NCBI RefSeq assembly: GCF_000316625.1
Contig: NC_019676.1
Location: 3,490,501-3,554,500, forward strand
DNA: 64,000 nt
Source of the DNA: Nostoc sp. PCC 7107
GTDB lineage: Bacteria; Cyanobacteriota; Cyanobacteriia; Cyanobacteriales; Nostocaceae
Direction of reading: 5' to 3'
Positions within the stretch are counted from its first letter, which is position 1; every line of letters starts with the position of its first letter. Positions 1 to 64,000 of this stretch are shown in pieces. A program made the translations under genes and the position numbers. The notes beneath the pieces are model-generated. The model ran no database searches and was not told the origin of the DNA. It was given only the letters and a program-made list of their open reading frames with translations.

Positions 1-386
1 ATCACAAGATAAATATTTAGCAAAAAATATTACTAAATTTAATATATTCAGCAGTATTAATGCGGTACAACTTTTGAGAGTTTTTATCTTAATTCCAGAG
101 AAATTACGGTTTATGTATAGTTACCGACAAGCTATCCTAGGCCAAAGTCTAGTAGTTTAGGTCTACGTCCAAGCCCCAAATTTTCTCTAAGCATCACCTT
201 AATATATTTTAGAGATTTTTCTATACCCCTGTATAAATTAGTTTAATATACCAGTTAATTATTCATCTGCAAGAGAAAGGGGCTATAACAGGTGAGAGAA
301 AGTCTTGATAAAAGATTGGTCACTAACTAGAGTGCCACAACATAACTAAATGAAGATAATATGCCAAGAAATTGGGTGCATACGAT
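1..386. other. Intergenic region, left edge
   Basis: AT-rich sequence upstream of the kinase gene. I see no open frame, tRNA or clear terminator. A TATA-rich stretch near 230-262 could hold the promoter of the downstream gene, but no convincing -35/-10 pair can be read. Confidence 0.5.
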
Positions 387-2441
387 ATGAGGTCATTATC
401 CAAAAGCGTGCCAGGAATGAAAAAACGTTTATCATTGCCGTCACAGAGTCCAGATGACCTAGAACGACTACAATCATACCCACTCAAGCTGATGCAGCAT
501 CAGAACGAACCAACTCTTCAGTTGGTAAAAAAAATTAATCACATCATCGCCAATAACTCAGCAACGACATTGATGCTGCAAGAGATTGCTCGATTGCTAG
601 GAAATGCCTTTAAAGTGGATTGCTGTTGTTTAGTGACAGTATCTGCTAGTGCAGCATCTAGTGAATCAATCGCTGTCCATTGGTGTTCTGATGAGTATTT
701 GGCAATACCACACCCAAGTCAGTTGTTCTCTACAGACCATTTGTTGATGGACTCGCCTGTAGTTCAATGCGCGGCGGAACCATTCACTATTGAGGATATT
801 TCTACTATCCAAGATAGTTTGGTAGTAGGAGGACAACATCTGGTATTACCAATCAGATCTGTTTTGGCTATTCCTACTAGGTTTGCTGGGCAAAATAATG
901 GTGTGATTAGCCTGATAAAATTTCAACCGTACAATTGGAGTGAGTCAGAAAAACAACTGTTAAATTTTGTTGAGTCATCTTGTGCGATCGCTTTTTCTCA
1001 ATTTGCCCAAGTTAAGTTAATTACCTCGCAAGAACAGCATCTGCAAAAAAGCGAAGAACACCAAAGCTTGATCAAGCAATTAACTATATTAAGCAAGAGT
1101 AATTTGGAGCTAAATCAAATGCTTCAGTTAGCTATTTCTTCTACTGCCGAATCTTTACAGGCAGACCGAGGCTTACTCATCTTGCTCAAATATACAGATC
1201 CTTTATTTAGAACTCAACCAAAAAAACAAATTCCCAAAGCAAAGGCCACCGTAGTTGCTGAGTGGAACCGAAATACATCAAGTTATGCGGCTACCAAGCC
1301 AGATGTTGAGCCGCAATCATTTTTGATTTCTGAGTGTGGTTTGTGCCAACGTGTATTTTCAGATTCAGGAAAAGCCGTAATTATCGATGATTACACAGAC
1401 CTCCAAGACACTTTGACTGCTGTTTCATTGTTTACACTGGATGTCTTGCCTGCGGTACTTTTAGTACCATTAGAAAATCAAGGCAAAGTTTTAGGATTTA
1501 TTGTTCTCCAGCAAGCAACAGCCCGTAGTTGGCAAGCATCAGAATTAAATCTGGTGGAAATGGTCTGCGCTCAAATGAGCAATGCCATTATTCAATCACA
1601 AACATTGCGCCAGGTACAGACTTTGGTAGATGAGCGAACAGCAAAACTCCAAAGCAGTCTGGAATTGCAAGCGAAACTGCATGAAAAAACACGACAATAT
1701 GTTGAGCAACTGCGAGAACTCAATCATCTCAAAGATGAATTTTTAAGTAATATGAGCGATCGCCTACGGTATCCACTGACAAATATGCAAATGTCTATCA
1801 AGAATTTGCGTTTGCCGGGAATTCAACCAGAGCGTCAAGCAAGATACATGGATATCTTAGAGCAAGAATGCACGAAAGAGATTAACTTGATTAATGATTT
1901 GCTGACACTCCAGAAATTAGAGTCTAAGCAAGAACGTCCGCAATTTGAAACTATAGATTTAAATACGAGAATTCAGGGATTAGCAGCCAATCTGAACTCA
2001 AAACTGGCAGCTAAAACCTTAAGTATAAATCTGGACTTACCCCAAGATTCGTTAAAAATACAGACTGAATTAGAAAGTTTTAACCGTATCCTGCAAGAAT
2101 TATTAACGAATGCGTGTACATACTCAGAACCGGAAACTGTAATTCATGTGCAAGCCTTTCACCAAGTTGAGCAATTGGTAGATCAAGTTATTATTAAAGT
2201 GACTAATACAGGACGGGGAATTTCTGGAGAAGAAGCCACCTATATATTTGATCGGTTTCGGCGTGGTAAAGGTGGAAGATGGACTCCAGGAACAGGTTTG
2301 GGGCTGGCTTTAGCCAAGTCTTTAGTACAGCATTTGAATGGTGCGATCGCAGTTGAAAGTACTCCCATTCCAGATTCTGAACAGAGCCAAGTTTCTTTTA
2401 CTCTTACCTTGCCTCAATTTTCAGACGAAAGCGAACTATAA
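387..2441 (+). CDS. GAF-domain histidine-kinase-like protein with degenerate H-box
   Basis: Probable cytoplasmic signalling protein. Two GAF-type sensor modules (about residues 55-205 and 235-405) precede a coiled coil and a C-terminal kinase module. ATP-binding landmarks are present: an N-box-like ELLTNA, then NTGRGI, the F-box-like FDRFRRG and GTGLGLALAKS. The dimerisation helix reads FLSNMSDRLRYPL where sensor kinases normally have SHELRTPL, so the phospho-acceptor His is Asp (about residue 458). Autophosphorylation at the usual site is therefore not expected; it may be a pseudokinase or work through a partner. There are no membrane segments. I chose the ATG at 387; a TTG at 372 in the same frame would add five residues. 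The SRPBCC gene starts 8 bp after the stop, suggesting co-transcription. The sensed ligand is unknown. Confidence 0.85.
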   Translation: MRSLSKSVPGMKKRLSLPSQSPDDLERLQSYPLKLMQHQNEPTLQLVKKINHIIANNSATTLMLQEIARLLGNAFKVDCCCLVTVSASAASSESIAVHWCSDEYLAIPHPSQLFSTDHLLMDSPVVQCAAEPFTIEDISTIQDSLVVGGQHLVLPIRSVLAIPTRFAGQNNGVISLIKFQPYNWSESEKQLLNFVESSCAIAFSQFAQVKLITSQEQHLQKSEEHQSLIKQLTILSKSNLELNQMLQLAISSTAESLQADRGLLILLKYTDPLFRTQPKKQIPKAKATVVAEWNRNTSSYAATKPDVEPQSFLISECGLCQRVFSDSGKAVIIDDYTDLQDTLTAVSLFTLDVLPAVLLVPLENQGKVLGFIVLQQATARSWQASELNLVEMVCAQMSNAIIQSQTLRQVQTLVDERTAKLQSSLELQAKLHEKTRQYVEQLRELNHLKDEFLSNMSDRLRYPLTNMQMSIKNLRLPGIQPERQARYMDILEQECTKEINLINDLLTLQKLESKQERPQFETIDLNTRIQGLAANLNSKLAAKTLSINLDLPQDSLKIQTELESFNRILQELLTNACTYSEPETVIHVQAFHQVEQLVDQVIIKVTNTGRGISGEEATYIFDRFRRGKGGRWTPGTGLGLALAKSLVQHLNGAIAVESTPIPDSEQSQVSFTLTLPQFSDESEL

Positions 2442-2449
2442 TTCCGACC

Positions 2450-3037
2450 GTGACTGAACAAAACAATTCCACAGCCAACCTTGATTTCAACACCGCTATT
2501 GATGACACTAGCCTAGAGGACAACTTAGCTGTTGATTCAGCTAATTTGCCTCCTGTAACAGTCCAAATTGAGAAAATAGCAGAGCGACAGCGGCAAATTT
2601 CCGCCAAAATTCACATTCCTCATTCCGTGGAACGTATATGGCAAGTACTGACTGATTATGAAGCCTTAGTTGACTTCATCCCCAATCTAGCTAAAAGTCG
2701 TTTAATGGAACATCCTAGCGGTGGTATTCGGCTTGAGCAAGTAGGCTCTCAGCGCTTATTGAATGTCAACTTTTGTGCGCGTGTAGTCTTAGATTTGGAA
2801 GAACATTTTCCCCAGCAAATTACTTTCTCTATGGTTGAAGGAGACTTCAAAGGCTTCTCTGGTAGTTGGAACCTAGAGCCTTGCTCTGTTGACGGAATTA
2901 CAGGAACCAATCTTTGCTACACCATCCAAGTTTGGCCAAAACTCACTATGCCAGTGACAATCATTGAACGCCGCTTGAGTAAGGATTTGCAGTTAAATCT
3001 TTTAGCAATCTACGAGCGCATAGCACAGATGGCATAG
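2450..3037 (+). CDS. SRPBCC / polyketide cyclase-dehydrase family protein
   Basis: A 195-residue protein starting at GTG. Residues 50-195 look like a START/SRPBCC helix-grip domain: SAKIHIPHSVERIWQVLTDY is the typical opening, with ADFIP-type and GSWNLEP-type segments following. Members bind hydrophobic ligands in a deep cavity or act as coenzyme Q-binding/cyclase-like proteins; the ligand here cannot be read. The first 45 residues are acidic and Asn-rich, probably disordered. Only 8 bp separate it from the upstream kinase-like gene, so the two are likely an operon, and the SRPBCC protein could supply or sense the ligand of that system (inference). It is followed by the two tRNA-Glu genes on the opposite strand. 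Confidence 0.8.
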   Translation: MTEQNNSTANLDFNTAIDDTSLEDNLAVDSANLPPVTVQIEKIAERQRQISAKIHIPHSVERIWQVLTDYEALVDFIPNLAKSRLMEHPSGGIRLEQVGSQRLLNVNFCARVVLDLEEHFPQQITFSMVEGDFKGFSGSWNLEPCSVDGITGTNLCYTIQVWPKLTMPVTIIERRLSKDLQLNLLAIYERIAQMA

Positions 3038-3117
3038 TGAGTTTAATTAACAATAAGTCAAGTTTTCTTAATTAGACATATTCAATTAGGAAAACCTGAC
3101 TTTTAAAACTTTTAAAG

Positions 3118-3190
3118 TACCCCCAGGGGAATTCGAATCCCCGTCGCCTCCGTGAAAGGGAGGTGTCCTAGGCCTCTAGACGATGGGGGC
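3118..3190 (-). tRNA. tRNA-Glu (UUC), copy 1
   Basis: Read on the minus strand, this 73-nt sequence folds as a cloverleaf. The acceptor GCCCCCA pairs with TGGGGGT (a G-U pair at the end), the discriminator is A, and CCA is not encoded. The anticodon loop CTTTCAC lies between CCTCC and GGAGG, giving anticodon TTC. The T arm has GGGGATTCGAATTCCCC. In cyanobacteria tRNA-Glu serves translation and is also the substrate of glutamyl-tRNA reductase for chlorophyll and haem precursors. An identical copy lies 48 bp away. Confidence 0.97.
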
Positions 3191-3238
3191 ATAAGACTTT
3201 TGACTGTAGGTTAGTTTGATGCTGCCTTGCTGGTAAAG

Positions 3239-3311
3239 TACCCCCAGGGGAATTCGAATCCCCGTCGCCTCCGTGAAAGGGAGGTGTCCTAGGCCTCTAG
3301 ACGATGGGGGC
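3239..3311 (-). tRNA. tRNA-Glu (UUC), copy 2
   Basis: Identical over all 73 nt to the copy at 3118-3190, with the same flanking TAAAG at the 3' side; the copies repeat with a 121-bp period. On the minus strand this copy is upstream, so one transcript could carry both. The cloverleaf, TTC anticodon and missing CCA are as for copy 1. The identity suggests recent duplication or gene conversion. Confidence 0.97.
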
Positions 3312-3719
3312 ATTGCAATCAAACCTTTTATAAGTTAACTAATTTTCCAAGTGATGTCAACAGCTTTTGCAAAAAAACAATTTTTATTGCAGATAAACTA
3401 AGATGCGAAAAGAACGGGCAAGGTGAGATGGGTTGAAGCTTTTACCTACAATTGTTGTATGCACAACAAACAGCCGATTAACGAGTTCCTGAATGGCATA
3501 AGCCCCAGATTGATCTGTGGAGTCAATCTGAAATCTAAAAATGTTTGGCGAACTACCACTTTTTTGAGAACTAAGGGACAATAGAGTATCGTACAAAACC
3601 CAGTATGAAAGAAAATCATATTTTAATCAGATACAAAGATTGTCATACTGTACTCTGGAGAAGTCTTTCTTACACTTCTTTACAAGAGATTTTGAAATCT
3701 ATCTCTCAAAATCTACAAC
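3312..3719. other. Intergenic region between tRNA-Glu and antiporter gene
   Basis: About 400 bp. It should hold the promoter of the tRNA-Glu pair (leftward) and of the antiporter (rightward). A 70-codon frame on the minus strand (3384-3596) opens only with TTG and shows no ribosome site or family resemblance, so I do not call it a gene. Confidence 0.5.
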
Positions 3720-5642
3720 ATGGAAGCATCTCTTGAAATCACCTTACAGATGGTGATCGCTGTTGTAGCAGGTATTAGCGCCCAAGTGATAGCTGCATAC
3801 TTGCGTGTACCCAGTATCGTTTTATTGCTCTTATTGGGCATTATCCTCGGCTCTGATGGTCTGGGATTATTGCACCCGCATTTGCTAGGTACAGGATTAG
3901 AAGTAATTGTTTCTCTAGCGACAGCTATCATCCTGTTTGAAGGTGGACTGAATTTAGATTTGCGAGAATTAGGCAAGGTTTCAGTTAGCCTGCAATTACT
4001 CGTTACCCTAGGAACGCTGATCACCCTATTGGGCGGTAGTATGGCGGCTCATTGGCTGGGTGAATTTCCTTGGAATATTGCTTTTCTTTACGCTTCGATA
4101 GTCGTGGTTACAGGGCCAACAGTGGTTGGGCCTCTGCTCAAACAAATTAATGTAGATCGACAGGTAGCCACACTCTTAGAAGGAGAAGGGGTTTTAATTG
4201 ACCCAGTGGGTGCTATTTTGGCCTTTGTGGTCTTGGATACGATTGTTAACGGTGATGCTGATCCAGTTAACGCCATTGTTGGTTTGCTGATGCGTTTGGG
4301 GGTGGGTGCAGCAATTGGTGCAGTTGGTGGCTACCTGATGAGTTGGGTTTTTAAGTATGCCAGTTTGCTGTCGTTTGAGTTGAAAAATCTTGTAGTTTTG
4401 GCAATACTTTGGGGTCTATTTTCTCTCGCCCAGACAATTCGCAGTGAGTCGGGTGTGATGACAACGGTAGTAGCAGGAGCCGTATTTGCCAATTCTTCTG
4501 TACCGGAAGAACGTCTTTTACGCAGCTTTAAAGGTCAGTTAACAATTCTCAGCGTTTCCGTTCTCTTCATTTTGTTAGCGGCTGATTTATCTATCGCCAG
4601 CGTATTTGCCTTGGGTTGGGGTAGTGTTTTAACTGTTTTAGTACTGATGTTTGTGGTGCGGCCGATTAATATCTTGGCCTGTACTTGGAACAGTAACCTC
4701 AACTGGCGACAAAAGTTATTTTTAAGCTGGGTGGCTCCGAGAGGAATTGTATCTGCTTCTGTGGCTTCATTATTCGCCATTTTACTAACGCAGCATGGGA
4801 TAAATGGTGGTGATGCCATTAAAGCTTTAGTATTTTTGACCATCATCATGACTGTGGTCTGCCAGGGGTTAACGGCTGGCGGCATTGCCCAGTTATTACA
4901 AATTACCTCCAAGGATGCAACTGGAGTGGTAATTGTCGGGTGTAATTCCTTGAGTTTATTAATTGCTCGCTTCTTTCAAGAACGCGGAGAGTCTGTAGTG
5001 ATGATTGATACAGATCCAGAAAGTTGTGAAAAAGCCGCAGAGCAAAATATTCGCGTGATTGCTAGTAGCGCTCTCGATACCGGAGTTTTGGAAGAAGCTG
5101 GACTAGCTTCTATGGGGACTTTTGTGGCGATGACAAGTAACGGGGAGGTAAATTTTGTCTTGGCGCAACGCGCTGCTGAGGAATTTAATCCGCCGCGTGT
5201 GTTAGCTGTTTTTCCCCGTGATCCCCAGGCGAGTAATGGCGGAAATCAAAAGACGGTAAATCAGGCTTTTATTAACGAATTAACAATTAAGACTTGGAAT
5301 GAGTACCTCAATGACGGACGCGTGAAGTTAGGGACAACGACGTTAGATACAGCAGATTTTGATAGTCAACAAGAGCGCATCCAAGAAAAAATTCGGACTG
5401 GGGTATTGCTACCGCTACTATTAGAACGAGAAGAACGTCTGCAAGTAATGTCAGCAAATCAAGAGTGGGAAATAGGCGATCGCATTATCTATTTATTACA
5501 CGACCCCAGACCAAATCTGTTAAAACGCTTATCTGGTGCTAGTCAATCTACGCCTTTGGCTGTAGAAAAGTTACCAGAAGTAGAAGAAGTTGCTGTACCA
5601 ACTTTGGCTCAACTCTCTACTAGTGATGTTTCTGGAAGTTGA
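3720..5642 (+). CDS. CPA1-type Na+(K+)/H+ antiporter with TrkA-N domain
   Basis: Inner-membrane cation/proton antiporter of 640 residues. Residues about 8-395 form a chain of roughly a dozen hydrophobic helices with CPA-type motifs (GPTVVGPLL; LLEGEGVLIDPVGA, whose Asp lies in the ion-binding region; WVAPRGIVSAS). Residues about 400-520 form a Rossmann-like RCK/TrkA-N domain, starting VVIVGCNSLSLLIARFF and ending its second strand in MIDTD, which suggests gating by NAD(H) or another nucleotide. The glycine motif is degenerate (GCNSLS). The C-terminal 100 residues are soluble. Likely role: pH and salt homeostasis. The last 34 bp overlap tail-to-tail with the convergent cytochrome b-like gene. 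Confidence 0.88.
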   Translation: MEASLEITLQMVIAVVAGISAQVIAAYLRVPSIVLLLLLGIILGSDGLGLLHPHLLGTGLEVIVSLATAIILFEGGLNLDLRELGKVSVSLQLLVTLGTLITLLGGSMAAHWLGEFPWNIAFLYASIVVVTGPTVVGPLLKQINVDRQVATLLEGEGVLIDPVGAILAFVVLDTIVNGDADPVNAIVGLLMRLGVGAAIGAVGGYLMSWVFKYASLLSFELKNLVVLAILWGLFSLAQTIRSESGVMTTVVAGAVFANSSVPEERLLRSFKGQLTILSVSVLFILLAADLSIASVFALGWGSVLTVLVLMFVVRPINILACTWNSNLNWRQKLFLSWVAPRGIVSASVASLFAILLTQHGINGGDAIKALVFLTIIMTVVCQGLTAGGIAQLLQITSKDATGVVIVGCNSLSLLIARFFQERGESVVMIDTDPESCEKAAEQNIRVIASSALDTGVLEEAGLASMGTFVAMTSNGEVNFVLAQRAAEEFNPPRVLAVFPRDPQASNGGNQKTVNQAFINELTIKTWNEYLNDGRVKLGTTTLDTADFDSQQERIQEKIRTGVLLPLLLEREERLQVMSANQEWEIGDRIIYLLHDPRPNLLKRLSGASQSTPLAVEKLPEVEEVAVPTLAQLSTSDVSGS

Positions 5643-6238
5643 TTTGATACTGGATAAAATTGCTGCTCTTGCCACAGTAAGGCCAATAAATGCACTACAG
5701 CCAGAATTAAGGTAGCTGCCGCAATAATATAACTGTGGATGGTGTAAAGATGTTCAACTGTGAGGGTGTTAATCGCTCCACCACCAGTCAGGATATTTCG
5801 CAGTTGTTCACCAATGAAGGGAATGGCTTCGATGGTTCCCAATTCAATGCTGAAACGCCAGTATCCTTCTTGTGTCCAGTCGAGGAGCATGGCTGTCCAA
5901 TCAAGAGCGATCGCGCTTAGAGTGAGTAATATACCACTAACCCAAGCTACAAGCCAACTCTGACTAAATTGCCGCCCTAAAAACATGACGACAATTTGCA
6001 CAAGGGCGATCGCAATTAAACCATTACCTGCTATCTCATGGGTGCGGTAAAACAACCACCCATAAGGTATTTGAGTATTAATCATTTTCAACGAATTATA
6101 AGCACCACCTGCTGTGGGTTCGTAGTAAAAAGACAGCAAAATGCCCGTGGTGGTATAAATCAAGCACAGGGTCAGAATTACGACTGATAATACCGTTGCG
6201 AGTCGCCGCAAAATTCTATCAAACTGGGTGCTTTGCAT
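5609..6238 (-). CDS. Cytochrome b6-like membrane protein lacking one haem ligand
   Basis: About 209 residues resembling the N-terminal (PetB/b6) half of cytochrome b, with four hydrophobic helices. In helix B the first haem His is present (YRTHE, residue 69 counted from the upstream GTG), but the residue 14 positions on, normally the second His, is Gln83. Helix D keeps both His, 15 apart (H170 and H185), the b6-type spacing. A low-potential-side haem site is therefore complete, while the other has Gln/His. This is a paralogue, not the PetB of the b6f complex: no petD follows. Start chosen at the ATG at 6238 because a GGAGGGG site (minus strand, 6244-6250) lies 5 nt upstream; a GTG at 6244 overlaps that site. 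Its 3' end overlaps the antiporter gene by 34 bp. Confidence 0.82.
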   Translation of the reverse strand: MQSTQFDRILRRLATVLSVVILTLCLIYTTTGILLSFYYEPTAGGAYNSLKMINTQIPYGWLFYRTHEIAGNGLIAIALVQIVVMFLGRQFSQSWLVAWVSGILLTLSAIALDWTAMLLDWTQEGYWRFSIELGTIEAIPFIGEQLRNILTGGGAINTLTVEHLYTIHSYIIAAATLILAVVHLLALLWQEQQFYPVSNQLPETSLVES

Positions 6239-6335
6239 ATTCACCCCTCCTGCTCTTTATTAAATATGTATTTTTAATACATTTTAACTAAGAAATATTT
6301 GTATTTGTTGCATTTATCAAAGATATATAAAATTC

Positions 6336-7031
6336 TTAAATTAAATATTTCACCCAAATTTTTAGCGGTTCTGGGGAACCATACCAAATTCCAGGACTTC
6401 TGGGCGAATGTCTGACACCTTCAATAATTAGATTCTCTGCTCCTTCGAGGTGAGCAGATGCAATAGGAGTAATGCCATCACCCCAGATGTTACCTTGACC
6501 ACAGGTTAATTGGTAACTGCTGTAGGCTAACCAGCTACCAGGCCGCCGTTCGCCAAAAATAGTTTTGCCTGCAACACACACATAACGGACATTCTTGTAA
6601 AATGCTCCGGGATAGTTATTGGCTACAAAGTCTAGATTCCATCGCGTCCAGCGTTCTTGACTGATATGAGGTGTGCCTAAAGTGATGAGAGTAGCAATTA
6701 AAGGATGAGCATTCCAAACAAATGATTTAGCTTGATTGCGGGGAGTGTAAGGTTTTTCTCCTAAATAAATCCGGGAAATCCAACCACCGGCTGAATGTCC
6801 AATTAGATTGATTTGTGTGGCTGAATATGCCTGTAATATTTGTTTAACAGTCAGGTCAAGCTTTTGCAAAATTGGTGTGACAGATCTACCACCAACAGTA
6901 GGAAGCCAATCACGCCGCCGCAGTGGTACTGTAACTGTAGGAAACCCCAACTGTTGCAGGGATTGTTCTAGGGTCTGGTAGGCGATCGCGCTTTCTAAAT
7001 ATCCCGGCACAATAACTGTAGGTAACGGCAT
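6336..7031 (-). CDS. Alpha/beta-hydrolase, lipase-like
   Basis: A 231-residue serine hydrolase. The nucleophile elbow is GHSAGG with Ser80. An N-terminal VPGYLES segment fits the oxyanion-hole region, and a late His (VRHSPRS) and an Asp/Glu (GDGITP or HLEGAE) can complete the triad. The layout resembles PGAP1-like or triacylglycerol lipase proteins of cyanobacteria. No signal peptide is evident, so it is probably cytoplasmic or membrane-peripheral. The substrate (membrane lipid or ester) is not readable. ATG start at 7031; about 97 bp separate its end from the start of the cytochrome b-like gene on the same strand. Confidence 0.82.
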   Translation of the reverse strand: MPLPTVIVPGYLESAIAYQTLEQSLQQLGFPTVTVPLRRRDWLPTVGGRSVTPILQKLDLTVKQILQAYSATQINLIGHSAGGWISRIYLGEKPYTPRNQAKSFVWNAHPLIATLITLGTPHISQERWTRWNLDFVANNYPGAFYKNVRYVCVAGKTIFGERRPGSWLAYSSYQLTCGQGNIWGDGITPIASAHLEGAENLIIEGVRHSPRSPGIWYGSPEPLKIWVKYLI

Positions 7032-7572
7032 TTTGCAATTAAAATGAAAATTTTATGGTCGGAAATGATGTCATTAAAATATCAGTAATTATGAAACCTT
7101 GTTTGTCGTCATTTATTAGAGAAAAAGCAAACTTAGCCACAATTAGCCACTAACTGATGTGATACCATGTCATCTATTGGCAAATTTTTGTAGACAACAA
7201 GCTAACCATCTACTACAAAATCTCAACTGACGGAAAAACAGTTATGGCGATAGTGGAGTCTATATGGATATATCTTTAGACCGATGCGTTTAGGCTTACT
7301 GCCCACTACTGTAATTGTCAGTTTAGAGTGCGTAAATATATACGCAACATCCAAATTAGTGAAGTGACAACTATTTAAAGTTCAGATTTGTAAGTGCAAC
7401 TAAAAAAGATAAAATTGCGTCATTAAAAAATTAAACTTGACCAAAAATCTACCTCTTGTCATTTTGAGTTATACCCAAGAAGTTACTCTTTTTAAAGGGC
7501 TGCATTTTGTACCACCAAGATAATATTGATTTGTTAATTAACTGCAACTGAGCCGAGTGAACGATAACAGCT
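7032..7572. other. Intergenic region between divergent lipase and TonB-like genes
   Basis: About 540 bp, AT-rich, between divergently transcribed genes, so it should carry promoters in both directions. I see no open frame, tRNA, strong hairpin or repeat tract in it. Confidence 0.5.
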
Positions 7573-8994
7573 ATGTCTTACGTCTCCCTGCTAAAAAATA
7601 TACCTGAAATTTTAAGCCAGCCTACTGGAATTGCCGCTATTGCCTCAATTGGCATTCATGGGGCTATTGCATTGATTGTGCCATTGATGCCAGTAGATCC
7701 AAATAAAGCTAAAGATACAGCATCTGCAAAGTCAGTTGGCATTTTGGAATTAAGCCAAGCTGATCAAAATCGTTTACCTCAAACTCCAGGTACAACTCAG
7801 TTTGGAGTGCAACCACAATTACCCAGATTTTCTCAGCAACAGCAACTAGCACTACAGCCACAAGTACCTCCATCTTTTAATGGCCAAACAACTGTACTGC
7901 CTCCGCTACCACCATCTAGTTATACACAGTCAGTACTGCCATCATTACCCACAACTTCTAATAACTACCGTATTTCCTCGTTGCCTACAAAGCAGCCTTT
8001 ACAAATTCCTAGACAAGATTTTAGATTTGACAATTCCGGTTTTAAGGCTGGGAACCAGAAATTTACCGCATCAATTCCTAATTTTGATGATAAGCCTGTA
8101 ATTCCGCAGCGATCGCAACCACTTCCAATCGAAAATCTACCAGATCTACCTCCAGCAACAATACCGCCGGAAATACTCAATAGCCCAATTCCCAATCCAG
8201 CCTCTAGCTCAAATACTACAACGGCAAATAACAGAATTACTCCCCAGCCTATACAGCCTGAGCGTGAGAATAATGTAGAAGTTACGCCAAACCGGACTTT
8301 AGCAACTGGTATTGCTCAAACGCCGAAGGCTGGAGATAATACAACTTCGTCAACAGCAAGTCTCCCTCCTTTAAAGCCAATAACAACGCCTAGTTTACCC
8401 ACAAAAGCTGCCAATCAGACACTAATAGCCCAAGCAGAATCTTACGCTGAATTGAGAAAAGCACTCCAGCAGCAATATCCTAATTCAGAAGAAAAAGGGG
8501 TAATTCGGGATACAGTTGCTGTGAGTAAAGCTGGTGTAGAGGGTACAGTTTTAGGCGTTTTAGTAGTAGATCCTGATGGCAAAGTATTGGATATCAAATT
8601 TCAAGACAAATTACTTTCTCCCGCACTGCAATTAAAAGCAAGGCAATATTTCAATGCTAAGTCTTTAAAGGGAGAAAAAACAATTAGTCGTTATCCATTT
8701 AGCCTACTTTTCCAAGACGGAAGCAAAACTGCTGAGGGTAGCTCACAGCCAATCCAGACACCAGTAGGTGCGACTCAACCTGCAACAGGTAGCCAGTCAA
8801 TAATTATTCCAGCAGGTAATAGTAATCAGCTAAAGCCTAATCCAGCGGTGACGGCTAAACCTGATAACATTGAGCCAACATCATCTACAACTAATAGCAA
8901 TCAGCGCTCTTCTTCTCAAGAACCTGATCGTCAACTAATTCAAAATTTACGCAATGTCAGGGAAAAAAGAGAAAATACTAACTCAGAAAAATAA
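7573..8994 (+). CDS. TonB-family-like periplasm-spanning protein, Pro/Gln/Ser-rich
   Basis: A 473-residue protein. A single membrane anchor at about residues 18-38 (GIAAIASIGIHGAIALIVPL) places the rest in the periplasm. Residues 55-280 are a low-complexity linker rich in Pro, Gln, Ser and Thr. Residues about 285-380 form a compact domain with VEGTVLGVLVVDPDGKVLDI, the pattern of TonB C-terminal domains (V-x-G-x-V, D-G-x-V). A second disordered tail ends in charged residues. It may couple inner-membrane energy to outer-membrane receptors, or act as an envelope spacer; no ExbB/ExbD or receptor gene adjoins, so the energy-transducer role is inference. Weak ribosome site before the ATG at 7573. 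Confidence 0.65.
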   Translation: MSYVSLLKNIPEILSQPTGIAAIASIGIHGAIALIVPLMPVDPNKAKDTASAKSVGILELSQADQNRLPQTPGTTQFGVQPQLPRFSQQQQLALQPQVPPSFNGQTTVLPPLPPSSYTQSVLPSLPTTSNNYRISSLPTKQPLQIPRQDFRFDNSGFKAGNQKFTASIPNFDDKPVIPQRSQPLPIENLPDLPPATIPPEILNSPIPNPASSSNTTTANNRITPQPIQPERENNVEVTPNRTLATGIAQTPKAGDNTTSSTASLPPLKPITTPSLPTKAANQTLIAQAESYAELRKALQQQYPNSEEKGVIRDTVAVSKAGVEGTVLGVLVVDPDGKVLDIKFQDKLLSPALQLKARQYFNAKSLKGEKTISRYPFSLLFQDGSKTAEGSSQPIQTPVGATQPATGSQSIIIPAGNSNQLKPNPAVTAKPDNIEPTSSTTNSNQRSSSQEPDRQLIQNLRNVREKRENTNSEK

Positions 8995-9144
8995 AGTAGC
9001 GATCGCTCTCATTTCACAGTAGGAAAATAGTATGAAGCAGGTGTTTTAATCCTACTCAAGACCAAAATAGCATGTGACAGGATTACGCACCTTGTATAGT
9101 CTAGTTTGTATTATCTGTTGATATCCTAAACTATGCTTCACTTG

Positions 9145-10386
9145 CTATAAATAACGTTGTGTTGCGTGGAATATCTTCAATTGCAACAGCTTTTCATCTC
9201 CTAACTGCTGTGAAAAACTGGGTTTAATCGGAATCACTTTTAAACTGCGGATGATCTCTTGTGCTACAGCTTTTGCTAACAGTGGTGGTACAGAATTACC
9301 AACTTGGCGGAAACCATGCCATTTGGTGATATGAAATCGAAACCAGTCTGGGTAAGAATGGAGTCGGGCTGCTTCCCTAACTGTGATGCAACGGGGTGTA
9401 AAGGGATGAATTGGTCGCGGAGAAGTAAATGAACCTCTGTACCTATCTGTTCCAGCTCTTAAGGTGTTGCAGACACCAGCCGGATGCAGTTTATGGAAGC
9501 GGCTAATAGGTTCTCTTTCACCTTGGAGAGTTTCTTGAAAGCGTTGAATAGTTGTTGGTGAATGTTTCGTTCGGAAACTAGAAGAAAGAATCCGGGCATC
9601 AAATTGGCGATCGCAGGCATAATTATCTGCTAAAGTGCTGATACCGCGAAGTATCATGGCATAATCGCTAGGTTTGCCATACTCAGCAACTACCCAATCT
9701 TTTTCTAATAAGTCTGAGTAATTTTCCACTTCTGGGATATCACCAATTGCATCCCAAACTGTTGGACTCAGTGGTAAAGCATTTTTTTTAATTAACTGAT
9801 TTGGCTTGGCTATTTGGGTAATTGCTTTGGGATACTTGGGTAACTTGACATCTCGTCTAGCGCCCAACAAAAACAAGCGCTCACGGGACTGTGGTACACC
9901 GTAGTGAGCAGCGTTGAGAACTTGGTAATTTTCTTCTACCTGATAGCCGTGAGATTGAAATTCACTAATTAAACTTTTGAGGATTTGTTTGTGTTCGCCA
10001 ACAGTTATGCCGCGAACATTTTCCATCACAAAATACTTTGGTTGTAATTCTAAGACCAACCGATGAAAGTGAAACACCAAAGAATTTCGCGGGTCATCAA
10101 AAACCCGTTTACCCATGAGTGAGAAGCCTTGACAGGGACTACCACAAATAACTGCATCAATTTCGCGATCGCCTATTTTGGCACGCTGGCGAATTTCTTC
10201 TCCTGTGGTATCTTCGACACTCTTGCACAAAACTGTACAAGAGGGAAAGTTAAATTCGTGTGTGGCGCAGTGAATGGGGTCAATTTCAACGGCTGCCAAT
10301 ACATCAAAGCCAGCTTGTTCAAAGCCAAGGCTCATACCACCTGCGCCTGCGAACAAATCAACTGCGATTGGTCGTCGTTTTCTCAT
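9145..10386 (-). CDS. Solitary DNA (cytosine-5-)-methyltransferase
   Basis: A 413-residue C5-cytosine methyltransferase with motifs in canonical order: I (DLFAGAGGMSLGF), IV with the catalytic Cys85 (GSPCQGFS), VI (ENVRG), VIII (QSRERLFLLGAR) and X (RQVGNSVPPLLA). It methylates cytosine in a specific DNA site using S-adenosylmethionine. No restriction endonuclase gene adjoins (neighbours are a TonB-like gene and lpxB), so it is an orphan enzyme. Cyanobacteria with HIP1-rich genomes commonly carry an orphan m5C enzyme for CGATCG, the core of HIP1; assignment of that specificity here is inference from overall resemblance. ATG start at 10386, immediately followed upstream by a 7-bp repeat tract. 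Confidence 0.92.
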   Translation of the reverse strand: MRKRRPIAVDLFAGAGGMSLGFEQAGFDVLAAVEIDPIHCATHEFNFPSCTVLCKSVEDTTGEEIRQRAKIGDREIDAVICGSPCQGFSLMGKRVFDDPRNSLVFHFHRLVLELQPKYFVMENVRGITVGEHKQILKSLISEFQSHGYQVEENYQVLNAAHYGVPQSRERLFLLGARRDVKLPKYPKAITQIAKPNQLIKKNALPLSPTVWDAIGDIPEVENYSDLLEKDWVVAEYGKPSDYAMILRGISTLADNYACDRQFDARILSSSFRTKHSPTTIQRFQETLQGEREPISRFHKLHPAGVCNTLRAGTDRYRGSFTSPRPIHPFTPRCITVREAARLHSYPDWFRFHITKWHGFRQVGNSVPPLLAKAVAQEIIRSLKVIPIKPSFSQQLGDEKLLQLKIFHATQRYL

Positions 10387-10387
10387 T

Positions 10388-10486
10388 CAGTGCTGAGTGC
10401 TGAGTTTTGAGTGCTGAGTGCTGAGTGCTGAGTAAATTAATTCACACTTCAGACTTCACACTTCATACTTTATACTTTACACTTCT
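10388..10486. repeat. Short tandem 7-bp repeats (STRR-type)
   Basis: Two adjoining tracts: about six imperfect units of GTGCTGA (10388-10433), then heptamers of the ACTTCAC/ACTTTAC type (10441-10486). They fill the gap between lpxB and the methyltransferase gene. Such degenerate 7-bp repeats are a known trait of heterocystous cyanobacteria. Confidence 0.9.
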
Positions 10487-11639
10487 TTCTTGTTTGCAAA
10501 ATTTCTTGAGCAGCGCGATCGCATACACCAACTTCTCCTAAACATTGCCGCATTTGGGCATAGTCTGTCAATGTCTGCTGTCGGCGTTCGGGATTCAGCA
10601 ATAACTCCATTGCTGCTTGAGTGATGTTTTCTACTGTAGCTTTTTCTTGTAATAACTCTGGCACAATCTCCCTCATCACCACTAAGTTAACTGGTGAAGC
10701 AAAGGGAATGGAACCTTTGAGGATTTTCCGCGCAATCCACACTGTAATTGCATTCAGGCGATAAACCACAACTTGCGGCACATTCAACAGCGCCAGTTCT
10801 AGGTTAACTGTGCCGGATTTTGTAATGGCGAAATCAGCAGCAGCAAACACTTCTTTTTGTTGACCAGATACAATTGTCGCTTGCAAACCGTAACTTTGAA
10901 TTGCGGCTGTAATTGGTTCTCTAAAGTTGTCTAAAGATAAGGGAATCCAAAAGTGAGTTTGAGGTAATTTAGTTTGAATTGTCTGAGCCGCTTGAAAAAT
11001 TATGGGTAAAAGATATTTGAGTTCTTGCTGACGAGAAGCGGGGAGCAGTGCGATCGCAATTTGTTCTGGTGCAATTCCCAATGTGGCACGCGCCGCCTGA
11101 CGAGTGGGTACGTCCTGCATCCGATCAATTAACGGATGTCCTACCCAACTCACATTTCCCCCATTTTCTCGATAATAACGTGCTTCTTCGGGGAATATGG
11201 CTAAGAGTTTATCAGTAAATCCCACAATCCGTGATGTATTCCGCAAACTCATTGACCAAACCCATTCTTGCGGGGCAATGTAATATACTACAGGCACATC
11301 AGGCAGATTTTGCTGTATGTAAGTGCCGATACCGAGGTTTGGCCCCATGTAATCAATCAGCACTACTAAGTCTGGCGGGTTTTGCTTGAGGTAGGCGATC
11401 GCTTTTCGTTGTACTAATAGAGTTGGTACAATATATGGCAGAGATTCTAAAAGACCCATTGAGCCAATACCACTGGTATTGCCCAAAATTGTTGCGCCTG
11501 CCTTGGTCATTTTTTCACCACCAAGGGCAACAATTTCTAATTCCCACCCAGCAGCAGCCGCTTGGCGTTGCATGGCTGCAATTAACAGCGATCCTTGCAA
11601 ATCGCCAGACACCTCGCCAGTGCTGATAAATATCCGCAT
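10470..11639 (-). CDS. lpxB: Lipid-A-disaccharide synthase LpxB
   Basis: 389 residues (family about 380-390). It joins UDP-2,3-diacylglucosamine and lipid X into the lipid A disaccharide at the inner membrane. The family opening MRIFISTGEVSGDLQGS is intact, as are the NPPDLVVLIDYMGPN, YYIAPQEWVW, GHPLID and KSGTVNLE segments of this GT19 enzyme. The ATG at 11639 is the obvious start. It is the last gene of a same-strand block running Omp85, lpxC, fabZ, lpxA, lpxB, with gaps of up to about 250 bp. Its C-terminal codons run into the repeat tract at 10470-10486. Confidence 0.96.
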   Translation of the reverse strand: MRIFISTGEVSGDLQGSLLIAAMQRQAAAAGWELEIVALGGEKMTKAGATILGNTSGIGSMGLLESLPYIVPTLLVQRKAIAYLKQNPPDLVVLIDYMGPNLGIGTYIQQNLPDVPVVYYIAPQEWVWSMSLRNTSRIVGFTDKLLAIFPEEARYYRENGGNVSWVGHPLIDRMQDVPTRQAARATLGIAPEQIAIALLPASRQQELKYLLPIIFQAAQTIQTKLPQTHFWIPLSLDNFREPITAAIQSYGLQATIVSGQQKEVFAAADFAITKSGTVNLELALLNVPQVVVYRLNAITVWIARKILKGSIPFASPVNLVVMREIVPELLQEKATVENITQAAMELLLNPERRQQTLTDYAQMRQCLGEVGVCDRAAQEILQTRKKCKV

Positions 11640-11750
11640 TTGATCATTAAAAATTTTGTAAAAATTTTAGATATAAAGCTGAGAAATTAGGAGTTACTTA
11701 GTACCAATTTAAAAATTGATTTAGATAAATGGATTCATCAAATCTACATT

Positions 11751-11785
11751 CTCAATCCAAAATCCAAAATCTCCAATTCAAAATT
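11751..11785. repeat. 7-bp repeat tract (AATCCAA type)
   Basis: Several imperfect copies of a CAAAATC/CAATTCA-type heptamer in the gap between lpxA and lpxB, similar in style to the other short tandem repeats here but with a different unit. Confidence 0.6.
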
Positions 11786-11813
11786 GTATAACCCCTAATT
11801 TCCCGTAACTAAC

Positions 11814-12635
11814 TTAAGACTCATCACTAGCGCTAGAAGCTCTACCTTTACCCGGAATTAAACCGCGTCTTCCTGGCATTTGCGATAGAAGGATAAAGCG
11901 GCGTAGGTGCTGTAGTTCTTCTGTATCTCCTAACTGTTCTAACTGTTCTAATGCTTCTTTGAAAGTCAAGCCAGAACGGTAGAGAATGCGGAAAGCTTTT
12001 TTGAGTGTTTGCAGGTCACTGGCTGTCATCCCAGAGCGTTTGAGTCCTACTAAGTTGAGGGTTCGTACGCGTACAGGATTGCCTTCAACTAGCATATATG
12101 GCGGCACATCTCGGTCAATCCGCGACATTCCACCGACCATTGAATGCCTACCGATATGAACAAATTGATGAACTCCCAACACTCCACCTAATCTGGCACG
12201 AGACTCGATATGGACATGACCTGCTAAGGCTACTGAGTTAGGAATTACTACATGGTCTTCAATTATGCAGTTGTGCGCCACGTGGACATAAGCCATCAGC
12301 AAGTTATTACTGCCGATAATTGTGGCTTCTCCCTCACCTGTGGCACGATTAATGGTGACATATTCCCGAATTAAGTTATCATCACCAATTTTGACCCAGG
12401 TAGGTTCTCCCACAAATTTGAGATCCTGGGGTTCCATGCCGATAGCTGCACCTGGAAAAATCTGATTTCGCGCCCCAATTTCACAAGGCCCTTCTAGCAC
12501 TACATGAGCGCCAATAATTGTTTCAGGGCCAACTTTAACATGCGCTCCAATCACAGCATAGGCACCGACTTGCACTGTAGGGTGGAGTTCCGCTTTAGAA
12601 TGAACTACAGCCGTTGGATGAATAAGAGTCTTCAA
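11814..12635 (-). CDS. lpxA: Acyl-ACP--UDP-N-acetylglucosamine O-acyltransferase LpxA
   Basis: First lipid A enzyme: transfers a 3-hydroxyacyl chain to UDP-GlcNAc. The left-handed beta-helix hexapeptide repeats are clear (IHPTAVVHSKAELH onward), the catalytic His lies in VHVAHNC, and the C-terminal helical part ends the protein. I place the start at the TTG at 12635 (LKTLIHPTAVVH), giving 273 residues, the usual family length. A GGAG lies 8 nt upstream of it. An in-frame extension to 12737 would add 34 residues unlike LpxA. The gene lies between fabZ and lpxB. Confidence 0.95.
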   Translation of the reverse strand: MKTLIHPTAVVHSKAELHPTVQVGAYAVIGAHVKVGPETIIGAHVVLEGPCEIGARNQIFPGAAIGMEPQDLKFVGEPTWVKIGDDNLIREYVTINRATGEGEATIIGSNNLLMAYVHVAHNCIIEDHVVIPNSVALAGHVHIESRARLGGVLGVHQFVHIGRHSMVGGMSRIDRDVPPYMLVEGNPVRVRTLNLVGLKRSGMTASDLQTLKKAFRILYRSGLTFKEALEQLEQLGDTEELQHLRRFILLSQMPGRRGLIPGKGRASSASDES

Positions 12636-12746
12636 GGGTGAATCTCCAGAACTGTCTTGAGAAGCCAGCGCTTTGTGGCAACTGGTGTTGCTGAGTTGGT
12701 AGAACTTCAGCAGTCGAAAGTGTGTTGGGCGAAGCAAGTTAGGTGT

Positions 12747-12780
12747 GTTCGCGTAGCGTCTCGTCCGAGAGGGCAGCGAA
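12747..12780. repeat. Interspersed palindromic element
   Basis: The sequence begins TTCGCGTAGCGTCTCG and ends in GCGAA, with a nested CTCG/CGAG pair, so it can form a hairpin. GCGTAGCG-type elements of this kind recur between genes in Nostoc-group genomes. It lies between lpxA and fabZ, in what would be the lpxA leader. Confidence 0.6.
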
Positions 12781-12882
12781 AATCAAGAAATTTTCAAATA
12801 CTATTGTGGACAATTGTTGACTTGTTATCCTTTTTCAGGATTGAGTTTAGGTACATCACGGTTGTACTTAGACAACAAGTTG

Positions 12883-13404
12883 TTAACTAACGAGAGAAAA
12901 CATCAAGTCGCCTTCAGCGGCGAGTTGTCCATCAACTTCGGCCCGAGCTTGCATCTTCCCAAACCGACGTTGTTTTATACATAACAGTTCCACTGTCATG
13001 ATTAGTTGATCTCCAGGAACAACTTGACGGCGGAAGCGGGCTTTATCAATACCAGCAAATACAAACAGTCCTCCTGCATCGTATTCTGGTAGTTGTGTTA
13101 ACACAACTCCGCCTACTTGTGCCATTGCTTCAACAATTAGCACACCTGGCATGAGTGGTCTACCGGGGAAATGTCCTTGAAATTGAGGTTCGTTAATAGT
13201 AACATTTTTAACGCCTACAGCCACTTTTCCTGGTACATAGTCAATAATTTTGTCTACCAGTAAAAATGGATAGCGATGGGGTAACAACTGCTGAATTTCT
13301 TCAGAAGTGAAGGTTGTTTTCACTTCTGATGTAGTGACAGTTTCTGTGGCAATAGATGAGGATGCGATCGCATCGCTACTATTTACTTCTGCAAGAATTG
13401 ACAT
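12883..13404 (-). CDS. fabZ: 3-hydroxyacyl-ACP dehydratase FabZ
   Basis: 173 residues. It dehydrates 3-hydroxyacyl-ACP in fatty acid synthesis and competes with LpxA/LpxD for the same intermediates. The hot-dog fold signature is intact: [11 protein letters not shown], then the active-site His in [13 protein letters not shown] and Glu in IVEAMAQ. About 30 extra N-terminal residues (Ser/Thr-rich) precede the domain at [20 protein letters not shown] at 13404. It sits between lpxC and lpxA, the classical arrangement. Confidence 0.96.
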
Positions 13405-13461
13405 TGGCGGTTTGTTTGACTTTGACTAGAAAAATTTAAGTGGGATGGCGCTGAAACCCCC

Positions 13462-14331
13462 TCAGATTTTGTCAGTGGGATTTTGCTGTGCCGCTAAAAT
13501 CCTTTGCGCGAGTTGAATATGTAAATTGTGGCTGGCTTTATATGCTAAGAAATGTGCTTGGGGAAAAATTCCCAATAAACTCAAATCTCCTACTAAATCC
13601 AATATCTTATGACGGACTGGCTCATTTGCAAATCTTAATGGCGGATTTAGCCATCCTTCCGGGCCGCAAACGAGGGCATTATCCAAGCTGCCACCTTTGA
13701 TTAATCCAACTTTTTGTAAGTATTCTATTTGATGTAATAAACCAAAAGTCCGAGCAGGTGCAATTTCTGCGGCAAAACTAGCAGCCGCCTCATTCACATC
13801 AGTAGCCAGCAGCCAACTGTGCCATTGGTTGCCAATTGCAGGTAAATCAAAATCAATTCCATAACTAAAGCGGGTTTCTGCTGCTGGGATGGCACCGACA
13901 AAAGCATCTTGTTGATAAATCCAGATTGGTTCTTTGACTACCCAGTTTTCTTGATTATCATCCACTGATTGTGGTTTTAAGCCGGCTTGAGTAATGCTGG
14001 CAGCCCAAAGCTGTGCTGAACCATCTAATAGCGGCAATTCTGGCCCGTCGATTTCAATGCGGGCATTATTCACGCCCATACTTGCTAATGTTGCCAACAA
14101 ATGTTCAACTGTCCGAACAGATGCTTCATCTTTGCCCAATTGAGTTGAGAGAACAGTCTCATTAACCGCTGCAATTTGGGCAGGAATAATTGGTAAATCA
14201 GGTAAATCTACCCGCACAAAATAACGCCCACTATTGACTGGGGCTGGCAATATCCGCACATTGGTAGTAATACCGCTATGTAAACCAACTCCAGTTTGGT
14301 AGACTTCCCCGGCGATGGTGTGTTGTTGCAT
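13462..14331 (-). CDS. lpxC: UDP-3-O-acyl-N-acetylglucosamine deacetylase LpxC
   Basis: Zinc deacetylase, the committed step of lipid A synthesis. Zinc and catalytic residues are in place: TVEHLLATL (His), the [11 protein letters not shown] loop, [14 protein letters not shown] (His and Asp) and KASHNLH (catalytic His). I use the ATG at 14331 ([20 protein letters not shown]), which matches the family start and gives 289 residues; the longer frame to 14367 adds 12 atypical residues. It lies between Omp85 and fabZ on the same strand, with a long inverted repeat in the upstream gap. Confidence 0.96.
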
Positions 14332-14361
14332 CGGCGAAAATTTAATACACCTTAAATAAAT

Positions 14362-14448
14362 AGTCAAGGGTTAGGGGTCAAGAGTCAAGAGAAAGTATGA
14401 AGTCTGAAGTAGGAAATTAGCTTTTTCAGACTTCATGCTTCACACTTG
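14362..14448. repeat. 7-bp repeats with a perfect 12-bp inverted repeat
   Basis: AGTCAAG/AGTCAAGA-type heptamers, then two perfect arms, ATGAAGTCTGAA (14397-14408) and TTCAGACTTCAT (14425-14436), with a 16-nt loop between Omp85 and lpxC. The stem could slow or protect the polycistronic RNA; there is no U-run after it in the direction of transcription. Confidence 0.75.
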
Positions 14449-17010
14449 TTAAAATCTTTCACCGATACCGAAATTGATGCGGCTGTCACCATCATCGTTA
14501 ATCCCATAGTCAATCCGAATTGGCCCCAAAGGTGATTGTACGCGCACACCAATGCCATAACCATAGCCACTTCCATTTTTATTGAGGACTTCCGCCGCCC
14601 TCGTATTCGTGCCTAAATCACTGCCAAAATCAACAAAGGCTGCACCGCTAACAATCGAAAATACAGGGAAGCGATACTCTAAAGTTGCTTGCACGTAACT
14701 GCGGCTGCTGGCTAGTGTACCTTCTTCATAGCCGCGCACAGAATTACTACCACCCAAAGTAAAGGCTTCGTAAGGGGGTAAGTCACCTAGGATAGTTCCG
14801 CCTTGAATGTTAAAGGCTAGGGTTTGTGAGCCTTTAGAAAAGTTAAGAAGTTTAACGGGTATGTATTGGCTATAGCTACCCCGTAATCGAGTGAGTAAAA
14901 TATTGCCTAGCCCTACTGGAACTGACTGATCAACTCCAAAGCGGAGGAAAGAACCACTAGTAGGTTGTAGGGCATTGTTACGGCGATCGCGCTGGGTTCC
15001 CAGTTGTAATAGCAATAAGTCGTCTTGACCTTCCCCCGAAAAGCTCAAGGGGATTAATTCTCCAGCTTGGTTATTGTTATTGTCATCGTACACTGTCCCA
15101 AATCTTCTGAGGTTGCCATCAGCATCACGGGTGGAAACTCGTTGATATTGCAAACCAGCAGAGGCTGTCCATTCTGAGCGTTCGTAGGGATTATTAGATA
15201 AAGGACGGGTAAAAGTAACACCGCCACCTAGCCGCAGCACACGGGGGCGATCGCCATCTGTATCTCCAGGATTTCTAAAGGTTTCAACGTTTTCATCTGT
15301 GCCTTCATATACCAAGGAAATGGAACTGCGCCGGAAAATGTTAGCTGTATAGGAGGTACGGTAAGGGTCGCCGGCAATCCAAGGGTCGGTGTAGCGCAAA
15401 TCAAATAGTAACTCCCTTGTTCCCACCTGGACTTCTGCACCTAATTTTTGGTTTCTCCCATTGAGGTTTTGCTGTTGATAGCTCACTGTACCAAATAATC
15501 CACTGGCAGAACTAATCCCAGCCCCTGCCGCGATTGATCCGCTACTACGTTCGGCTACATTCACTACCACATCTACTTTGCTTGGGTCAGTACCAGGATC
15601 TAGGGAAACATTCACATCTTCAAATAATCCCAGTCCATATACCCGTTGTAGGTCTTTTTGGACTGTATTTCGGTTGAATATCTGTCCTGGCTTTAATTCT
15701 ACTTCGCGTTTAATAATATACTCTTGTGTCCGTCCGCGAATTGGTCTACCTTGGTCGTCGGTTTCTTGACCTTCTTTGTTACGGAAGCGGACTTTAATAT
15801 TTTCCACTACGCCTTCTGCTACTTGCAGAGTCACAACTCCATTTTCTGCAACTTGGGGCGCACCAATCACATTGGCTAACACATAACCTTGGTCTTGATA
15901 GCGTTTGGTTAAGGTTTTTATGCCTTCTTGCAAGTCTCGCAAGTTGAGTATTTTACCATACTGATCTTTAAAAACTTCATCCGCAGTGCTTGCAGGCAGA
16001 ACTGAAGCAACACCAGTACCAGGATTAGCTTCGACTTGCACTTTTGTCAGTACAGGGTTGGGCTGGACAACAAAACTGACTCGCACACCCAAGGGTGTAT
16101 CTTCTGGTAATGCTTGAACGTTGGAAAAGAAACCTGTACCAAAGATAGAATTGATATCTTCTTGCAACTGTGTGCGGGTGGTTGTCCGCCCTGGTTGAGT
16201 CCGAATGACCTGATAAACTTTTTCTTCTAATTCTGGTGTTAATTGTCCTGTCTGGGGTCTCACTAATACTTCTGAGACTAACACCCTTGGTTCTGTTGTT
16301 TCGGTAGCGCCATTCGGCTGAGTATTCCCTGGAGTTGTAGGAAATGCTGGTTCTATCGTTGGCGGGTTGGTGTTCTCTGGCTGAGTATTACCCGGAAATG
16401 CTGGTTCTATTGTCGATGGAGTGGTATTTTCTGGTTGAGTGGTACCGGGAGTTGTGGGAAATGCTGGTTCTATCGTGGATGGAGTGGTATTTTCTGGTTG
16501 AGTGTTACCGGGAGTTGTGGGAAATGCTGGTTCTATCGTGGATGGAGTGGTATTTTCTGGTTGAGTGTTACCAGGAGTTGTGGGAAATGCTGGTTCTATT
16601 GTCGTTGGCGGGTTGGTGTTCTCTGGTTCAGGGGTTGGTTGCGTAGCTGGAGATGAACTATCAGGAACGGTATTGGGCTGTTGAGTGTCAGTATTGGGAA
16701 TTGTTTCTGGCGCTTGGGCAATTGTTGGTACCATCACCTGTGATCTTGCATCTGACTGCATTGGCAAAATTTTCACAGATTGAGATTGAGTATCTTCAAG
16801 TACCTTAGCCTCTGTGGAATTGATCGCAGATTGTAAACTTTCCCTTGCTGAATTTTGGCCTGCGTCCTTCTCTTGTGGCTTACTGGTTGAGGGTTTTACG
16901 ACTTTAGCTGTCTGTTGTAACCCTTCAGCAGTTTGGGCATTCACTTTGAGAGAGCCACTTAATGGCGCTGCAATTGCTACAGCTGCTACTAATATAGGAG
17001 ATAAACGCAT
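14449..17010 (-). CDS. Outer-membrane assembly protein Omp85/BamA with Pro-rich repeats
   Basis: An 853-residue beta-barrel insertase. A signal peptide (MRLSPILVAAVAIAAPLSG, cleavage near VNA-QTAEG) is followed by a Gln/Thr/Pro-rich region. That region holds about five copies of a 21-residue unit with core TIEPAFPTTPGNTQPEN (DNA about 16316-16625, about 63 bp each; one copy lacks TTP). POTRA domains follow at about residues 250-515, then the 16-strand barrel from about 530, ending with the aromatic terminal Phe in GIGERF that marks outer-membrane proteins. Start chosen at the ATG at 17010, with a GAGGA site 7 nt upstream; the frame to 17043 would spoil the signal peptide. First gene of the lpx block, as in Anabaena relatives. 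Confidence 0.93.
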   Translation of the reverse strand: MRLSPILVAAVAIAAPLSGSLKVNAQTAEGLQQTAKVVKPSTSKPQEKDAGQNSARESLQSAINSTEAKVLEDTQSQSVKILPMQSDARSQVMVPTIAQAPETIPNTDTQQPNTVPDSSSPATQPTPEPENTNPPTTIEPAFPTTPGNTQPENTTPSTIEPAFPTTPGNTQPENTTPSTIEPAFPTTPGTTQPENTTPSTIEPAFPGNTQPENTNPPTIEPAFPTTPGNTQPNGATETTEPRVLVSEVLVRPQTGQLTPELEEKVYQVIRTQPGRTTTRTQLQEDINSIFGTGFFSNVQALPEDTPLGVRVSFVVQPNPVLTKVQVEANPGTGVASVLPASTADEVFKDQYGKILNLRDLQEGIKTLTKRYQDQGYVLANVIGAPQVAENGVVTLQVAEGVVENIKVRFRNKEGQETDDQGRPIRGRTQEYIIKREVELKPGQIFNRNTVQKDLQRVYGLGLFEDVNVSLDPGTDPSKVDVVVNVAERSSGSIAAGAGISSASGLFGTVSYQQQNLNGRNQKLGAEVQVGTRELLFDLRYTDPWIAGDPYRTSYTANIFRRSSISLVYEGTDENVETFRNPGDTDGDRPRVLRLGGGVTFTRPLSNNPYERSEWTASAGLQYQRVSTRDADGNLRRFGTVYDDNNNNQAGELIPLSFSGEGQDDLLLLQLGTQRDRRNNALQPTSGSFLRFGVDQSVPVGLGNILLTRLRGSYSQYIPVKLLNFSKGSQTLAFNIQGGTILGDLPPYEAFTLGGSNSVRGYEEGTLASSRSYVQATLEYRFPVFSIVSGAAFVDFGSDLGTNTRAAEVLNKNGSGYGYGIGVRVQSPLGPIRIDYGINDDGDSRINFGIGERF
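16316..16625 (-). repeat. In-frame 63-bp tandem repeats in Omp85
   Basis: About five near-identical 21-codon units encoding variants of ENTTPSTIEPAFPTTPGNTQP-like sequence between the signal peptide and first POTRA domain. One copy is shortened by three codons. Near-identity at DNA level suggests recent expansion by slippage or recombination. Confidence 0.85.
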
Positions 17011-17048
17011 TTTATATTCCTCTTCACTTCCGCACACAATCACACACT

Positions 17049-17140
17049 AAGTCAATAGTCAATAGTCATTTGCTAATAGTCAAGTGTCATTGGTCATTTG
17101 TATCGACAAAAGAGCAATCACCAATGACCAATGTCAAGTT
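17049..17140. repeat. 7-bp repeat tract (AGTCAAT type)
   Basis: Imperfect heptamers of the AGTCAAT/GGTCATT kind between purC and Omp85. The right part (CAATGACCAATG) is roughly inverted to the left part, so it can fold on itself. Confidence 0.8.
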
Positions 17141-17148
17141 ACACTAGT

Positions 17149-17886
17149 TCAATTTTGAGTGTCTACTGTTTGTAACACTCGTTGTAAAACCTCTTGGTAA
17201 GCGTCTTCTACATTGCCCAAATCTCGGCGGAAGCGGTCTTTATCCATTACCCGGCGGTTAGGGTCAGTTTCTGCTGTGTCCCACAAACGACAGGTATCTG
17301 GACTAATCTCATCTGCCAGAAGTATCTGCTGTTGTGAGTCCAAGCCGAATTCTAGTTTGAAGTCTACCAGGGTAATACCACATTGCTGCCAAAAGCGCCG
17401 CAGAAACTCATTGATTTGCAATGCTAGATTCTTAATTACGTCTACTTGTTCCGCTGTCGCCAGTTCTAGCAAGAGTAGGCGATCGCTTGTCAATAGCGGG
17501 TCTCCTAATTGATCATTTTTGTAATAAAACTCAACCAACGGCTGTTTTAAAACAGTACCTACTGGTAAACCTGTTTGTTGACTAAGGCTACCCGCTGCAA
17601 TATTTCTGATAACTACTTCTAATGGTAATATTTTGACGGCTTTCACCCGCATTTGATTGGGGGCTGGGCTGTCAATAAAGTGGGTTCTAATCCCATTTGC
17701 TTCCAATTTTTTAAATAATTGGCTAGAGATACTACAGTTAATTCTTCCCTTGTCAAGAATACTGCCACGCTTTTGGGCGTTAAAAGCAGTGGCATCATCT
17801 TTAAAATCTGCCAACAGGACTTCTGGATTATCTGTTGTATAGAGTATCTTTGCTTTGCCTTCGTAGAGCTTGGAATGAACAGACAT
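17149..17886 (-). CDS. purC: Phosphoribosylaminoimidazole-succinocarboxamide synthase PurC
   Basis: SAICAR synthetase of de novo purine synthesis: joins CAIR and aspartate using ATP. The opening [16 protein letters not shown], the [12 protein letters not shown] segment, FYYKND and [24 protein letters not shown] are diagnostic. Start placed at the ATG at 17886 ([10 protein letters not shown]), 245 residues, the normal size; a GTG at 17910 adds eight residues and lacks a ribosome site. Same strand as Omp85 but separated by 139 bp of repeats, so co-transcription is uncertain. Confidence 0.96.
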   Translation of the reverse strand: [245 protein letters not shown]

Positions 17887-18617
17887 GGTAGGAGGTAAAC
17901 TTTTCAGCACTGGGAGACTTGTGTCCTTTCGGGCTTAACCATTTTATCTTTAGTTAACAAAGATTAGCCAATCAATCTTGAGTAGGCCAGGAAAAGGTTT
18001 AAGAAAACTGATGACATCAGTTTTACGAGTTTTCTACAGTAGCTTTAGATAAATCTTTCTGTGTATTTTCCCGGAAATCTTTTGACTATCTCTATCAATA
18101 GATTTATTGTCATCAAAGCTTGTTGACTCAGCCTCTTTAAAAGTAAAAATTGCTTATAACCTTATTTCTACAAGCTATTGAGCCAGACAAAATTAGCTTT
18201 TGGTTAATTCACTTTTACACCTCAGCCGCTGCGAGGTTTGGTTAAGATTAATTACCCAAGGCTGATTTCTGTACATATAGTGTATAACCTCTAGTAGAGG
18301 CAATTTTCCCAGGAAATTATTACAGTATAGGTGTAGATTTTTTTACCAAAAAATTGGTGTTTCTTTCATCAAATAAATTAACAAGTATAAATAATGACTA
18401 AGTAAAAAATGTTTAAAGCTTGATAGGTATTTAATTGGAGAAAATATCAATTAATAATTAGGAGAAGGGTAAACTATTAGGAATTCCTATACAAATATTG
18501 TTTCTAGATAAATACTGATCAAGCTCTTTTGCTTTAAGACACAGGGTATGTGCATAAGTGATGGCTTAAACTCAGATATAAAAACAATAACGGAGTTTCA
18601 TAAGGGAGCATCGAATA
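17887..18617. other. Long intergenic region between purC and DUF7219 gene
   Basis: About 730 bp between divergent genes. It holds a tight perfect dyad CCTCTAGTAGAGG (18288-18300) and a small hairpin around 18221-18240 (CCTCAGC...GCGAGG). Otherwise it is AT-rich. I see no open frame. A long leader or an unrecognised small RNA for the rightward gene is possible. Confidence 0.5.
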
Positions 18618-18878
18618 GTGGACAAAGATGATTTTCTTTACCCTAATGGCCGCTATTATGGTCAAGTCAAACCAGAAAATTTAGTATTTAATGCAAATCT
18701 TCAGGAATTTGCTCAGAAAGTTAGTTATGTTTGTAGCTTAGAAACAGGTGGTAAAATCCCCCCAGAAGCAGCCTATGAACAAATTAGAGTTTTGTGGAAA
18801 CAGTTAAAGCATAGTAAAAAACAGCTACAAATTGGCGAAAATCCTTTTCAAGATGAAGGGGGAGAAGCGGCAGAATAA
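18618..18878 (+). CDS. Small conserved cyanobacterial protein (DUF7219-like)
   Basis: 86 residues, soluble, mostly helical, with an aromatic opening DDFLYPNGRYYGQ and a second half rich in Lys/Gln (LWKQLKHSKKQLQIG). It resembles a short protein family widespread in cyanobacteria; no function is known to me. GTG start at 18618 with AAGGGAG about 10 nt upstream. It stands alone, with a 730-bp upstream gap and cyaB1 converging from the other side 119 bp downstream. Confidence 0.75.
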   Translation: MDKDDFLYPNGRYYGQVKPENLVFNANLQEFAQKVSYVCSLETGGKIPPEAAYEQIRVLWKQLKHSKKQLQIGENPFQDEGGEAAE

Positions 18879-18997
18879 AGAAAAATACTAACAGCAATAA
18901 ATAGTAAAAAGCGAAAAAATTAATTTTTACTGATTATTTGATATTTTCATTGCTGCTTGCCAATATTTCGTAGCCAAAAATACAGAAAAATCAGGTT

Positions 18998-21640
18998 TTA
19001 TTTGCTAACAATTGTCCAAACACCATCCCAGGAATCTGGCGGTGGTGTTTGATGATAATTATGAGCGCGTTCTAAATGAATATCTACGGCTTGGTCTTTA
19101 GGGCGAAGATGTTTAGCAGCGGTAAAACAAGCGATCGCACCGGCAAAATCCCTAGCTAAATAAGCAGCCCGGCCATGATGGTAGTGAAATAAAAACTCTT
19201 GGGTATTAGCATCCAGGGGAGTTTGGCGATCGCTAATTAACTCGTAGATATTGACTGCTTGGTGTTTACCCTTAACGCGAATTTGATCCAACTCACGCAC
19301 CCAAATGCGATCGCTGCACAGTTGATAGGTAAATTCGCTCAAAATAATATCACAACCATATTCTTTGGTGACAGCTTCTAAACGAGCGCTTAAGTTGACA
19401 CTATCGCCAATCACGGTGTAATCCATACGTTTGTGAGAGCCAATATTACCAGATACCACATCCCCAGAACTAATCCCAATCCCGATGCGAATTTGGGGTT
19501 GTTCTTGAATAATCCGCCGTTGATTAAATTCTTCGAGACGTTGGCGCATATCCAAAGCTGACTGTATCGCTTGCCAAGCATGGTTTTCTGTGAGTGGTAG
19601 GGGCGCACCAAACACAGCCATTAAAGCATCGCCAATAAATTTATCTAAAGTTCCTTCATAGTTAAAAACTGCCTCTACCATTGTTTCAAAATACTGGTTC
19701 AATAGCGAGACTACCGCTGCCGCCCCCAAATTTTCTGTCAACGTAGTGTAGCCACGAATATCAGAAAATAAGATAGTCACATCCTTGCGTTCACCCACCA
19801 TCAAAGCATCTTCCCCCACAGCCATCACTTGTTCGGCTACGTGGGGAGTGAGGTAACGATACATTGTCATTTTTAGGCGTTTTTCTTGACTAATATCTTC
19901 CAAAACCACCAAACCGCCTCTGACTCCGCCTTCTGGGTTGGTGAGGGGATTAACAGTCAAATTAATACTACGTTCTAACTGTTCTACCTGACTGGTAGGA
20001 ATTAACTGGGATGGAGGAGTGAGGAGTAAATTCCAAGGAATAAAAACATCAGGGTTAGTGCGATCGCGGACTGTTAAAATTAACTGGTGAGTCATCGCAG
20101 TTTGACCAGAAGCAAACCCGTTTTGTAATGGTAACGGAATTTGAGCCGCCTCCTGAATTTCACTACTCACTCGCCCGTCTAAAGTCAGTGCTTGATATAA
20201 GCCTACCATCAGACTTTGCTCCGGCACGTAATGTCTCGCACCAGATGTCAAGCTGTCTTCTAAACGCATTTGTAAATTGTCAATTGGTACGACTTCCCAA
20301 ACAAAGCGACCAACTAAATTTTGTTCCCATAATAATTTATTGCTTTTGTTATTAGCATCGCCTAAAGGACAACCTAATAACTCTAAGGCGGCATCATTAA
20401 TTGTAACAATGCGACCAATCATATCAGTAGAAATTACAGCATCAGAAAGACTTTGCAAAATGTCTTTTTGATACTGTTTTTCTAGCAAGACATTTTCAAA
20501 CAACCGCGCATTTTCTAATGCTATCCCTGCCTGAATATTAAAAGCTCGCATAAATTCTTCATCAGAAGCGGTAAAACTGCCTTTTTGCTTATTAATTAGC
20601 TGTGTCACTCCAATTAATTCATTGGCAGAATTGAATACTGGCAAACATAAAATATTCCGAGTTACATAGCCAGTTTTTCTATCTGTACTGGGGTCAAAGC
20701 GAGGGTCTTTATAAGCATCAGGAATATTTAATGCGTCCCCTGTATATGCCACATAGCCCGCAATTCCCCGATTCGCCGGCATCCGAATTTCAATAGAATC
20801 TGTTTGAGCCTCGGCCGCTACTACCTTTGTCCAAAGTTCACCCATTTCTTTGCGATATAAAAATAGTGTACTGCGGTCTGCTTGCATTAAAATTCGGGCT
20901 TGCTCCATGACTATTTGCAAAGTTGCTTCTAAGTCTAAACTTTGCCCTAGTGTTTGAGTAGCACGTAACAGTGCTGTTGCGCCTCGTTGATTGCGGGCTG
21001 CTACATAAAAAGACTGACAAGTTTCTAAAATAATCCCAATGGAAGCAGCAAAATCTCGAAAACAATCTTCATCTTCGTGATTAAAAGGAATGTCGCCTTC
21101 TTTATTAGCTAGTTGGACTACAGCGACAGTTTGACTTTTACTACTCACAACAGGCATACATAAAATATTACGAATTTTGTAGCCCATTTGCTTTTCTAAA
21201 TCTGGGCTAAATAAGGGATGAGTAGCAGTTTCAGAAATATTTAAATATTGGCCTGTACTCGCAACATGGCCAGGAATTCCTACATTAATTGGTGTTCTAA
21301 TTTCTAAGAATTTTTGGCTATTATCTTGGGGAACTTTTGACCATAGTTGACCTTTATCATAATCAACTAAAAAAATAGCTGTGTGTTCGGCTTGCAGAAT
21401 TTGTCCAATTTTCAGGGTTATTGCTTCTAGTACTTTCTCCAACATTGTTTCTAGAGCTTCATTATTGATTAATTCAATCGCTCTGAGAAATTGTTGAAAC
21501 TCAGCTGTTATAAAATCAAGCAAACAAACAAATTCGTTAACAGAAAGGTCTTTGACACGACGCAGTAAAGCATGGGTGCGATTAACTTGCGTAAGTTCGG
21601 TTAATGTAGCCAAGACGCTACCAGGATTGGGAAGAGTCAT
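18998..21640 (-). CDS. cyaB1: Adenylate cyclase CyaB1 (GAF-GAF-PAS-cyclase-TPR)
   Basis: An 880-residue class III cyclase making cAMP from ATP. Order: N-terminal helices; GAF-A (about 60-210) and GAF-B (about 230-385), each with an NK-F-DE type cyclic-nucleotide motif; PAS (about 390-510); catalytic domain (about 605-790); TPR-like tail. Metal Asp residues are in FSDIRGY and GDALMAVFG, the substrate Lys in TLDKFIGD, and the transition-state residues in NLSARLE. The adenine-side position is Thr (DYTVIGD), as in class IIIb, bicarbonate-responsive cyclases. This is the architecture of Anabaena CyaB1, where cAMP binding to a GAF domain activates the enzyme. ATG start at 21640. Confidence 0.93.
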   Translation of the reverse strand: MTLPNPGSVLATLTELTQVNRTHALLRRVKDLSVNEFVCLLDFITAEFQQFLRAIELINNEALETMLEKVLEAITLKIGQILQAEHTAIFLVDYDKGQLWSKVPQDNSQKFLEIRTPINVGIPGHVASTGQYLNISETATHPLFSPDLEKQMGYKIRNILCMPVVSSKSQTVAVVQLANKEGDIPFNHEDEDCFRDFAASIGIILETCQSFYVAARNQRGATALLRATQTLGQSLDLEATLQIVMEQARILMQADRSTLFLYRKEMGELWTKVVAAEAQTDSIEIRMPANRGIAGYVAYTGDALNIPDAYKDPRFDPSTDRKTGYVTRNILCLPVFNSANELIGVTQLINKQKGSFTASDEEFMRAFNIQAGIALENARLFENVLLEKQYQKDILQSLSDAVISTDMIGRIVTINDAALELLGCPLGDANNKSNKLLWEQNLVGRFVWEVVPIDNLQMRLEDSLTSGARHYVPEQSLMVGLYQALTLDGRVSSEIQEAAQIPLPLQNGFASGQTAMTHQLILTVRDRTNPDVFIPWNLLLTPPSQLIPTSQVEQLERSINLTVNPLTNPEGGVRGGLVVLEDISQEKRLKMTMYRYLTPHVAEQVMAVGEDALMVGERKDVTILFSDIRGYTTLTENLGAAAVVSLLNQYFETMVEAVFNYEGTLDKFIGDALMAVFGAPLPLTENHAWQAIQSALDMRQRLEEFNQRRIIQEQPQIRIGIGISSGDVVSGNIGSHKRMDYTVIGDSVNLSARLEAVTKEYGCDIILSEFTYQLCSDRIWVRELDQIRVKGKHQAVNIYELISDRQTPLDANTQEFLFHYHHGRAAYLARDFAGAIACFTAAKHLRPKDQAVDIHLERAHNYHQTPPPDSWDGVWTIVSK

Positions 21641-21644
21641 GGAA

Positions 21645-21679
21645 TTTTAGATTTTAAATTTTAGATTTTAGATTTTAAA
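21645..21679. repeat. 7-bp repeat tract (ATTTTAG type)
   Basis: About five units of ATTTTAG/ATTTTAA immediately upstream of the cyaB1 start codon, within 5 to 40 bp of it. It therefore forms part of the cyaB1 leader. Confidence 0.8.
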
Positions 21680-21911
21680 GCTGAAATTTCGCTTTTATCT
21701 AAGTAGAACACAGGGAAAAAAGAACTATGAGAATCACAATAAATTAGGCTAAAACTCTCATCACTTCTACCTCCTGTTTGGTTGGTGAGCGAAGTCAAAC
21801 CACTGCCTTGTGCCTGATATTGACTATAAATATTTGTGACGACTTACTGATCATTAAATCGTTATTCCTGCAATTGTGGAGCAAAACTGCCCCACAATTC
21901 AAAGCCTCTAT

Positions 21912-23048
21912 TTAAACTACTGCTGTTGGCCGTTTTGCCAAGACTATTTTTTGATAGTAATCTTGCAGCTGGCGTGTGGCAGATGCCCATCCCCACTTTT
22001 CTGCTTCTTTACGAGCATTTTGACGAATGATATCTCGTTCTTGTTGATTTTCCAAGAGGCGAATTGTGGCAGAAATGGCATCTTGAATGTCGGCTTTGGG
22101 GTCAAAAAGATATCCATTGATACCATCTGTCACGATATCAGGGATGCCGCCAGAACGGGCAGCAACTACTGGACACCCAGCGGCCATTGCTTCCAATAAG
22201 ACTAACCCCAGAGTTTCTGTCCGGGAAGGAAAGATAAAAGCATCTGCACTCGCAAAAGCTGAACCTAACTCACGCCCCATAAGGTAGCCAACAAAATTTG
22301 TGTTTGTTCCAGCAAAGTGTTTTTCTAATGCTTGCCGATGAGGGCCATCTCCTACCAATGCTAATCGAGCTTGGGGAATTGCTTCTAAAATTGGTTTAAT
22401 GCGTTCAATTTCTTTTTCGGCAGACAGGCGACCAACATAAAGCAGTAAGGGGCTTTGGTGATGATTTTGCGAAAGAAGCGATCGCATTTCCCAACTTGCT
22501 AAATCAGGGTGAAATAATTCTGTATCAACTCCCCGCTGCCATAAATCTACTCGTTCAATGCCATGTGATGACAGTTCTGTCATCATGGCTGTAGAAGTAC
22601 AAAGATTCAACAATGCCTGATTATGAGCGCCTTTGAGCAATTCCCACAATAATCCTTCTAACATCCCTAAACCATAATGTTGGAGATATTGCGGTAAATG
22701 GGTATGATAAGAAGCTACTAAAGGAATTTTCAAAACTTTGCTATAAAAAATGCCTGATAATCCTAGAATGGCTGGATTTACAACATGAATCAAATCTGGC
22801 TGGAATTGTTCTAAGGCGTAACCAATTGCTGGGCGAGGTAGTGCCATTTTCAACTCTGGATACAGAGGCAAAGGAAAGCCACTAACGCCGTAAACTTTCG
22901 CTCCTTTGTGTTCTGTAATTCCACCTTCAGGGGCGATGACTAAAACTTGATTTCCATGACGTTGGAGATGGTCAACTGTATGCCGTAAGCGTGTAACTAT
23001 GCCATCAACTTTTGGCAAAAATGTTTCGGTGAATAGGGCTATTCTCAT
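21912..23048 (-). CDS. sqdX: Sulfoquinovosyltransferase SqdX
   Basis: 378-residue family-4 glycosyltransferase. It transfers sulfoquinovose from UDP-sulfoquinovose to diacylglycerol, the last step of the thylakoid sulfolipid SQDG. Motifs: MRIALFTETFLPKVDGIVTR opening, HVVNPAILG, LYVGRLSAEKEIE in the donor domain, and the E-x7-E retaining-GT motif in TETLGLVLLEAMAAG. Length matches SqdX, and pairing with sqdB upstream on the same strand (208 bp gap) supports the substrate. Close in sequence to other GT4 enzymes, but the context makes SqdX the best call. Confidence 0.93.
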   Translation of the reverse strand: MRIALFTETFLPKVDGIVTRLRHTVDHLQRHGNQVLVIAPEGGITEHKGAKVYGVSGFPLPLYPELKMALPRPAIGYALEQFQPDLIHVVNPAILGLSGIFYSKVLKIPLVASYHTHLPQYLQHYGLGMLEGLLWELLKGAHNQALLNLCTSTAMMTELSSHGIERVDLWQRGVDTELFHPDLASWEMRSLLSQNHHQSPLLLYVGRLSAEKEIERIKPILEAIPQARLALVGDGPHRQALEKHFAGTNTNFVGYLMGRELGSAFASADAFIFPSRTETLGLVLLEAMAAGCPVVAARSGGIPDIVTDGINGYLFDPKADIQDAISATIRLLENQQERDIIRQNARKEAEKWGWASATRQLQDYYQKIVLAKRPTAVV

Positions 23049-23256
23049 AAAAACTCAGTCCAGGCAGATAATCCCAGCTTTTTTTGGATTTCGCTATCAA
23101 AAACAGGGTAAACCTTCTCCTGTGGTGTAATCAATTCTGCATCGTTACAATTTAGATCTTGTCTTTGTTGGGTGACAATGTAACTAGAAATCATTGGAGG
23201 CTAGTGATTGACCAGATAGAAATCTGGTTGTTTCACCAGCCTCATGGAGTTTTCAC

Positions 23257-24423
<1,167 letters not shown>

Positions 24424-24480
24424 TTACTCGCTGATAGCTAAATCTATCAGGTTTCTGTACCCCCTCAACCATCAAAAGTA

Positions 24481-24546
24481 GTGATTAGTCATTAGTCAAT
24501 GGTCATTGGTTAAAAGGCAGGAGGCAGGAGGCAGGAGGCAGAAGGG
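24481..24546. repeat. 7-bp repeat tracts (AGTCATT, then GGCAGGA)
   Basis: Two heptamer families adjoin: AGTCATT/AGTCAAT units, then about four perfect GGCAGGA units. They lie between sqdB and the lipoprotein gene. Confidence 0.9.
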
Positions 24547-24600
24547 AAATTTTATACTTCACACTAGCCTGCTGCAAGCCACTAAAAGCGTCTACAGACT

Positions 24601-25113
24601 TCATACTTTTATCCGATATTGCTGGGAAATGTAATAAAACAACGGGTAATAGTTAGAAAATTCTTGGCTGGGGCTTTTTCCCTGCCAATAATATGTAACT
24701 TGACCTTGAGTTAAAGTCAGTTTCATCAAACCAACTTGCTGATTCACTTCTACTAACAAAACCCCAGATACCCCTTGCGTGGTCTGAAAGTTAGACTGGA
24801 TTACATTTGCGGCATCTCGGTCTGGGAGACGATTACTTGCCCATGCTCTAATTTCCACATTTTGGCTGCGTGGTGAAACTAGGGCAATCCCATCATCATT
24901 TTCTGGTACCCCTAACACATTCCAATTGCTGGGATAAGGAAATTCAAAGCCGTAACGAGAATTACTATAAGTCTGCCATTGGGTATCGGAGACGCTAAAA
25001 GGTTTGCTGCATCCGCATAACAGCAGCGAGAGCGCGATCGCACTCGCTATACTCGAATATTTTGTATAATTTACTTGTATCTGACTACAAGTTTTCACTG
25101 ACATTGTAGACAT
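24601..25113 (-). CDS. Predicted lipoprotein, PsbP-like fold possible
   Basis: 170 residues from the ATG at 25113. A hydrophobic leader ends in the lipobox LLLCGC, so it is probably a lipid-anchored envelope or lumenal protein. The mature part (WQTYSNSRYGFEFPYPSNWNV, then a second half with LTLTQGQVTYYWQG and a terminal YYISQQYRIKV) follows the pattern of PsbP/photosystem-associated lipoproteins, but this is only a resemblance. The open frame extends to 25416, but those residues are basic, unlike a leader, and overlap the divergent ribbon-helix-helix gene; I reject that extension. Confidence 0.72.
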   Translation of the reverse strand: MSTMSVKTCSQIQVNYTKYSSIASAIALSLLLCGCSKPFSVSDTQWQTYSNSRYGFEFPYPSNWNVLGVPENDDGIALVSPRSQNVEIRAWASNRLPDRDAANVIQSNFQTTQGVSGVLLVEVNQQVGLMKLTLTQGQVTYYWQGKSPSQEFSNYYPLFYYISQQYRIKV

Positions 25114-25297
25114 ATTACATCTTTTATTTGAGTTGATAAAAGTACTGTTTATATTTAGTTTTGGCAACATTTCAGACGATTTTCTGAGTGATTTATTCAG
25201 ATTTAAGTCATGTTTTATATATAACTTAATGTATTTTATTACGTCACAAATTACATAAAGAAATGTAACAAAAATGCTGTCAAACCGTTTTAGCGGC

Positions 25298-25326
25298 TTG
25301 ACAACAAACGAAGGAGCCGATAACGT
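25298..25326 (+). promoter_or_regulatory. Possible sigma-70-type promoter for the ribbon-helix-helix gene
   Basis: A TTGACA (25298-25303) is followed after 17 bp by TAACGT (25321-25326), about 37 bp before the ATG at 25363. The -35 is perfect and the -10 is weak. No experimental support. Confidence 0.35.
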
Positions 25327-25362
25327 GATATACATACCCGGGTAAGACCGCCAAAGAGTTAT

Positions 25363-25716
25363 ATGCAAACGCAAACGAAGCAAAAGGTTACTTTTTATAT
25401 ATCGCCAGAACTGCACAAAAGGTTAAAGATTCGTTCAGCAATTGATTCTGAGCCAATGTCAGAGCTTGCCGAACGCGCCCTCTACTTTTACTTGGCGAAT
25501 TCAGAATTGGTAGAAGAATTAGAAGCTTCTGCTTATGGAAGAACTCATAGAGTGTATTCCTGCCCGACTTGCGAAAGTTCACTAGCATTACGTGATGGGG
25601 AATTAATTGCTTTAGGCAATCAACCAGGATTAATTGGTCAAGAGCCTCTTTCAATTGATGAAATGGAGCCAGTAGAAACCCATCCCAAGAGTGAGGAAGA
25701 GCTAGTCCCTTGCTAG
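25363..25716 (+). CDS. Ribbon-helix-helix protein with a CxxC motif
   Basis: 117 residues. Residues about 7-50 (KVTFYISPELHKRLKIRSAI, then MSELAERAL) fit a CopG/Arc-type ribbon-helix-helix DNA-binding domain. A CPTC pair follows at about residue 66, then an acidic tail. It could be a small transcription regulator with a metal- or redox-responsive knuckle. It precedes the Ycf46-type ATPase by 93 bp on the same strand, so it may regulate that unit or act with it (inference). Confidence 0.7.
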   Translation: MQTQTKQKVTFYISPELHKRLKIRSAIDSEPMSELAERALYFYLANSELVEELEASAYGRTHRVYSCPTCESSLALRDGELIALGNQPGLIGQEPLSIDEMEPVETHPKSEEELVPC

Positions 25717-25809
25717 ATAAGAATTATGAATCACTTAGTTCATAATTTTAGCCATCGTTACAAACGAAGTCTGTTCTTTACTGTATAAGGTCTCAAGTAG
25801 GTCGATTGT

Positions 25810-27324
25810 ATGAAAGAAGAGCTCAATATCCTAATTCAAGCTCAATACCCTCTAATCTACCTTGTGACCTCCGAGGAAGAGCGAGCAGAGCAAGCAATTT
25901 CCACAATCGCTCAAGTGTTAAAGCCCCAGCGCCGGGTTTATGTATGGACAGTAACTCATGGCATCGTGGAATATGGTCAACCCCGGAATGGCAGCCAACA
26001 CAACACAGTGTCCCCAGAGGCGGCGATTGATTGGATAATTCGGCAGAAAGAACCAGGTATATTTATTCTTAAAGATTTACACCCCTTTATTGATGCGCCT
26101 GCAACAACAAGATCGTTGCGAGATGCGATCGCTAGTTTTAAAGGGCAGCAAAAAAATATTATTTTAATGTCCCCGATGCACCAAGTCCCCATAGAACTGG
26201 AGAAGGAAGTAGTAGTTTTAGACTTCCAACTACCAGATATGGCTGAGTTGAATAAAGTTTTAACTTCTCATTTAGATAATCATCGTGGGCGACGTTTAAC
26301 TACAGAAGCACGAGAAAAGCTTCTCCGGGCTGCTCTAGGTTTAACCAAAGATGAATCTGAGAAAGTATATCGCAAAGCCCAAGTCACCACAGGGCGGCTA
26401 ACAGAAGAAGAAGTTGATATAGTTTTATCTGAGAAAAAGCAGCTAATTCGGCGGAATGGGATATTAGAATACATCGAAGAAGATGAAACCATTGACGCGA
26501 TCGGTGGCTTAGAAGAGTTAAAAAAATGGCTAAAGCAACGCTCAAATGCCTTTACCGAAAGAGCAAGAGAGTATGGTTTGCCTCAACCAAAAGGGATGCT
26601 AATTTTAGGAGTTCCTGGCTGTGGTAAGTCATTGATAGCCAAAACAACATCCCGGCTTTGGGGTTTACCGCTGTTACGCCTAGATATGGGACGCGTATAC
26701 GACGGCTCAATGGTGGGACGAAGTGAGGCAAATCTGCGTAACGCCCTCAAAACAGCAGAATCCATCTCTCCAGCGATTCTGTTTATTGACGAGTTAGATA
26801 AATCCTTTGCGGGAAGCGGGGGTTCTGGTGATTCCGATGGTGGGACATCCAGCAGGATATTTGGTTCTTTCCTCACATGGATGCAGGAAAAGAAATCCCC
26901 AGTGTTCGTAATGGCGACAGCCAACCGAGTCGAACGCTTACCTGGAGAATTCTTGAGGAAAGGTCGGTTTGATGAGATTTTCTTTGTGGATCTGCCTACT
27001 CCTGAAGAACGGCGCGATATTTTCAATATCCACTTAACTAAGCGTCGTCCTGAAGACATTGCTCGGTTTGATTTAGAGCAACTAGCCAAGATGTCTGATG
27101 GCTTTTCTGGGGCAGAAATTGAACAAGCGATTATTGCGGCAATGTACGAAGCTTTTGCCCAAGAGCGCGAGTTCACCCAACTAGATATTATTGCTGCATT
27201 AAAGGCCACATTGCCACTGTCTCGCACGATGCAAGAACAGGTCACAGCCCTCAGAGACTGGGCTAGACAGCGGGCAAGACCAGCCGCAGCCTCCGTTGCT
27301 GAATACCAGCGAATGGAGTTCTAA
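25810..27324 (+). CDS. ycf46: Ycf46-type AAA+ ATPase
   Basis: 504 residues, matching the Ycf46 family of cyanobacteria and plastids. The N-terminal 190 residues begin NILIQAQYPLIYLVTSEEER, typical of the family. The single AAA+ module holds Walker A GVPGCGKS (about 265), Walker B ILFIDELDK (about 322), sensor 1 in MATANRVERL and the arginine region LRKGRFDEIF. It probably forms a hexamer. The family has been linked to photosynthesis and inorganic carbon control in cyanobacteria, but the biochemical role is unsettled. It sits between the ribbon-helix-helix gene and the Ycf35 gene. Confidence 0.88.
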   Translation: MKEELNILIQAQYPLIYLVTSEEERAEQAISTIAQVLKPQRRVYVWTVTHGIVEYGQPRNGSQHNTVSPEAAIDWIIRQKEPGIFILKDLHPFIDAPATTRSLRDAIASFKGQQKNIILMSPMHQVPIELEKEVVVLDFQLPDMAELNKVLTSHLDNHRGRRLTTEAREKLLRAALGLTKDESEKVYRKAQVTTGRLTEEEVDIVLSEKKQLIRRNGILEYIEEDETIDAIGGLEELKKWLKQRSNAFTERAREYGLPQPKGMLILGVPGCGKSLIAKTTSRLWGLPLLRLDMGRVYDGSMVGRSEANLRNALKTAESISPAILFIDELDKSFAGSGGSGDSDGGTSSRIFGSFLTWMQEKKSPVFVMATANRVERLPGEFLRKGRFDEIFFVDLPTPEERRDIFNIHLTKRRPEDIARFDLEQLAKMSDGFSGAEIEQAIIAAMYEAFAQEREFTQLDIIAALKATLPLSRTMQEQVTALRDWARQRARPAAASVAEYQRMEF

Positions 27325-27325
27325 A

Positions 27326-27411
27326 AGCTTTCCCTTGCTAACCCAGGGGGAAAGGCTAGTCCCAAAAACTAGCAGTTAAAAGAAAAAGCCGCCTCTCTAT
27401 AAGCGCGGCTT
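27326..27411 (+). promoter_or_regulatory. Three consecutive stem-loops between ycf46 and ycf35
   Basis: Stem 1 pairs AGCTTTCCC with GGGAAAGGCT (27326-27357, one bulge). Stem 2 pairs GCTAGT with ACTAGC (27355-27373), sharing bases with stem 1. Stem 3 pairs AAGCCGC with GCGGCTT (27386-27411). No U-run follows stem 3 on this strand, but an A-rich run precedes it, so stem 3 would be terminator-like on the minus strand. Possible RNA processing or attenuation region. Confidence 0.5.
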
Positions 27412-27464
27412 GCTGAAGATAAACCGTTGTTTTTTTCTCAATCTTCTCATTGGAGGAAACCCAA

Positions 27465-27815
27465 ATGTCTCACTTTAGCACTCTTCGCACCAAAATCACC
27501 GATGCAGAAATCCTCAAAGCTTCTCTGCGCGACTTGGGTATTACCGTAAAGACAGAAGCTGATGTACGCGGTTATAACGGTCAGCGTGTTCGTTCCGACA
27601 TCGTTGCTGTTTTGGAAGGCGAATATGATCTCGGCTGGTCTCGCAATAGCGATGGTTCTTTTGACCTTATCGCTGACCTGTGGGGCGTTGCTAAAAAGCA
27701 CAACCAAACCGAGTTAATCAACTCCATCAATCAAAAATATGCAGTTAACAAGACTTTGGCTGAAGTAAAACAGCGCGGTTTGCAAAACGCTAACGTTAAG
27801 TTGGTATTGCAATAG
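27465..27815 (+). CDS. ycf35: Ycf35-type protein (DUF1257)
   Basis: 116 residues from the ATG at 27465, with a strong GGAGG 8 nt upstream; an in-frame upstream start lacks support. MSHFSTLRTKITDAEILKAS and the LKxLG-type repeats fit the DUF1257/Ycf35 family, found in cyanobacteria and red-algal plastids. It is small and soluble; function unknown. Its position just after ycf46 suggests a shared role. A strong terminator follows. Confidence 0.88.
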   Translation: MSHFSTLRTKITDAEILKASLRDLGITVKTEADVRGYNGQRVRSDIVAVLEGEYDLGWSRNSDGSFDLIADLWGVAKKHNQTELINSINQKYAVNKTLAEVKQRGLQNANVKLVLQ

Positions 27816-27845
27816 TAATTTCTCTGCGCGTTCCCAAAGCTGCAC

Positions 27846-27882
27846 GGGCTAACCACACTATAGCGGTTAGCCCGCTTTTTTA
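27846..27882 (+). terminator. Rho-independent terminator after ycf35
   Basis: Perfect 9-bp stem GGGCTAACC / GGTTAGCCC with a 10-nt loop, followed by GCTTTTTTAT. It ends the ycf46-ycf35 unit. Confidence 0.93.
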
Positions 27883-27969
27883 TCTTATTTCGGGGCTGGG
27901 AGTTTATTCCCAGTCCTAATTTTTTTAGTTTGGTTTTTAAGAGACTATTTATAGCTATAGCCAGTTTTA

Positions 27970-28530
27970 TTAGGACGCTGCGTGCTTGAGAACGAATTCG
28001 ATAGCATCACGTAAATGATCACAATTGTGTAATTGTTTGCGAATCCTACTTTTTAACCATGCCCAACACTTCTCAATACGATTAAGGTCTGGTGAATAGG
28101 GAGGTAAATAAACAAGTTCACAGCCTGCATCATGTATGAGTTGGGCAATTCGACCACCATGATGAAACGTCGCATTATCCACAATTACCCACTCACCGGG
28201 ACGCAAAACCGGAATCAAACATGTTTCTAGCCAGGTTTCAAACACTGTGCGGTTACACGCCCCCTCGACTGTAAATGGGGCAATCAATTGATTATCCCGA
28301 TACCCAGCAATCATGTTAATGCGTCCCTGTCGCCGACCGGATTTGAGGTCGTAAAATCGTTCCCCTGTTGGTGAGTACCCATAGCCGTAGTTATCTCGTT
28401 CATCCATTCCCGATTCATCGACATAAACCAAGTGTGGTGCTTTTGGGTTCTTCAGTTGTGCTAGAAAGGTTGCTCGTTTGGCTTCATCTCGTTGACAGTA
28501 GCCATATGTTTTTTTTACGGGTGTGTCCAA
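27970..28530 (-). CDS. IS630-type transposase, C-terminal DDE part (orfB)
   Basis: 186-residue frame carrying the whole catalytic core: first Asp in YVDESGMDER, second Asp in WVIVDNATFHHG, and the final acidic residue in YSPDLNRIEKCWAWLK. It has no start of its own: the family sequence continues from orfA (RKK) into KTYGY here. The two frames meet at a run of eight A (minus strand), so expression needs frameshifting or transcriptional slippage at that run. Catalytic residues intact. Confidence 0.88.
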   Translation of the reverse strand: MDTPVKKTYGYCQRDEAKRATFLAQLKNPKAPHLVYVDESGMDERDNYGYGYSPTGERFYDLKSGRRQGRINMIAGYRDNQLIAPFTVEGACNRTVFETWLETCLIPVLRPGEWVIVDNATFHHGGRIAQLIHDAGCELVYLPPYSPDLNRIEKCWAWLKSRIRKQLHNCDHLRDAIEFVLKHAAS

Positions 28531-28846
28531 TTTTCTGCAATGCCCGTGAAATCGTGCGTTGACTAATCTCTCCTTCCCATAACTCTACCATTTGGACTTG
28601 AGTTTTATCACCATTTGCTTTGACAAATGCGCGAAACTTCTCCCAATCATCGATTTTGCCACCCCTTTGGCATTCCTGCCTCGATTTGACCTTGATATCA
28701 CCCGTTTGGGCTTTTCTTTGACACCACAAGTTAATCGTATTGCGACTGATATTGAACAATTGGCTCGCCTCACTCTTTTTGAGACCGTCCAACTCAATTG
28801 CTTGCATCACCTTTTGCCGGAAATCATCACTATAGGGTTTAGCCAT
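28484..28846 (-). CDS. IS630-type transposase, N-terminal helix-turn-helix part (orfA)
   Basis: 120 residues: MAKPYSDDFRQKVMQAIE opening, helix-turn-helix with SEASQLFNISRNTINLW, and a second DNA-binding segment up to ALQKIGHTRKK. The family then continues in the other frame; the residues after RKK here are out-of-frame. Overlaps orfB by 47 bp. Confidence 0.86.
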   Translation of the reverse strand: MAKPYSDDFRQKVMQAIELDGLKKSEASQLFNISRNTINLWCQRKAQTGDIKVKSRQECQRGGKIDDWEKFRAFVKANGDKTQVQMVELWEGEISQRTISRALQKIGHTRKKNIWLLSTR

Positions 28847-28926
28847 CTGAGTTTGAATCGCAATACTAGGAATACTTCATAGTTTATGTCCTAATCTTAT
28901 TGGCTACAGCTATATAAAGTAAATCT

Positions 28927-29367
28927 TTAGACGACAAGACGACGCAACATAATCCGAGTCATAACAGCATATATAGCAGCTTCACTCATTTCGGGTAGGC
29001 GCTCATAATCTTTGCTGAGACGATGATATTGGTTAAACCACCCAAATGTTCTTTCGACTACCCAACGTTTCGGTAAAACCTGAAATTCTGACTCGGTACG
29101 CCGTATGACTTCAACATGAGCTTGGATCATCAACCAAACACAAAGAGCAAACTTATCACCGTCATAACCGGAATCAACCCATAAAACTTCAACTTTCTCA
29201 AGTAATTCAGGACGCTCCTCTAACAATTCCATCAAAGCATAGGCAGCAAGCACTCGCTCTGGGGCATTTGCTTCACTTACAACCACTTTCAACAATAATC
29301 CCAGGCTATCAACCAAAGTCTGTCGCTTTCGCCCTTTTACCTTTTTACCGCCATCAAAACCGTACAC
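28927..29367 (-). CDS. IS5-family transposase, C-terminal part (orfB)
   Basis: 146-residue frame starting at YGFDGGKKVKGRKRQ, with the second catalytic Asp in VLWVDSGYDGDKF and the Glu in VVERTFGWFNQYHRLSKDYE (Y-2-R-3-E-6-K motif). The first catalytic Asp is in orfA. A -1 shift at AAAAAAGGGGG would fuse the two frames into KKGDVYGFDG, the family sequence. Confidence 0.88.
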   Translation of the reverse strand: MYGFDGGKKVKGRKRQTLVDSLGLLLKVVVSEANAPERVLAAYALMELLEERPELLEKVEVLWVDSGYDGDKFALCVWLMIQAHVEVIRRTESEFQVLPKRWVVERTFGWFNQYHRLSKDYERLPEMSEAAIYAVMTRIMLRRLVV

Positions 29368-29720
29368 ATCCCCCTTTTTTGGTCAGTTTTAACTGACTGA
29401 CTGTCTGCGGCGAGGGCGCTGGGTTGTGTTGATTTACCTAATTTTAAGCGAACCTGACCGCGTAATGAATGGTTTAATTTTTCCCATACCCCTTTGCGCT
29501 GCCATTTGCGGTAGTAGTTGTATACAGTTGAGCTGGGCGGGAAGTCTCCCGGAAGCATATTCCATTGGCATCCTGTCTTCAGGTGATAGTAGATAGCGTT
29601 GCATACCTCCCGCATATCAGTTGTGCGCGGGTGTCCTCCTTCTTTCGCTGGTGGAATCAAGGGGGCTAGGATTTCCCACTCCATATCTGTTAAGTCTGTG
29701 GGGTAAGACTTTCGCGCCAT
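29337..29720 (-). CDS. IS5-family transposase, N-terminal part (orfA)
   Basis: 127 residues: YPTDLTDMEWEILAPLIP opening, GGHPRTTDMREVCNAIYYHL and the Pro/Trp-rich WNMLPGDFPPSSTVYNYYRKW, ending with the first catalytic Asp in LAADSQSVKT. After KTDQKRG the frame leaves the family sequence; orfB continues it. Two-frame transposases are the norm in this IS5 group. Confidence 0.88.
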   Translation of the reverse strand: MARKSYPTDLTDMEWEILAPLIPPAKEGGHPRTTDMREVCNAIYYHLKTGCQWNMLPGDFPPSSTVYNYYRKWQRKGVWEKLNHSLRGQVRLKLGKSTQPSALAADSQSVKTDQKRGMCTVLMAVKR

Positions 29721-29832
29721 ACCTAACTATGTAAATACACTACGTTTAATGTATCTTATCGTTGTCATAACTCTTTTCTTTTCGCTTTTAGATTTACTTT
29801 ATAAATAGCCTCTAAGATTTGGATGTAACGAA

Positions 29833-30681
29833 TCAATCCTGTTGCCGAGAAAATTTATGACTGCCCCATAAAGAGAGAGCGATCGCCACTACTAATAAAA
29901 TCGGTATACTGTACCAAGGAAACTCAGATAAAGGTGAGTAAACGGCAGCCCGTAAACCAGTGCTGGCGTAAGTTAAAGGTAATAGGTAAACTACACATTT
30001 CAACGCGACTGGTAAGGTACTGGGGTCGAAAAAAGTTGCACCCAGAAAAGACATCGGCACAATCACGAAGTTGTTATATAGTCCCACAGATTCGAGCGAT
30101 CGCACACTTAACCCGACAATTACCCCCAACCCAGCAAATACAGCACAATTCAACACTAACAACAACAAAAATAACGGATTGAGAAAATTCCAGTTACCAG
30201 TAAATAACAGTGCTACCAAAATTACCGAACCAGATGTCATCAAACCTCGCAGAATCCCCGCCAGCATTTTACCAATATGCAGAGATAGAGGATGTATGGG
30301 AGCCAACAACATCTCTTCAAAAGTTTTGCTAAACAGCCTTTCTCCACAAATTGAAAATGTTGTCCCGCCAAAGCTAATGGTCATCGATGATAATGCTACC
30401 ATCCCTGGCAAAATAAATTCTAAATAATTATCATAATTCCCCGTAATACCTGAACCTGGACGAATTGAGCTACCCAGTCCCAAACCAAAAGCCAAAATAT
30501 ATATAAGTGGAGATATTAAACCAGTTGCGGCAACTTGTGTAATTCTGGCACGTAATTTCAACCACTCTCCCCAGAAAATCGTCAGACTATCCGCAAGTAG
30601 AAGTGGAAATTGTGTAGTTTGAAATTTTTTTCCCCAGAGCAATGCTTTTTGAGATGTCACTTGCTTGCAGTTACTTATCAA
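29833..30681 (-). CDS. ABC-2 type transporter permease (orphan)
   Basis: 282 residues with about six hydrophobic helices and an amphipathic N-terminal segment, of the drug/polysaccharide exporter permease class (NodJ/DrrB-like; FAGLGVIVGLSVRSLESVGLYNNFV is a typical ABC-2 segment). It exports a substrate with a separate ATPase, but no ABC ATPase gene adjoins. The IS5-type element begins 18 bp beyond its stop codon. The only in-frame start for the full length is a TTG at 30681; a GTG at 30660 is an alternative. No ribosome site is convincing. Confidence 0.8.
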   Translation of the reverse strand: MISNCKQVTSQKALLWGKKFQTTQFPLLLADSLTIFWGEWLKLRARITQVAATGLISPLIYILAFGLGLGSSIRPGSGITGNYDNYLEFILPGMVALSSMTISFGGTTFSICGERLFSKTFEEMLLAPIHPLSLHIGKMLAGILRGLMTSGSVILVALLFTGNWNFLNPLFLLLLVLNCAVFAGLGVIVGLSVRSLESVGLYNNFVIVPMSFLGATFFDPSTLPVALKCVVYLLPLTYASTGLRAAVYSPLSEFPWYSIPILLVVAIALSLWGSHKFSRQQD

Positions 30682-30901
30682 AGTTCTTGTAAGAATACTT
30701 TACAATTTTAGTTGACTCAATTAATACTCATAATCAAAAATACTGATATTGCAATTTATGTATTATTTATCACTAAAGAAATATAAAATCATAGCTCTAA
30801 TAAATTTTGCAGACAATCATCGTCAAGAATCGGCATACTGAAATAAGGAGAGCAATTCAGAAAGCTCCCTGCTTTCCAAAACGTGAAGGTGTCAAGTACA
30901 A

Positions 30902-31441
30902 ATGAGACGTAAATCAACTGGTAGATCAGCTACAACATCTAAACCTCCGGCTTTTCAGCCTTCTCTGTTCAACCTCACCACGATCGCTATTTTGGGAGGT
31001 GTGCTAGTTTTGGGTATTGGCATTGGGATTGCTTTTAGCTCCACAACCACTTTATCGCCATCCAACGTGGCTTCGCGGGAATTTATTGATACAAGAGCGC
31101 CAAACCCAGAGATTTGTGTACAGTACGGCGCTAGTGCAATGGTGATGGATGCCAGATTATTTGTGACACTTAACCCATTTAACGTTTATGTTGCTCAACC
31201 AAGTATGCGTCCAGGATGCGTATTACGGCAAAATAACTGGGCAATTTTAGAACAGCGCAAACTTGTCACCTCTGACCAAGTAAGAGAATGTAAAAATCGT
31301 CTGAATACCTTTGGTTTTACAGGTAGCTTAGATAGCGAAAAACCTGATATTAGATGTATTTATCAAAACGACGCAGCGCAAAACTTTTTCACATCTCAAC
31401 CGGGAGCCGTGGGATCACCTCAAGACACAGACAGATTTTAG
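30902..31441 (+). CDS. DUF3172-type membrane-anchored protein
   Basis: 179 residues: a basic, Ser/Thr-rich N-terminus, one membrane helix (about 27-47, TIAILGGVLVLGIGIGIAF), then a soluble domain with conserved Cys residues (PEICVQYG, MRPGCVLRQN, VRECKNRL, DIRCIYQN) that could form disulfides outside the cytoplasm. The family is restricted to cyanobacteria and chloroplast lineages and has no known function to me. ATG at 30902. Confidence 0.8.
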   Translation: MRRKSTGRSATTSKPPAFQPSLFNLTTIAILGGVLVLGIGIGIAFSSTTTLSPSNVASREFIDTRAPNPEICVQYGASAMVMDARLFVTLNPFNVYVAQPSMRPGCVLRQNNWAILEQRKLVTSDQVRECKNRLNTFGFTGSLDSEKPDIRCIYQNDAAQNFFTSQPGAVGSPQDTDRF

Positions 31442-31619
31442 TGTGAGAAGAAAGATTGGTTAGAGGCTAGTACAACAAGGCAAAAGTAAAAAGAAAGAAT
31501 ATTCACATCACAAGACTTTTGCTCATTCCAGATGGATACTGAGCATAGCTTCTCACAGAGAAATCAGGTTTATTTATTTCCGCCGTACCGTATTAGTATT
31601 TTGACTCAGCACTTTTAAC

Positions 31620-32462
31620 TTATGGTTTAGGCAGAGGTTGTCCAAATTCAATCACTGGGATTTGGACTTCATTGGATTGATAGTTGGGTGTGGTTCGGGC
31701 TGTAGGAATGGGAAAATTAGGACTGGCTAAGGGCGCAGTACTATTCAAATTACCAGATTGATTGGGAAAGTTGGCTGGAGGAAGAATTGAGCCTGGGATT
31801 TGAGAAGGATTCTTGGAAGATAGGGGAGGTACAGTGATATAGGGTTGTTGTTGGTTAGTAGTGATGGGCGGTAAAGCACTAGGTAACTGTAGATAGTTAG
31901 AGTTGGGATTTAAGTTAGTAGGAGCAGGTGTTTGAGGATAGTAATTATAGGAACTTGGCGGGAAGTTATTAATGTTGGGCTGTAAGTTTGCTGGTTGAAT
32001 GGCGAGATTTTTACTAGAAGTAAAAGGACGTAATATCCAGCGCGTGGGATTATTTCTAGAGACAGGTTGTAGTTTTACCTGATTGATGTCGATATAAGTT
32101 CCGGTGGCTAAATCTAGAACAATTCGAGTTATGGTGGCGTTCAATTGCGAAACCCGGACACGTTGAATTGCGCCAGAATAACTTTGCTTAGTCATAACAT
32201 AACCCAGCTTAGTATCTGGCAGGTCAATAACCAGACGTGGCGGTTGAGAAAGGTAAAAGTATTGCGGCTTTGTACCAGCTGACAACGTAAATTCAAGTTG
32301 TGCCGCTTCTGGATAAAATCGCCAATCATTCAACTTAGCAATTGGTGCAGCATTACTACTACCAGTGTCTAAAGTAATTGCTGTGTAAAATCCTAGCCAG
32401 CTGATACTAACTAGACGCTGGCTCCATAACAAAAACCATTTAGGTTTTGGGCTTGTGTACAT
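31620..32462 (-). CDS. AMIN-domain periplasmic protein
   Basis: 280 residues from the ATG at 32462. After an N-terminal hydrophobic segment, residues about 45-155 form an AMIN domain (LNDWRFYPEAAQLEFTLSAG, YFYLSQPPRLVIDLP, RVRVSQ, TRIVLDL), which localises periplasmic proteins to the peptidoglycan or to septal/pilus structures. The rest is a Pro/Asn-rich disordered tail. No amidase or secretin domain is attached, so its role is probably targeting or scaffolding. The frame to 32492 adds ten residues before the signal anchor. Confidence 0.82.
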   Translation of the reverse strand: MYTSPKPKWFLLWSQRLVSISWLGFYTAITLDTGSSNAAPIAKLNDWRFYPEAAQLEFTLSAGTKPQYFYLSQPPRLVIDLPDTKLGYVMTKQSYSGAIQRVRVSQLNATITRIVLDLATGTYIDINQVKLQPVSRNNPTRWILRPFTSSKNLAIQPANLQPNINNFPPSSYNYYPQTPAPTNLNPNSNYLQLPSALPPITTNQQQPYITVPPLSSKNPSQIPGSILPPANFPNQSGNLNSTAPLASPNFPIPTARTTPNYQSNEVQIPVIEFGQPLPKP

Positions 32463-32589
32463 TATTTGTATTCCGTATATATTTAGACACAAAGAAGTTT
32501 GGTGGAATTAGTAAAAAGTGATACCTCATTCAAGGCAAATTTTAGGCTTTAAATTACCTAATTCCTAACTTACATAATTTGCCCACATT

Positions 32590-33090
32590 TTAATGGCTAT
32601 TTAACTTTTGTGATTTTTCTTGGGTTAGTTGTTTGGTAGCAGTAAATCGCAGAGTTTCGGGAATGCCATTAACTGTTAGTTGACCTGTCATTTTATCTTG
32701 ATCTATTAGCTGCATTTGCATTGTGACTGATTTACTTGTCTCAAGTTGCGAGTCTTGATGAGGACAAAGGATTTCTGGAGTAACTTTTCCAGAAAAACTG
32801 ATCTGTTGATTTTGCAAGATCCCTTTGAGCGAAAGTGGTTGTTCAGTGTCTACATGAGAATTTACAGGCAATAAAGAAGCATTCAAATAAATACCTGATT
32901 GTTGAATCTTTAGTACCAGAGAGTCTGCTATGTCACAGCTGGGTAAGTTCGTGGAGAGAGTAATACTGTAACGTCCGTCAACTACAGAAGGCGCTTTGAG
33001 ATTGTTTTCTCCATAGGCTGTAACAGTTTTAAACAACAGTAACACTGAACCTATAGCTACTCCATAGAAGGTTAAAGATTTAACATTCAT
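32590..33090 (-). CDS. Small exported protein of unknown function
   Basis: 166 residues, with a signal-peptide-like start (MNVKSLTFYGVAIGSVLLLF, then VTAYG). The mature part is beta-rich with two Cys (PSCDIAD and EILCPHQ), like a small periplasmic beta-sandwich. I do not recognise a family. Its start codon overlaps the antiporter stop codon (TAATG at 33088-33092), so it is translationally coupled to the antiporter and may be an accessory of it. Confidence 0.7.
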   Translation of the reverse strand: MNVKSLTFYGVAIGSVLLLFKTVTAYGENNLKAPSVVDGRYSITLSTNLPSCDIADSLVLKIQQSGIYLNASLLPVNSHVDTEQPLSLKGILQNQQISFSGKVTPEILCPHQDSQLETSKSVTMQMQLIDQDKMTGQLTVNGIPETLRFTATKQLTQEKSQKLNSH

Positions 33091-35279
33091 TAGTTTGTCA
33101 CTTTTGATTCTTGGTTGCTGATTTCAGGTAGCACAGAAGCCAGATGAGAGGTAACTTGACTGTAACGGCGGGTAATGAGCAGAGAGGAACGGCATTGAAT
33201 GGCTAGTGCATCTGTGTATCTGCCGAGGGTTTGACGCTCAATTCCCCAAACGCGGCTGGTGCCGGCAATGGTGAGGTCAACTGTTTCGGAAGCTGCAACA
33301 ACGGCTTGAATTGGTTCTGGGGATTCGACAGTTTTAATTTCAATGCGATCGCGTACACTGGCTGGTAGTTGCTCCATCATTTTGTATAATTCATAACTCA
33401 ACTCATCTTTTTGTTGATTTTCCCCAAGTACCTGTAAAATCTGCAACATACAGGTATCACGGTTAATCAAGAGTCTCAAAGCTAAAATTAAGGCTAAATC
33501 ATCATGAATATTTGCCGAGTAAGGAACCAATAAGTTTTCTAAACGCTCTAATCCCCGATCTACAAATACGGCAACATCCACTGGTGCAGTGCTGAGAATC
33601 TGCCCGACTCTGCCACCTAAACGATTGTTACTAAAAGCTGGACGATGCCATCCGACAAGTATTAAATCTGTTTGTTCAATTTGGGCGATTTGGGCTGTTT
33701 CTCGCGCCACATTACTGGATATGCGAATAATCGGATGCACATAGGAACGAGCAATTTGCGGTTCTAAGGTGTTAATCAATTCTTCTAGTTGCTGGCGACG
33801 CTGAAGAATTAATCGTTCCGCTTCTACTGGGGTACTCTCAAAGGCATAATCTTCTTGCAATTCAATTAAGCTAAGAGGACTGACTACAGCAGGTTGTCTG
33901 TAGTTGAGTGCCAAAGTTACTGCAAATTGCAGCAACCCTTTTTGTGTGCTAGGATTCGCAACCGGCACTAAAATCCGGTAATTAGGAGCAGCTTCAACAA
34001 CAGTAGTAGGTTCAGTTGTCGCTTCTGCTTCCAAGTCTGGTTCGACTACATCCAACTTGATGAGATGTTTGGGATATGTCCACTCCAGCAGGGGCGAAGT
34101 CATAAATGTTGTTACCAATGCCATAATTACCAGCATGGTAAAGACCAAGGGTGAAATTACGCCTAACTCTAAACCAATGTTGAGAACAATTAGCTCGGTT
34201 AAACCCCGTGTATTCATTAACCAACCAAGGGCGGAAGCTTCTCGCTTATTGATGCCACTTACACGAGCAGCTACATAAGTGCCAATATACTTGCCAGCGA
34301 TCGCCACAAACAATACCAATCCACATAACAGCCATAATTCAGGACGATTTAGTAAACCTATCTGCGTCCGCAAGCCACTATAGGCAAAAAATATTGGTAG
34401 CAGAAATATCAAGACAAAATCTTCGGTTTTAACCGCTAATTCTCGAACTAAATCTGCATTCTTGGGCATTGCTGCACCCAATAAAAACGCGCCAAAAATT
34501 AGGTGAATCCCAATTAGTTCGGTGATGAGTGCAGAACCAACTACCGCCATGTAAATTACGGCTAAAAGTAACTGGCTTAAACGTCCAGTACGCCGATAGT
34601 AAGTGGCTAACCGTTGAAGAAACCAACGCCCCACCGTTAGCATAAAGGTAATGTAGACAATGCTCTCAATAATTGTGGGTATAGCACCAGCAATGTTACC
34701 CGTTCGGGCTACGGCGATTGCTACTGCTAAAATACACCATGCAGTCACATCATCTACGGCTGCACAAGTTAATGCCAAGGTTCCTAGCCGTGTCCCCTGC
34801 AAATTGTTCTCTGTAATAATTCTTGCCAATACCGGAAAAGCAGTAATTGACATTGCTGCACCTAAAAATAGGGCAAAGGCAGTAAACGAGACACTAGCAT
34901 TAGAAACCAGAGGATACAGCAGTAAAGACAAAATAGCCGCCAGAGAAAACGGCACAATTATGCTGACATTCGAGGTAAGAATCGCTGCTTGTAAGTTTCC
35001 ACTGAGATATTTAGGATTAAGTTCTAACCCAATTAAAAACATGAAAAATATTAATCCCACCTGAGACAATACATTAAGAAACGGAATTGTTTCAGGTGGA
35101 AATAAACTAGCTGCTACATGGGGAGCAAGCAATCCAAACAAAGATGGGCCAAGCATAATGCCGGCAACAATTTCACCAATTACCAAAGGTTGCTTAATTG
35201 ATTTGAATGCCAGACCTATGAGCCGGGACAGTCCAATAACAATCAGCACCTCGATCAAAACGAGAATAACTGTGTGCAT
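33090..35279 (-). CDS. CPA2-type cation/proton antiporter with C-terminal universal-stress-type domain
   Basis: 729 residues. Twelve or so hydrophobic helices over residues 1-395 (IKQPLVIGEIVAGIMLGPSL; ITAFPVLARII; the paired Asp in AAVDDVTAWCILA, the ion-binding motif). Residues about 430-720 are cytoplasmic, with two universal-stress-like halves (YRILVPVANPSTQKG; DLILVGWHRP; LLVPYS; DLTIAGTSRVW). Same general class as cyanobacterial NhaS3/KefB-like exchangers. Role: Na+/K+ and pH homeostasis, perhaps nucleotide-regulated. First gene of a two-gene unit with the small exported protein. Confidence 0.9.
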   Translation of the reverse strand: MHTVILVLIEVLIVIGLSRLIGLAFKSIKQPLVIGEIVAGIMLGPSLFGLLAPHVAASLFPPETIPFLNVLSQVGLIFFMFLIGLELNPKYLSGNLQAAILTSNVSIIVPFSLAAILSLLLYPLVSNASVSFTAFALFLGAAMSITAFPVLARIITENNLQGTRLGTLALTCAAVDDVTAWCILAVAIAVARTGNIAGAIPTIIESIVYITFMLTVGRWFLQRLATYYRRTGRLSQLLLAVIYMAVVGSALITELIGIHLIFGAFLLGAAMPKNADLVRELAVKTEDFVLIFLLPIFFAYSGLRTQIGLLNRPELWLLCGLVLFVAIAGKYIGTYVAARVSGINKREASALGWLMNTRGLTELIVLNIGLELGVISPLVFTMLVIMALVTTFMTSPLLEWTYPKHLIKLDVVEPDLEAEATTEPTTVVEAAPNYRILVPVANPSTQKGLLQFAVTLALNYRQPAVVSPLSLIELQEDYAFESTPVEAERLILQRRQQLEELINTLEPQIARSYVHPIIRISSNVARETAQIAQIEQTDLILVGWHRPAFSNNRLGGRVGQILSTAPVDVAVFVDRGLERLENLLVPYSANIHDDLALILALRLLINRDTCMLQILQVLGENQQKDELSYELYKMMEQLPASVRDRIEIKTVESPEPIQAVVAASETVDLTIAGTSRVWGIERQTLGRYTDALAIQCRSSLLITRRYSQVTSHLASVLPEISNQESKVTN

Positions 35280-35870
35280 GGTTTCCTCTAAAAGACTATC
35301 TGGTTTCCCTAAAATGATTCTTGAAAAAATGGGAAATTGTCAACCTTGTTAAGCATATTCCATGTAAGTTTATGTTCGATTAGGATGTTAATTGTTGTTA
35401 CGACTTCATCATGCTAATCAACAGTAAATTGCTTAAATTTAAGAGATATTTAGAGAATAATGGGCAAATTTTTGAGATAAAACCTAGTGAATGATTAACA
35501 GTTATCAGGCATATTTTTTGTATGAGCATTTAGATGCTATGTTTTAGAGATTTTATGCTCAAACATTCTCTATATATTTACTTAATAAATATGTAATTAA
35601 TACTCTATGGATAACTCAGAATCACTTATTTAACTAAACGGTTGGTTTATAAGTTTTTTTTTGGGGAAAAAGTTAAATATTAGTAATCCTATGCTATCAG
35701 GATAGCATGTATCACATTCCTCATGAAAAGATATTGGATAAATGCTAAATATTTCATCTGATGCCCCTAGCCTCTTTTTTTTAGCAGGATTTAGGGGGAT
35801 ATACAAGTCTCGAATACCAGAGTATTAAATTATGAAATAAAGCCAAACTTATTTATTGCCAGAATTTGAT
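35280..35870. other. Intergenic region upstream of the CPA2 antiporter
   Basis: About 590 bp of AT-rich sequence between the antiporter start and the end of the multi-kinase gene. Its one clear structure is the palindrome at 35691-35708, listed separately. Promoter of the antiporter unit expected here; no open frame seen. Confidence 0.5.
35691..35708. promoter_or_regulatory. Perfect 8-bp dyad, possible operator
   Basis: ATGCTATC-AG-GATAGCAT. The two-base spacer is too short for a good hairpin loop and suits a dimeric regulator site. It lies about 410 bp upstream of the antiporter and 160 bp past the end of the kinase gene. Confidence 0.45.
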
Positions 35871-38800
35871 TCATAATAAAGGTAGCTGAATGATAAACTC
35901 AGTACCTTCGCCTAGCCGAGATTCTACCTCAATCAATCCTCCATGTTTTTTTACGACAATTTGTCTAGCGATAGCTAACCCTAAACCTGTTCCCTTACCC
36001 ACCCCTTTGGTAGTAAACAAATGGTCAAAAATCTTTTGTTTGACTCCTTCGCTCATTCCTTTAGCATTATCAGCAATTGAGACTTTGACATATTTATCTA
36101 CAGTTGATGTTGTAATAGCTATCTGGTTAGGACTGTCTTGAATTTCTGCAAAGCTTTTGCCTATATTCGATTCCTCTAAAGCATCAATAGCATTGGCAAG
36201 AATATTCATAAATACTTGATTTAATTGTCCGGGAAAACAATAAATTTGTGGCAAATCACCATAATTATTAGTTACGTCAATAGCCGGACGCTGTTCATTA
36301 GCTTTCAGGCGATGTTTAAGAATAAGAATTGTGCTATCAATCCCCTCATGCAGATTGAATTTAACTTTGTAATCTTGATCAGCACGAGAGAAAGTACGGA
36401 GACTGGTACTAATATTTTTTAATCGGTCACACGCTAACACCATTGCGTTGATCATTTTGGGTAAATCTTCTAAGAGATAATCCAAGTCAATTTCTTCAGC
36501 ATGGTGTTGAATTTTATCACTTGGATTATCTATAATTTCTTGATATAGTTTTAAGTGTTCAGTTATCTCAGCAAAATTGGGTTTAGCTTGTTGGAGAGTT
36601 GCCGCAATAAAACCCAACGGATTATTCATTTCATGAGCTATCCCGGCTACTAAGTTACCCAACGCAGACATTTTTTCGCTTTGGATAATTTGTAATTGTG
36701 CCTGTTGTAAATCTTGTAATGCTTGTTGAGATTTTTGATAAAGTGTGGCATTTTCTAATGCTATTGCGGCTTGAGAAGACAGTAAATTTATTACTTGCAA
36801 TCTTTCGTTAGTGAATACTCCACTTGTAAGCTTATTTTCTAAATATAAAATCCCAATTAAATTGTTTTGGTTAATAATTGGTGTGCATAATATACTTTTT
36901 GGTTGATGCTCTAGCATATATTCCCCAATCACCCCAGGAATATCTGTTTGGCAATCATTTATCACAATAGTTTCTTGGGTATTCTTGACATAATTAATAA
37001 TTCTTCTGGGCACAGCTTGACAAATATTTATGGCTTGCGGTTCAAGGATAGTTTGTATTTGATTTAGGGAATGGACATGATGATTAATAAAGGTAATTGC
37101 GCGGACTTGCAAAGTATCTGATAGGGGAAGTATTAATGCCGATTTTTTAGCACCTGAGTTTTCTAGGATAATTTGGGTGAGACTGGCAACAAGTTCATTT
37201 AATTCAATACTGCTAGAAATAGTTTGAGCAGCCTTGAGGACAGAATTCAAATCTAGCGCATCAGAAATTTTAGTGCTACCTGTAGTGGAAGTGTGAATGG
37301 ATGAAGAAGTCCCGCAAACAGAAATTGTTTCTAATGGTTTTAAGGTAAGCTTATGCTGTTGTAGGATGGGTTGTAGTAGTTGGGGATAATGTTGTTCTAA
37401 ATTGTCAATTTTGGCTTTTGCGCCCCAACGCGCATAACAATAATATGCCTCTTGCATATAAAATTCAGCAAATTTTTCTTTGCCCCAATCAAGGTAGAAT
37501 TTAGCAGCTAGTTCGTTAGCTAAAGCTTCTTCTTGAATGTATTCGTTGGTTTTAGCTCCAGAAAGAGCAGAATCATATAGCTCCATTGCGGCAATTTTAT
37601 CGCCCAAAACTCGATGTATTTCGGCTTCAACTAAATAACATTTATGAGCGTAATTCATGGGTGCATTCTCTGCCCAATTTTGGAGATTCTGATGATTCTC
37701 TTTAACTTGTTTAATTATGACTTCTTGCTCTGGCAAAGAGTAATTTTGATACAAGGATAAATAAATTAAAGATTCATAGAAATAAAATGTTGGAACTATG
37801 GCTAATCCAGTGATACTTGCTAAATATTCCTTAACAACTATGGCATTATCTAATGCTTGAGTATAGTTATGGAAAAGATAACACAAAATCATTTTACAAA
37901 AATGTACCTGACAAATCATGCTGATTTGATTGGCAGCTTGATGTAGGGGTAACATTTTTACTTCATCATAAATTTCCCCGATTAAATCACAAGGGTTCTC
38001 ATCTGTGCCTAATAAATTCAAAACAGATTGATAATATATACTATTAAAATTTAAATAAGTGGTCTGCTTAAACTGATACATGATTGTGCCATAATTTCCC
38101 ATAGCCTCAGCTAATTCTTTTAACTCATAACCACTTAAATAAGCATATCTGCCAAACACATAGGCAGACATAGCTGCATATTCAATGTCACCTGTTTCTA
38201 ACCCAATAGTGTAAGCTTCCAATAATGGATTTAAAGTGTTTCTTACAGATACTTTCCAATGTCGAATAAAACAATTAACTGCAAATAATGTTTTAGGCTT
38301 TAATTTAGAAGAATTTAGGTGTTCTAGTAACTGTAAGGCCATTTCCCCAAACTCATAACCAGCATCAATTTGTTTTAAGACACCACAAAGAATTAATCCA
38401 TAACTAGCATAGGCATAGGTAGATTCTGGTGCATTACCATAAAGGAGTGATAACTGAACTTGTTTTAGAACAATCACCCTAAATAATGATGGAGATGCTT
38501 GATAAGCAGTTGACATAATACTCGATAAAATTTGCATGGCTGCTAAAATATTTGCGTCTATCATTGCTGGCAAATCGAGCAGATCCATCACAGCTTTATC
38601 TTGTAAAAGAAGTTGTGTTTGTTCTAGTTCATCATCGATATCTTTTTGGCTAACTGTTTGGGGAAGTTCTACTCCGATAGATTGAAGAACAACTAAAGCA
38701 ATTTGCAAAGCATTTTGATGTTGCGCCTGTGCCATATAGGCTTGAATTTTGGCATGATGAATGGGTATTTGTGCAAGTATAGTTTTTGCTTGTTGTAAAA

Positions 38801-41267
38801 CAACTGTGGCATAACTTTCCATTTGAGCAAAATCACTACACAGACAAAGTGCTTCGGTAGCAGATTGATATAGTGCTAGGGTGAGTTCGTAATCGCTTTG
38901 CCAACTAGACTCTGATAATAGATTTAGCCCTGTGATAAAATATTCGCTGGCTGATATGTAAGCAGTGGAATTTTTAGCTTTCGTACCTGCTTTTAAATTT
39001 AATCTAGCAAGTTGTTGATTTTCATTGGTGTGGGTAATTAGTACTGCTCCAATATTTAATTGATTGACAACATCAAAAATTTTTTCTTCTATTTCTGCTT
39101 CAGATGTATTTTGCAGTAATAATCGCCCTATTTTCAGATGAGTTAATTGTTTTTGATCATCAGGAATCAAAGAATAGGCAGCTTGCTGAACGCGATCGTG
39201 CAGAAATTTATAAGTAGATAATTGCTGATGATTAATCGTTAAAGTATGATTTACTTCGCTATCTTGATAAAATTTATAAACCTCACTTTGAGGTAGAACT
39301 AATCCTTCTTGTAAGGCACTCCACAGTGAGACTGCGGTTTCCATTTCTGTTTGTTGTGAGATAATTGCTAATGTTGCTAAGTCAAATTGGTTCCCAATAC
39401 AAGCGGCGAGTTGCATAAGTACTTGTGTTTCAGGAGAAAGTTTCTGTAACTGCATTGCCAGAAATTCCACCACATCATCTGTTAATGCTATTTCTCGTAC
39501 CTGGGTAATGTTACACTGCCAATAACCAGCTTGGAGATTGAAGGTAATTAACTTCTCCTGATGTAACACTTTGAGAAACTGAGTAGCAAAAAAGGGATTA
39601 CCTTGAGTTTTTTGATACACCAATTCTGTTAAAGGTTGTGCCAATGCGATCGCACAAGCAAGCGTATCTGCAATTAGCTGGTTTAAACTTAGTTGAGATA
39701 ATGGCTTTAATGTGATAGTGTTGACTACTGCTCCGGCTTTGCTCACTTCCTCCAATGACAGCATCAGCGGATGGGCTGGAGAAACTTCATTATCTCGGTA
39801 AGCACCAATCAGCAGCAAATAGCTTTTCTGCGATTCTTCCATCAGCAATTGCATCAACTTTAATGATGTCGAATCTGCCCACTGCAAATCATCCAAAAAT
39901 ATCACTAATGGATGTTCTTGTGTTGCGAAAACTTGCAAGAATTTCGGAAACAATAAATTAAACCGATTTTTTGCTGCTGTTCCTGATAATTCCGGTACAG
40001 GAGGTTGCTTACCAATGAGATATTCTAGTTCGGGAATTACTTCGATAATAATCTGAGCATTTTCTCTTAATACTTTGATAATCTTTGCTTTCCATACTTG
40101 CAATTGCTCATCAGATTCACACAGTAATTGTCTAATCAAATCTCGGAAGGCTTGTACAAAAGCAAAGAAAGGAATATTACGGTTAAATTGATCAAATTTA
40201 CCTTTGATGAAATAGCCACGTTGTCGAACAATTGGTTTATGAACTTCGTTGACAATCGCAGTTTTACCAATGCCAGAAAAGCCTGCTACCAAGATGATTT
40301 CAGTTGCGCCAAGGCTGACTCTTTCAAATGCTTGTATGAGAATTTCTACTTCTGTGTCTCGTCCATATAATTTATCAGGAATAATAAATCTATCGCATAC
40401 ATCTCTTTGTGCGATGGTGAAACTTGTAATTGTTCCTGTTTCCTTTAATTGACGCAAACAATTGCTTAAATCATACTTCAGTCCCAATGCACTTTGATAG
40501 CGATCTTCGGCATTTTTCGCCATCAGTTTGCTAACAATTTCTGCAATTACCGATGGAATTCCTGGATTAATTTCATGAACTAAAGGTGCAATTTTAGCAA
40601 TATGACAATGTACGAGTTCCATTGGCTCGTTTGATTGAAAAGGTAATTGTCCTGTGAGTAATTCATAAAAAGTGACACCTAAAGAATAAAAATCTGTGCG
40701 GTAGTCCAGCCCTCGATTCATTCTGCCAGTTTCTTCGGGAGAAATATAAGCTAAGGTTCCTTCTAGAACATTGGGATTGACTAAATTTTGGGTTTCTCGT
40801 GGGAGCAAAGATGCAATACTAAAGTCAATTAATTTAACTTGTTTTGTTTGGGGATTGATTAAAATATTGGCGGGTTTAATATCTTTATGAATAATCTGAT
40901 CGCGGTACAGTATCTCTAAGGCATTGCATAAAGCGATCGCTATTTCTAAAAATTCTTCTAGACACCCGAAATTATTATTGACCAAATAATCATGCAGAGA
41001 AACTCCCCCAAAGTCTTCCATGACTAACGCATAGCCATTTTTGTAGGGTTCGAGGCTATAGGTTTGAATGATTTCGGGATGGTTAAGATTTTTGGTAACA
41101 GTGTATTGATTGCGAAATTGGACTAATTCGCTAAAACTAGGATAAGGATTTTTAAGTAGCTTGATAACTACAGATAATGAGTCAATTTCTCTAATAGCTC
41201 GATAAACTATGGTTCTCGATCCATTATAAAGTTCCTCAATTAGTTTATATCCGGGAATACTAAACAT
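35871..41267 (-). CDS. Giant Ser/Thr kinase - ATPase - GAF - histidine kinase
   Basis: 1798 residues. Order: Ser/Thr kinase (1-270; catalytic loop IIHKDIKPANI, DFG replaced by DFS, activation segment GTLAYISPEETGRMN); AAA-type predicted ATPase (about 295-560; P-loop AGFSGIGKT near 330, LVIFLDDLQWAD); a long helical TPR-like stretch (about 700-1310); GAF (about 1360-1520); histidine kinase with intact H-box (VAGIAHEMNNPL) and ATP motifs (NAIDAL, DNAKGM, GTGLGLAIARQI). This is the multi-kinase architecture common in Nostoc-type cyanobacteria (HstK group). Cytoplasmic; input and output unknown, and no response regulator gene adjoins. ATG at 41267. Confidence 0.9.
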   Translation of the reverse strand: MFSIPGYKLIEELYNGSRTIVYRAIREIDSLSVVIKLLKNPYPSFSELVQFRNQYTVTKNLNHPEIIQTYSLEPYKNGYALVMEDFGGVSLHDYLVNNNFGCLEEFLEIAIALCNALEILYRDQIIHKDIKPANILINPQTKQVKLIDFSIASLLPRETQNLVNPNVLEGTLAYISPEETGRMNRGLDYRTDFYSLGVTFYELLTGQLPFQSNEPMELVHCHIAKIAPLVHEINPGIPSVIAEIVSKLMAKNAEDRYQSALGLKYDLSNCLRQLKETGTITSFTIAQRDVCDRFIIPDKLYGRDTEVEILIQAFERVSLGATEIILVAGFSGIGKTAIVNEVHKPIVRQRGYFIKGKFDQFNRNIPFFAFVQAFRDLIRQLLCESDEQLQVWKAKIIKVLRENAQIIIEVIPELEYLIGKQPPVPELSGTAAKNRFNLLFPKFLQVFATQEHPLVIFLDDLQWADSTSLKLMQLLMEESQKSYLLLIGAYRDNEVSPAHPLMLSLEEVSKAGAVVNTITLKPLSQLSLNQLIADTLACAIALAQPLTELVYQKTQGNPFFATQFLKVLHQEKLITFNLQAGYWQCNITQVREIALTDDVVEFLAMQLQKLSPETQVLMQLAACIGNQFDLATLAIISQQTEMETAVSLWSALQEGLVLPQSEVYKFYQDSEVNHTLTINHQQLSTYKFLHDRVQQAAYSLIPDDQKQLTHLKIGRLLLQNTSEAEIEEKIFDVVNQLNIGAVLITHTNENQQLARLNLKAGTKAKNSTAYISASEYFITGLNLLSESSWQSDYELTLALYQSATEALCLCSDFAQMESYATVVLQQAKTILAQIPIHHAKIQAYMAQAQHQNALQIALVVLQSIGVELPQTVSQKDIDDELEQTQLLLQDKAVMDLLDLPAMIDANILAAMQILSSIMSTAYQASPSLFRVIVLKQVQLSLLYGNAPESTYAYASYGLILCGVLKQIDAGYEFGEMALQLLEHLNSSKLKPKTLFAVNCFIRHWKVSVRNTLNPLLEAYTIGLETGDIEYAAMSAYVFGRYAYLSGYELKELAEAMGNYGTIMYQFKQTTYLNFNSIYYQSVLNLLGTDENPCDLIGEIYDEVKMLPLHQAANQISMICQVHFCKMILCYLFHNYTQALDNAIVVKEYLASITGLAIVPTFYFYESLIYLSLYQNYSLPEQEVIIKQVKENHQNLQNWAENAPMNYAHKCYLVEAEIHRVLGDKIAAMELYDSALSGAKTNEYIQEEALANELAAKFYLDWGKEKFAEFYMQEAYYCYARWGAKAKIDNLEQHYPQLLQPILQQHKLTLKPLETISVCGTSSSIHTSTTGSTKISDALDLNSVLKAAQTISSSIELNELVASLTQIILENSGAKKSALILPLSDTLQVRAITFINHHVHSLNQIQTILEPQAINICQAVPRRIINYVKNTQETIVINDCQTDIPGVIGEYMLEHQPKSILCTPIINQNNLIGILYLENKLTSGVFTNERLQVINLLSSQAAIALENATLYQKSQQALQDLQQAQLQIIQSEKMSALGNLVAGIAHEMNNPLGFIAATLQQAKPNFAEITEHLKLYQEIIDNPSDKIQHHAEEIDLDYLLEDLPKMINAMVLACDRLKNISTSLRTFSRADQDYKVKFNLHEGIDSTILILKHRLKANEQRPAIDVTNNYGDLPQIYCFPGQLNQVFMNILANAIDALEESNIGKSFAEIQDSPNQIAITTSTVDKYVKVSIADNAKGMSEGVKQKIFDHLFTTKGVGKGTGLGLAIARQIVVKKHGGLIEVESRLGEGTEFIIQLPLL

Positions 41268-41507
41268 AGTGCCAAACCTTGAAATATCAGATTTAGTATT
41301 CCCATCTGCTGCAAATATTTAACTATTAGAGAAACAATTGCTACAGTGATTGTGAAACTGTATTAGCTAATAATCAGACTAAAGCGGCAAGTATAATCAC
41401 ATATTTATTCATCGTGAAGTTGAGCATTTTGGGATTGGGGCGATCGCTACACCTGTCAGCCGTAGCCTAGATAAAAAATATCTGACTCAACAATTATTCA
41501 CCATTGA

Positions 41508-41804
41508 CTAATTCCAATCTTGTTCTTCTTTTTTGCCGCGACTTTTATAAATCCCCCCTAAGTCGTGGATTTGGCGCGTTTTAGCAAAAAGTTCAGCTTC
41601 GGTCAAACCCCACTGCTGCAAGACTTTATCTAGGTCTTTTTGGATGTCTCGCGCTCCCGGAAAGCCTTGATAACGGATGCGTAGCCGAGCTAATTCTGCC
41701 AAATTATAGTCTGTTGCCTCTTGAGCGAGTAGAATATCAATAAAGGGGCGATCGCGGTTGTAAAGGGGATGTTGTTGATCTTTACTGCCGTGTTGTTCTG
41801 CCAT
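41508..41804 (-). CDS. DUF3288-type protein
   Basis: 98 residues, soluble and helical, with KDQQHPLYNRDRPFIDILLA and the ARLRIRYQGFPGARDIQKDL segment matching the DUF3288 family of cyanobacteria. Function unknown. ATG at 41804, about 230 bp from the divergent clpC. The gene upstream on its strand is unrelated. Confidence 0.82.
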   Translation of the reverse strand: MAEQHGSKDQQHPLYNRDRPFIDILLAQEATDYNLAELARLRIRYQGFPGARDIQKDLDKVLQQWGLTEAELFAKTRQIHDLGGIYKSRGKKEEQDWN

Positions 41805-42033
41805 ATTTTATACCTTTAGTCCGATTCTTAATTCATTCTGAGTCTAGAGTAGAGATTCCTTCCATCGCAGGATAATTAAAGATGAGGGCAAACACACCTT
41901 ACCTCTTACGGCTCTCACCACTGCCAGTCAATAATAAATAAAGATACATTGTCTTTAAGAAAATACAAAAAGTTTTAACGAGGGTGAACCTCAAATCACC
42001 CAAGTCCAAGCAGCAAGGGAGCAAGAACCCGCT

Positions 42034-44475
42034 ATGTTTGAACACTTCACTTCCGAAGCCATTAAGGTCATCATGTTAGCTCAGGAGGAAGCACGTCGCC
42101 TGGGACACAACTTCGTAGGAACGGAACAAATTCTCCTGGGTTTAATTGGAGAGGGAACGGGAGTTGCTGCCAAAGTGCTGAGTGAGTTGGGCGTTACCCT
42201 CAAAGAAGCACGACGCGAAGTAGAAAAAATTATTGGTAGAGGTTCTGGGTTTGTACCGCCAGAAATTCCTTTTACTCCTAAAGTAAAAAACCTCTTTGAG
42301 CAATCGTTTAAAGAAGCTCATGGTCTAGGACATAACTACATCAACACGGAACACTTGCTTTTGGGTCTAACTGAGGCGGGTGAAGGTGTTGCGGCTAAAG
42401 TGTTGCAAAATCTGGGGGTTGACCTCAGACTAGTTCGGACTGCTGTTATGCGTCGTTTAGGCGAAGATGGCAATGTGACTGCGGGTGGTAATAGTCCACG
42501 GCGGAATCAACAAGCACTCACCCTAGAAGAGTTTGGCAGAAATCTTAGCAAACTAGCACAAGAAGGCAAACTAGACCCGGTAGTTGGTCGAGAAAAAGAA
42601 ATTGAGCGTGCTATTCAAATTCTCGGTCGTCGCACGAAAAATAATCCTGTGTTGATTGGTGAACCAGGAGTTGGTAAAACTGCGATCGCCGAAGGTTTAG
42701 CACAACGGATTGTGAACCAAGATGTTCCTGAACTCTTGTTGAATAAACAAGTTATCAGCCTAGATATGGGCTTAGTAGTAGCAGGAACTCGCTTTCGTGG
42801 CGACTTTGAAGAACGCCTGAAAAAAATCATGGACGAAATCCGTTCCGTCGGTAACATCGTCCTGGTAATTGATGAAATTCATACCCTTGTGGGTGCTGGT
42901 GGTACAGAAGGCGGTTTAGATGCAGCCAACATCCTCAAACCAGCTTTAGCACGAGGTGAACTCCAGTGTCTTGGTGCCACCACCCTGGATGAATACCGCA
43001 AGCATATCGAACGCGATGCGGCTTTAGAAAGACGTTTCCAACCTATTTTGGTGGGTGAACCTTCCGTTGAAGAAACCATCCAAATTCTTTACGGCTTGCG
43101 TGGTGCTTACGAACAGCATCACAAAGTAGAAATTACTGATGCGGCTGTGTTAGCAGCAGCCCAGTTGTCAGATCGTTATATTAGCGATCGCTTCTTGCCA
43201 GATAAAGCCATAGACTTAATTGACGAAGCTGGTTCTCGTGTCCGGTTGCGGAACTCGCAAATTTCCGCCAACAAGGAACTCAAGCGTCAACTGGTAAGTG
43301 TGACCAAGGCTAAACATGAAGCCGTTAGACTCCAAGACTTTGACAAAGCAGGTGAACTCCGCGACCAAGAATTAGAAATTGAAGCTCAGTTACATACAGA
43401 GCAAACTATTTCTATTCCCACTGTTGGCGAAGAAGACATTGCTCAAATTGTCGCCTCTTGGACTGGTGTCCCCGTCAACAAACTCACAGAATCTGAGTCT
43501 GAGTTGTTGTTACACCTGGAAGACACCCTGCATCAACGACTAATTGGTCAAGAACAAGCCGTTACCTCTGTCTCTCGCGCTATCCGCCGTGCCAGAGTTG
43601 GGTTAAAGAATCCCAACCGTCCTATTGCCAGCTTTATCTTCTCCGGCCCCACAGGAGTTGGTAAAACCGAATTGGCTAAAGCCTTAGCAGCTTATTTCTT
43701 CGGTGCAGAAGAAGCAATGATTCGCTTGGATATGTCGGAATTTATGGAAAGCCATACCGTATCTAAGCTGATTGGTTCTCCTCCTGGTTACGTCGGCTAC
43801 GATGAAGGCGGTCAACTGACTGAAGCTGTGCGACGCAAACCATACACAGTGTTGCTGTTCGACGAAATCGAAAAAGCACACCCTGATGTTTTCAACATGT
43901 TGTTGCAAATCTTGGATGACGGTCAACTTACCGATGCAAAAGGTCGGCGGGTAGACTTCAAGAATACTTTGATCATCCTGACTTCTAACATCGGTTCTAA
44001 AGTGATTGAAAAAGGTGGCGGTGGTTTAGGTTTTGAATTTGATAATCAAGCCGAGGCTAGTTATCATCGCATTCGCAACTTAGTGAATGAGGAACTGAAA
44101 ACTTACTTCCGTCCAGAATTCCTTAACCGATTGGATGAGATTATTGTCTTCACTCAATTGTCTAAAGATGAAGTCAAGGAAATTGCTGAGATTATGCTCC
44201 GTGATGTTGCTAACCGCTTGACGGAAAAAGGTATCACCTTGGAAGTTACGGAAGCGTTTAAAGAACTTGTCGTCAATGAAGGTTATAACCCTAGCTATGG
44301 TGCTAGACCTTTACGCAGGGCAATTATGCGCCTGTTAGAAGATTCTTTAGCGGAAGCACTACTGTCTGGCGAAATCAGCAATGGTGATGCTGCTATTGCC
44401 GATGTAGATGATGATGGTCAAGTTAAAATCCGCAAGTCAGATACGCGTGAATTACTCTTGGCAAATGCTCGCTAA
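42034..44475 (+). CDS. clpC: ATP-dependent Clp protease ATP-binding subunit ClpC
   Basis: 813 residues, HSP100 unfoldase that feeds proteins to ClpP/ClpR. N-terminal double Clp-N repeat ([20 protein letters not shown], then a second with [20 protein letters not shown]); first AAA+ ([32 protein letters not shown]); UVR-type middle domain ([19 protein letters not shown]); second AAA+ ([20 protein letters not shown]); and a Gly-rich LGFEFD loop for ClpP contact. Essential in cyanobacteria. ATG at 42034; a clear terminator follows at 44504-44538. Confidence 0.97.
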
Positions 44476-44503
44476 TTTTCACAATCTCACAGTTTGAAAA
44501 TTA

Positions 44504-44538
44504 AAAATCCCTTGGTTAATCAACCAGGGGATTTTTAT
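44504..44538 (+). terminator. Rho-independent terminator after clpC
   Basis: AATCCC-TTGGTT and AACCA-GGGGATT arms with AATC in the loop, preceded by AAAA and followed by TTTTTATT. It lies 29 bp beyond the clpC stop. The A-run suggests it could also end leftward transcripts. Confidence 0.93.
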
Positions 44539-44691
44539 TAATTTCTACTGACTAAGTATAGCGGTAGTCAGATATGTTAGGACAAATTGAAAGCTTGAAT
44601 GCCAGGAATAATAAGACTTTTCCTCCTGCCTTCTGCTATAAAAGATAACGAGGCATCTTTAAATTCGTAATTCTTCAGGGCTAGTTACAAA

Positions 44692-46737
44692 TTATTTCCC
44701 ATTGCCATTGCCATTGCCATTACCGTTACTAGCAAGTACTTGTTCAGCCAGTTTTTCTGGTACTTCTTGGAGATGGTCATAATCCCAGTGGAAGGAACCA
44801 ACACCTAAAGTGAGCGATCGCAACTCGACAATAAAGTTCTGCATCTCTGCTTGGGGCAAGTATGCAGAAATATTATCCCACCCTTGCCAATCTTGTCTGC
44901 CTTCGTAACCGAGAATTTGTCCCCGTCTCCCACTCAGCAGTTGCAGCACTTTTGCGGTAAATTCGCTGGGTGTGGTGACTTGCACCCGCAAAACTGGTTC
45001 TAATAAGGTGGGTTGCGCTTGGGGTATCCCTGTTTGCATTGCTAAACGTGCAGCTTGTTTAAAGGCTTGTTCGGAACTATCAACGTTGTGATAAGAACCG
45101 TTGGTGAGTGTCACAGCCACATCCACAACCGGGAAGCCTAAAGGCCCATGTGCCAAAAATTCCCGCACACCTATTTCTACCCCAGGAATATACTGTCTGG
45201 GAACTACACCACCGACAATGGTTTCTTTAAAATTGAAGCCTTCACCGCGCGGTAAGGGTTTGATATCGAGAAAAACATCACCAAATTGTCCATGTCCGCC
45301 GCTTTGGTGTTTGTAGCGTCCATGTACTGAGGTAACGGGTTTGCGAATTGTTTCTTTATAAGGTACTTGCGGTAGATGGGTAGCCATCGGCAAGTTATAT
45401 TTGCGGCGGAGTCTGTCTAAGGCGACTCGCAAATGAATTTCACCTTGTCCCCAGAGGATAACTTCATGGGTGTCACCATGTTGTTCCCAAGCCAAAGAGG
45501 GGTCTTCTTCTAATAGTTTAGCGATCGCACTGCTAAGTTTGACTTCATCATTGCGCTTTTCGGGGGTAATCGCCAAAGCATAAACAGGTTCCAACTTTTC
45601 GGCTTGCGAGAATTCCTTAACTGGCTGTGTAGAAAGTGTATCCCCTGTTTTAATATTTTCCATCCGGCTTAAGGCCACAATTTCCCCAGCCACAGCTTCA
45701 TTTACAGATTGCTGTTGTTGTCCCATCAGGCGATAAAGTCCACCCGCCCGCACACCGTTGAGAACAATCCCATCTGTTAATTTACCTTGCCAAACCCGCA
45801 CTAAAGAAAGTTTGCCGCCTTGGGGAGTGTAGTAAGTTTTTAATACCTGTGCTAAAGGTGCTTTGCTATTGATATTTTTTAAACGCTGTTCGGCTGTGGT
45901 TTCTGGTGCTGGTGCTTCTTTTAACAGTGCTTCTAATAAAGGTCTTACGCCATAATCTTGTTCTGCAACCCCAAAAAATACAGGAACTACCAAATCTGCC
46001 CCTAATTCCATTTTTAAATCTTTGAGAATTTCTTCTTGGGGTGGTTCAATATCTTCTAATAATTCTTCGAGTAGGTGGTCATCAAAATTTGCTAAAGCTT
46101 CGAGCATTTCGGCTCGTGCAATATGTTCTTCTGCTTTGAGATGTTCGGGGAAAGGTATTTGATCAGCCGGTGCGCCAGGATGATATTGATAAGCTTGTTC
46201 GCTAACCATATCAATAAAACCGGTCAACTCTTCCCCTTGCATAATGGGGTATTGGTGCGCGACTAAAGGACGACTAGAAACAGCTTTTAAGGCGTGTAAT
46301 GTTTCTAAAACATGGATATTTGCCCGATCCATTTTGTTCACAAAGACAATATGGGGAATTTCCCAATCGTCGAGGAACTTAAATAGAGGAGCAAGGGTAT
46401 GGACGCGATCGCGTATGGGTTCGCAAACTACAATTGCCGCATCAACTCCCATTAAAGCATTGTATGTTTCTTGGGCAAATTCGACGCTTCCGGGACAGTC
46501 TATAAAGGTAAAACGAATTCCGTTATAGTCGGTGCTGGCGGCGCTAACTTCTACACTCATTTGGCGATCGCGCGATTCTGTTGCACTATCTCCGACTGTG
46601 TTACCATCCTTAACGCTGCCTTTGCGAGAAATCGCACCAGTCACAAACAATAAACTTTCAAGTAAGGTAGTTTTTCCACTTAAATAAGGGCCGACAATTG
46701 CAACATTCCGCGAACCCGATGTTACTTTTTCGTTCAT
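44692..46737 (-). CDS. EF-G-like translational GTPase (EF-G2 class)
   Basis: 681 residues from the ATG at 46737, with GGGAGG 4 nt upstream; the frame to 46773 is not needed. P-loop GPYLSGKTTL differs from the GHVDHGKT of canonical EF-G but keeps GKT; DCPG, NKMDRA (G4) and domain II/IV signatures (GQFGDVFLDIKP, TLTNGSYHNVDSSEQAF) follow. It belongs to the second EF-G-like group, whose ribosome role is less defined than FusA. The tail ends in an (NG)n run (Asn-Gly repeats). It converges with clpC across a 216-bp gap. Confidence 0.9.
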   Translation of the reverse strand: MNEKVTSGSRNVAIVGPYLSGKTTLLESLLFVTGAISRKGSVKDGNTVGDSATESRDRQMSVEVSAASTDYNGIRFTFIDCPGSVEFAQETYNALMGVDAAIVVCEPIRDRVHTLAPLFKFLDDWEIPHIVFVNKMDRANIHVLETLHALKAVSSRPLVAHQYPIMQGEELTGFIDMVSEQAYQYHPGAPADQIPFPEHLKAEEHIARAEMLEALANFDDHLLEELLEDIEPPQEEILKDLKMELGADLVVPVFFGVAEQDYGVRPLLEALLKEAPAPETTAEQRLKNINSKAPLAQVLKTYYTPQGGKLSLVRVWQGKLTDGIVLNGVRAGGLYRLMGQQQQSVNEAVAGEIVALSRMENIKTGDTLSTQPVKEFSQAEKLEPVYALAITPEKRNDEVKLSSAIAKLLEEDPSLAWEQHGDTHEVILWGQGEIHLRVALDRLRRKYNLPMATHLPQVPYKETIRKPVTSVHGRYKHQSGGHGQFGDVFLDIKPLPRGEGFNFKETIVGGVVPRQYIPGVEIGVREFLAHGPLGFPVVDVAVTLTNGSYHNVDSSEQAFKQAARLAMQTGIPQAQPTLLEPVLRVQVTTPSEFTAKVLQLLSGRRGQILGYEGRQDWQGWDNISAYLPQAEMQNFIVELRSLTLGVGSFHWDYDHLQEVPEKLAEQVLASNGNGNGNGNGK

Positions 46738-47003
46738 ACAACCTCCCTTGCGGTAAGTTTTTCTTACCTGCACTACCTGTATTTTTCAGGGATAAGTATT
46801 GTTTCTCTAAACAGAGAATGATCCCTGCTTTAACTTGTTATTATCCTCCCTTTAATCAACTGCTAAAGAAATTGTAGTCAGTCGTAAGATTTAGCTTAAG
46901 AAATATTAAGCAATCAAAACTTTAATGGAAAATTTAAAATATTTGTTAAACCTTTTTGCACCACTAAACTATTAGCTTAATCTAACTTAAATTTTTGCAA
47001 AAA

Positions 47004-47930
47004 ATGTTGTTATCATTCTATAAATATCCCATAATTGGGTTAATAAATCTCAGCGTATTAGGTAATGGTAGTTTATTACTAACTCCCAAAGCTGTTGCTG
47101 CTGAACCCGCTTGGTTGATGGCGCAATCAGTTAATCAAGCAGCTGTAGACTGGTTAAATCAAGGGTTACAGTCAATTCAAGCAGGAAGAATCCAAGATGC
47201 GATCGCCTCTTTTCAAAAAGCGATTCAGCTAGACCCAAAATTAGCGGCAGGCTATTACAATTTAGGGTTAGCATACAGGCAAACAGGACAATTAAAGCCA
47301 GCCGCCGACGCATTTTATCAAGCAACCCAAGCAGATTCACAGTTTGCGCCCGCCTTTGCCAATCTAGGCGGAGCCTTGTTAGAAGGTAATAATATCCAGC
47401 AAGCAAACGATTATTTACAAAGAGCTATAGAATTAGACCCAAAACTCGGCTTTGCTCACTATAACTTGGGCTTAGTACAGCAACAGCAACAAGATTGGGA
47501 AAGAGCGATCGCCTCCTTTAAAAAAGCCGCAGAATATAGTCAGAATGCGCCGGAACCTCATTATCATTTAGGTATATGCTATCTGCAACAAGGTAAGCTA
47601 GATAAGGCGAAAAATGCCTTTCGCCAAGCCATCAAAATTAATCCAAAATATACAGAAGCACATTATAATTTGGGGACAATTTGGTTTGTCCAAAACAAAT
47701 TAAAAGAAGCATTAGCAGCTTTTAGAAAATCTGCTGAAGCTAACTCTAATTATCCCAATGCTTATTATGGTGCGGGATTAGTATTCATGCAGCAAAAAAA
47801 ATATGCCGAAGCTACACAAGTCTTGCAATATGCTAGAGATTTGTATAATGCTCAAAGGAATGTTCAGTGGGTACAAAATTCCGAAAAATTGTTGCAACAA
47901 GTACAAAATTTAAATTACCAACCACGCTGA
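47004..47930 (+). CDS. Exported TPR-repeat protein
   Basis: 308 residues from the ATG at 47004. A hydrophobic leader (LLSFYKYPIIGLINLSVLGN) is followed by at least six 34-residue TPR units (for example AAGYYNLGLAYRQTGQLKPA, PHYHLGICYLQQGKLDKAK), a protein-protein interaction superhelix. Probably periplasmic or thylakoid-lumenal. A TTG at 46995 is an alternative start. Partners unknown; it stands alone on this strand, with a divergent EF-G-like gene upstream. Confidence 0.82.
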   Translation: MLLSFYKYPIIGLINLSVLGNGSLLLTPKAVAAEPAWLMAQSVNQAAVDWLNQGLQSIQAGRIQDAIASFQKAIQLDPKLAAGYYNLGLAYRQTGQLKPAADAFYQATQADSQFAPAFANLGGALLEGNNIQQANDYLQRAIELDPKLGFAHYNLGLVQQQQQDWERAIASFKKAAEYSQNAPEPHYHLGICYLQQGKLDKAKNAFRQAIKINPKYTEAHYNLGTIWFVQNKLKEALAAFRKSAEANSNYPNAYYGAGLVFMQQKKYAEATQVLQYARDLYNAQRNVQWVQNSEKLLQQVQNLNYQPR

Positions 47931-48016
47931 GGCGCGAATCTTAACAATAGGTCACAATAAGAGAAATGGGTAAACTAGCTGGTGTGGTGTGACATAGACC
48001 TAATGGGAACATACCA

Positions 48017-48565
48017 ATGCAAAAGCGCTTCAAAAGTCGATTTTTATTTTGCGATCGCTGGCTGGATCGACATTCAATTGCTCGTAACATGGAAGCTTTT
48101 CAAGACTTACTTGTGATTGTCTTGTGTTTAACTTTATTTGCAGTCATGATTATGCAAATATTGGGCATATTTATTGCCTTAACACAAACATTAGACTATA
48201 AACATGTCACTGCAAAAATACTCTTTGTCTTGATTTTAGTTGAGTTATTTCGACTATTAATGATTTACTTGCAAGAGCATAGTATTTCTGTTGGTGTAGC
48301 AGTTGAAGTCACAATTGTCTCAGTTCTCCGAGAAGTAGTTGTTCACGGAGCCTTAGAAATTTCCTGGATTCAAACAGCCGCCATTTGTGGCTTGTTATTT
48401 ATTTTAGGTAGTTTATTACTCGTGTGCGCCAAAACACCACACATGGATTGCATGAGTGCTAATACCAAGTTCTGCCCCATCGTCTATCAAGGGAATAGAG
48501 AAAAACAAAACGAACTAGAATTTCGATATTCACATAAGTGTGATGAACATCAACCACTGACATAA
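48017..48565 (+). CDS. PsiE-like membrane protein
   Basis: 182 residues with four hydrophobic segments (about 28-55, 66-84, 90-113, 117-138). EHSISVGVAVEVTIVSVLREVVVHG resembles the core of PsiE, a phosphate-starvation-inducible inner-membrane protein family. Function unknown. The tail carries Cys-rich residues (MDCMSANTKFCP). It is 86 bp after the TPR gene and is followed by a terminator at 48616-48648. Confidence 0.78.
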   Translation: MQKRFKSRFLFCDRWLDRHSIARNMEAFQDLLVIVLCLTLFAVMIMQILGIFIALTQTLDYKHVTAKILFVLILVELFRLLMIYLQEHSISVGVAVEVTIVSVLREVVVHGALEISWIQTAAICGLLFILGSLLLVCAKTPHMDCMSANTKFCPIVYQGNREKQNELEFRYSHKCDEHQPLT

Positions 48566-48615
48566 ATTACCCAATAGGTGATAACTCTGTGGTAATAAAA
48601 ATTCAACTTTTGTTT

Positions 48616-48648
48616 AAGGCTGCATTAGCAGCCTTTGTGCTTTTTTCT
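48616..48648 (+). terminator. Rho-independent terminator after the PsiE-like gene
   Basis: Perfect stem AAGGCTGC / GCAGCCTT with ATTA loop, then TGTGCTTTTTTC. It lies 50 bp beyond the stop. Confidence 0.9.
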
Positions 48649-48720
48649 ACGCTTTTGGGGAGATGAACCACACTTGTAGGGTAAGTAGAAATGAAATAGA
48701 AACCTACATAAGGTAAATAT

Positions 48721-48960
48721 ATGACTACAGGTAACGGACAATCTCAAGAACCTATCAGTAACCTAGAGTACGATTTCGTCACCATACTGCACAATAAAGC
48801 TGAAGCAGTTAAAGCTTATGACACATATATCCAAGATGCACAACAAGCAAACTCTCAACCTTGCGTAGAATTATTCCAAAAACTGCGCCAGTCTGATATA
48901 GAACACGCACAAGAAATCCGCCAACATCTTCAACAAGTGTTGCAACACGGCAAAATGTAA
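48721..48960 (+). CDS. Small helical protein, unknown function
   Basis: 79 residues, all-helical. LEYDFVTILHNKAEAVKAYDTYIQDA and SDIEHAQEIRQHLQQVL have the heptad-like spacing and His/Glu placement of a ferritin-like helical hairpin, but metal residues cannot be assigned. ATG at 48721, with no strong ribosome site; 66 to 72 bp after the terminator, so it is probably monocistronic. Confidence 0.6.
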   Translation: MTTGNGQSQEPISNLEYDFVTILHNKAEAVKAYDTYIQDAQQANSQPCVELFQKLRQSDIEHAQEIRQHLQQVLQHGKM

Positions 48961-48993
48961 AGCTAAGTTAAGTGGCTGATAGAGTCATACAGA

Positions 48994-49835
48994 CTAATTA
49001 TCAGCTGCTTGCTGTACTTCCTCTACTGTTAAATCTAAAGCTTGCGCGACTTGTTCCACACTCAAACCCAAAGCCAACAACCGAGGTATAGCTTCTTGCT
49101 TGATTTCTTGCTTGGCTTCTTGCTTGGCTTCTTGCTTGGCTTCTTGCTTGGCTTCTTGCTTAGCGTCTTCAAAAGCATCTTGCTTCAAGGACTGATACAT
49201 CCTTGTTTTTTTAAATTCGTCATCTATACCTAACATTACTGCCAACTCCTCTCGGCTTAACCGCGTCAACTTGTACAAAAGGATAGTTTCTATCAATTCT
49301 ACAATTTGTTTCTTGGTTGCTTCATCTGTCAGTTGTTCTCTTGCTTGTAAAATTAATTCTCTACCTTGGTTAACTGCCGTTTCTTCACTGGCAATAATTA
49401 ATTGCACAATAGACAGTTGTAGAGAATTTTCTGTTGCTGTACCCAATTCATCTAAATAAATGCGCTGCACCTGGGAACTATCCAGCAGCAACCGATAAGG
49501 CTGTTGGTCATTGGGATCTAAACTACGCTGAGGATAGATAACAACAGCACGCCAAAAATTGACGGATGGGTTTTGTCGTAGGTAAAGAAATATCTCAGCA
49601 AAGAAACGCCGTAAAAATTTGCATCTAGTTGAAACTGGACTTCGACAAAGTATAAAGGTTGTTCGGCACTTTCGTTTTTGGGAATAAATACTCCATCAAT
49701 GCGAAAGGCTGTTTCTTTGATTTCAACAGAAACAAATTCATAGATGCTGGCATTGACATTAGTTTTGCCGATGATGGCAAAAAATATGCTAGGGAAAGCT
49801 TGAAATAAGTTATAGAATATTTTGTCAGTTTGCAC
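48994..49835 (-). pseudogene. Rpn/DUF2887-type nuclease gene broken by a one-base deletion
   Basis: The first frame (GTG at 49835, MQTDKIFYNLFQAFPSIFF) keeps the PD-(D/E)XK-type residues FRIDGVF and FVEVQFQLD. At ANFYG it leaves the family sequence and stops at 49518. The adjacent frame continues the family as FFAEIFLYLRQNPS, VVIYPQRS and LLLDSSQVQRIYLDEL, ending at 48994. Adding one C in GGCGT (near 49607-49611) restores one 280-residue frame. The C-terminal part has an EAKQ repeat. Such proteins are associated with RecA-independent recombination and mobile DNA. Either a true pseudogene or a sequencing error. Confidence 0.82.
49098..49163 (-). repeat. In-frame 12-bp tandem repeats (EAKQ units)
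   Basis: About five to six copies of GAAGCCAAGCAA (minus strand), encoding a run of EAKQ units in the C-terminal part of the Rpn-type gene. A slippage-prone helical linker. Confidence 0.88.
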
Positions 49836-49886
49836 CTGGATTCTTTTAATTTGACAATTTCTATTCAGAGTTTATCAGTATTCATA

Positions 49887-50633
49887 CTAAATATTTATAG
49901 GAATAATTTCAGCTTTTATTAAAGCATTACGCCAAGCGATTTTCGCTGCTATACGGTAATCCATCTCTTTAGAATCCACTGGATGATAGCTACCATCATT
50001 AATTATAATTCTCATAGAATTGAGGGCAATATTGGTTTGATGAAAATAATCAAATATGCCATCAATAATTCCTTCAAAAATTGCTGGTATCCACTCAAGC
50101 GGAATGATTTCTTCATCATCAATTTGCCATACAATCTCAATGTGTGAGTTAGCAATTATAGGCTCGATTTTTAAGCACACATGACCATAACTGTCAATAC
50201 TCGAAGACTGTCGCACAAATTTACCTTCTACTATTAATGGTTGAACAATAGAATAAAGCTTATATTCTGCTTTATTCCATAAATTAAGTTTCAGTGTTCC
50301 CTCAAAGTCATCCCAAATATTAGCGACCCAATGCCAATTTTCGATATAACTACAAAGGTGATACCAATCAGAATTACGGATACATTTATAAAATTTAAAT
50401 AAATTATATAAATTGCTAATATCTTCGGAATTTGGTTGTGCGGTTTCTATTAGTTCTAGTAATTTTCTAGCTGCTGCTATTGTCTCATTGGTAAACAATT
50501 CTCCAGATTCTTCATATCTTCCTCTTTCTGGATTTTGATGTAATAACTCAATCGTGCGATGCAACCATTCAAGGTTTTTAGTTCTGGACTCGTAAGTATA
50601 ATATTGGGTTTTACTTAGTTTTATGCCATTCAT
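49887..50633 (-). CDS. Unrecognised protein with a C-terminal EF-G domain IV-like module
   Basis: 248 residues, no GTPase. Residues 1-130 are unknown (charged, aromatic, helical). From about 135, the sequence follows EF-G domain IV: VEGKFVRQSSS, YGHVCLKIEPI, IIPLEWIPAIFEGIIDGIF, and NDGSYHPVDSKEMDYRIAAK. In EF-G the matching segments read EGKFIRQSGG, YGHV, IPKEYIPAVE and DGSYHDVDSSEMAFKIAA. Domain IV of EF-G reaches the ribosomal decoding centre. The Gly-rich tip GGRGQ is replaced by SSIDS. It starts 9 bp after the kinase gene on the same strand, so it likely shares an operon with the AmpG-like permease. Role unknown. Confidence 0.78.
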   Translation of the reverse strand: MNGIKLSKTQYYTYESRTKNLEWLHRTIELLHQNPERGRYEESGELFTNETIAAARKLLELIETAQPNSEDISNLYNLFKFYKCIRNSDWYHLCSYIENWHWVANIWDDFEGTLKLNLWNKAEYKLYSIVQPLIVEGKFVRQSSSIDSYGHVCLKIEPIIANSHIEIVWQIDDEEIIPLEWIPAIFEGIIDGIFDYFHQTNIALNSMRIIINDGSYHPVDSKEMDYRIAAKIAWRNALIKAEIIPINI

Positions 50634-50642
50634 ATAGATTAA

Positions 50643-51620
50643 TTAAAATCTTAATCCTGTAGTAGATAAACTCTGCAAAGCTAATAAACCAGCACCATAA
50701 GCAGGTTCATCACAAGGAAAACTTACTTTTACCCGCGGAAACTGATTAACGATAGCTTTTGTAAATCTCTTATGTATCTTGCTTTCTCCTCGCCACACAC
50801 TACCTGTAGTTACAATTTCACAAACTGAGTTAGGGCTAAAAATTGCATTAATAACTGTAGATGTGGCTTTTACTAATTCTTGAACAACATCGTCAATTAT
50901 ATTATTAGCTAATGTATCACCTGAAGCGGCTGCTAAATCTACAATTTGAGCTAAAGAGGCTATTTCTTTAACTCCCCATCCACGCTGATATATTACTTCG
51001 ATTAATTCTGCTATATTCTGTAAACCGAGATGTTGTTGAAAATCTGATATCAAACTCGTCGATATTTCCCACCCATCATAAGATTTTAATGCTGCTTGCA
51101 TACCAGCAACAGCAATTTTGTAGGCACTACCTTCATCACCTAAAATGTATCCCCAACCGCCGACTCGTTTAGTGTCTCCTTGTTGATTTCGACCAAAAAT
51201 TATGGAACCAGTACCCGCAGCAACTACAATTCCCACGTCATGACCAATTCCGCCAACTAAAGCAATCAAAGCATCATGACAAATAATAATATTAGCTGGC
51301 TGTAAATCCCAAGTAATTGGCAAGAATTGACTATTTTGTAATTCCTGTACCATACTTCTAACTACTTCAATATCTCTAGAACGTCCAACACCTGCTAAAC
51401 CTAAACAGAAGGCTGAGATTTCGATTGTATTCGTGAATTTTAATGCTTCATTTGCTGCTGTTTGAATAGCAGAATAAATTGATTGTCTTGCGGCTTCAAC
51501 GCCTATGCTTTGATAATTAGATGCGCCTGCTGCACCTCGACCTAGTACTTGATATTTGTCATCCATCAAGATACATAAGGTTTTGCTACCACCGCCATCT
51601 ATTCCTAAAACATAATTCAT
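50643..51620 (-). CDS. BadF/BadG-type sugar kinase, probable N-acetylglucosamine kinase
   Basis: 325 residues of the ASKHA/BadF family. Phosphate-1 motif GIDGGGSKTLCILMDD, the IVVAAGTGSIIFG motif, GWGYILGDEGSAY and the adenosine motif region VTTGSVWRGESK. Homologues phosphorylate N-acetylglucosamine. It sits 6 bp after the AmpG-like permease, which supports a role in recovering cell-wall amino sugars. ATG at 51620. Confidence 0.85.
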   Translation of the reverse strand: MNYVLGIDGGGSKTLCILMDDKYQVLGRGAAGASNYQSIGVEAARQSIYSAIQTAANEALKFTNTIEISAFCLGLAGVGRSRDIEVVRSMVQELQNSQFLPITWDLQPANIIICHDALIALVGGIGHDVGIVVAAGTGSIIFGRNQQGDTKRVGGWGYILGDEGSAYKIAVAGMQAALKSYDGWEISTSLISDFQQHLGLQNIAELIEVIYQRGWGVKEIASLAQIVDLAAASGDTLANNIIDDVVQELVKATSTVINAIFSPNSVCEIVTTGSVWRGESKIHKRFTKAIVNQFPRVKVSFPCDEPAYGAGLLALQSLSTTGLRF

Positions 51621-51626
51621 AGCTTC

Positions 51627-52889
51627 TTAATGTGCAGGAGATTTTTTCTGTGCTTCTGCTTTTAAAGGAATGAAAAATAACACAATCATTCCCGGAATAG
51701 TTAGCAAACAAACCAAACTAAAAAACAATGGATATCCTAATAATGGTTGTAAATAGCCGCTGACGATTCCAGGTAGCATCATTCCTAAAGCCATAATGCC
51801 AGTAGATATAGCAAAATGAGATGTTTTATATTCACCTTGGGAAATATACATCAAGTAAACACTAAAAGCTGTAAACCCAAAACCGTAACCAAATTGTTCT
51901 AATGAAACCAGCGGATAAACTAAGTTCAACGAAGGTTGGTTATAAGCCATATAAACATAAAATAAATCTGGTAAATTCAAGGCTAAAGCCATAGGAAAGA
52001 GACATCTTCTTAAACCATACTTGGCAATTACCAATCCCCCTAAAACTCCCCCAGCAATTAGTGAGATTACTCCAAATGTACCGTATACTAAACCAACATC
52101 CGAAGTAGATAATCCTAGTCCGCCTGCGTCTGGTTTATCTAACAAAAATAAAGAAGCAAACTTAACAAGCATCGCCTCACCAAATCGGTAAAGTAAAATA
52201 AATGCTAAGATGACTGCAATTTTTTCTTGAGCAAAATAAGAACTTATAATTGTCCAAAAAGGCATCTTATCTGTGTTTTGTAGTTGTCTTGGTTTATCGG
52301 AATCTGGTAAAGGTAAACTGAAGCTATGGAAAATAGAAATTATGGCTAAAACTACAGCAGAAAAACCAATCGATACACTCCAGCTTAAGGGAATGTTGTT
52401 GAGATAGCCTTCAAGTTGACCAGCTAAAACTACTAACAGTCCCGAACCAAAAATAACCGCAAGTCGATAAAATAGCGAGCGAATGCCGACAAAAAAGGCT
52501 TGGTGTTCTGGAGTTAAAGCTAGTAGATAAAAGCCATCTGTGGCGATATCATAAGTTGCAGAAATAAATGCTCCCACTGTTAAGGCGGCGAGGGAGATAA
52601 AAAAGAAATTAGGTAATTGTAAGCAAAAGGCAATTAAACCCAAGCAACAGAACATTGCTAGTTGGGTGTAGAGTATCCAGGTGCGTTTGGTGGAATAAGT
52701 ATCAACAATTGGCCCCCAGAACATTTTAATCACCCAAGGAAGATAAAGAAGACTTGTCCACACGGCAATTTGGGTGTTGTCTACGCCGAGTTTTTTGTAA
52801 AAGATGACGGAGACGGTGTTGATGATGATGTAAGGTACACCGGAGGCGAAATATAAGGTGGGGATGTAAAGCCAGGGGGAGCGTGACAT
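51627..52889 (-). CDS. AmpG-like MFS permease
   Basis: 420 residues with about 12 membrane helices. The opening PWLYIPTLYFASGVPYIIIN, WVIKMFWGPIVDTY and ISATYDIATDGFYLLAL follow the AmpG/MFS_1 pattern of muropeptide importers. Proposed substrate: anhydro-muropeptides or GlcNAc-containing sugars. First gene of a compact unit: the kinase follows after 6 bp, and the EF-G domain IV protein 9 bp after that. ATG at 52889. Confidence 0.82.
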   Translation of the reverse strand: MSRSPWLYIPTLYFASGVPYIIINTVSVIFYKKLGVDNTQIAVWTSLLYLPWVIKMFWGPIVDTYSTKRTWILYTQLAMFCCLGLIAFCLQLPNFFFISLAALTVGAFISATYDIATDGFYLLALTPEHQAFFVGIRSLFYRLAVIFGSGLLVVLAGQLEGYLNNIPLSWSVSIGFSAVVLAIISIFHSFSLPLPDSDKPRQLQNTDKMPFWTIISSYFAQEKIAVILAFILLYRFGEAMLVKFASLFLLDKPDAGGLGLSTSDVGLVYGTFGVISLIAGGVLGGLVIAKYGLRRCLFPMALALNLPDLFYVYMAYNQPSLNLVYPLVSLEQFGYGFGFTAFSVYLMYISQGEYKTSHFAISTGIMALGMMLPGIVSGYLQPLLGYPLFFSLVCLLTIPGMIVLFFIPLKAEAQKKSPAH

Positions 52890-52903
52890 ATTTTGATTTT
52901 TTT

Positions 52904-53395
52904 AACGAACCACAGAGGCACAGAGGGCGCTGAGAAAAGAGTTATTAGGAGAGGATAATGCGTTTGATGCCGTCTTTGAGAAGAGGGACATTAAAGTTTA
53001 TGAGGAGACCTAGAGGATATTTTGTCATTTTTAGGTAGGAAAGGACTTGTGCTTCGTGAATGGGGGCTAGGTTTTGGACTGCTTTTAATTCCACAATTAG
53101 AGAATTGGCAACCAAAAAATCTAATCTACCTTTACCTACTTCATGGCCTTTGTAATAAACTGTTACGCTCTTTTCAAACTCATGAGGTATTCCTCGCCTT
53201 AAAAATTCTATAATCAGTGCCTCCTGATACACCTCTTCCAGAAACCCTGGCCCCAAAACCTTATGCACCTCTATCGCTGCACCAATTACCTCACCCGTCA
53301 AATGATTCATCTCTCTTTCCTCTGCGTTCTCTGCGCCCACCGAAGTTTGCTCAACAGGGGGAACCCCCGCACGCAACTTCTCTCTGTGGTTCGTT
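52904..53395. repeat. 14-bp inverted repeats around the GxxExxY gene
   Basis: AACGAACCACAGAG at 52904-52917 and its exact reverse complement CTCTGTGGTTCGTT at 53382-53395. Further ACAGAGGGCGC/CTCTGCGTTCTC-like motifs lie just inside. Together they frame the gene as one cassette of about 490 bp. Not seen around any other gene in this window. Confidence 0.8.
52945..53310 (-). CDS. GxxExxY-type protein (PD-(D/E)XK-like)
   Basis: 121 residues from the ATG at 53310; the frame to 53400 is not supported. The signature GPGFLEEVYQEAL (GxxExxY) is followed by the nuclease-fold core KGRLDFLVANSLIVELKAV, with the D...ELK motif. Small stand-alone members are widespread in cyanobacteria, often mobile in appearance; function unproven. 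It is bracketed by perfect 14-bp inverted repeats (52904-52917 and 53382-53395), unlike ordinary genes here. Confidence 0.85.
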   Translation of the reverse strand: MNHLTGEVIGAAIEVHKVLGPGFLEEVYQEALIIEFLRRGIPHEFEKSVTVYYKGHEVGKGRLDFLVANSLIVELKAVQNLAPIHEAQVLSYLKMTKYPLGLLINFNVPLLKDGIKRIILS

Positions 53396-53453
53396 CCCAT
53401 CTCAAGCCTGTGGCAAAATTTATTAAAGTTCTTCCACAGTTAATTTTCCCAGC

Positions 53454-56426
53454 ATGACCGCAACTATCTCGAATCTCCCCAGTCTCTACGATCCGTTTAC
53501 CACTGAAGCTAAGTGGCAAAAATTCTGGGAAGAAAACCAAGTTTATAAAGCTGACCCTAATCACGGCGGTGAACCTTATTGTGTGGTGATTCCGCCGCCG
53601 AATGTTACTGGTAGTTTGCACATGGGTCACGCCTTTGAAAGTGCGCTGATTGATGTGCTGGTACGCTATCACCGGATGCAGGGACGCAATACTTTGTGGC
53701 TACCGGGAACTGACCACGCTAGTATCGCTGTCCATACGATGCTAGAAAGACAACTCAAAAAAGAGGGTAAAACTCGCGCTGAGTTGGGGCGTGAGGAATT
53801 TCTCGAACGCGCTTGGCAGTGGAAGGCGGAGTCTGGTGGCACAATTGTGAATCAGTTACGCCGCTTGGGTGTATCGGTGGACTGGTCGCGGGAACGGTTC
53901 ACGTTAGATGAGGGCTTATCTAAAGCTGTGGTGGAAGCTTTTGTGAGTCTTTACCAGGAAGGGTTAATTTATCGTGGTGAATATTTGGTGAACTGGTGTC
54001 CGGCTACTCAGTCGGCGGTGTCGGATGTGGAGGTGGAAAAACAAGAGGTTAACGGTAATCTTTGGCATTTCCGCTATCCTTTAACAGATGGTTCTGGTTA
54101 TGTTGAGGTGGCGACGACTCGACCAGAAACGATGTTGGGTGATACTGGGGTGGCAGTAAATCCCAATGATGATAGATATAAGCATCTGATTGGTAAAACT
54201 TTGACTTTGCCAATTATGCAGCGGGAAATCCCAATTATTGGCGATGAATTGGTTGACCCAACTTTCGGTACTGGTTGCGTGAAGGTAACGCCAGCCCATG
54301 ATCCCAATGATTTTGAAATGGGTAAGCGTCACAATTTGCCGTTTATTAATATTTTGAATAAAGATGGGACTCTGAATGCTAATGCTGGGGAGTTTCAAGG
54401 ACAAGACCGCTTTGTGGCAAGAAAAAATGTAGTTTCGCGTCTGGAAGCTGATGGAGTTTTAGTCAAAATTGAAGATTATAAGCATACCGTTCCTTATAGC
54501 GATCGCGGTAAAGTTCCCATTGAACCTCTCTTGTCTACTCAATGGTTTGTCAAAATTCGCCCAATGGCGGACAACGCCCTAGCATTTCTCGACCAACAAA
54601 ATTCTCCTGAGTTTGTTCCTCAACGCTGGACAAAGGTTTACCGTGATTGGTTGGTGAGTCTGCGAGATTGGTGTATCTCCCGTCAATTGTGGTGGGGACA
54701 TCAAATTCCCGCTTGGTACGCTGTGAGTGAAACAGGCGGACAAATTACTGATACTACGCCGTTTGTGGTGGCGAAATCGACCGAGGAGGCTTGGGAAAAA
54801 GCGAAAGCCCAATTTGGCGAAAATGTCCAACTTCAACAAGACCCAGATGTATTAGATACTTGGTTTTCTTCAGGACTATGGCCGTTTTCTACTTTGGGCT
54901 GGCCAGAACAAACCCCAGATTTAGCTAAGTACTACCCCACCACTACCTTAGTGACAGGTTTTGACATTATCTTTTTCTGGGTAGCGAGAATGACAATGAT
55001 GGCTGGTCATTTCACCGGGAAAATGCCGTTTCATGATGTTTACATCCACGGGTTAGTGCTGGATGAAAAAGGTCAGAAAATGTCTAAAACCAAAGGTAAT
55101 GGCATTGACCCATTATTATTAATTGATAAATATGGTACAGATGCCTTACGCTACACCTTAGTGAAGGAAGTTGCTGGTGCTGGTCAAGATATCCGCTTAG
55201 AATACGATCGCGACAAGGATGAATCAGCATCCGTGCAAGCTTCTCGCAACTTTGCCAACAAGTTGTGGAATGCGGCGCGGTTTGTGATGATGAATTTGGA
55301 TGGACAGACACCGCAACAACTAGGACAACCCGTTGCTAGTGAATTAAGCGATCGCTGGATTATTTCTCGCTATCATCAAGTTATTAACCAAACTACCAAT
55401 TACATCAATAACTACGGTTTAGGGGAAGCAGCCAAGGGAATTTACGAATTTATCTGGGGCGATTTCTGCGACTGGTATATTGAGTTGGTGAAATCTCGGT
55501 TACAACCAGGTGCCGATCCCGCATCCCGCCGCACCGCCCAACAAGTCCTCGCCTACGTACTGGAAGGGATTTTAAAACTACTGCATCCCTTTATGCCCCA
55601 CATCACCGAAGAAATTTGGCAAACCCTCACTCAACAACCCGCAGATTCTCTGCAAACTTTAGCTTTACAAGCTTATCCCCAAGCCGAGGCTAACTTAATT
55701 GATCCCGCGTTGGAAGAACAGTTTGAACTGCTAATTGGTACTATCCGCACGATTCGTAATTTACGGGCGGAGGCGGATGTCAAGCCAGGGGCGAAAGTGA
55801 AGGTGAATTTACAGACCGATAGCCTCAAGGAACAGCAAATTTTAACGGCTGGACAAGCTTATATCAAAGATTTGGCTAAGGTAGAAGCTTTAACGTTTGC
55901 GGAAGAGCAAAAAAGCCAAACTGTAGCGCCGTCAAAATCGCAGTGGAATTGGAAGACTATTGGCTTAGTAATAGCCGGGCTTGTATTTCTGCGAATAGGT
56001 TTAGCTGTGGCGCATACTGTTAATCAAATTCCCCTGGCTGGTACTTTCTTTGAAATTGTGGGTTTAGGTTATAGTATTTGGTTTATTGCCCGCAGTATAT
56101 TGTTTGCCAAAGCTAAACTCCCAGAACAGCCGCCAGCAGTTTTAGAACCAGTCCCAGCCTCAGAACAAACCATTGCTGGGGTCATTGGTACAGTTCAAGT
56201 TGTCATTCCCCTGACTGGTGTTGTTGACATCGAAACAGTACGTGCCAAATTAGCTAAAAACCTTACTAAAGTCGAAGCAGAAGCCCAGTCTCTCAGAGGT
56301 AGGTTAAGCAATCCTAAGTTTGTCGATAAAGCTCCAGCCGACGTGGTACAAGGGGCGAAAGATGCCTTAGCTGAGGCAGAAAAACAAGCCGAAATTTTGC
56401 GCTTACGCCTTCAGACATTGCTGTAG
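53454..56426 (+). CDS. valS: Valyl-tRNA synthetase ValS with CAAD membrane segment
   Basis: 990 residues. Class I synthetase: HMGHA signature (residue about 59), editing domain with the [17 protein letters not shown] region, [15 protein letters not shown] and KMSKTKGN (about 545), then the anticodon-binding domain. Residues about 818-910 are an inserted CAAD domain: a hydrophobic stretch ([20 protein letters not shown]) and a second ([18 protein letters not shown]). A coiled coil with the [20 protein letters not shown] start ends the protein. CAAD anchors aminoacyl-tRNA synthetases to thylakoid membranes in filamentous cyanobacteria. ATG at 53454, 143 bp from the divergent GxxExxY start. Confidence 0.97.
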
Positions 56427-56753
56427 GTATTGTCTGCAAAGTCTAGCATCACTTTAATGGGTAATGGCAGAGTTAATTGCAATTACCCATTGCTCAATGA
56501 TAATTTTCAACACAAAATCAGTGTTTTAAACAGGACTTACGCAACTGGCACACCTATTTTCTGCTACAAGAGTCAACAGTCAAGGGTCAAGGGTCAAAAA
56601 TAAAGGTTTTTTGGACTACTGACCATTGACTCTAGACAGCCTAAACCAAAAAAATACGAGACTTGCATAAGTCTTATTAATTTTGTTGTTTAATATAAAT
56701 TTTTGTACTTAATTTTTTAATTTTTAATTGTAAGCTGGAGCAAAAAGACGATC
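56427..56753. other. Intergenic region after valS
   Basis: 327 bp. It contains a perfect inverted repeat (AATGGGTAAT at 56456-56465 and ATTACCCATT at 56482-56491, 16-nt loop, no U-run) and an AGTCAACA/GGGTCAA heptamer tract at about 56571-56598. No open frame. Confidence 0.6.
56571..56598. repeat. 7-bp repeat tract (GGGTCAA type)
   Basis: Three to four imperfect GGGTCAA/AGTCAAC units downstream of valS. Confidence 0.75.
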
Positions 56754-57197
56754 ATGCTATATCTAGCTCAGGTACATAAAAATGAATTTTTAGACCAGTA
56801 CCAGTTGCGCTTGTTAGCACGTCAAGAAACTGATCAACTCTGGGCAATGATTCCAGAAGAAGCTTTTATCCTTTTGGGGAAAGGCAAAACTATAAGTGAA
56901 GGATTGCTGGTTTTAGTTGAACTTTCTGCCACAGGTGAAATTGCCAAGTTAGAAGAAGCTAGTAATTGGGTAATGAACTTAGTTCAAGCCTACCTCACAA
57001 CTGGCATTACCCCAGAATTGTTACAACAAGAAGCAGAACGTGCTGAACAGTGGCGACAATCTCTAACTTTGCAAAATCAAGACTTGGCTCGTCGTTCTCT
57101 AGAATTGGAAGCCCGCCGTGAACAAATTCAAGCCTTAGAAGAAAGTCTCAAACGTGAGAGAAACGGAAATCACAAAGATGAGGCTGCCGATAGTTAA
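56754..57197 (+). CDS. Conserved coiled-coil protein, unknown function
   Basis: 147 residues. The N-terminal 85 residues are a compact unit (MLYLAQVHKNEFLDQYQLRLLARQE and ILLGKGKTISEGLLVLVELS); the last 60 are a charged coiled coil. Soluble, no family recognised. ATG at 56754. The next gene on this strand is 297 bp away, so a shared transcript is uncertain. Confidence 0.65.
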   Translation: MLYLAQVHKNEFLDQYQLRLLARQETDQLWAMIPEEAFILLGKGKTISEGLLVLVELSATGEIAKLEEASNWVMNLVQAYLTTGITPELLQQEAERAEQWRQSLTLQNQDLARRSLELEARREQIQALEESLKRERNGNHKDEAADS

Positions 57198-57352
57198 AGA
57201 ATGCAGCATCATAACCGATATGGGGTAATAGCCATTAACATGTTGGTTGGCAATTGACATAAAATCACAAAGGATTAATAATCCTGGGATACAAAGGTGC
57301 AGTTTTTCAGAATGATAGCTGGGTAAAATAAACTGCTAACCATTAATTACTT

Positions 57353-57389
57353 ACGTATGTCAGGTTGTTTTTTAACAAATAACATACGT
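57353..57389. promoter_or_regulatory. Long stem-loop upstream of the membrane-anchored gene
   Basis: ACGTATGT and ACATACGT arms (8 bp, perfect) around an inner TTGTT/AACAA stem. It lies about 106 bp upstream of the next gene. No strong U-run follows, so a leader element or protein-binding dyad is more likely than a terminator. Confidence 0.5.
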
Positions 57390-57494
57390 GTAGCAATCTC
57401 AAAAAAATGAAGTAATATGACAGCTAACTTCAGCTTTATTTAGCCACAGTAGACTGTTGATCACGTTGTTCCAAGTAAAGTTATTTTTAGTATT

Positions 57495-57905
57495 ATGAAC
57501 GCCTTCCAACCATCGAGACAGCCGTTACAACCTATACAACAGCCTCGAACTGTACCTCGACCAAAGCGGCATCTTCGCCAGCGTTCTCATCAAATAATGG
57601 CGCTCGAAACTACACTCAAGATCGGAGTTAATTTGGCAATTTTAGGAGCAGCAGCATCGGCGCTGACACAACTTCTACCTTATCATTGGTCACAGCAAGG
57701 AAGGTTGCGAGAAGTTCGCACTGAAGTCAAAATTATGGAAGGACGTGTGAGTACTTTACAGGCAGAGTTCGTCCGCAATTTTGATCCCCGCCAAACTAAA
57801 GCGATTACAGAACAGCAAGGATACAGATTTGCACCTAATCAGCGTCCGATTGTGTTGATGAATCAAGATGGTAAAGAAATTGATGTCATAAATTCTTTAC
57901 CCTAA
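57495..57905 (+). CDS. Small membrane-anchored protein, FtsB-like layout
   Basis: 136 residues: basic Pro/Gln-rich N-terminus (RPKRHLRQRSHQIM), one membrane helix (about 40-66, TTLKIGVNLAILGAAASALTQ), then a short coiled coil (RLREVRTEVKIMEGRVSTLQ) and a small soluble end. The topology resembles FtsL/FtsB-type division proteins, but no family match can be asserted. ATG at 57495. Confidence 0.68.
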   Translation: MNAFQPSRQPLQPIQQPRTVPRPKRHLRQRSHQIMALETTLKIGVNLAILGAAASALTQLLPYHWSQQGRLREVRTEVKIMEGRVSTLQAEFVRNFDPRQTKAITEQQGYRFAPNQRPIVLMNQDGKEIDVINSLP

Positions 57906-58182
57906 GCAAAGTCTTGCTGGACTTGCAGAATTGGAGTGATTGCAATTCTTTCTATGAATATTTAAGTATATAGATGTATACGCATCGAAAATATATAGAA
58001 TGCTAATAGCTAATTTCTGACAATTAATTTAATAATCATCTATTAGCCATTAGTAATACAGGGTCGTCATACTAATTCTTAATTCGTGAGTCTGTCTCTC
58101 ATCCTTACTTTTCGGATAGCTAGTGTAGGGGAAAAACCCAAGATCAAAGATGACAATGGTTTATTTCCCCAATTACTACTTT

Positions 58183-58896
58183 CTATTTTTCAGATAGCAA
58201 ATCATTTAACCAAGTTTCGATTTGTAAGCGCAAACGATAACCTGAAACATCAACGCTATTATTGAGTGTAGGTAGCTTTGCCATAGCACGACGATAATCA
58301 GCGATCGCACAATTCCAGTCACCCCACAAATGATAAGTTCTACCGCGTTCTGCCCAAATATGCGCTTCTAATTGACCAAAAAGCAATGCAACTTCCAAAT
58401 TTTCAATTGCTTCTTCATATTGTCCCAAGTCGCGGAAGGTAATGCCTCGGTTAATCCAGGCTCGCACATAACGAGGATTCAAATCAATTGCTTGGTCATA
58501 ATCTGCCAAAGCCGCAGCTAGTTCTCCACAAGCTGCATAGTAATTGGCGCGATTATTATAAGCACTAGCTAAATTGGGATTTAAATCTAGGGCTGTGTTG
58601 TAATCACAAAAAGCCTTTTGCTTTTCTCCGCTTTGAAAATAAATTAACCCACGATTGTTGTAATCAGCAGCATTTTGGGGATAACGACGAATTAATTCAT
58701 TTAGCAGAGCGATCGCTTGGTTATAATCTCCTTGTTTAGCTGATTTCAAAGCACAAGAGCGTAAATAACTTTCTTGGACAACAGATTGAACGCTACCATT
58801 CGCCTCATGTCGGGTAAAACCCAATGTATCATTTACAACGTATTGATAGCAGTTATTTTGCTGGTCGCCAGAAGTTAAAAATGAGTGACTATTCAT
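58183..58896 (-). CDS. TPR-repeat protein, cytoplasmic
   Basis: 237 residues with about five TPR units (ADYNNRGLIYFQSGEKQKAFC, ASAYNNRANYYAACGELAAAL, RAWINRGITFRDLGQYEEAIE). No signal peptide. A scaffold for protein-protein contacts; partners unknown. ATG at 58896. Confidence 0.82.
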   Translation of the reverse strand: MNSHSFLTSGDQQNNCYQYVVNDTLGFTRHEANGSVQSVVQESYLRSCALKSAKQGDYNQAIALLNELIRRYPQNAADYNNRGLIYFQSGEKQKAFCDYNTALDLNPNLASAYNNRANYYAACGELAAALADYDQAIDLNPRYVRAWINRGITFRDLGQYEEAIENLEVALLFGQLEAHIWAERGRTYHLWGDWNCAIADYRRAMAKLPTLNNSVDVSGYRLRLQIETWLNDLLSEK

Positions 58897-59611
58897 ACTT
58901 TACCTGCCTCAGATGCTTGCGCTTTGAAATTAATTTAGAGTTTTATCTATGGTGGTAGTTCTGCCCCAATATTATTTTTACTGTGCATTTGATTACTCAG
59001 TAATAAGTATGTCAGAAGCAATAGTAGGTACCATAACCAGTAAAATACTTGGTCTTACACCTACAATTCATGCACTAACTTACTAATAGATACTTCACTC
59101 GCAAGTAGAATTCCAGAAAAAAATAAATATCAATCTGGATGGGGATTAGAAATACCCAGGTAGTAGACTTACAAATATGGTTTTTTTTGCGCTTGCCCTA
59201 TAGAGTGTAGAGTTTAGGGTAGTCCTCAAGGTTAGTTCTTGAGATTGGGTGCGTAGACGCAACAGCTGCTTCCCGTCTGATGGGTATAAGGATGTGAGGT
59301 GTAAGTCCGCAAACCCTTACATCCCAAACTTCTATATCTAGGACGAATTTATTTTATTAAGAGAAAAATCAGACTATGATTTCTGCGTGGGCTACTTATA
59401 TTTTTAGGAATTAGGTAAGAAAACGTTTTCGAGAAGGGTGTAGGGGTAAGCTAGTGTGCATTCAAGTTGCAAATTCTATGGAAGTGGGATTGCAAAAATA
59501 AGCTGCACATTGCGTTTATTCAGGAGATGATATTACCGAAAAAGGATTTAGCTTGGAGATGCTGTGCAACCAAGCAATAGAAACATCAGCCCCGTTCCCT
59601 TAAATCCTTCC
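58897..59611. other. Long intergenic region with a structured block
   Basis: About 715 bp. The left half is AT-rich with no clear feature and holds the TPR gene promoter. The block at 59195-59335 is GC-richer and hairpin-dense; it is listed separately. No open frame seen. Confidence 0.5.
59195..59335. ncRNA. Possible structured RNA or degenerate repeat element
   Basis: In order: CTCAAG/CTTGAG (59225-59243), TGCGTAGACGCA (59250-59261), CCC/GGG around 59272-59284, then TGTAAG/CTTACA (59300-59321), which competes with GGATGT/ACATCC. The GCGTAGACGC part resembles interspersed Nostoc repeats, so this may be a decayed repeat instead of an RNA gene. No promoter or family match (not tmRNA, RNase P or Yfr1). 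Confidence 0.3.
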
Positions 59612-60550
59612 TTATTGATATATTTGTGTCGCCTTTAGCATGTGGTAGGTAATAATTAACTGCGTCAGCGCCAAAGGATAACTTTGTAAAGTTTCTCCGG
59701 TTGTACCCGCAATTTTGCCTAATTCTGGGTTACTTTCGCGATCGCAGACACTGCGTAAATGGGGCATATCAGAACAGATGATATGTTCTAGTTTATTCAC
59801 CTGTTCTAAGGTGGCGTGACCATCAACTTCCAACACATCCACTGGTTTATTCATATCTCGGTCTAATCCCAAGCGAATTGCTGACCCAGAAACACCATTG
59901 CTTAAATTGATAATTGGTGTGAAATCGGGATGAGGAATAGTCGGACGCAGGACTAGACGCACATTAAGATGACCATTGGCTTCTTCCACTTCACCGCTAG
60001 GTGGATAAAAACTGACTACAATATCTGACCACTGTCGTTGGGGACGAATAAATTGTTCTGAGTCTGGTTCACGCTTATCTAATTCTGCCAATACCTGTTC
60101 TGGAGTGTAGCCGCGTTTTAGGGTGTCTCGTTTAACTTTCCACTTGGCACGTAATGGTTCTGGGGGTGCTAGATAAACTTTGACATCGTAACATTCGCGG
60201 GCGGCACGGGTAGAATAACCAAGTAGACCTTCAATAATGACAAATTTATTGGGCTTAATGTACAGCGGCGGCTCAAAAGAGCCTGTTTTGTGACTGTAAA
60301 CAGGTTTGAGGATTGGCTGTCCTGTGCGGAGTAGGGACAGGTGCTGCTGCATAATATCTAGATGGTTGCAGTCAGGATGTAAGGCTGTAATGCCAATTTC
60401 TGAACGTTGCTGGCGATCGTAACGGTGGTAGTCATCTGTACAAATGAGGGTAACATTTTCTGGCCCAAGTACCTGAGCAATCCCTCTGGTTAATGTTGTT
60501 TTACCCGCAGCACTATCACCTACAATCCCAAGAATTATTGGACGGCTCAT
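59612..60550 (-). CDS. Phosphoribulokinase-family paralogue
   Basis: 312 residues, P-loop kinase of the phosphoribulokinase/uridine kinase family: GDSAAGKTTLTRG, ICTDDYHRYDRQQR, IVIEGLLGYS-like segment and RDTLKRGYTPEQVL. Relative to the Calvin-cycle Prk, the P-loop reads SAAGKT where GCGKS carries the thiol-regulated Cys, so thioredoxin/CP12 control is unlikely. It could phosphorylate ribulose-5-phosphate or another sugar or nucleoside. ATG at 60550. Confidence 0.85.
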   Translation of the reverse strand: MSRPIILGIVGDSAAGKTTLTRGIAQVLGPENVTLICTDDYHRYDRQQRSEIGITALHPDCNHLDIMQQHLSLLRTGQPILKPVYSHKTGSFEPPLYIKPNKFVIIEGLLGYSTRAARECYDVKVYLAPPEPLRAKWKVKRDTLKRGYTPEQVLAELDKREPDSEQFIRPQRQWSDIVVSFYPPSGEVEEANGHLNVRLVLRPTIPHPDFTPIINLSNGVSGSAIRLGLDRDMNKPVDVLEVDGHATLEQVNKLEHIICSDMPHLRSVCDRESNPELGKIAGTTGETLQSYPLALTQLIITYHMLKATQIYQ

Positions 60551-60968
60551 TACCCACCCCCGACACGAACAAATTAATAATAAATTTTGCAGACACCGTT
60601 GTTTTATTTTAGAAGGGAATTAGCAAGTAACTTGTATCACAGTCTTGTCTGCAACATCTCTATACATAAAGTTATCTGTGTAATCATTTTTTGCCAAGAT
60701 TATCTGGCATATTGCACAGATGTAAACATTGCTTCTTTGGGTGCGATCGCTCAAGTATAAATCGGTAATCTGACCCGATTAATTATACATATTGTTGGAT
60801 TGTTCCTACTTTTGGGTGTATGCAATCAATCACACCAATCTTTACTATGACAGAAGTAAAGAATTAATCTTCGCAGTCAAGAAGTATTAAGGGTTAGCTG
60901 GATGTCGCCGACTGTGCGGTATACCGAAGAAAGACGGCAGTGTTGGGGATCACGATAGGGTAAGGATT
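60551..60968. other. Intergenic region between divergent genes
   Basis: About 418 bp between the kinase paralogue and the ATP-grasp gene, with one near-HIP1 site (GCGATCGCTC). The last 70 bp before 60969 are less AT-rich and may hold the rightward leader. No open frame. Confidence 0.5.
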
Positions 60969-62570
60969 ATGGTAACTTTAAATGTTTCGGAGTTGGATCA
61001 GGTTGATCAATTTCGCCGCTTGCAGTCAATTTTGCGCGATCGCTGGAAAACTATTGAGCTATTTGATAATAGTGAAGCAGATATAGTGGTTATTCCTTCT
61101 CTCAGTATTGATCAGTGCGAACTCCGCAAAATTGCAGGTTGTGAACATTATGAAGAGAGATTATTATTCTCCCTAATGCGCTTGCGAAATCCTCGGACAA
61201 GGCTGATTTATATCACCTCTATGCCGCTGCATCCTAGTATTATTGACTACTACCTCCAATTATTACCAGGAATTCCATTTTCCCATGCACGCAATCGTTT
61301 GTTGTTGCTTTCTACTTACGATTCTTCGCTACAACCACTCAGCCAAAAAATTTTAGACCGTCCTCGCTTGCTAGATCGAATTCAGCAAGCTTTAAGATTA
61401 GAAAAATCATTTATGATCTGCTACAACTCTACACATTTAGAAGCAGAATTATCTTTAAAATTAAATGTGCCATTATATGCAGCCGCGCCAGATTTACAAA
61501 TTTGGGGAACAAAAAGTGGTAGTCGGCAAATTTTTGCTGAAAGTAAAGTTCCTCATCCAGATGGTAGTGTAAGAGTTTGGAATTCTCAAGATTTAGCAGC
61601 AGCCGCCTGTGATTTGTGGGAACGCCAACCGACATTAAAACGGATGGTGGTAAAACTCAATGAAGGAATTTCTGGGGAAGGTAACGCCCTGCTAGATTTA
61701 AGCCCAATTATGAATTTAGCACCAGGGCAAGCTACTGGTGAGCAAAGAATAGCAGCAATTAGCGATCGCTTTTCCACCTTGCGCTTTCAAGCTAAACAAG
61801 AAACTTGGGCAAATTTTTCGGGACGGATAACTGAATTAGGCGCAATTGTCGAAGCATTTGTCGAAGGAGAAATCAAACTTTCGCCCAGTGTCCAAGGACG
61901 CATCACACCCACAGGTGAAGTCGAAATCCTGTCTACCCACGACCAAATTCTCGGAGGCCCAGACGGTCAAATTTATCTGGGATGTCGCTTTCCCGCCGAT
62001 GAAAGCTATCGCTTACCACTACAACAATTAGGCTTAAAAGTAGGCAGACAATTAGCAGAAAAAGGCGCACTAGAAAGATTTGGTGTTGATTTTATCGCTG
62101 TAGATCAAGGTGATAACAATTGGGATATTCAAGCGATTGAAATTAACCTGCGTAAAGGTGGTACTACCCATCCTTTCATGACCTTAAAATTATTAACAAA
62201 TGGACGTTATGACCTTTCCACAGGATTGTTTTACAGTCAACAAGGTCGTCCTAAATACTATGTTGCCACTGATAATCTGCAAAAAGACCGCTATCGAGGA
62301 TTGTTACCAAACGATTTAATGGACATTATTGCTCATCACAGATTGCACTTTGATAGTGGCACGGAAACGGGTACAGTCTTTCATTTAATGGGATGTCTTT
62401 CTCAATTTGGCAAGTTGGGATTAACCAGTATCGGTGATTCTCCTCAACAAGCCGAAGATATTTATAACAAAGTTGTCAATGTATTAGATGAAGAAACCCG
62501 CAGCGACAATCAAAATTTTCCTCTATTTTCTGATTACACATTCCCCATTGCTTGGGATGGATACAGTTAG
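60969..62570 (+). CDS. ATP-grasp peptide-ligase-like protein (PGM1-related)
   Basis: 533 residues, resembling the cyanobacterial family annotated as PGM1-type peptide ligases. Central ATP-grasp segments are visible: VVKLNEGISGEGNALLDL, then EAFVEGEIKLSPSVQGRITP and a late DFIAVDQGDNNWDIQAIEINLRKGGTTHP (metal/nucleotide). ATP-grasp enzymes join a carboxylate to an amine; substrates unknown. No biosynthetic partner genes adjoin. ATG at 60969. Confidence 0.78.
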   Translation: MVTLNVSELDQVDQFRRLQSILRDRWKTIELFDNSEADIVVIPSLSIDQCELRKIAGCEHYEERLLFSLMRLRNPRTRLIYITSMPLHPSIIDYYLQLLPGIPFSHARNRLLLLSTYDSSLQPLSQKILDRPRLLDRIQQALRLEKSFMICYNSTHLEAELSLKLNVPLYAAAPDLQIWGTKSGSRQIFAESKVPHPDGSVRVWNSQDLAAAACDLWERQPTLKRMVVKLNEGISGEGNALLDLSPIMNLAPGQATGEQRIAAISDRFSTLRFQAKQETWANFSGRITELGAIVEAFVEGEIKLSPSVQGRITPTGEVEILSTHDQILGGPDGQIYLGCRFPADESYRLPLQQLGLKVGRQLAEKGALERFGVDFIAVDQGDNNWDIQAIEINLRKGGTTHPFMTLKLLTNGRYDLSTGLFYSQQGRPKYYVATDNLQKDRYRGLLPNDLMDIIAHHRLHFDSGTETGTVFHLMGCLSQFGKLGLTSIGDSPQQAEDIYNKVVNVLDEETRSDNQNFPLFSDYTFPIAWDGYS

Positions 62571-62571
62571 A

Positions 62572-62664
62572 AAGTGTGAAGTGTGAAGTATGAAGTGTGA
62601 AATTTTACCCTTTAACCTCCTGCCTCCTGCCTTCTGCCTTCTGCCTCCTGCCTTCTACCTCCTG
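62572..62664. repeat. 7-bp repeat tracts (GAAGTGT, then CCTCCTG/CCTTCTG)
   Basis: About four AAGTGTG/AAGTATG units, then about seven CTGCCTC/CTGCCTT units on the complementary pattern of the GGCAGGA tract at 24.5 kb. They separate the ATP-grasp gene from the terminal kinase gene. Confidence 0.9.
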
Positions 62665-62706
62665 AACATAGGTTAAAATCAACTCAGCGTTTGTATTGTA
62701 GCGGTT

Positions 62707-64000
62707 GTGTCCCATATCCCCCAAAGGGCGGTTCACTGCATAAATCCTGATTGTCAACGTCCTTACCCCCAACCTTGGGGAAACAAATTTTGTAACAGTT
62801 GTGGCGCATTGCTACAGCTGCTAGACCGCTATGTCCCACTAGAACCATTGGGTTCGGGTGGTTTTGCCCAAATTTATACAGTTTGGGATGAAAAAACTCA
62901 AACAGAAAAAGTGCTAAAGGTTTTGGTGGAAGCGTCACCAAAAGCGCAGGAATTGTTTACACAAGAAGCCTCAGTTTTAATTGGTTTGCAGCATCCTGGT
63001 GTTCCTAGAGTTGAAGCTGATGGTTTTTTTCAGATCAATTTGACTAGTCCGAAACCACGCCAATTAGCTTGTTTGGTGATGGAAAAAATTAACGGGCCGA
63101 CGCTGGATGAAATACTCAATAACTATCCTCAAGGATGTCCAGAGAATTTAATATTCAACTGGTTCACCCAAGCCGTCAAAATTTTACAAGAATTACACAA
63201 ATGCCAAATTATTCACCGCGATATTAAACCTTCTAACTTAATGTTGCGGATACCAGCCTCAACCGCACCGCCAACTCAAGCCAAAACAGGGTGGGAACAA
63301 CTGGTATTAATTGATTTTGGTGGTGTCAAACAAATTAACGCCGCAATGCAGCGCCGAGAGTCGAGTTCAACGCGGTTATTTTCTTCTGGTTACAGTCCAC
63401 CAGAACAAGTAACTGGGGGGAATGTGGGGCCTGCGGCTGATTTTTATGCTCTTGGCCGGACAATGATTGAATTACTCACAGGTAAATATCCGCCAGAGTT
63501 GGAAGATATGCAAACAGGGGAATTGCGCTGGCGGAATCTGGTGAATGTGAATGCACAATTTGCCGATTTACTAGATGCGATGGTAAAGGAAGATGTGCGA
63601 TCGCGTCCAACAAATGCAGCCATCATTCTTAAACGGTTAGCAAAAATTAATAAACCTGACAAACCAGGTTTATTCTCCCAACGCCAAAACTCAACTCCCA
63701 GCAATTACTTCATACTGCTCATTCAAGCCATTGAACGGGCTTTTGCTGATTTCATCCAAGCTATTGGTCAAACAATCTTGTTCATCGCCAAAGCGTTGTT
63801 CAACATTATTCAAGCTTGTTTGGCGATTATTTGGGCGATGCTGCTGTCTAGCTTAGGAGCTTGTTTTGGCACAATTATCGGTTTTTTTATAGCTTACCGG
63901 ACAATTTTAGGCGATCGCATTGTGGAATTAATCTTGGGTCAGCTACCAGGATTAATTCCCCATTCTCAAACTAACTTTGGTGCAGACATTTTAGTATTTA
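62707..64000 (+). CDS. Zinc-ribbon Ser/Thr protein kinase, partial at right edge
   Basis: Open to the end of the window (431 codons visible). After the GTG at 62707: a zinc ribbon (CINPDC, then FCNSCG), a kinase domain (GSGGFAQIY Gly loop; LVMEKINGPTLDEIL; catalytic loop IIHRDIKPSNLM; LIDFGG; SPPEQV), then at least two membrane helices (IAKALFNIIQACLAIIWAML and following). Typical cyanobacterial Pkn2-type kinase. The start is uncertain because the frame opens at 62677 without an ATG. The C-terminal sensor part lies outside the window. Confidence 0.88.
   Translation, partial: MSHIPQRAVHCINPDCQRPYPQPWGNKFCNSCGALLQLLDRYVPLEPLGSGGFAQIYTVWDEKTQTEKVLKVLVEASPKAQELFTQEASVLIGLQHPGVPRVEADGFFQINLTSPKPRQLACLVMEKINGPTLDEILNNYPQGCPENLIFNWFTQAVKILQELHKCQIIHRDIKPSNLMLRIPASTAPPTQAKTGWEQLVLIDFGGVKQINAAMQRRESSSTRLFSSGYSPPEQVTGGNVGPAADFYALGRTMIELLTGKYPPELEDMQTGELRWRNLVNVNAQFADLLDAMVKEDVRSRPTNAAIILKRLAKINKPDKPGLFSQRQNSTPSNYFILLIQAIERAFADFIQAIGQTILFIAKALFNIIQACLAIIWAMLLSSLGACFGTIIGFFIAYRTILGDRIVELILGQLPGLIPHSQTNFGADILVF

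Follow-up and report, generated by a model that had tools for sequence, protein, structure and literature searches.

A patchily distributed cyanobacterial protein family that joins a stand-alone EF-G domain IV to a helical N-terminal domain of its own

The tRNA-imitating domain of EF-G is familiar from its place in a GTPase of several domains, and the small proteins of the YigZ/IMPACT family have a fold resembling EF-G domain IV but no GTPase. In EF-G itself, the tip residues H583 and Q507 touch the tRNA-mRNA complex (PMC9307594). Tet(M) and Tet(O), which are related to EF-G and have its whole domain set, differ from it in the tip loops of domain IV (PMC4342817). Polyimmunity loci that combine unlike immunity genes, some dominated by SUKH and some mixed, have been described (PMC3482391), and for the NTP-dependent conflict systems of multicellular prokaryotes decoy effectors have been proposed and elongation factor Tu domains, in variable position, have been reported (PMC7159879).

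The window (the whole stretch of DNA analysed here, 64,000 nucleotides from Nostoc sp. PCC 7107) encodes a protein that carries EF-G domain IV in another arrangement. The features of the gene are as follows.

49887..50633, minus strand: stand-alone EF-G domain IV protein, ORF of 248 aa
50289..50633, minus strand: N-terminal helical domain, aa 1-115
49911..50231, minus strand: EF-G domain IV (PF03764), aa 135-241
50187..50210, minus strand: tip loop 1, aa 142-149, QSSSIDSY where EF-G has QSGGxGQY
49962..49997, minus strand: tip loop 2, aa 213-224, DGSYHPVDSKEM

EFG_IV was the only Pfam match (E<=1) in the 248 aa protein, covering residues 135-241 with 44.5 bits (cut-off 24); at the same threshold the GTP-binding domain and domains II, III and V had no match, and the sole EFG_IV assignment sets the protein apart from the YigZ/IMPACT family. 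The top match among PDB sequences was Thermus EF-G (E 1.5e-16, residues 128-242), and the structural match to EF-G domain IV was strong: the EF-G domain IV fold is present. Scans with Pfam, NCBIfam, PHROGs and PADLOC, the last of which gave nothing, returned EFG_IV only, together with partial matches to the full EF-G and tet_protect models that were far below cut-off. We rejected a tetracycline ribosomal protection protein as its identity (10.5 bits against the NCBIfam tet_protect cut-off of 775). The likeness to Tet(M) and Tet(O) lies in tip loops that depart from those of EF-G, whereas these proteins have the whole EF-G domain set and the window protein has domain IV only (PMC4342817).

The same plan holds across the family. 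All 12 scanned members of one alignment (A3) matched EFG_IV (E<=1; best 2.9e-13), and no GTPase was among the nine families listed for them. The 21 intact copies share a single two-domain plan with the same N half in all. For the N-terminal helical domain no convincing relative was found, and 26 of its 115 positions are invariant across 20 rows. This is a two-domain family, consisting of a helical domain without known relative and an EF-G domain IV, with no GTPase. EF-G domain IV as such is already known, and the stand-alone form with its own helical N domain is a variant of it; no paper on this stand-alone protein was recognised in the literature searched.

The two tip loops have fared differently. 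In the alignment, Q142 in loop 1 corresponds to Thermus EF-G Q500 (E. coli Q507), and H217 in loop 2 to Thermus EF-G H573 (E. coli H583). Loop 1 reads QSGG[KR]GQ[YF]GH in 35 of 39 EF-G rows, the other 4 not being captured by the pattern, whereas the Gly-rich motif GGxGQ appears in 0 of 20 aligned family rows and the Q507-equivalent is Q in just 6 of them. Loop 2 reads GS[YF]H in 39/39 EF-G rows and G-S-[Y/H]-H in 20/20 family rows, with G, S and H invariant, so that the H583-equivalent histidine is kept throughout. The mean net charge was -5.2 for 21 family rows and -2.7 for 39 EF-G domain IV rows, with segment ends that are not identical between the two sets. Compared with EF-G, the window protein thus retains the sequence and fold of domain IV and loop 2 with its histidine, and lacks domains I, II, III and V and the GGxGQ of loop 1.

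A tree built from 56 domain IV rows separates the 20 rows of the family from the 36 EF-G rows by a branch with 100/100 support. The family branch is long, and therefore the tree does not place the point of origin within EF-G. The first-pass annotation of this gene had described a stand-alone EF-G domain IV without a GTPase, an N half without recognised relatives and an altered Gly-rich tip beside a kept loop 2. This observation is confirmed, and it withstood both the structural comparison and the question of whether the homologues are in-frame parts of a full EF-G; they are not, given their common N half and separate clade. EFG_IV occurs at four places in the window genome, namely in three EF-G-type genes (open frames of 685-697 aa) and in the window gene. 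One EF-G-like gene lies 3 kb from the window gene:

44692-46773: full-length EF-G-like paralogue (NF009379, 1101.9 bits)

As the parent of the window gene this paralogue is not supported.

Genome samples overlapped, and after repeat entries of one genome had been merged there were 23 distinct loci in cyanobacteria, 21 intact and 2 split (G795 and G902). With the N half as query, the gene turned up in 6 of 11 genus genomes, in 18 of 217 at family level (9 of 56 genera) and in 4 of 388 at class level. Full-length relatives were present in at least 3 of 291 order-level genomes, and the remaining matches listed fell in domain IV of long EF-G frames; with an 11-row profile, 292 genomes of the phylum yielded the same three genomes among the matches listed. 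Three of 72,556 plasmid records carry a copy that spans >80% of the query: plasmids 1 and 2 of Calothrix brevissima NIES-22 and plasmid 3 of Nostoc carneum NIES-2107. One plasmid-borne copy is split. A search of genome contigs found copies in two named genomes, those of Nostoc spongiaeforme FACHB-130 and Nostoc sp. FACHB-280; an Oscillospiraceae MAG gave a weak match to residues 137-241 only. Two remnants lie outside the 23 loci (tblastn). One, downstream of the G292 kinase, matches residues 125-201 and 215-244; the other, at a second locus in G294, matches the C-terminal 88 residues. Overall, this is a real gene family of patchy spread, often mobile and partly plasmid-borne.

One setting is an island with SUKH-type genes. 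A SUKH-type gene stands directly upstream in 10 of the 23 loci, and a second SUKH type follows downstream in 9 of those 10; the downstream type exceeds the Pfam SMI1_KNR4 cut-off (30.5 bits against 25.4), whereas the upstream type alone is below it (16.9 bits) and was joined to the downstream type by BLAST clustering. The usual order is a 161-172 aa protein, the SUKH-type gene, the EF-G-tip gene, a protein of about 474 aa, in some islands a WD40-like gene, and the second SUKH-type gene; one copy (G220a) sits in an island without the 474 aa gene. LRR, WG-repeat and LprI-domain genes occur in the same islands. Ten copies thus lie among SUKH-type and other unlike small genes, which resembles the SUKH-type polyimmunity loci of PMC3482391, a text whose first 300,000 of 357,715 characters hold 0 matches to "EF-G" or "elongation factor".

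The 474 aa protein (L056 8824-10248) matched nothing in Pfam, PADLOC or PHROGs (E<=0.1). It has matches in 17 of 208 genomes (E<=1e-20, paralogues and fragments included) and 13 near-full-length places, 9 of which adjoin the EF-G-tip gene. At three of the other 4 places the upstream SUKH and EF-G-tip genes are missing, one of the three retaining a piece of the preceding gene, and at the fourth, the second G294 locus, only the remnant is left. The EF-G-tip gene is therefore present, absent or a remnant beside the same protein, and behaves as a loose insert. PADLOC gave a single weak methyltransferase match (E 0.012) for nine island proteins. Elsewhere, a split copy is accompanied by RloB-like (18.9 bits, below cut-off) and AAA_21 genes, a defence-like pair (L119 5652-7554); one copy has as its opposite-strand neighbour a 1362 aa protein that contains RTX and HCBP_related repeats (L117 8992-13080); and a DUF1877 gene (76.6 bits; L063 11028-11543) lies about 0.8 kb upstream, on the same strand, of a copy outside the order.

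Our best guess, which we hold weakly, is that the family protein acts as an accessory conflict (immunity-like) protein, with its EF-G look-alike serving as decoy or shield. Domain IV would pose as EF-G, and its kept tip (the GS-Y/H-H loop) would be bound by a toxin, an inhibitor or an effector able to recognise either EF-G domain IV or the site where it docks. The protein would then soak up this agent or shield the site, and the helical domain may confer specificity or hold the complex. Several observations argue for a decoy or shield: the EF-G identity of the domain, the universal histidine despite the loss of loop 1 and of most Q507-equivalents, the SUKH genes with their polyimmunity precedent (PMC3482391), and the loose-insert behaviour, the plasmid copies and the RloB-like/AAA_21 pair. 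A possible analogy is offered by the proposed decoys and reported EF-Tu domains of PMC7159879, which differ in that the window protein has EF-G domain IV instead. We infer that the retained tip still passes for an EF-G tip and that the island context means conflict.

Against a decoy or shield, no polymorphic-toxin domain and no cognate toxin gene was recognised among 46 Pfam-scanned neighbour proteins, which are part of all neighbours, and one narrow literature search turned up no report of a toxin that targets bacterial EF-G. No SUKH cluster member was present in the fetched stretch of 13 of the 23 copies, the window copy included, and PADLOC did not flag the window protein and gave just the weak methyltransferase match among the nine island proteins. 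Nor is there an excess of change at the tip. We scored dN/dS separately for the N and C halves of 13 chosen pairs. Among these, five closely related pairs in the SUKH-linked clade (dS 0.015-0.124) gave 0.43-1.75 (N) and 0.56-3.51 (C); counts of amino-acid and silent states in this clade did not single out tip 1 (Fisher p 0.19), and an excess of change in the C relative to the N half was hinted at (Fisher p 0.05). The more specific proposal, a mobile EF-G domain IV decoy family that is an immunity factor against agents attacking EF-G or the decoding centre, is doubtful; in it, cyanobacteria would have detached the tRNA-imitating domain from the translation motor and fused it to the helical domain. 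The stand-alone family may point to agents aimed at EF-G, and a decoy function, if true, would mean that a class of agents against EF-G or the decoding centre has so far gone unseen.

A tentative alternative is that the fold has been re-used, with domain IV as a protein- or ligand-binding scaffold without any link to translation. The complete loss of GGxGQ, the rarity of the Q507-equivalent, the somewhat more acidic domain, the varied neighbours and the long branch are consistent with re-use. The invariant G, S and H of loop 2, however, fit it poorly: H583 is a contact residue in EF-G (PMC9307594), and therefore upkeep of the fold alone is not obviously enough to keep the histidine.

We consider it unlikely that the protein is a ribosome-directed factor, whose domain IV would enter the decoding site and modulate, protect or park ribosomes, with the helical domain as its anchor in place of the GTPase. 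The protein lacks a GTPase and any other EF-G domain that could carry it to the ribosome; it has also lost loop 1, and its domain IV is slightly more acidic. In addition, the gene is patchy and dispensable, with split copies and remnants, unlike that of a core factor.

The setting in the window had suggested amino-sugar recycling as a guide to function, with two genes on the same strand as neighbours.

50643..51620, minus strand: BadF/NagK-type sugar kinase, directly upstream of the window gene
51627..52889, minus strand: AmpG-type MFS permease

That the protein is a working part of such an operon, a reading already disfavoured by the present data, is very improbable. The gap between kinase and window gene is just 9 bp, the corresponding ORFs in G291 overlap by 4 bases, and the order is common to four genus members. 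In the survey of 23 copies, however, only these four (window, G291, G295a and G300) follow the kinase. Upstream of the 19 others stand a SUKH-type gene (10), an ABC permease (2), a T2SSE ATPase (1) or no close same-strand gene (6; G783b, G889, G940, G945, G902 and G369, with no same-strand ORF >90 aa ending <=400 bp upstream). Conversely, the kinase is present in all 11 genus genomes, with an intact copy behind it in only 4; G296-G298 have a DUF2887 gene after the kinase, and no copy was found there. With so few copies behind the kinase and such varied neighbours elsewhere, the sugar setting therefore does not define the function. The BadF/NagK-type kinase looks like a neighbour and not a consistent partner, and the link to sugar recycling looks incidental. 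On this point the first-pass annotation was not supported, which leaves its interpretation partly supported.

Several features of these kinase-linked loci were seen in passing. DUF1349 follows in three of the four, and at L036 8001-9296 the EF-G-tip gene and the downstream DUF1349 gene form a single read-through frame of 431 aa. Just downstream of the window gene lies a DUF2887/Rpn-type gene in two pieces (48994-49491 and 49518-49835). A 990 aa ORF near the window gene (53454-56426) is presumably a valyl-tRNA synthetase with a C-terminal extension containing hydrophobic stretches, of the cyanobacterial CAAD type.

A functionless, decaying fragment of an EF-G gene, likewise already disfavoured, would account for the split copies and remnants but is scarcely credible for 21 intact copies with one common N half, in a clade separate from EF-G and with dN/dS of 0.19-0.44 in either half for the seven pairs with dS >0.17 in both halves. 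The dN/dS values of these diverged pairs indicate that the gene is under constraint. A constrained family with a lone tip domain and an invariant key histidine would provide a clean test of what the tip does alone. For the remaining pair, G291 and G300, dN/dS was 1.01 in the N half (dS 0.04) and 0.46 in the C half.
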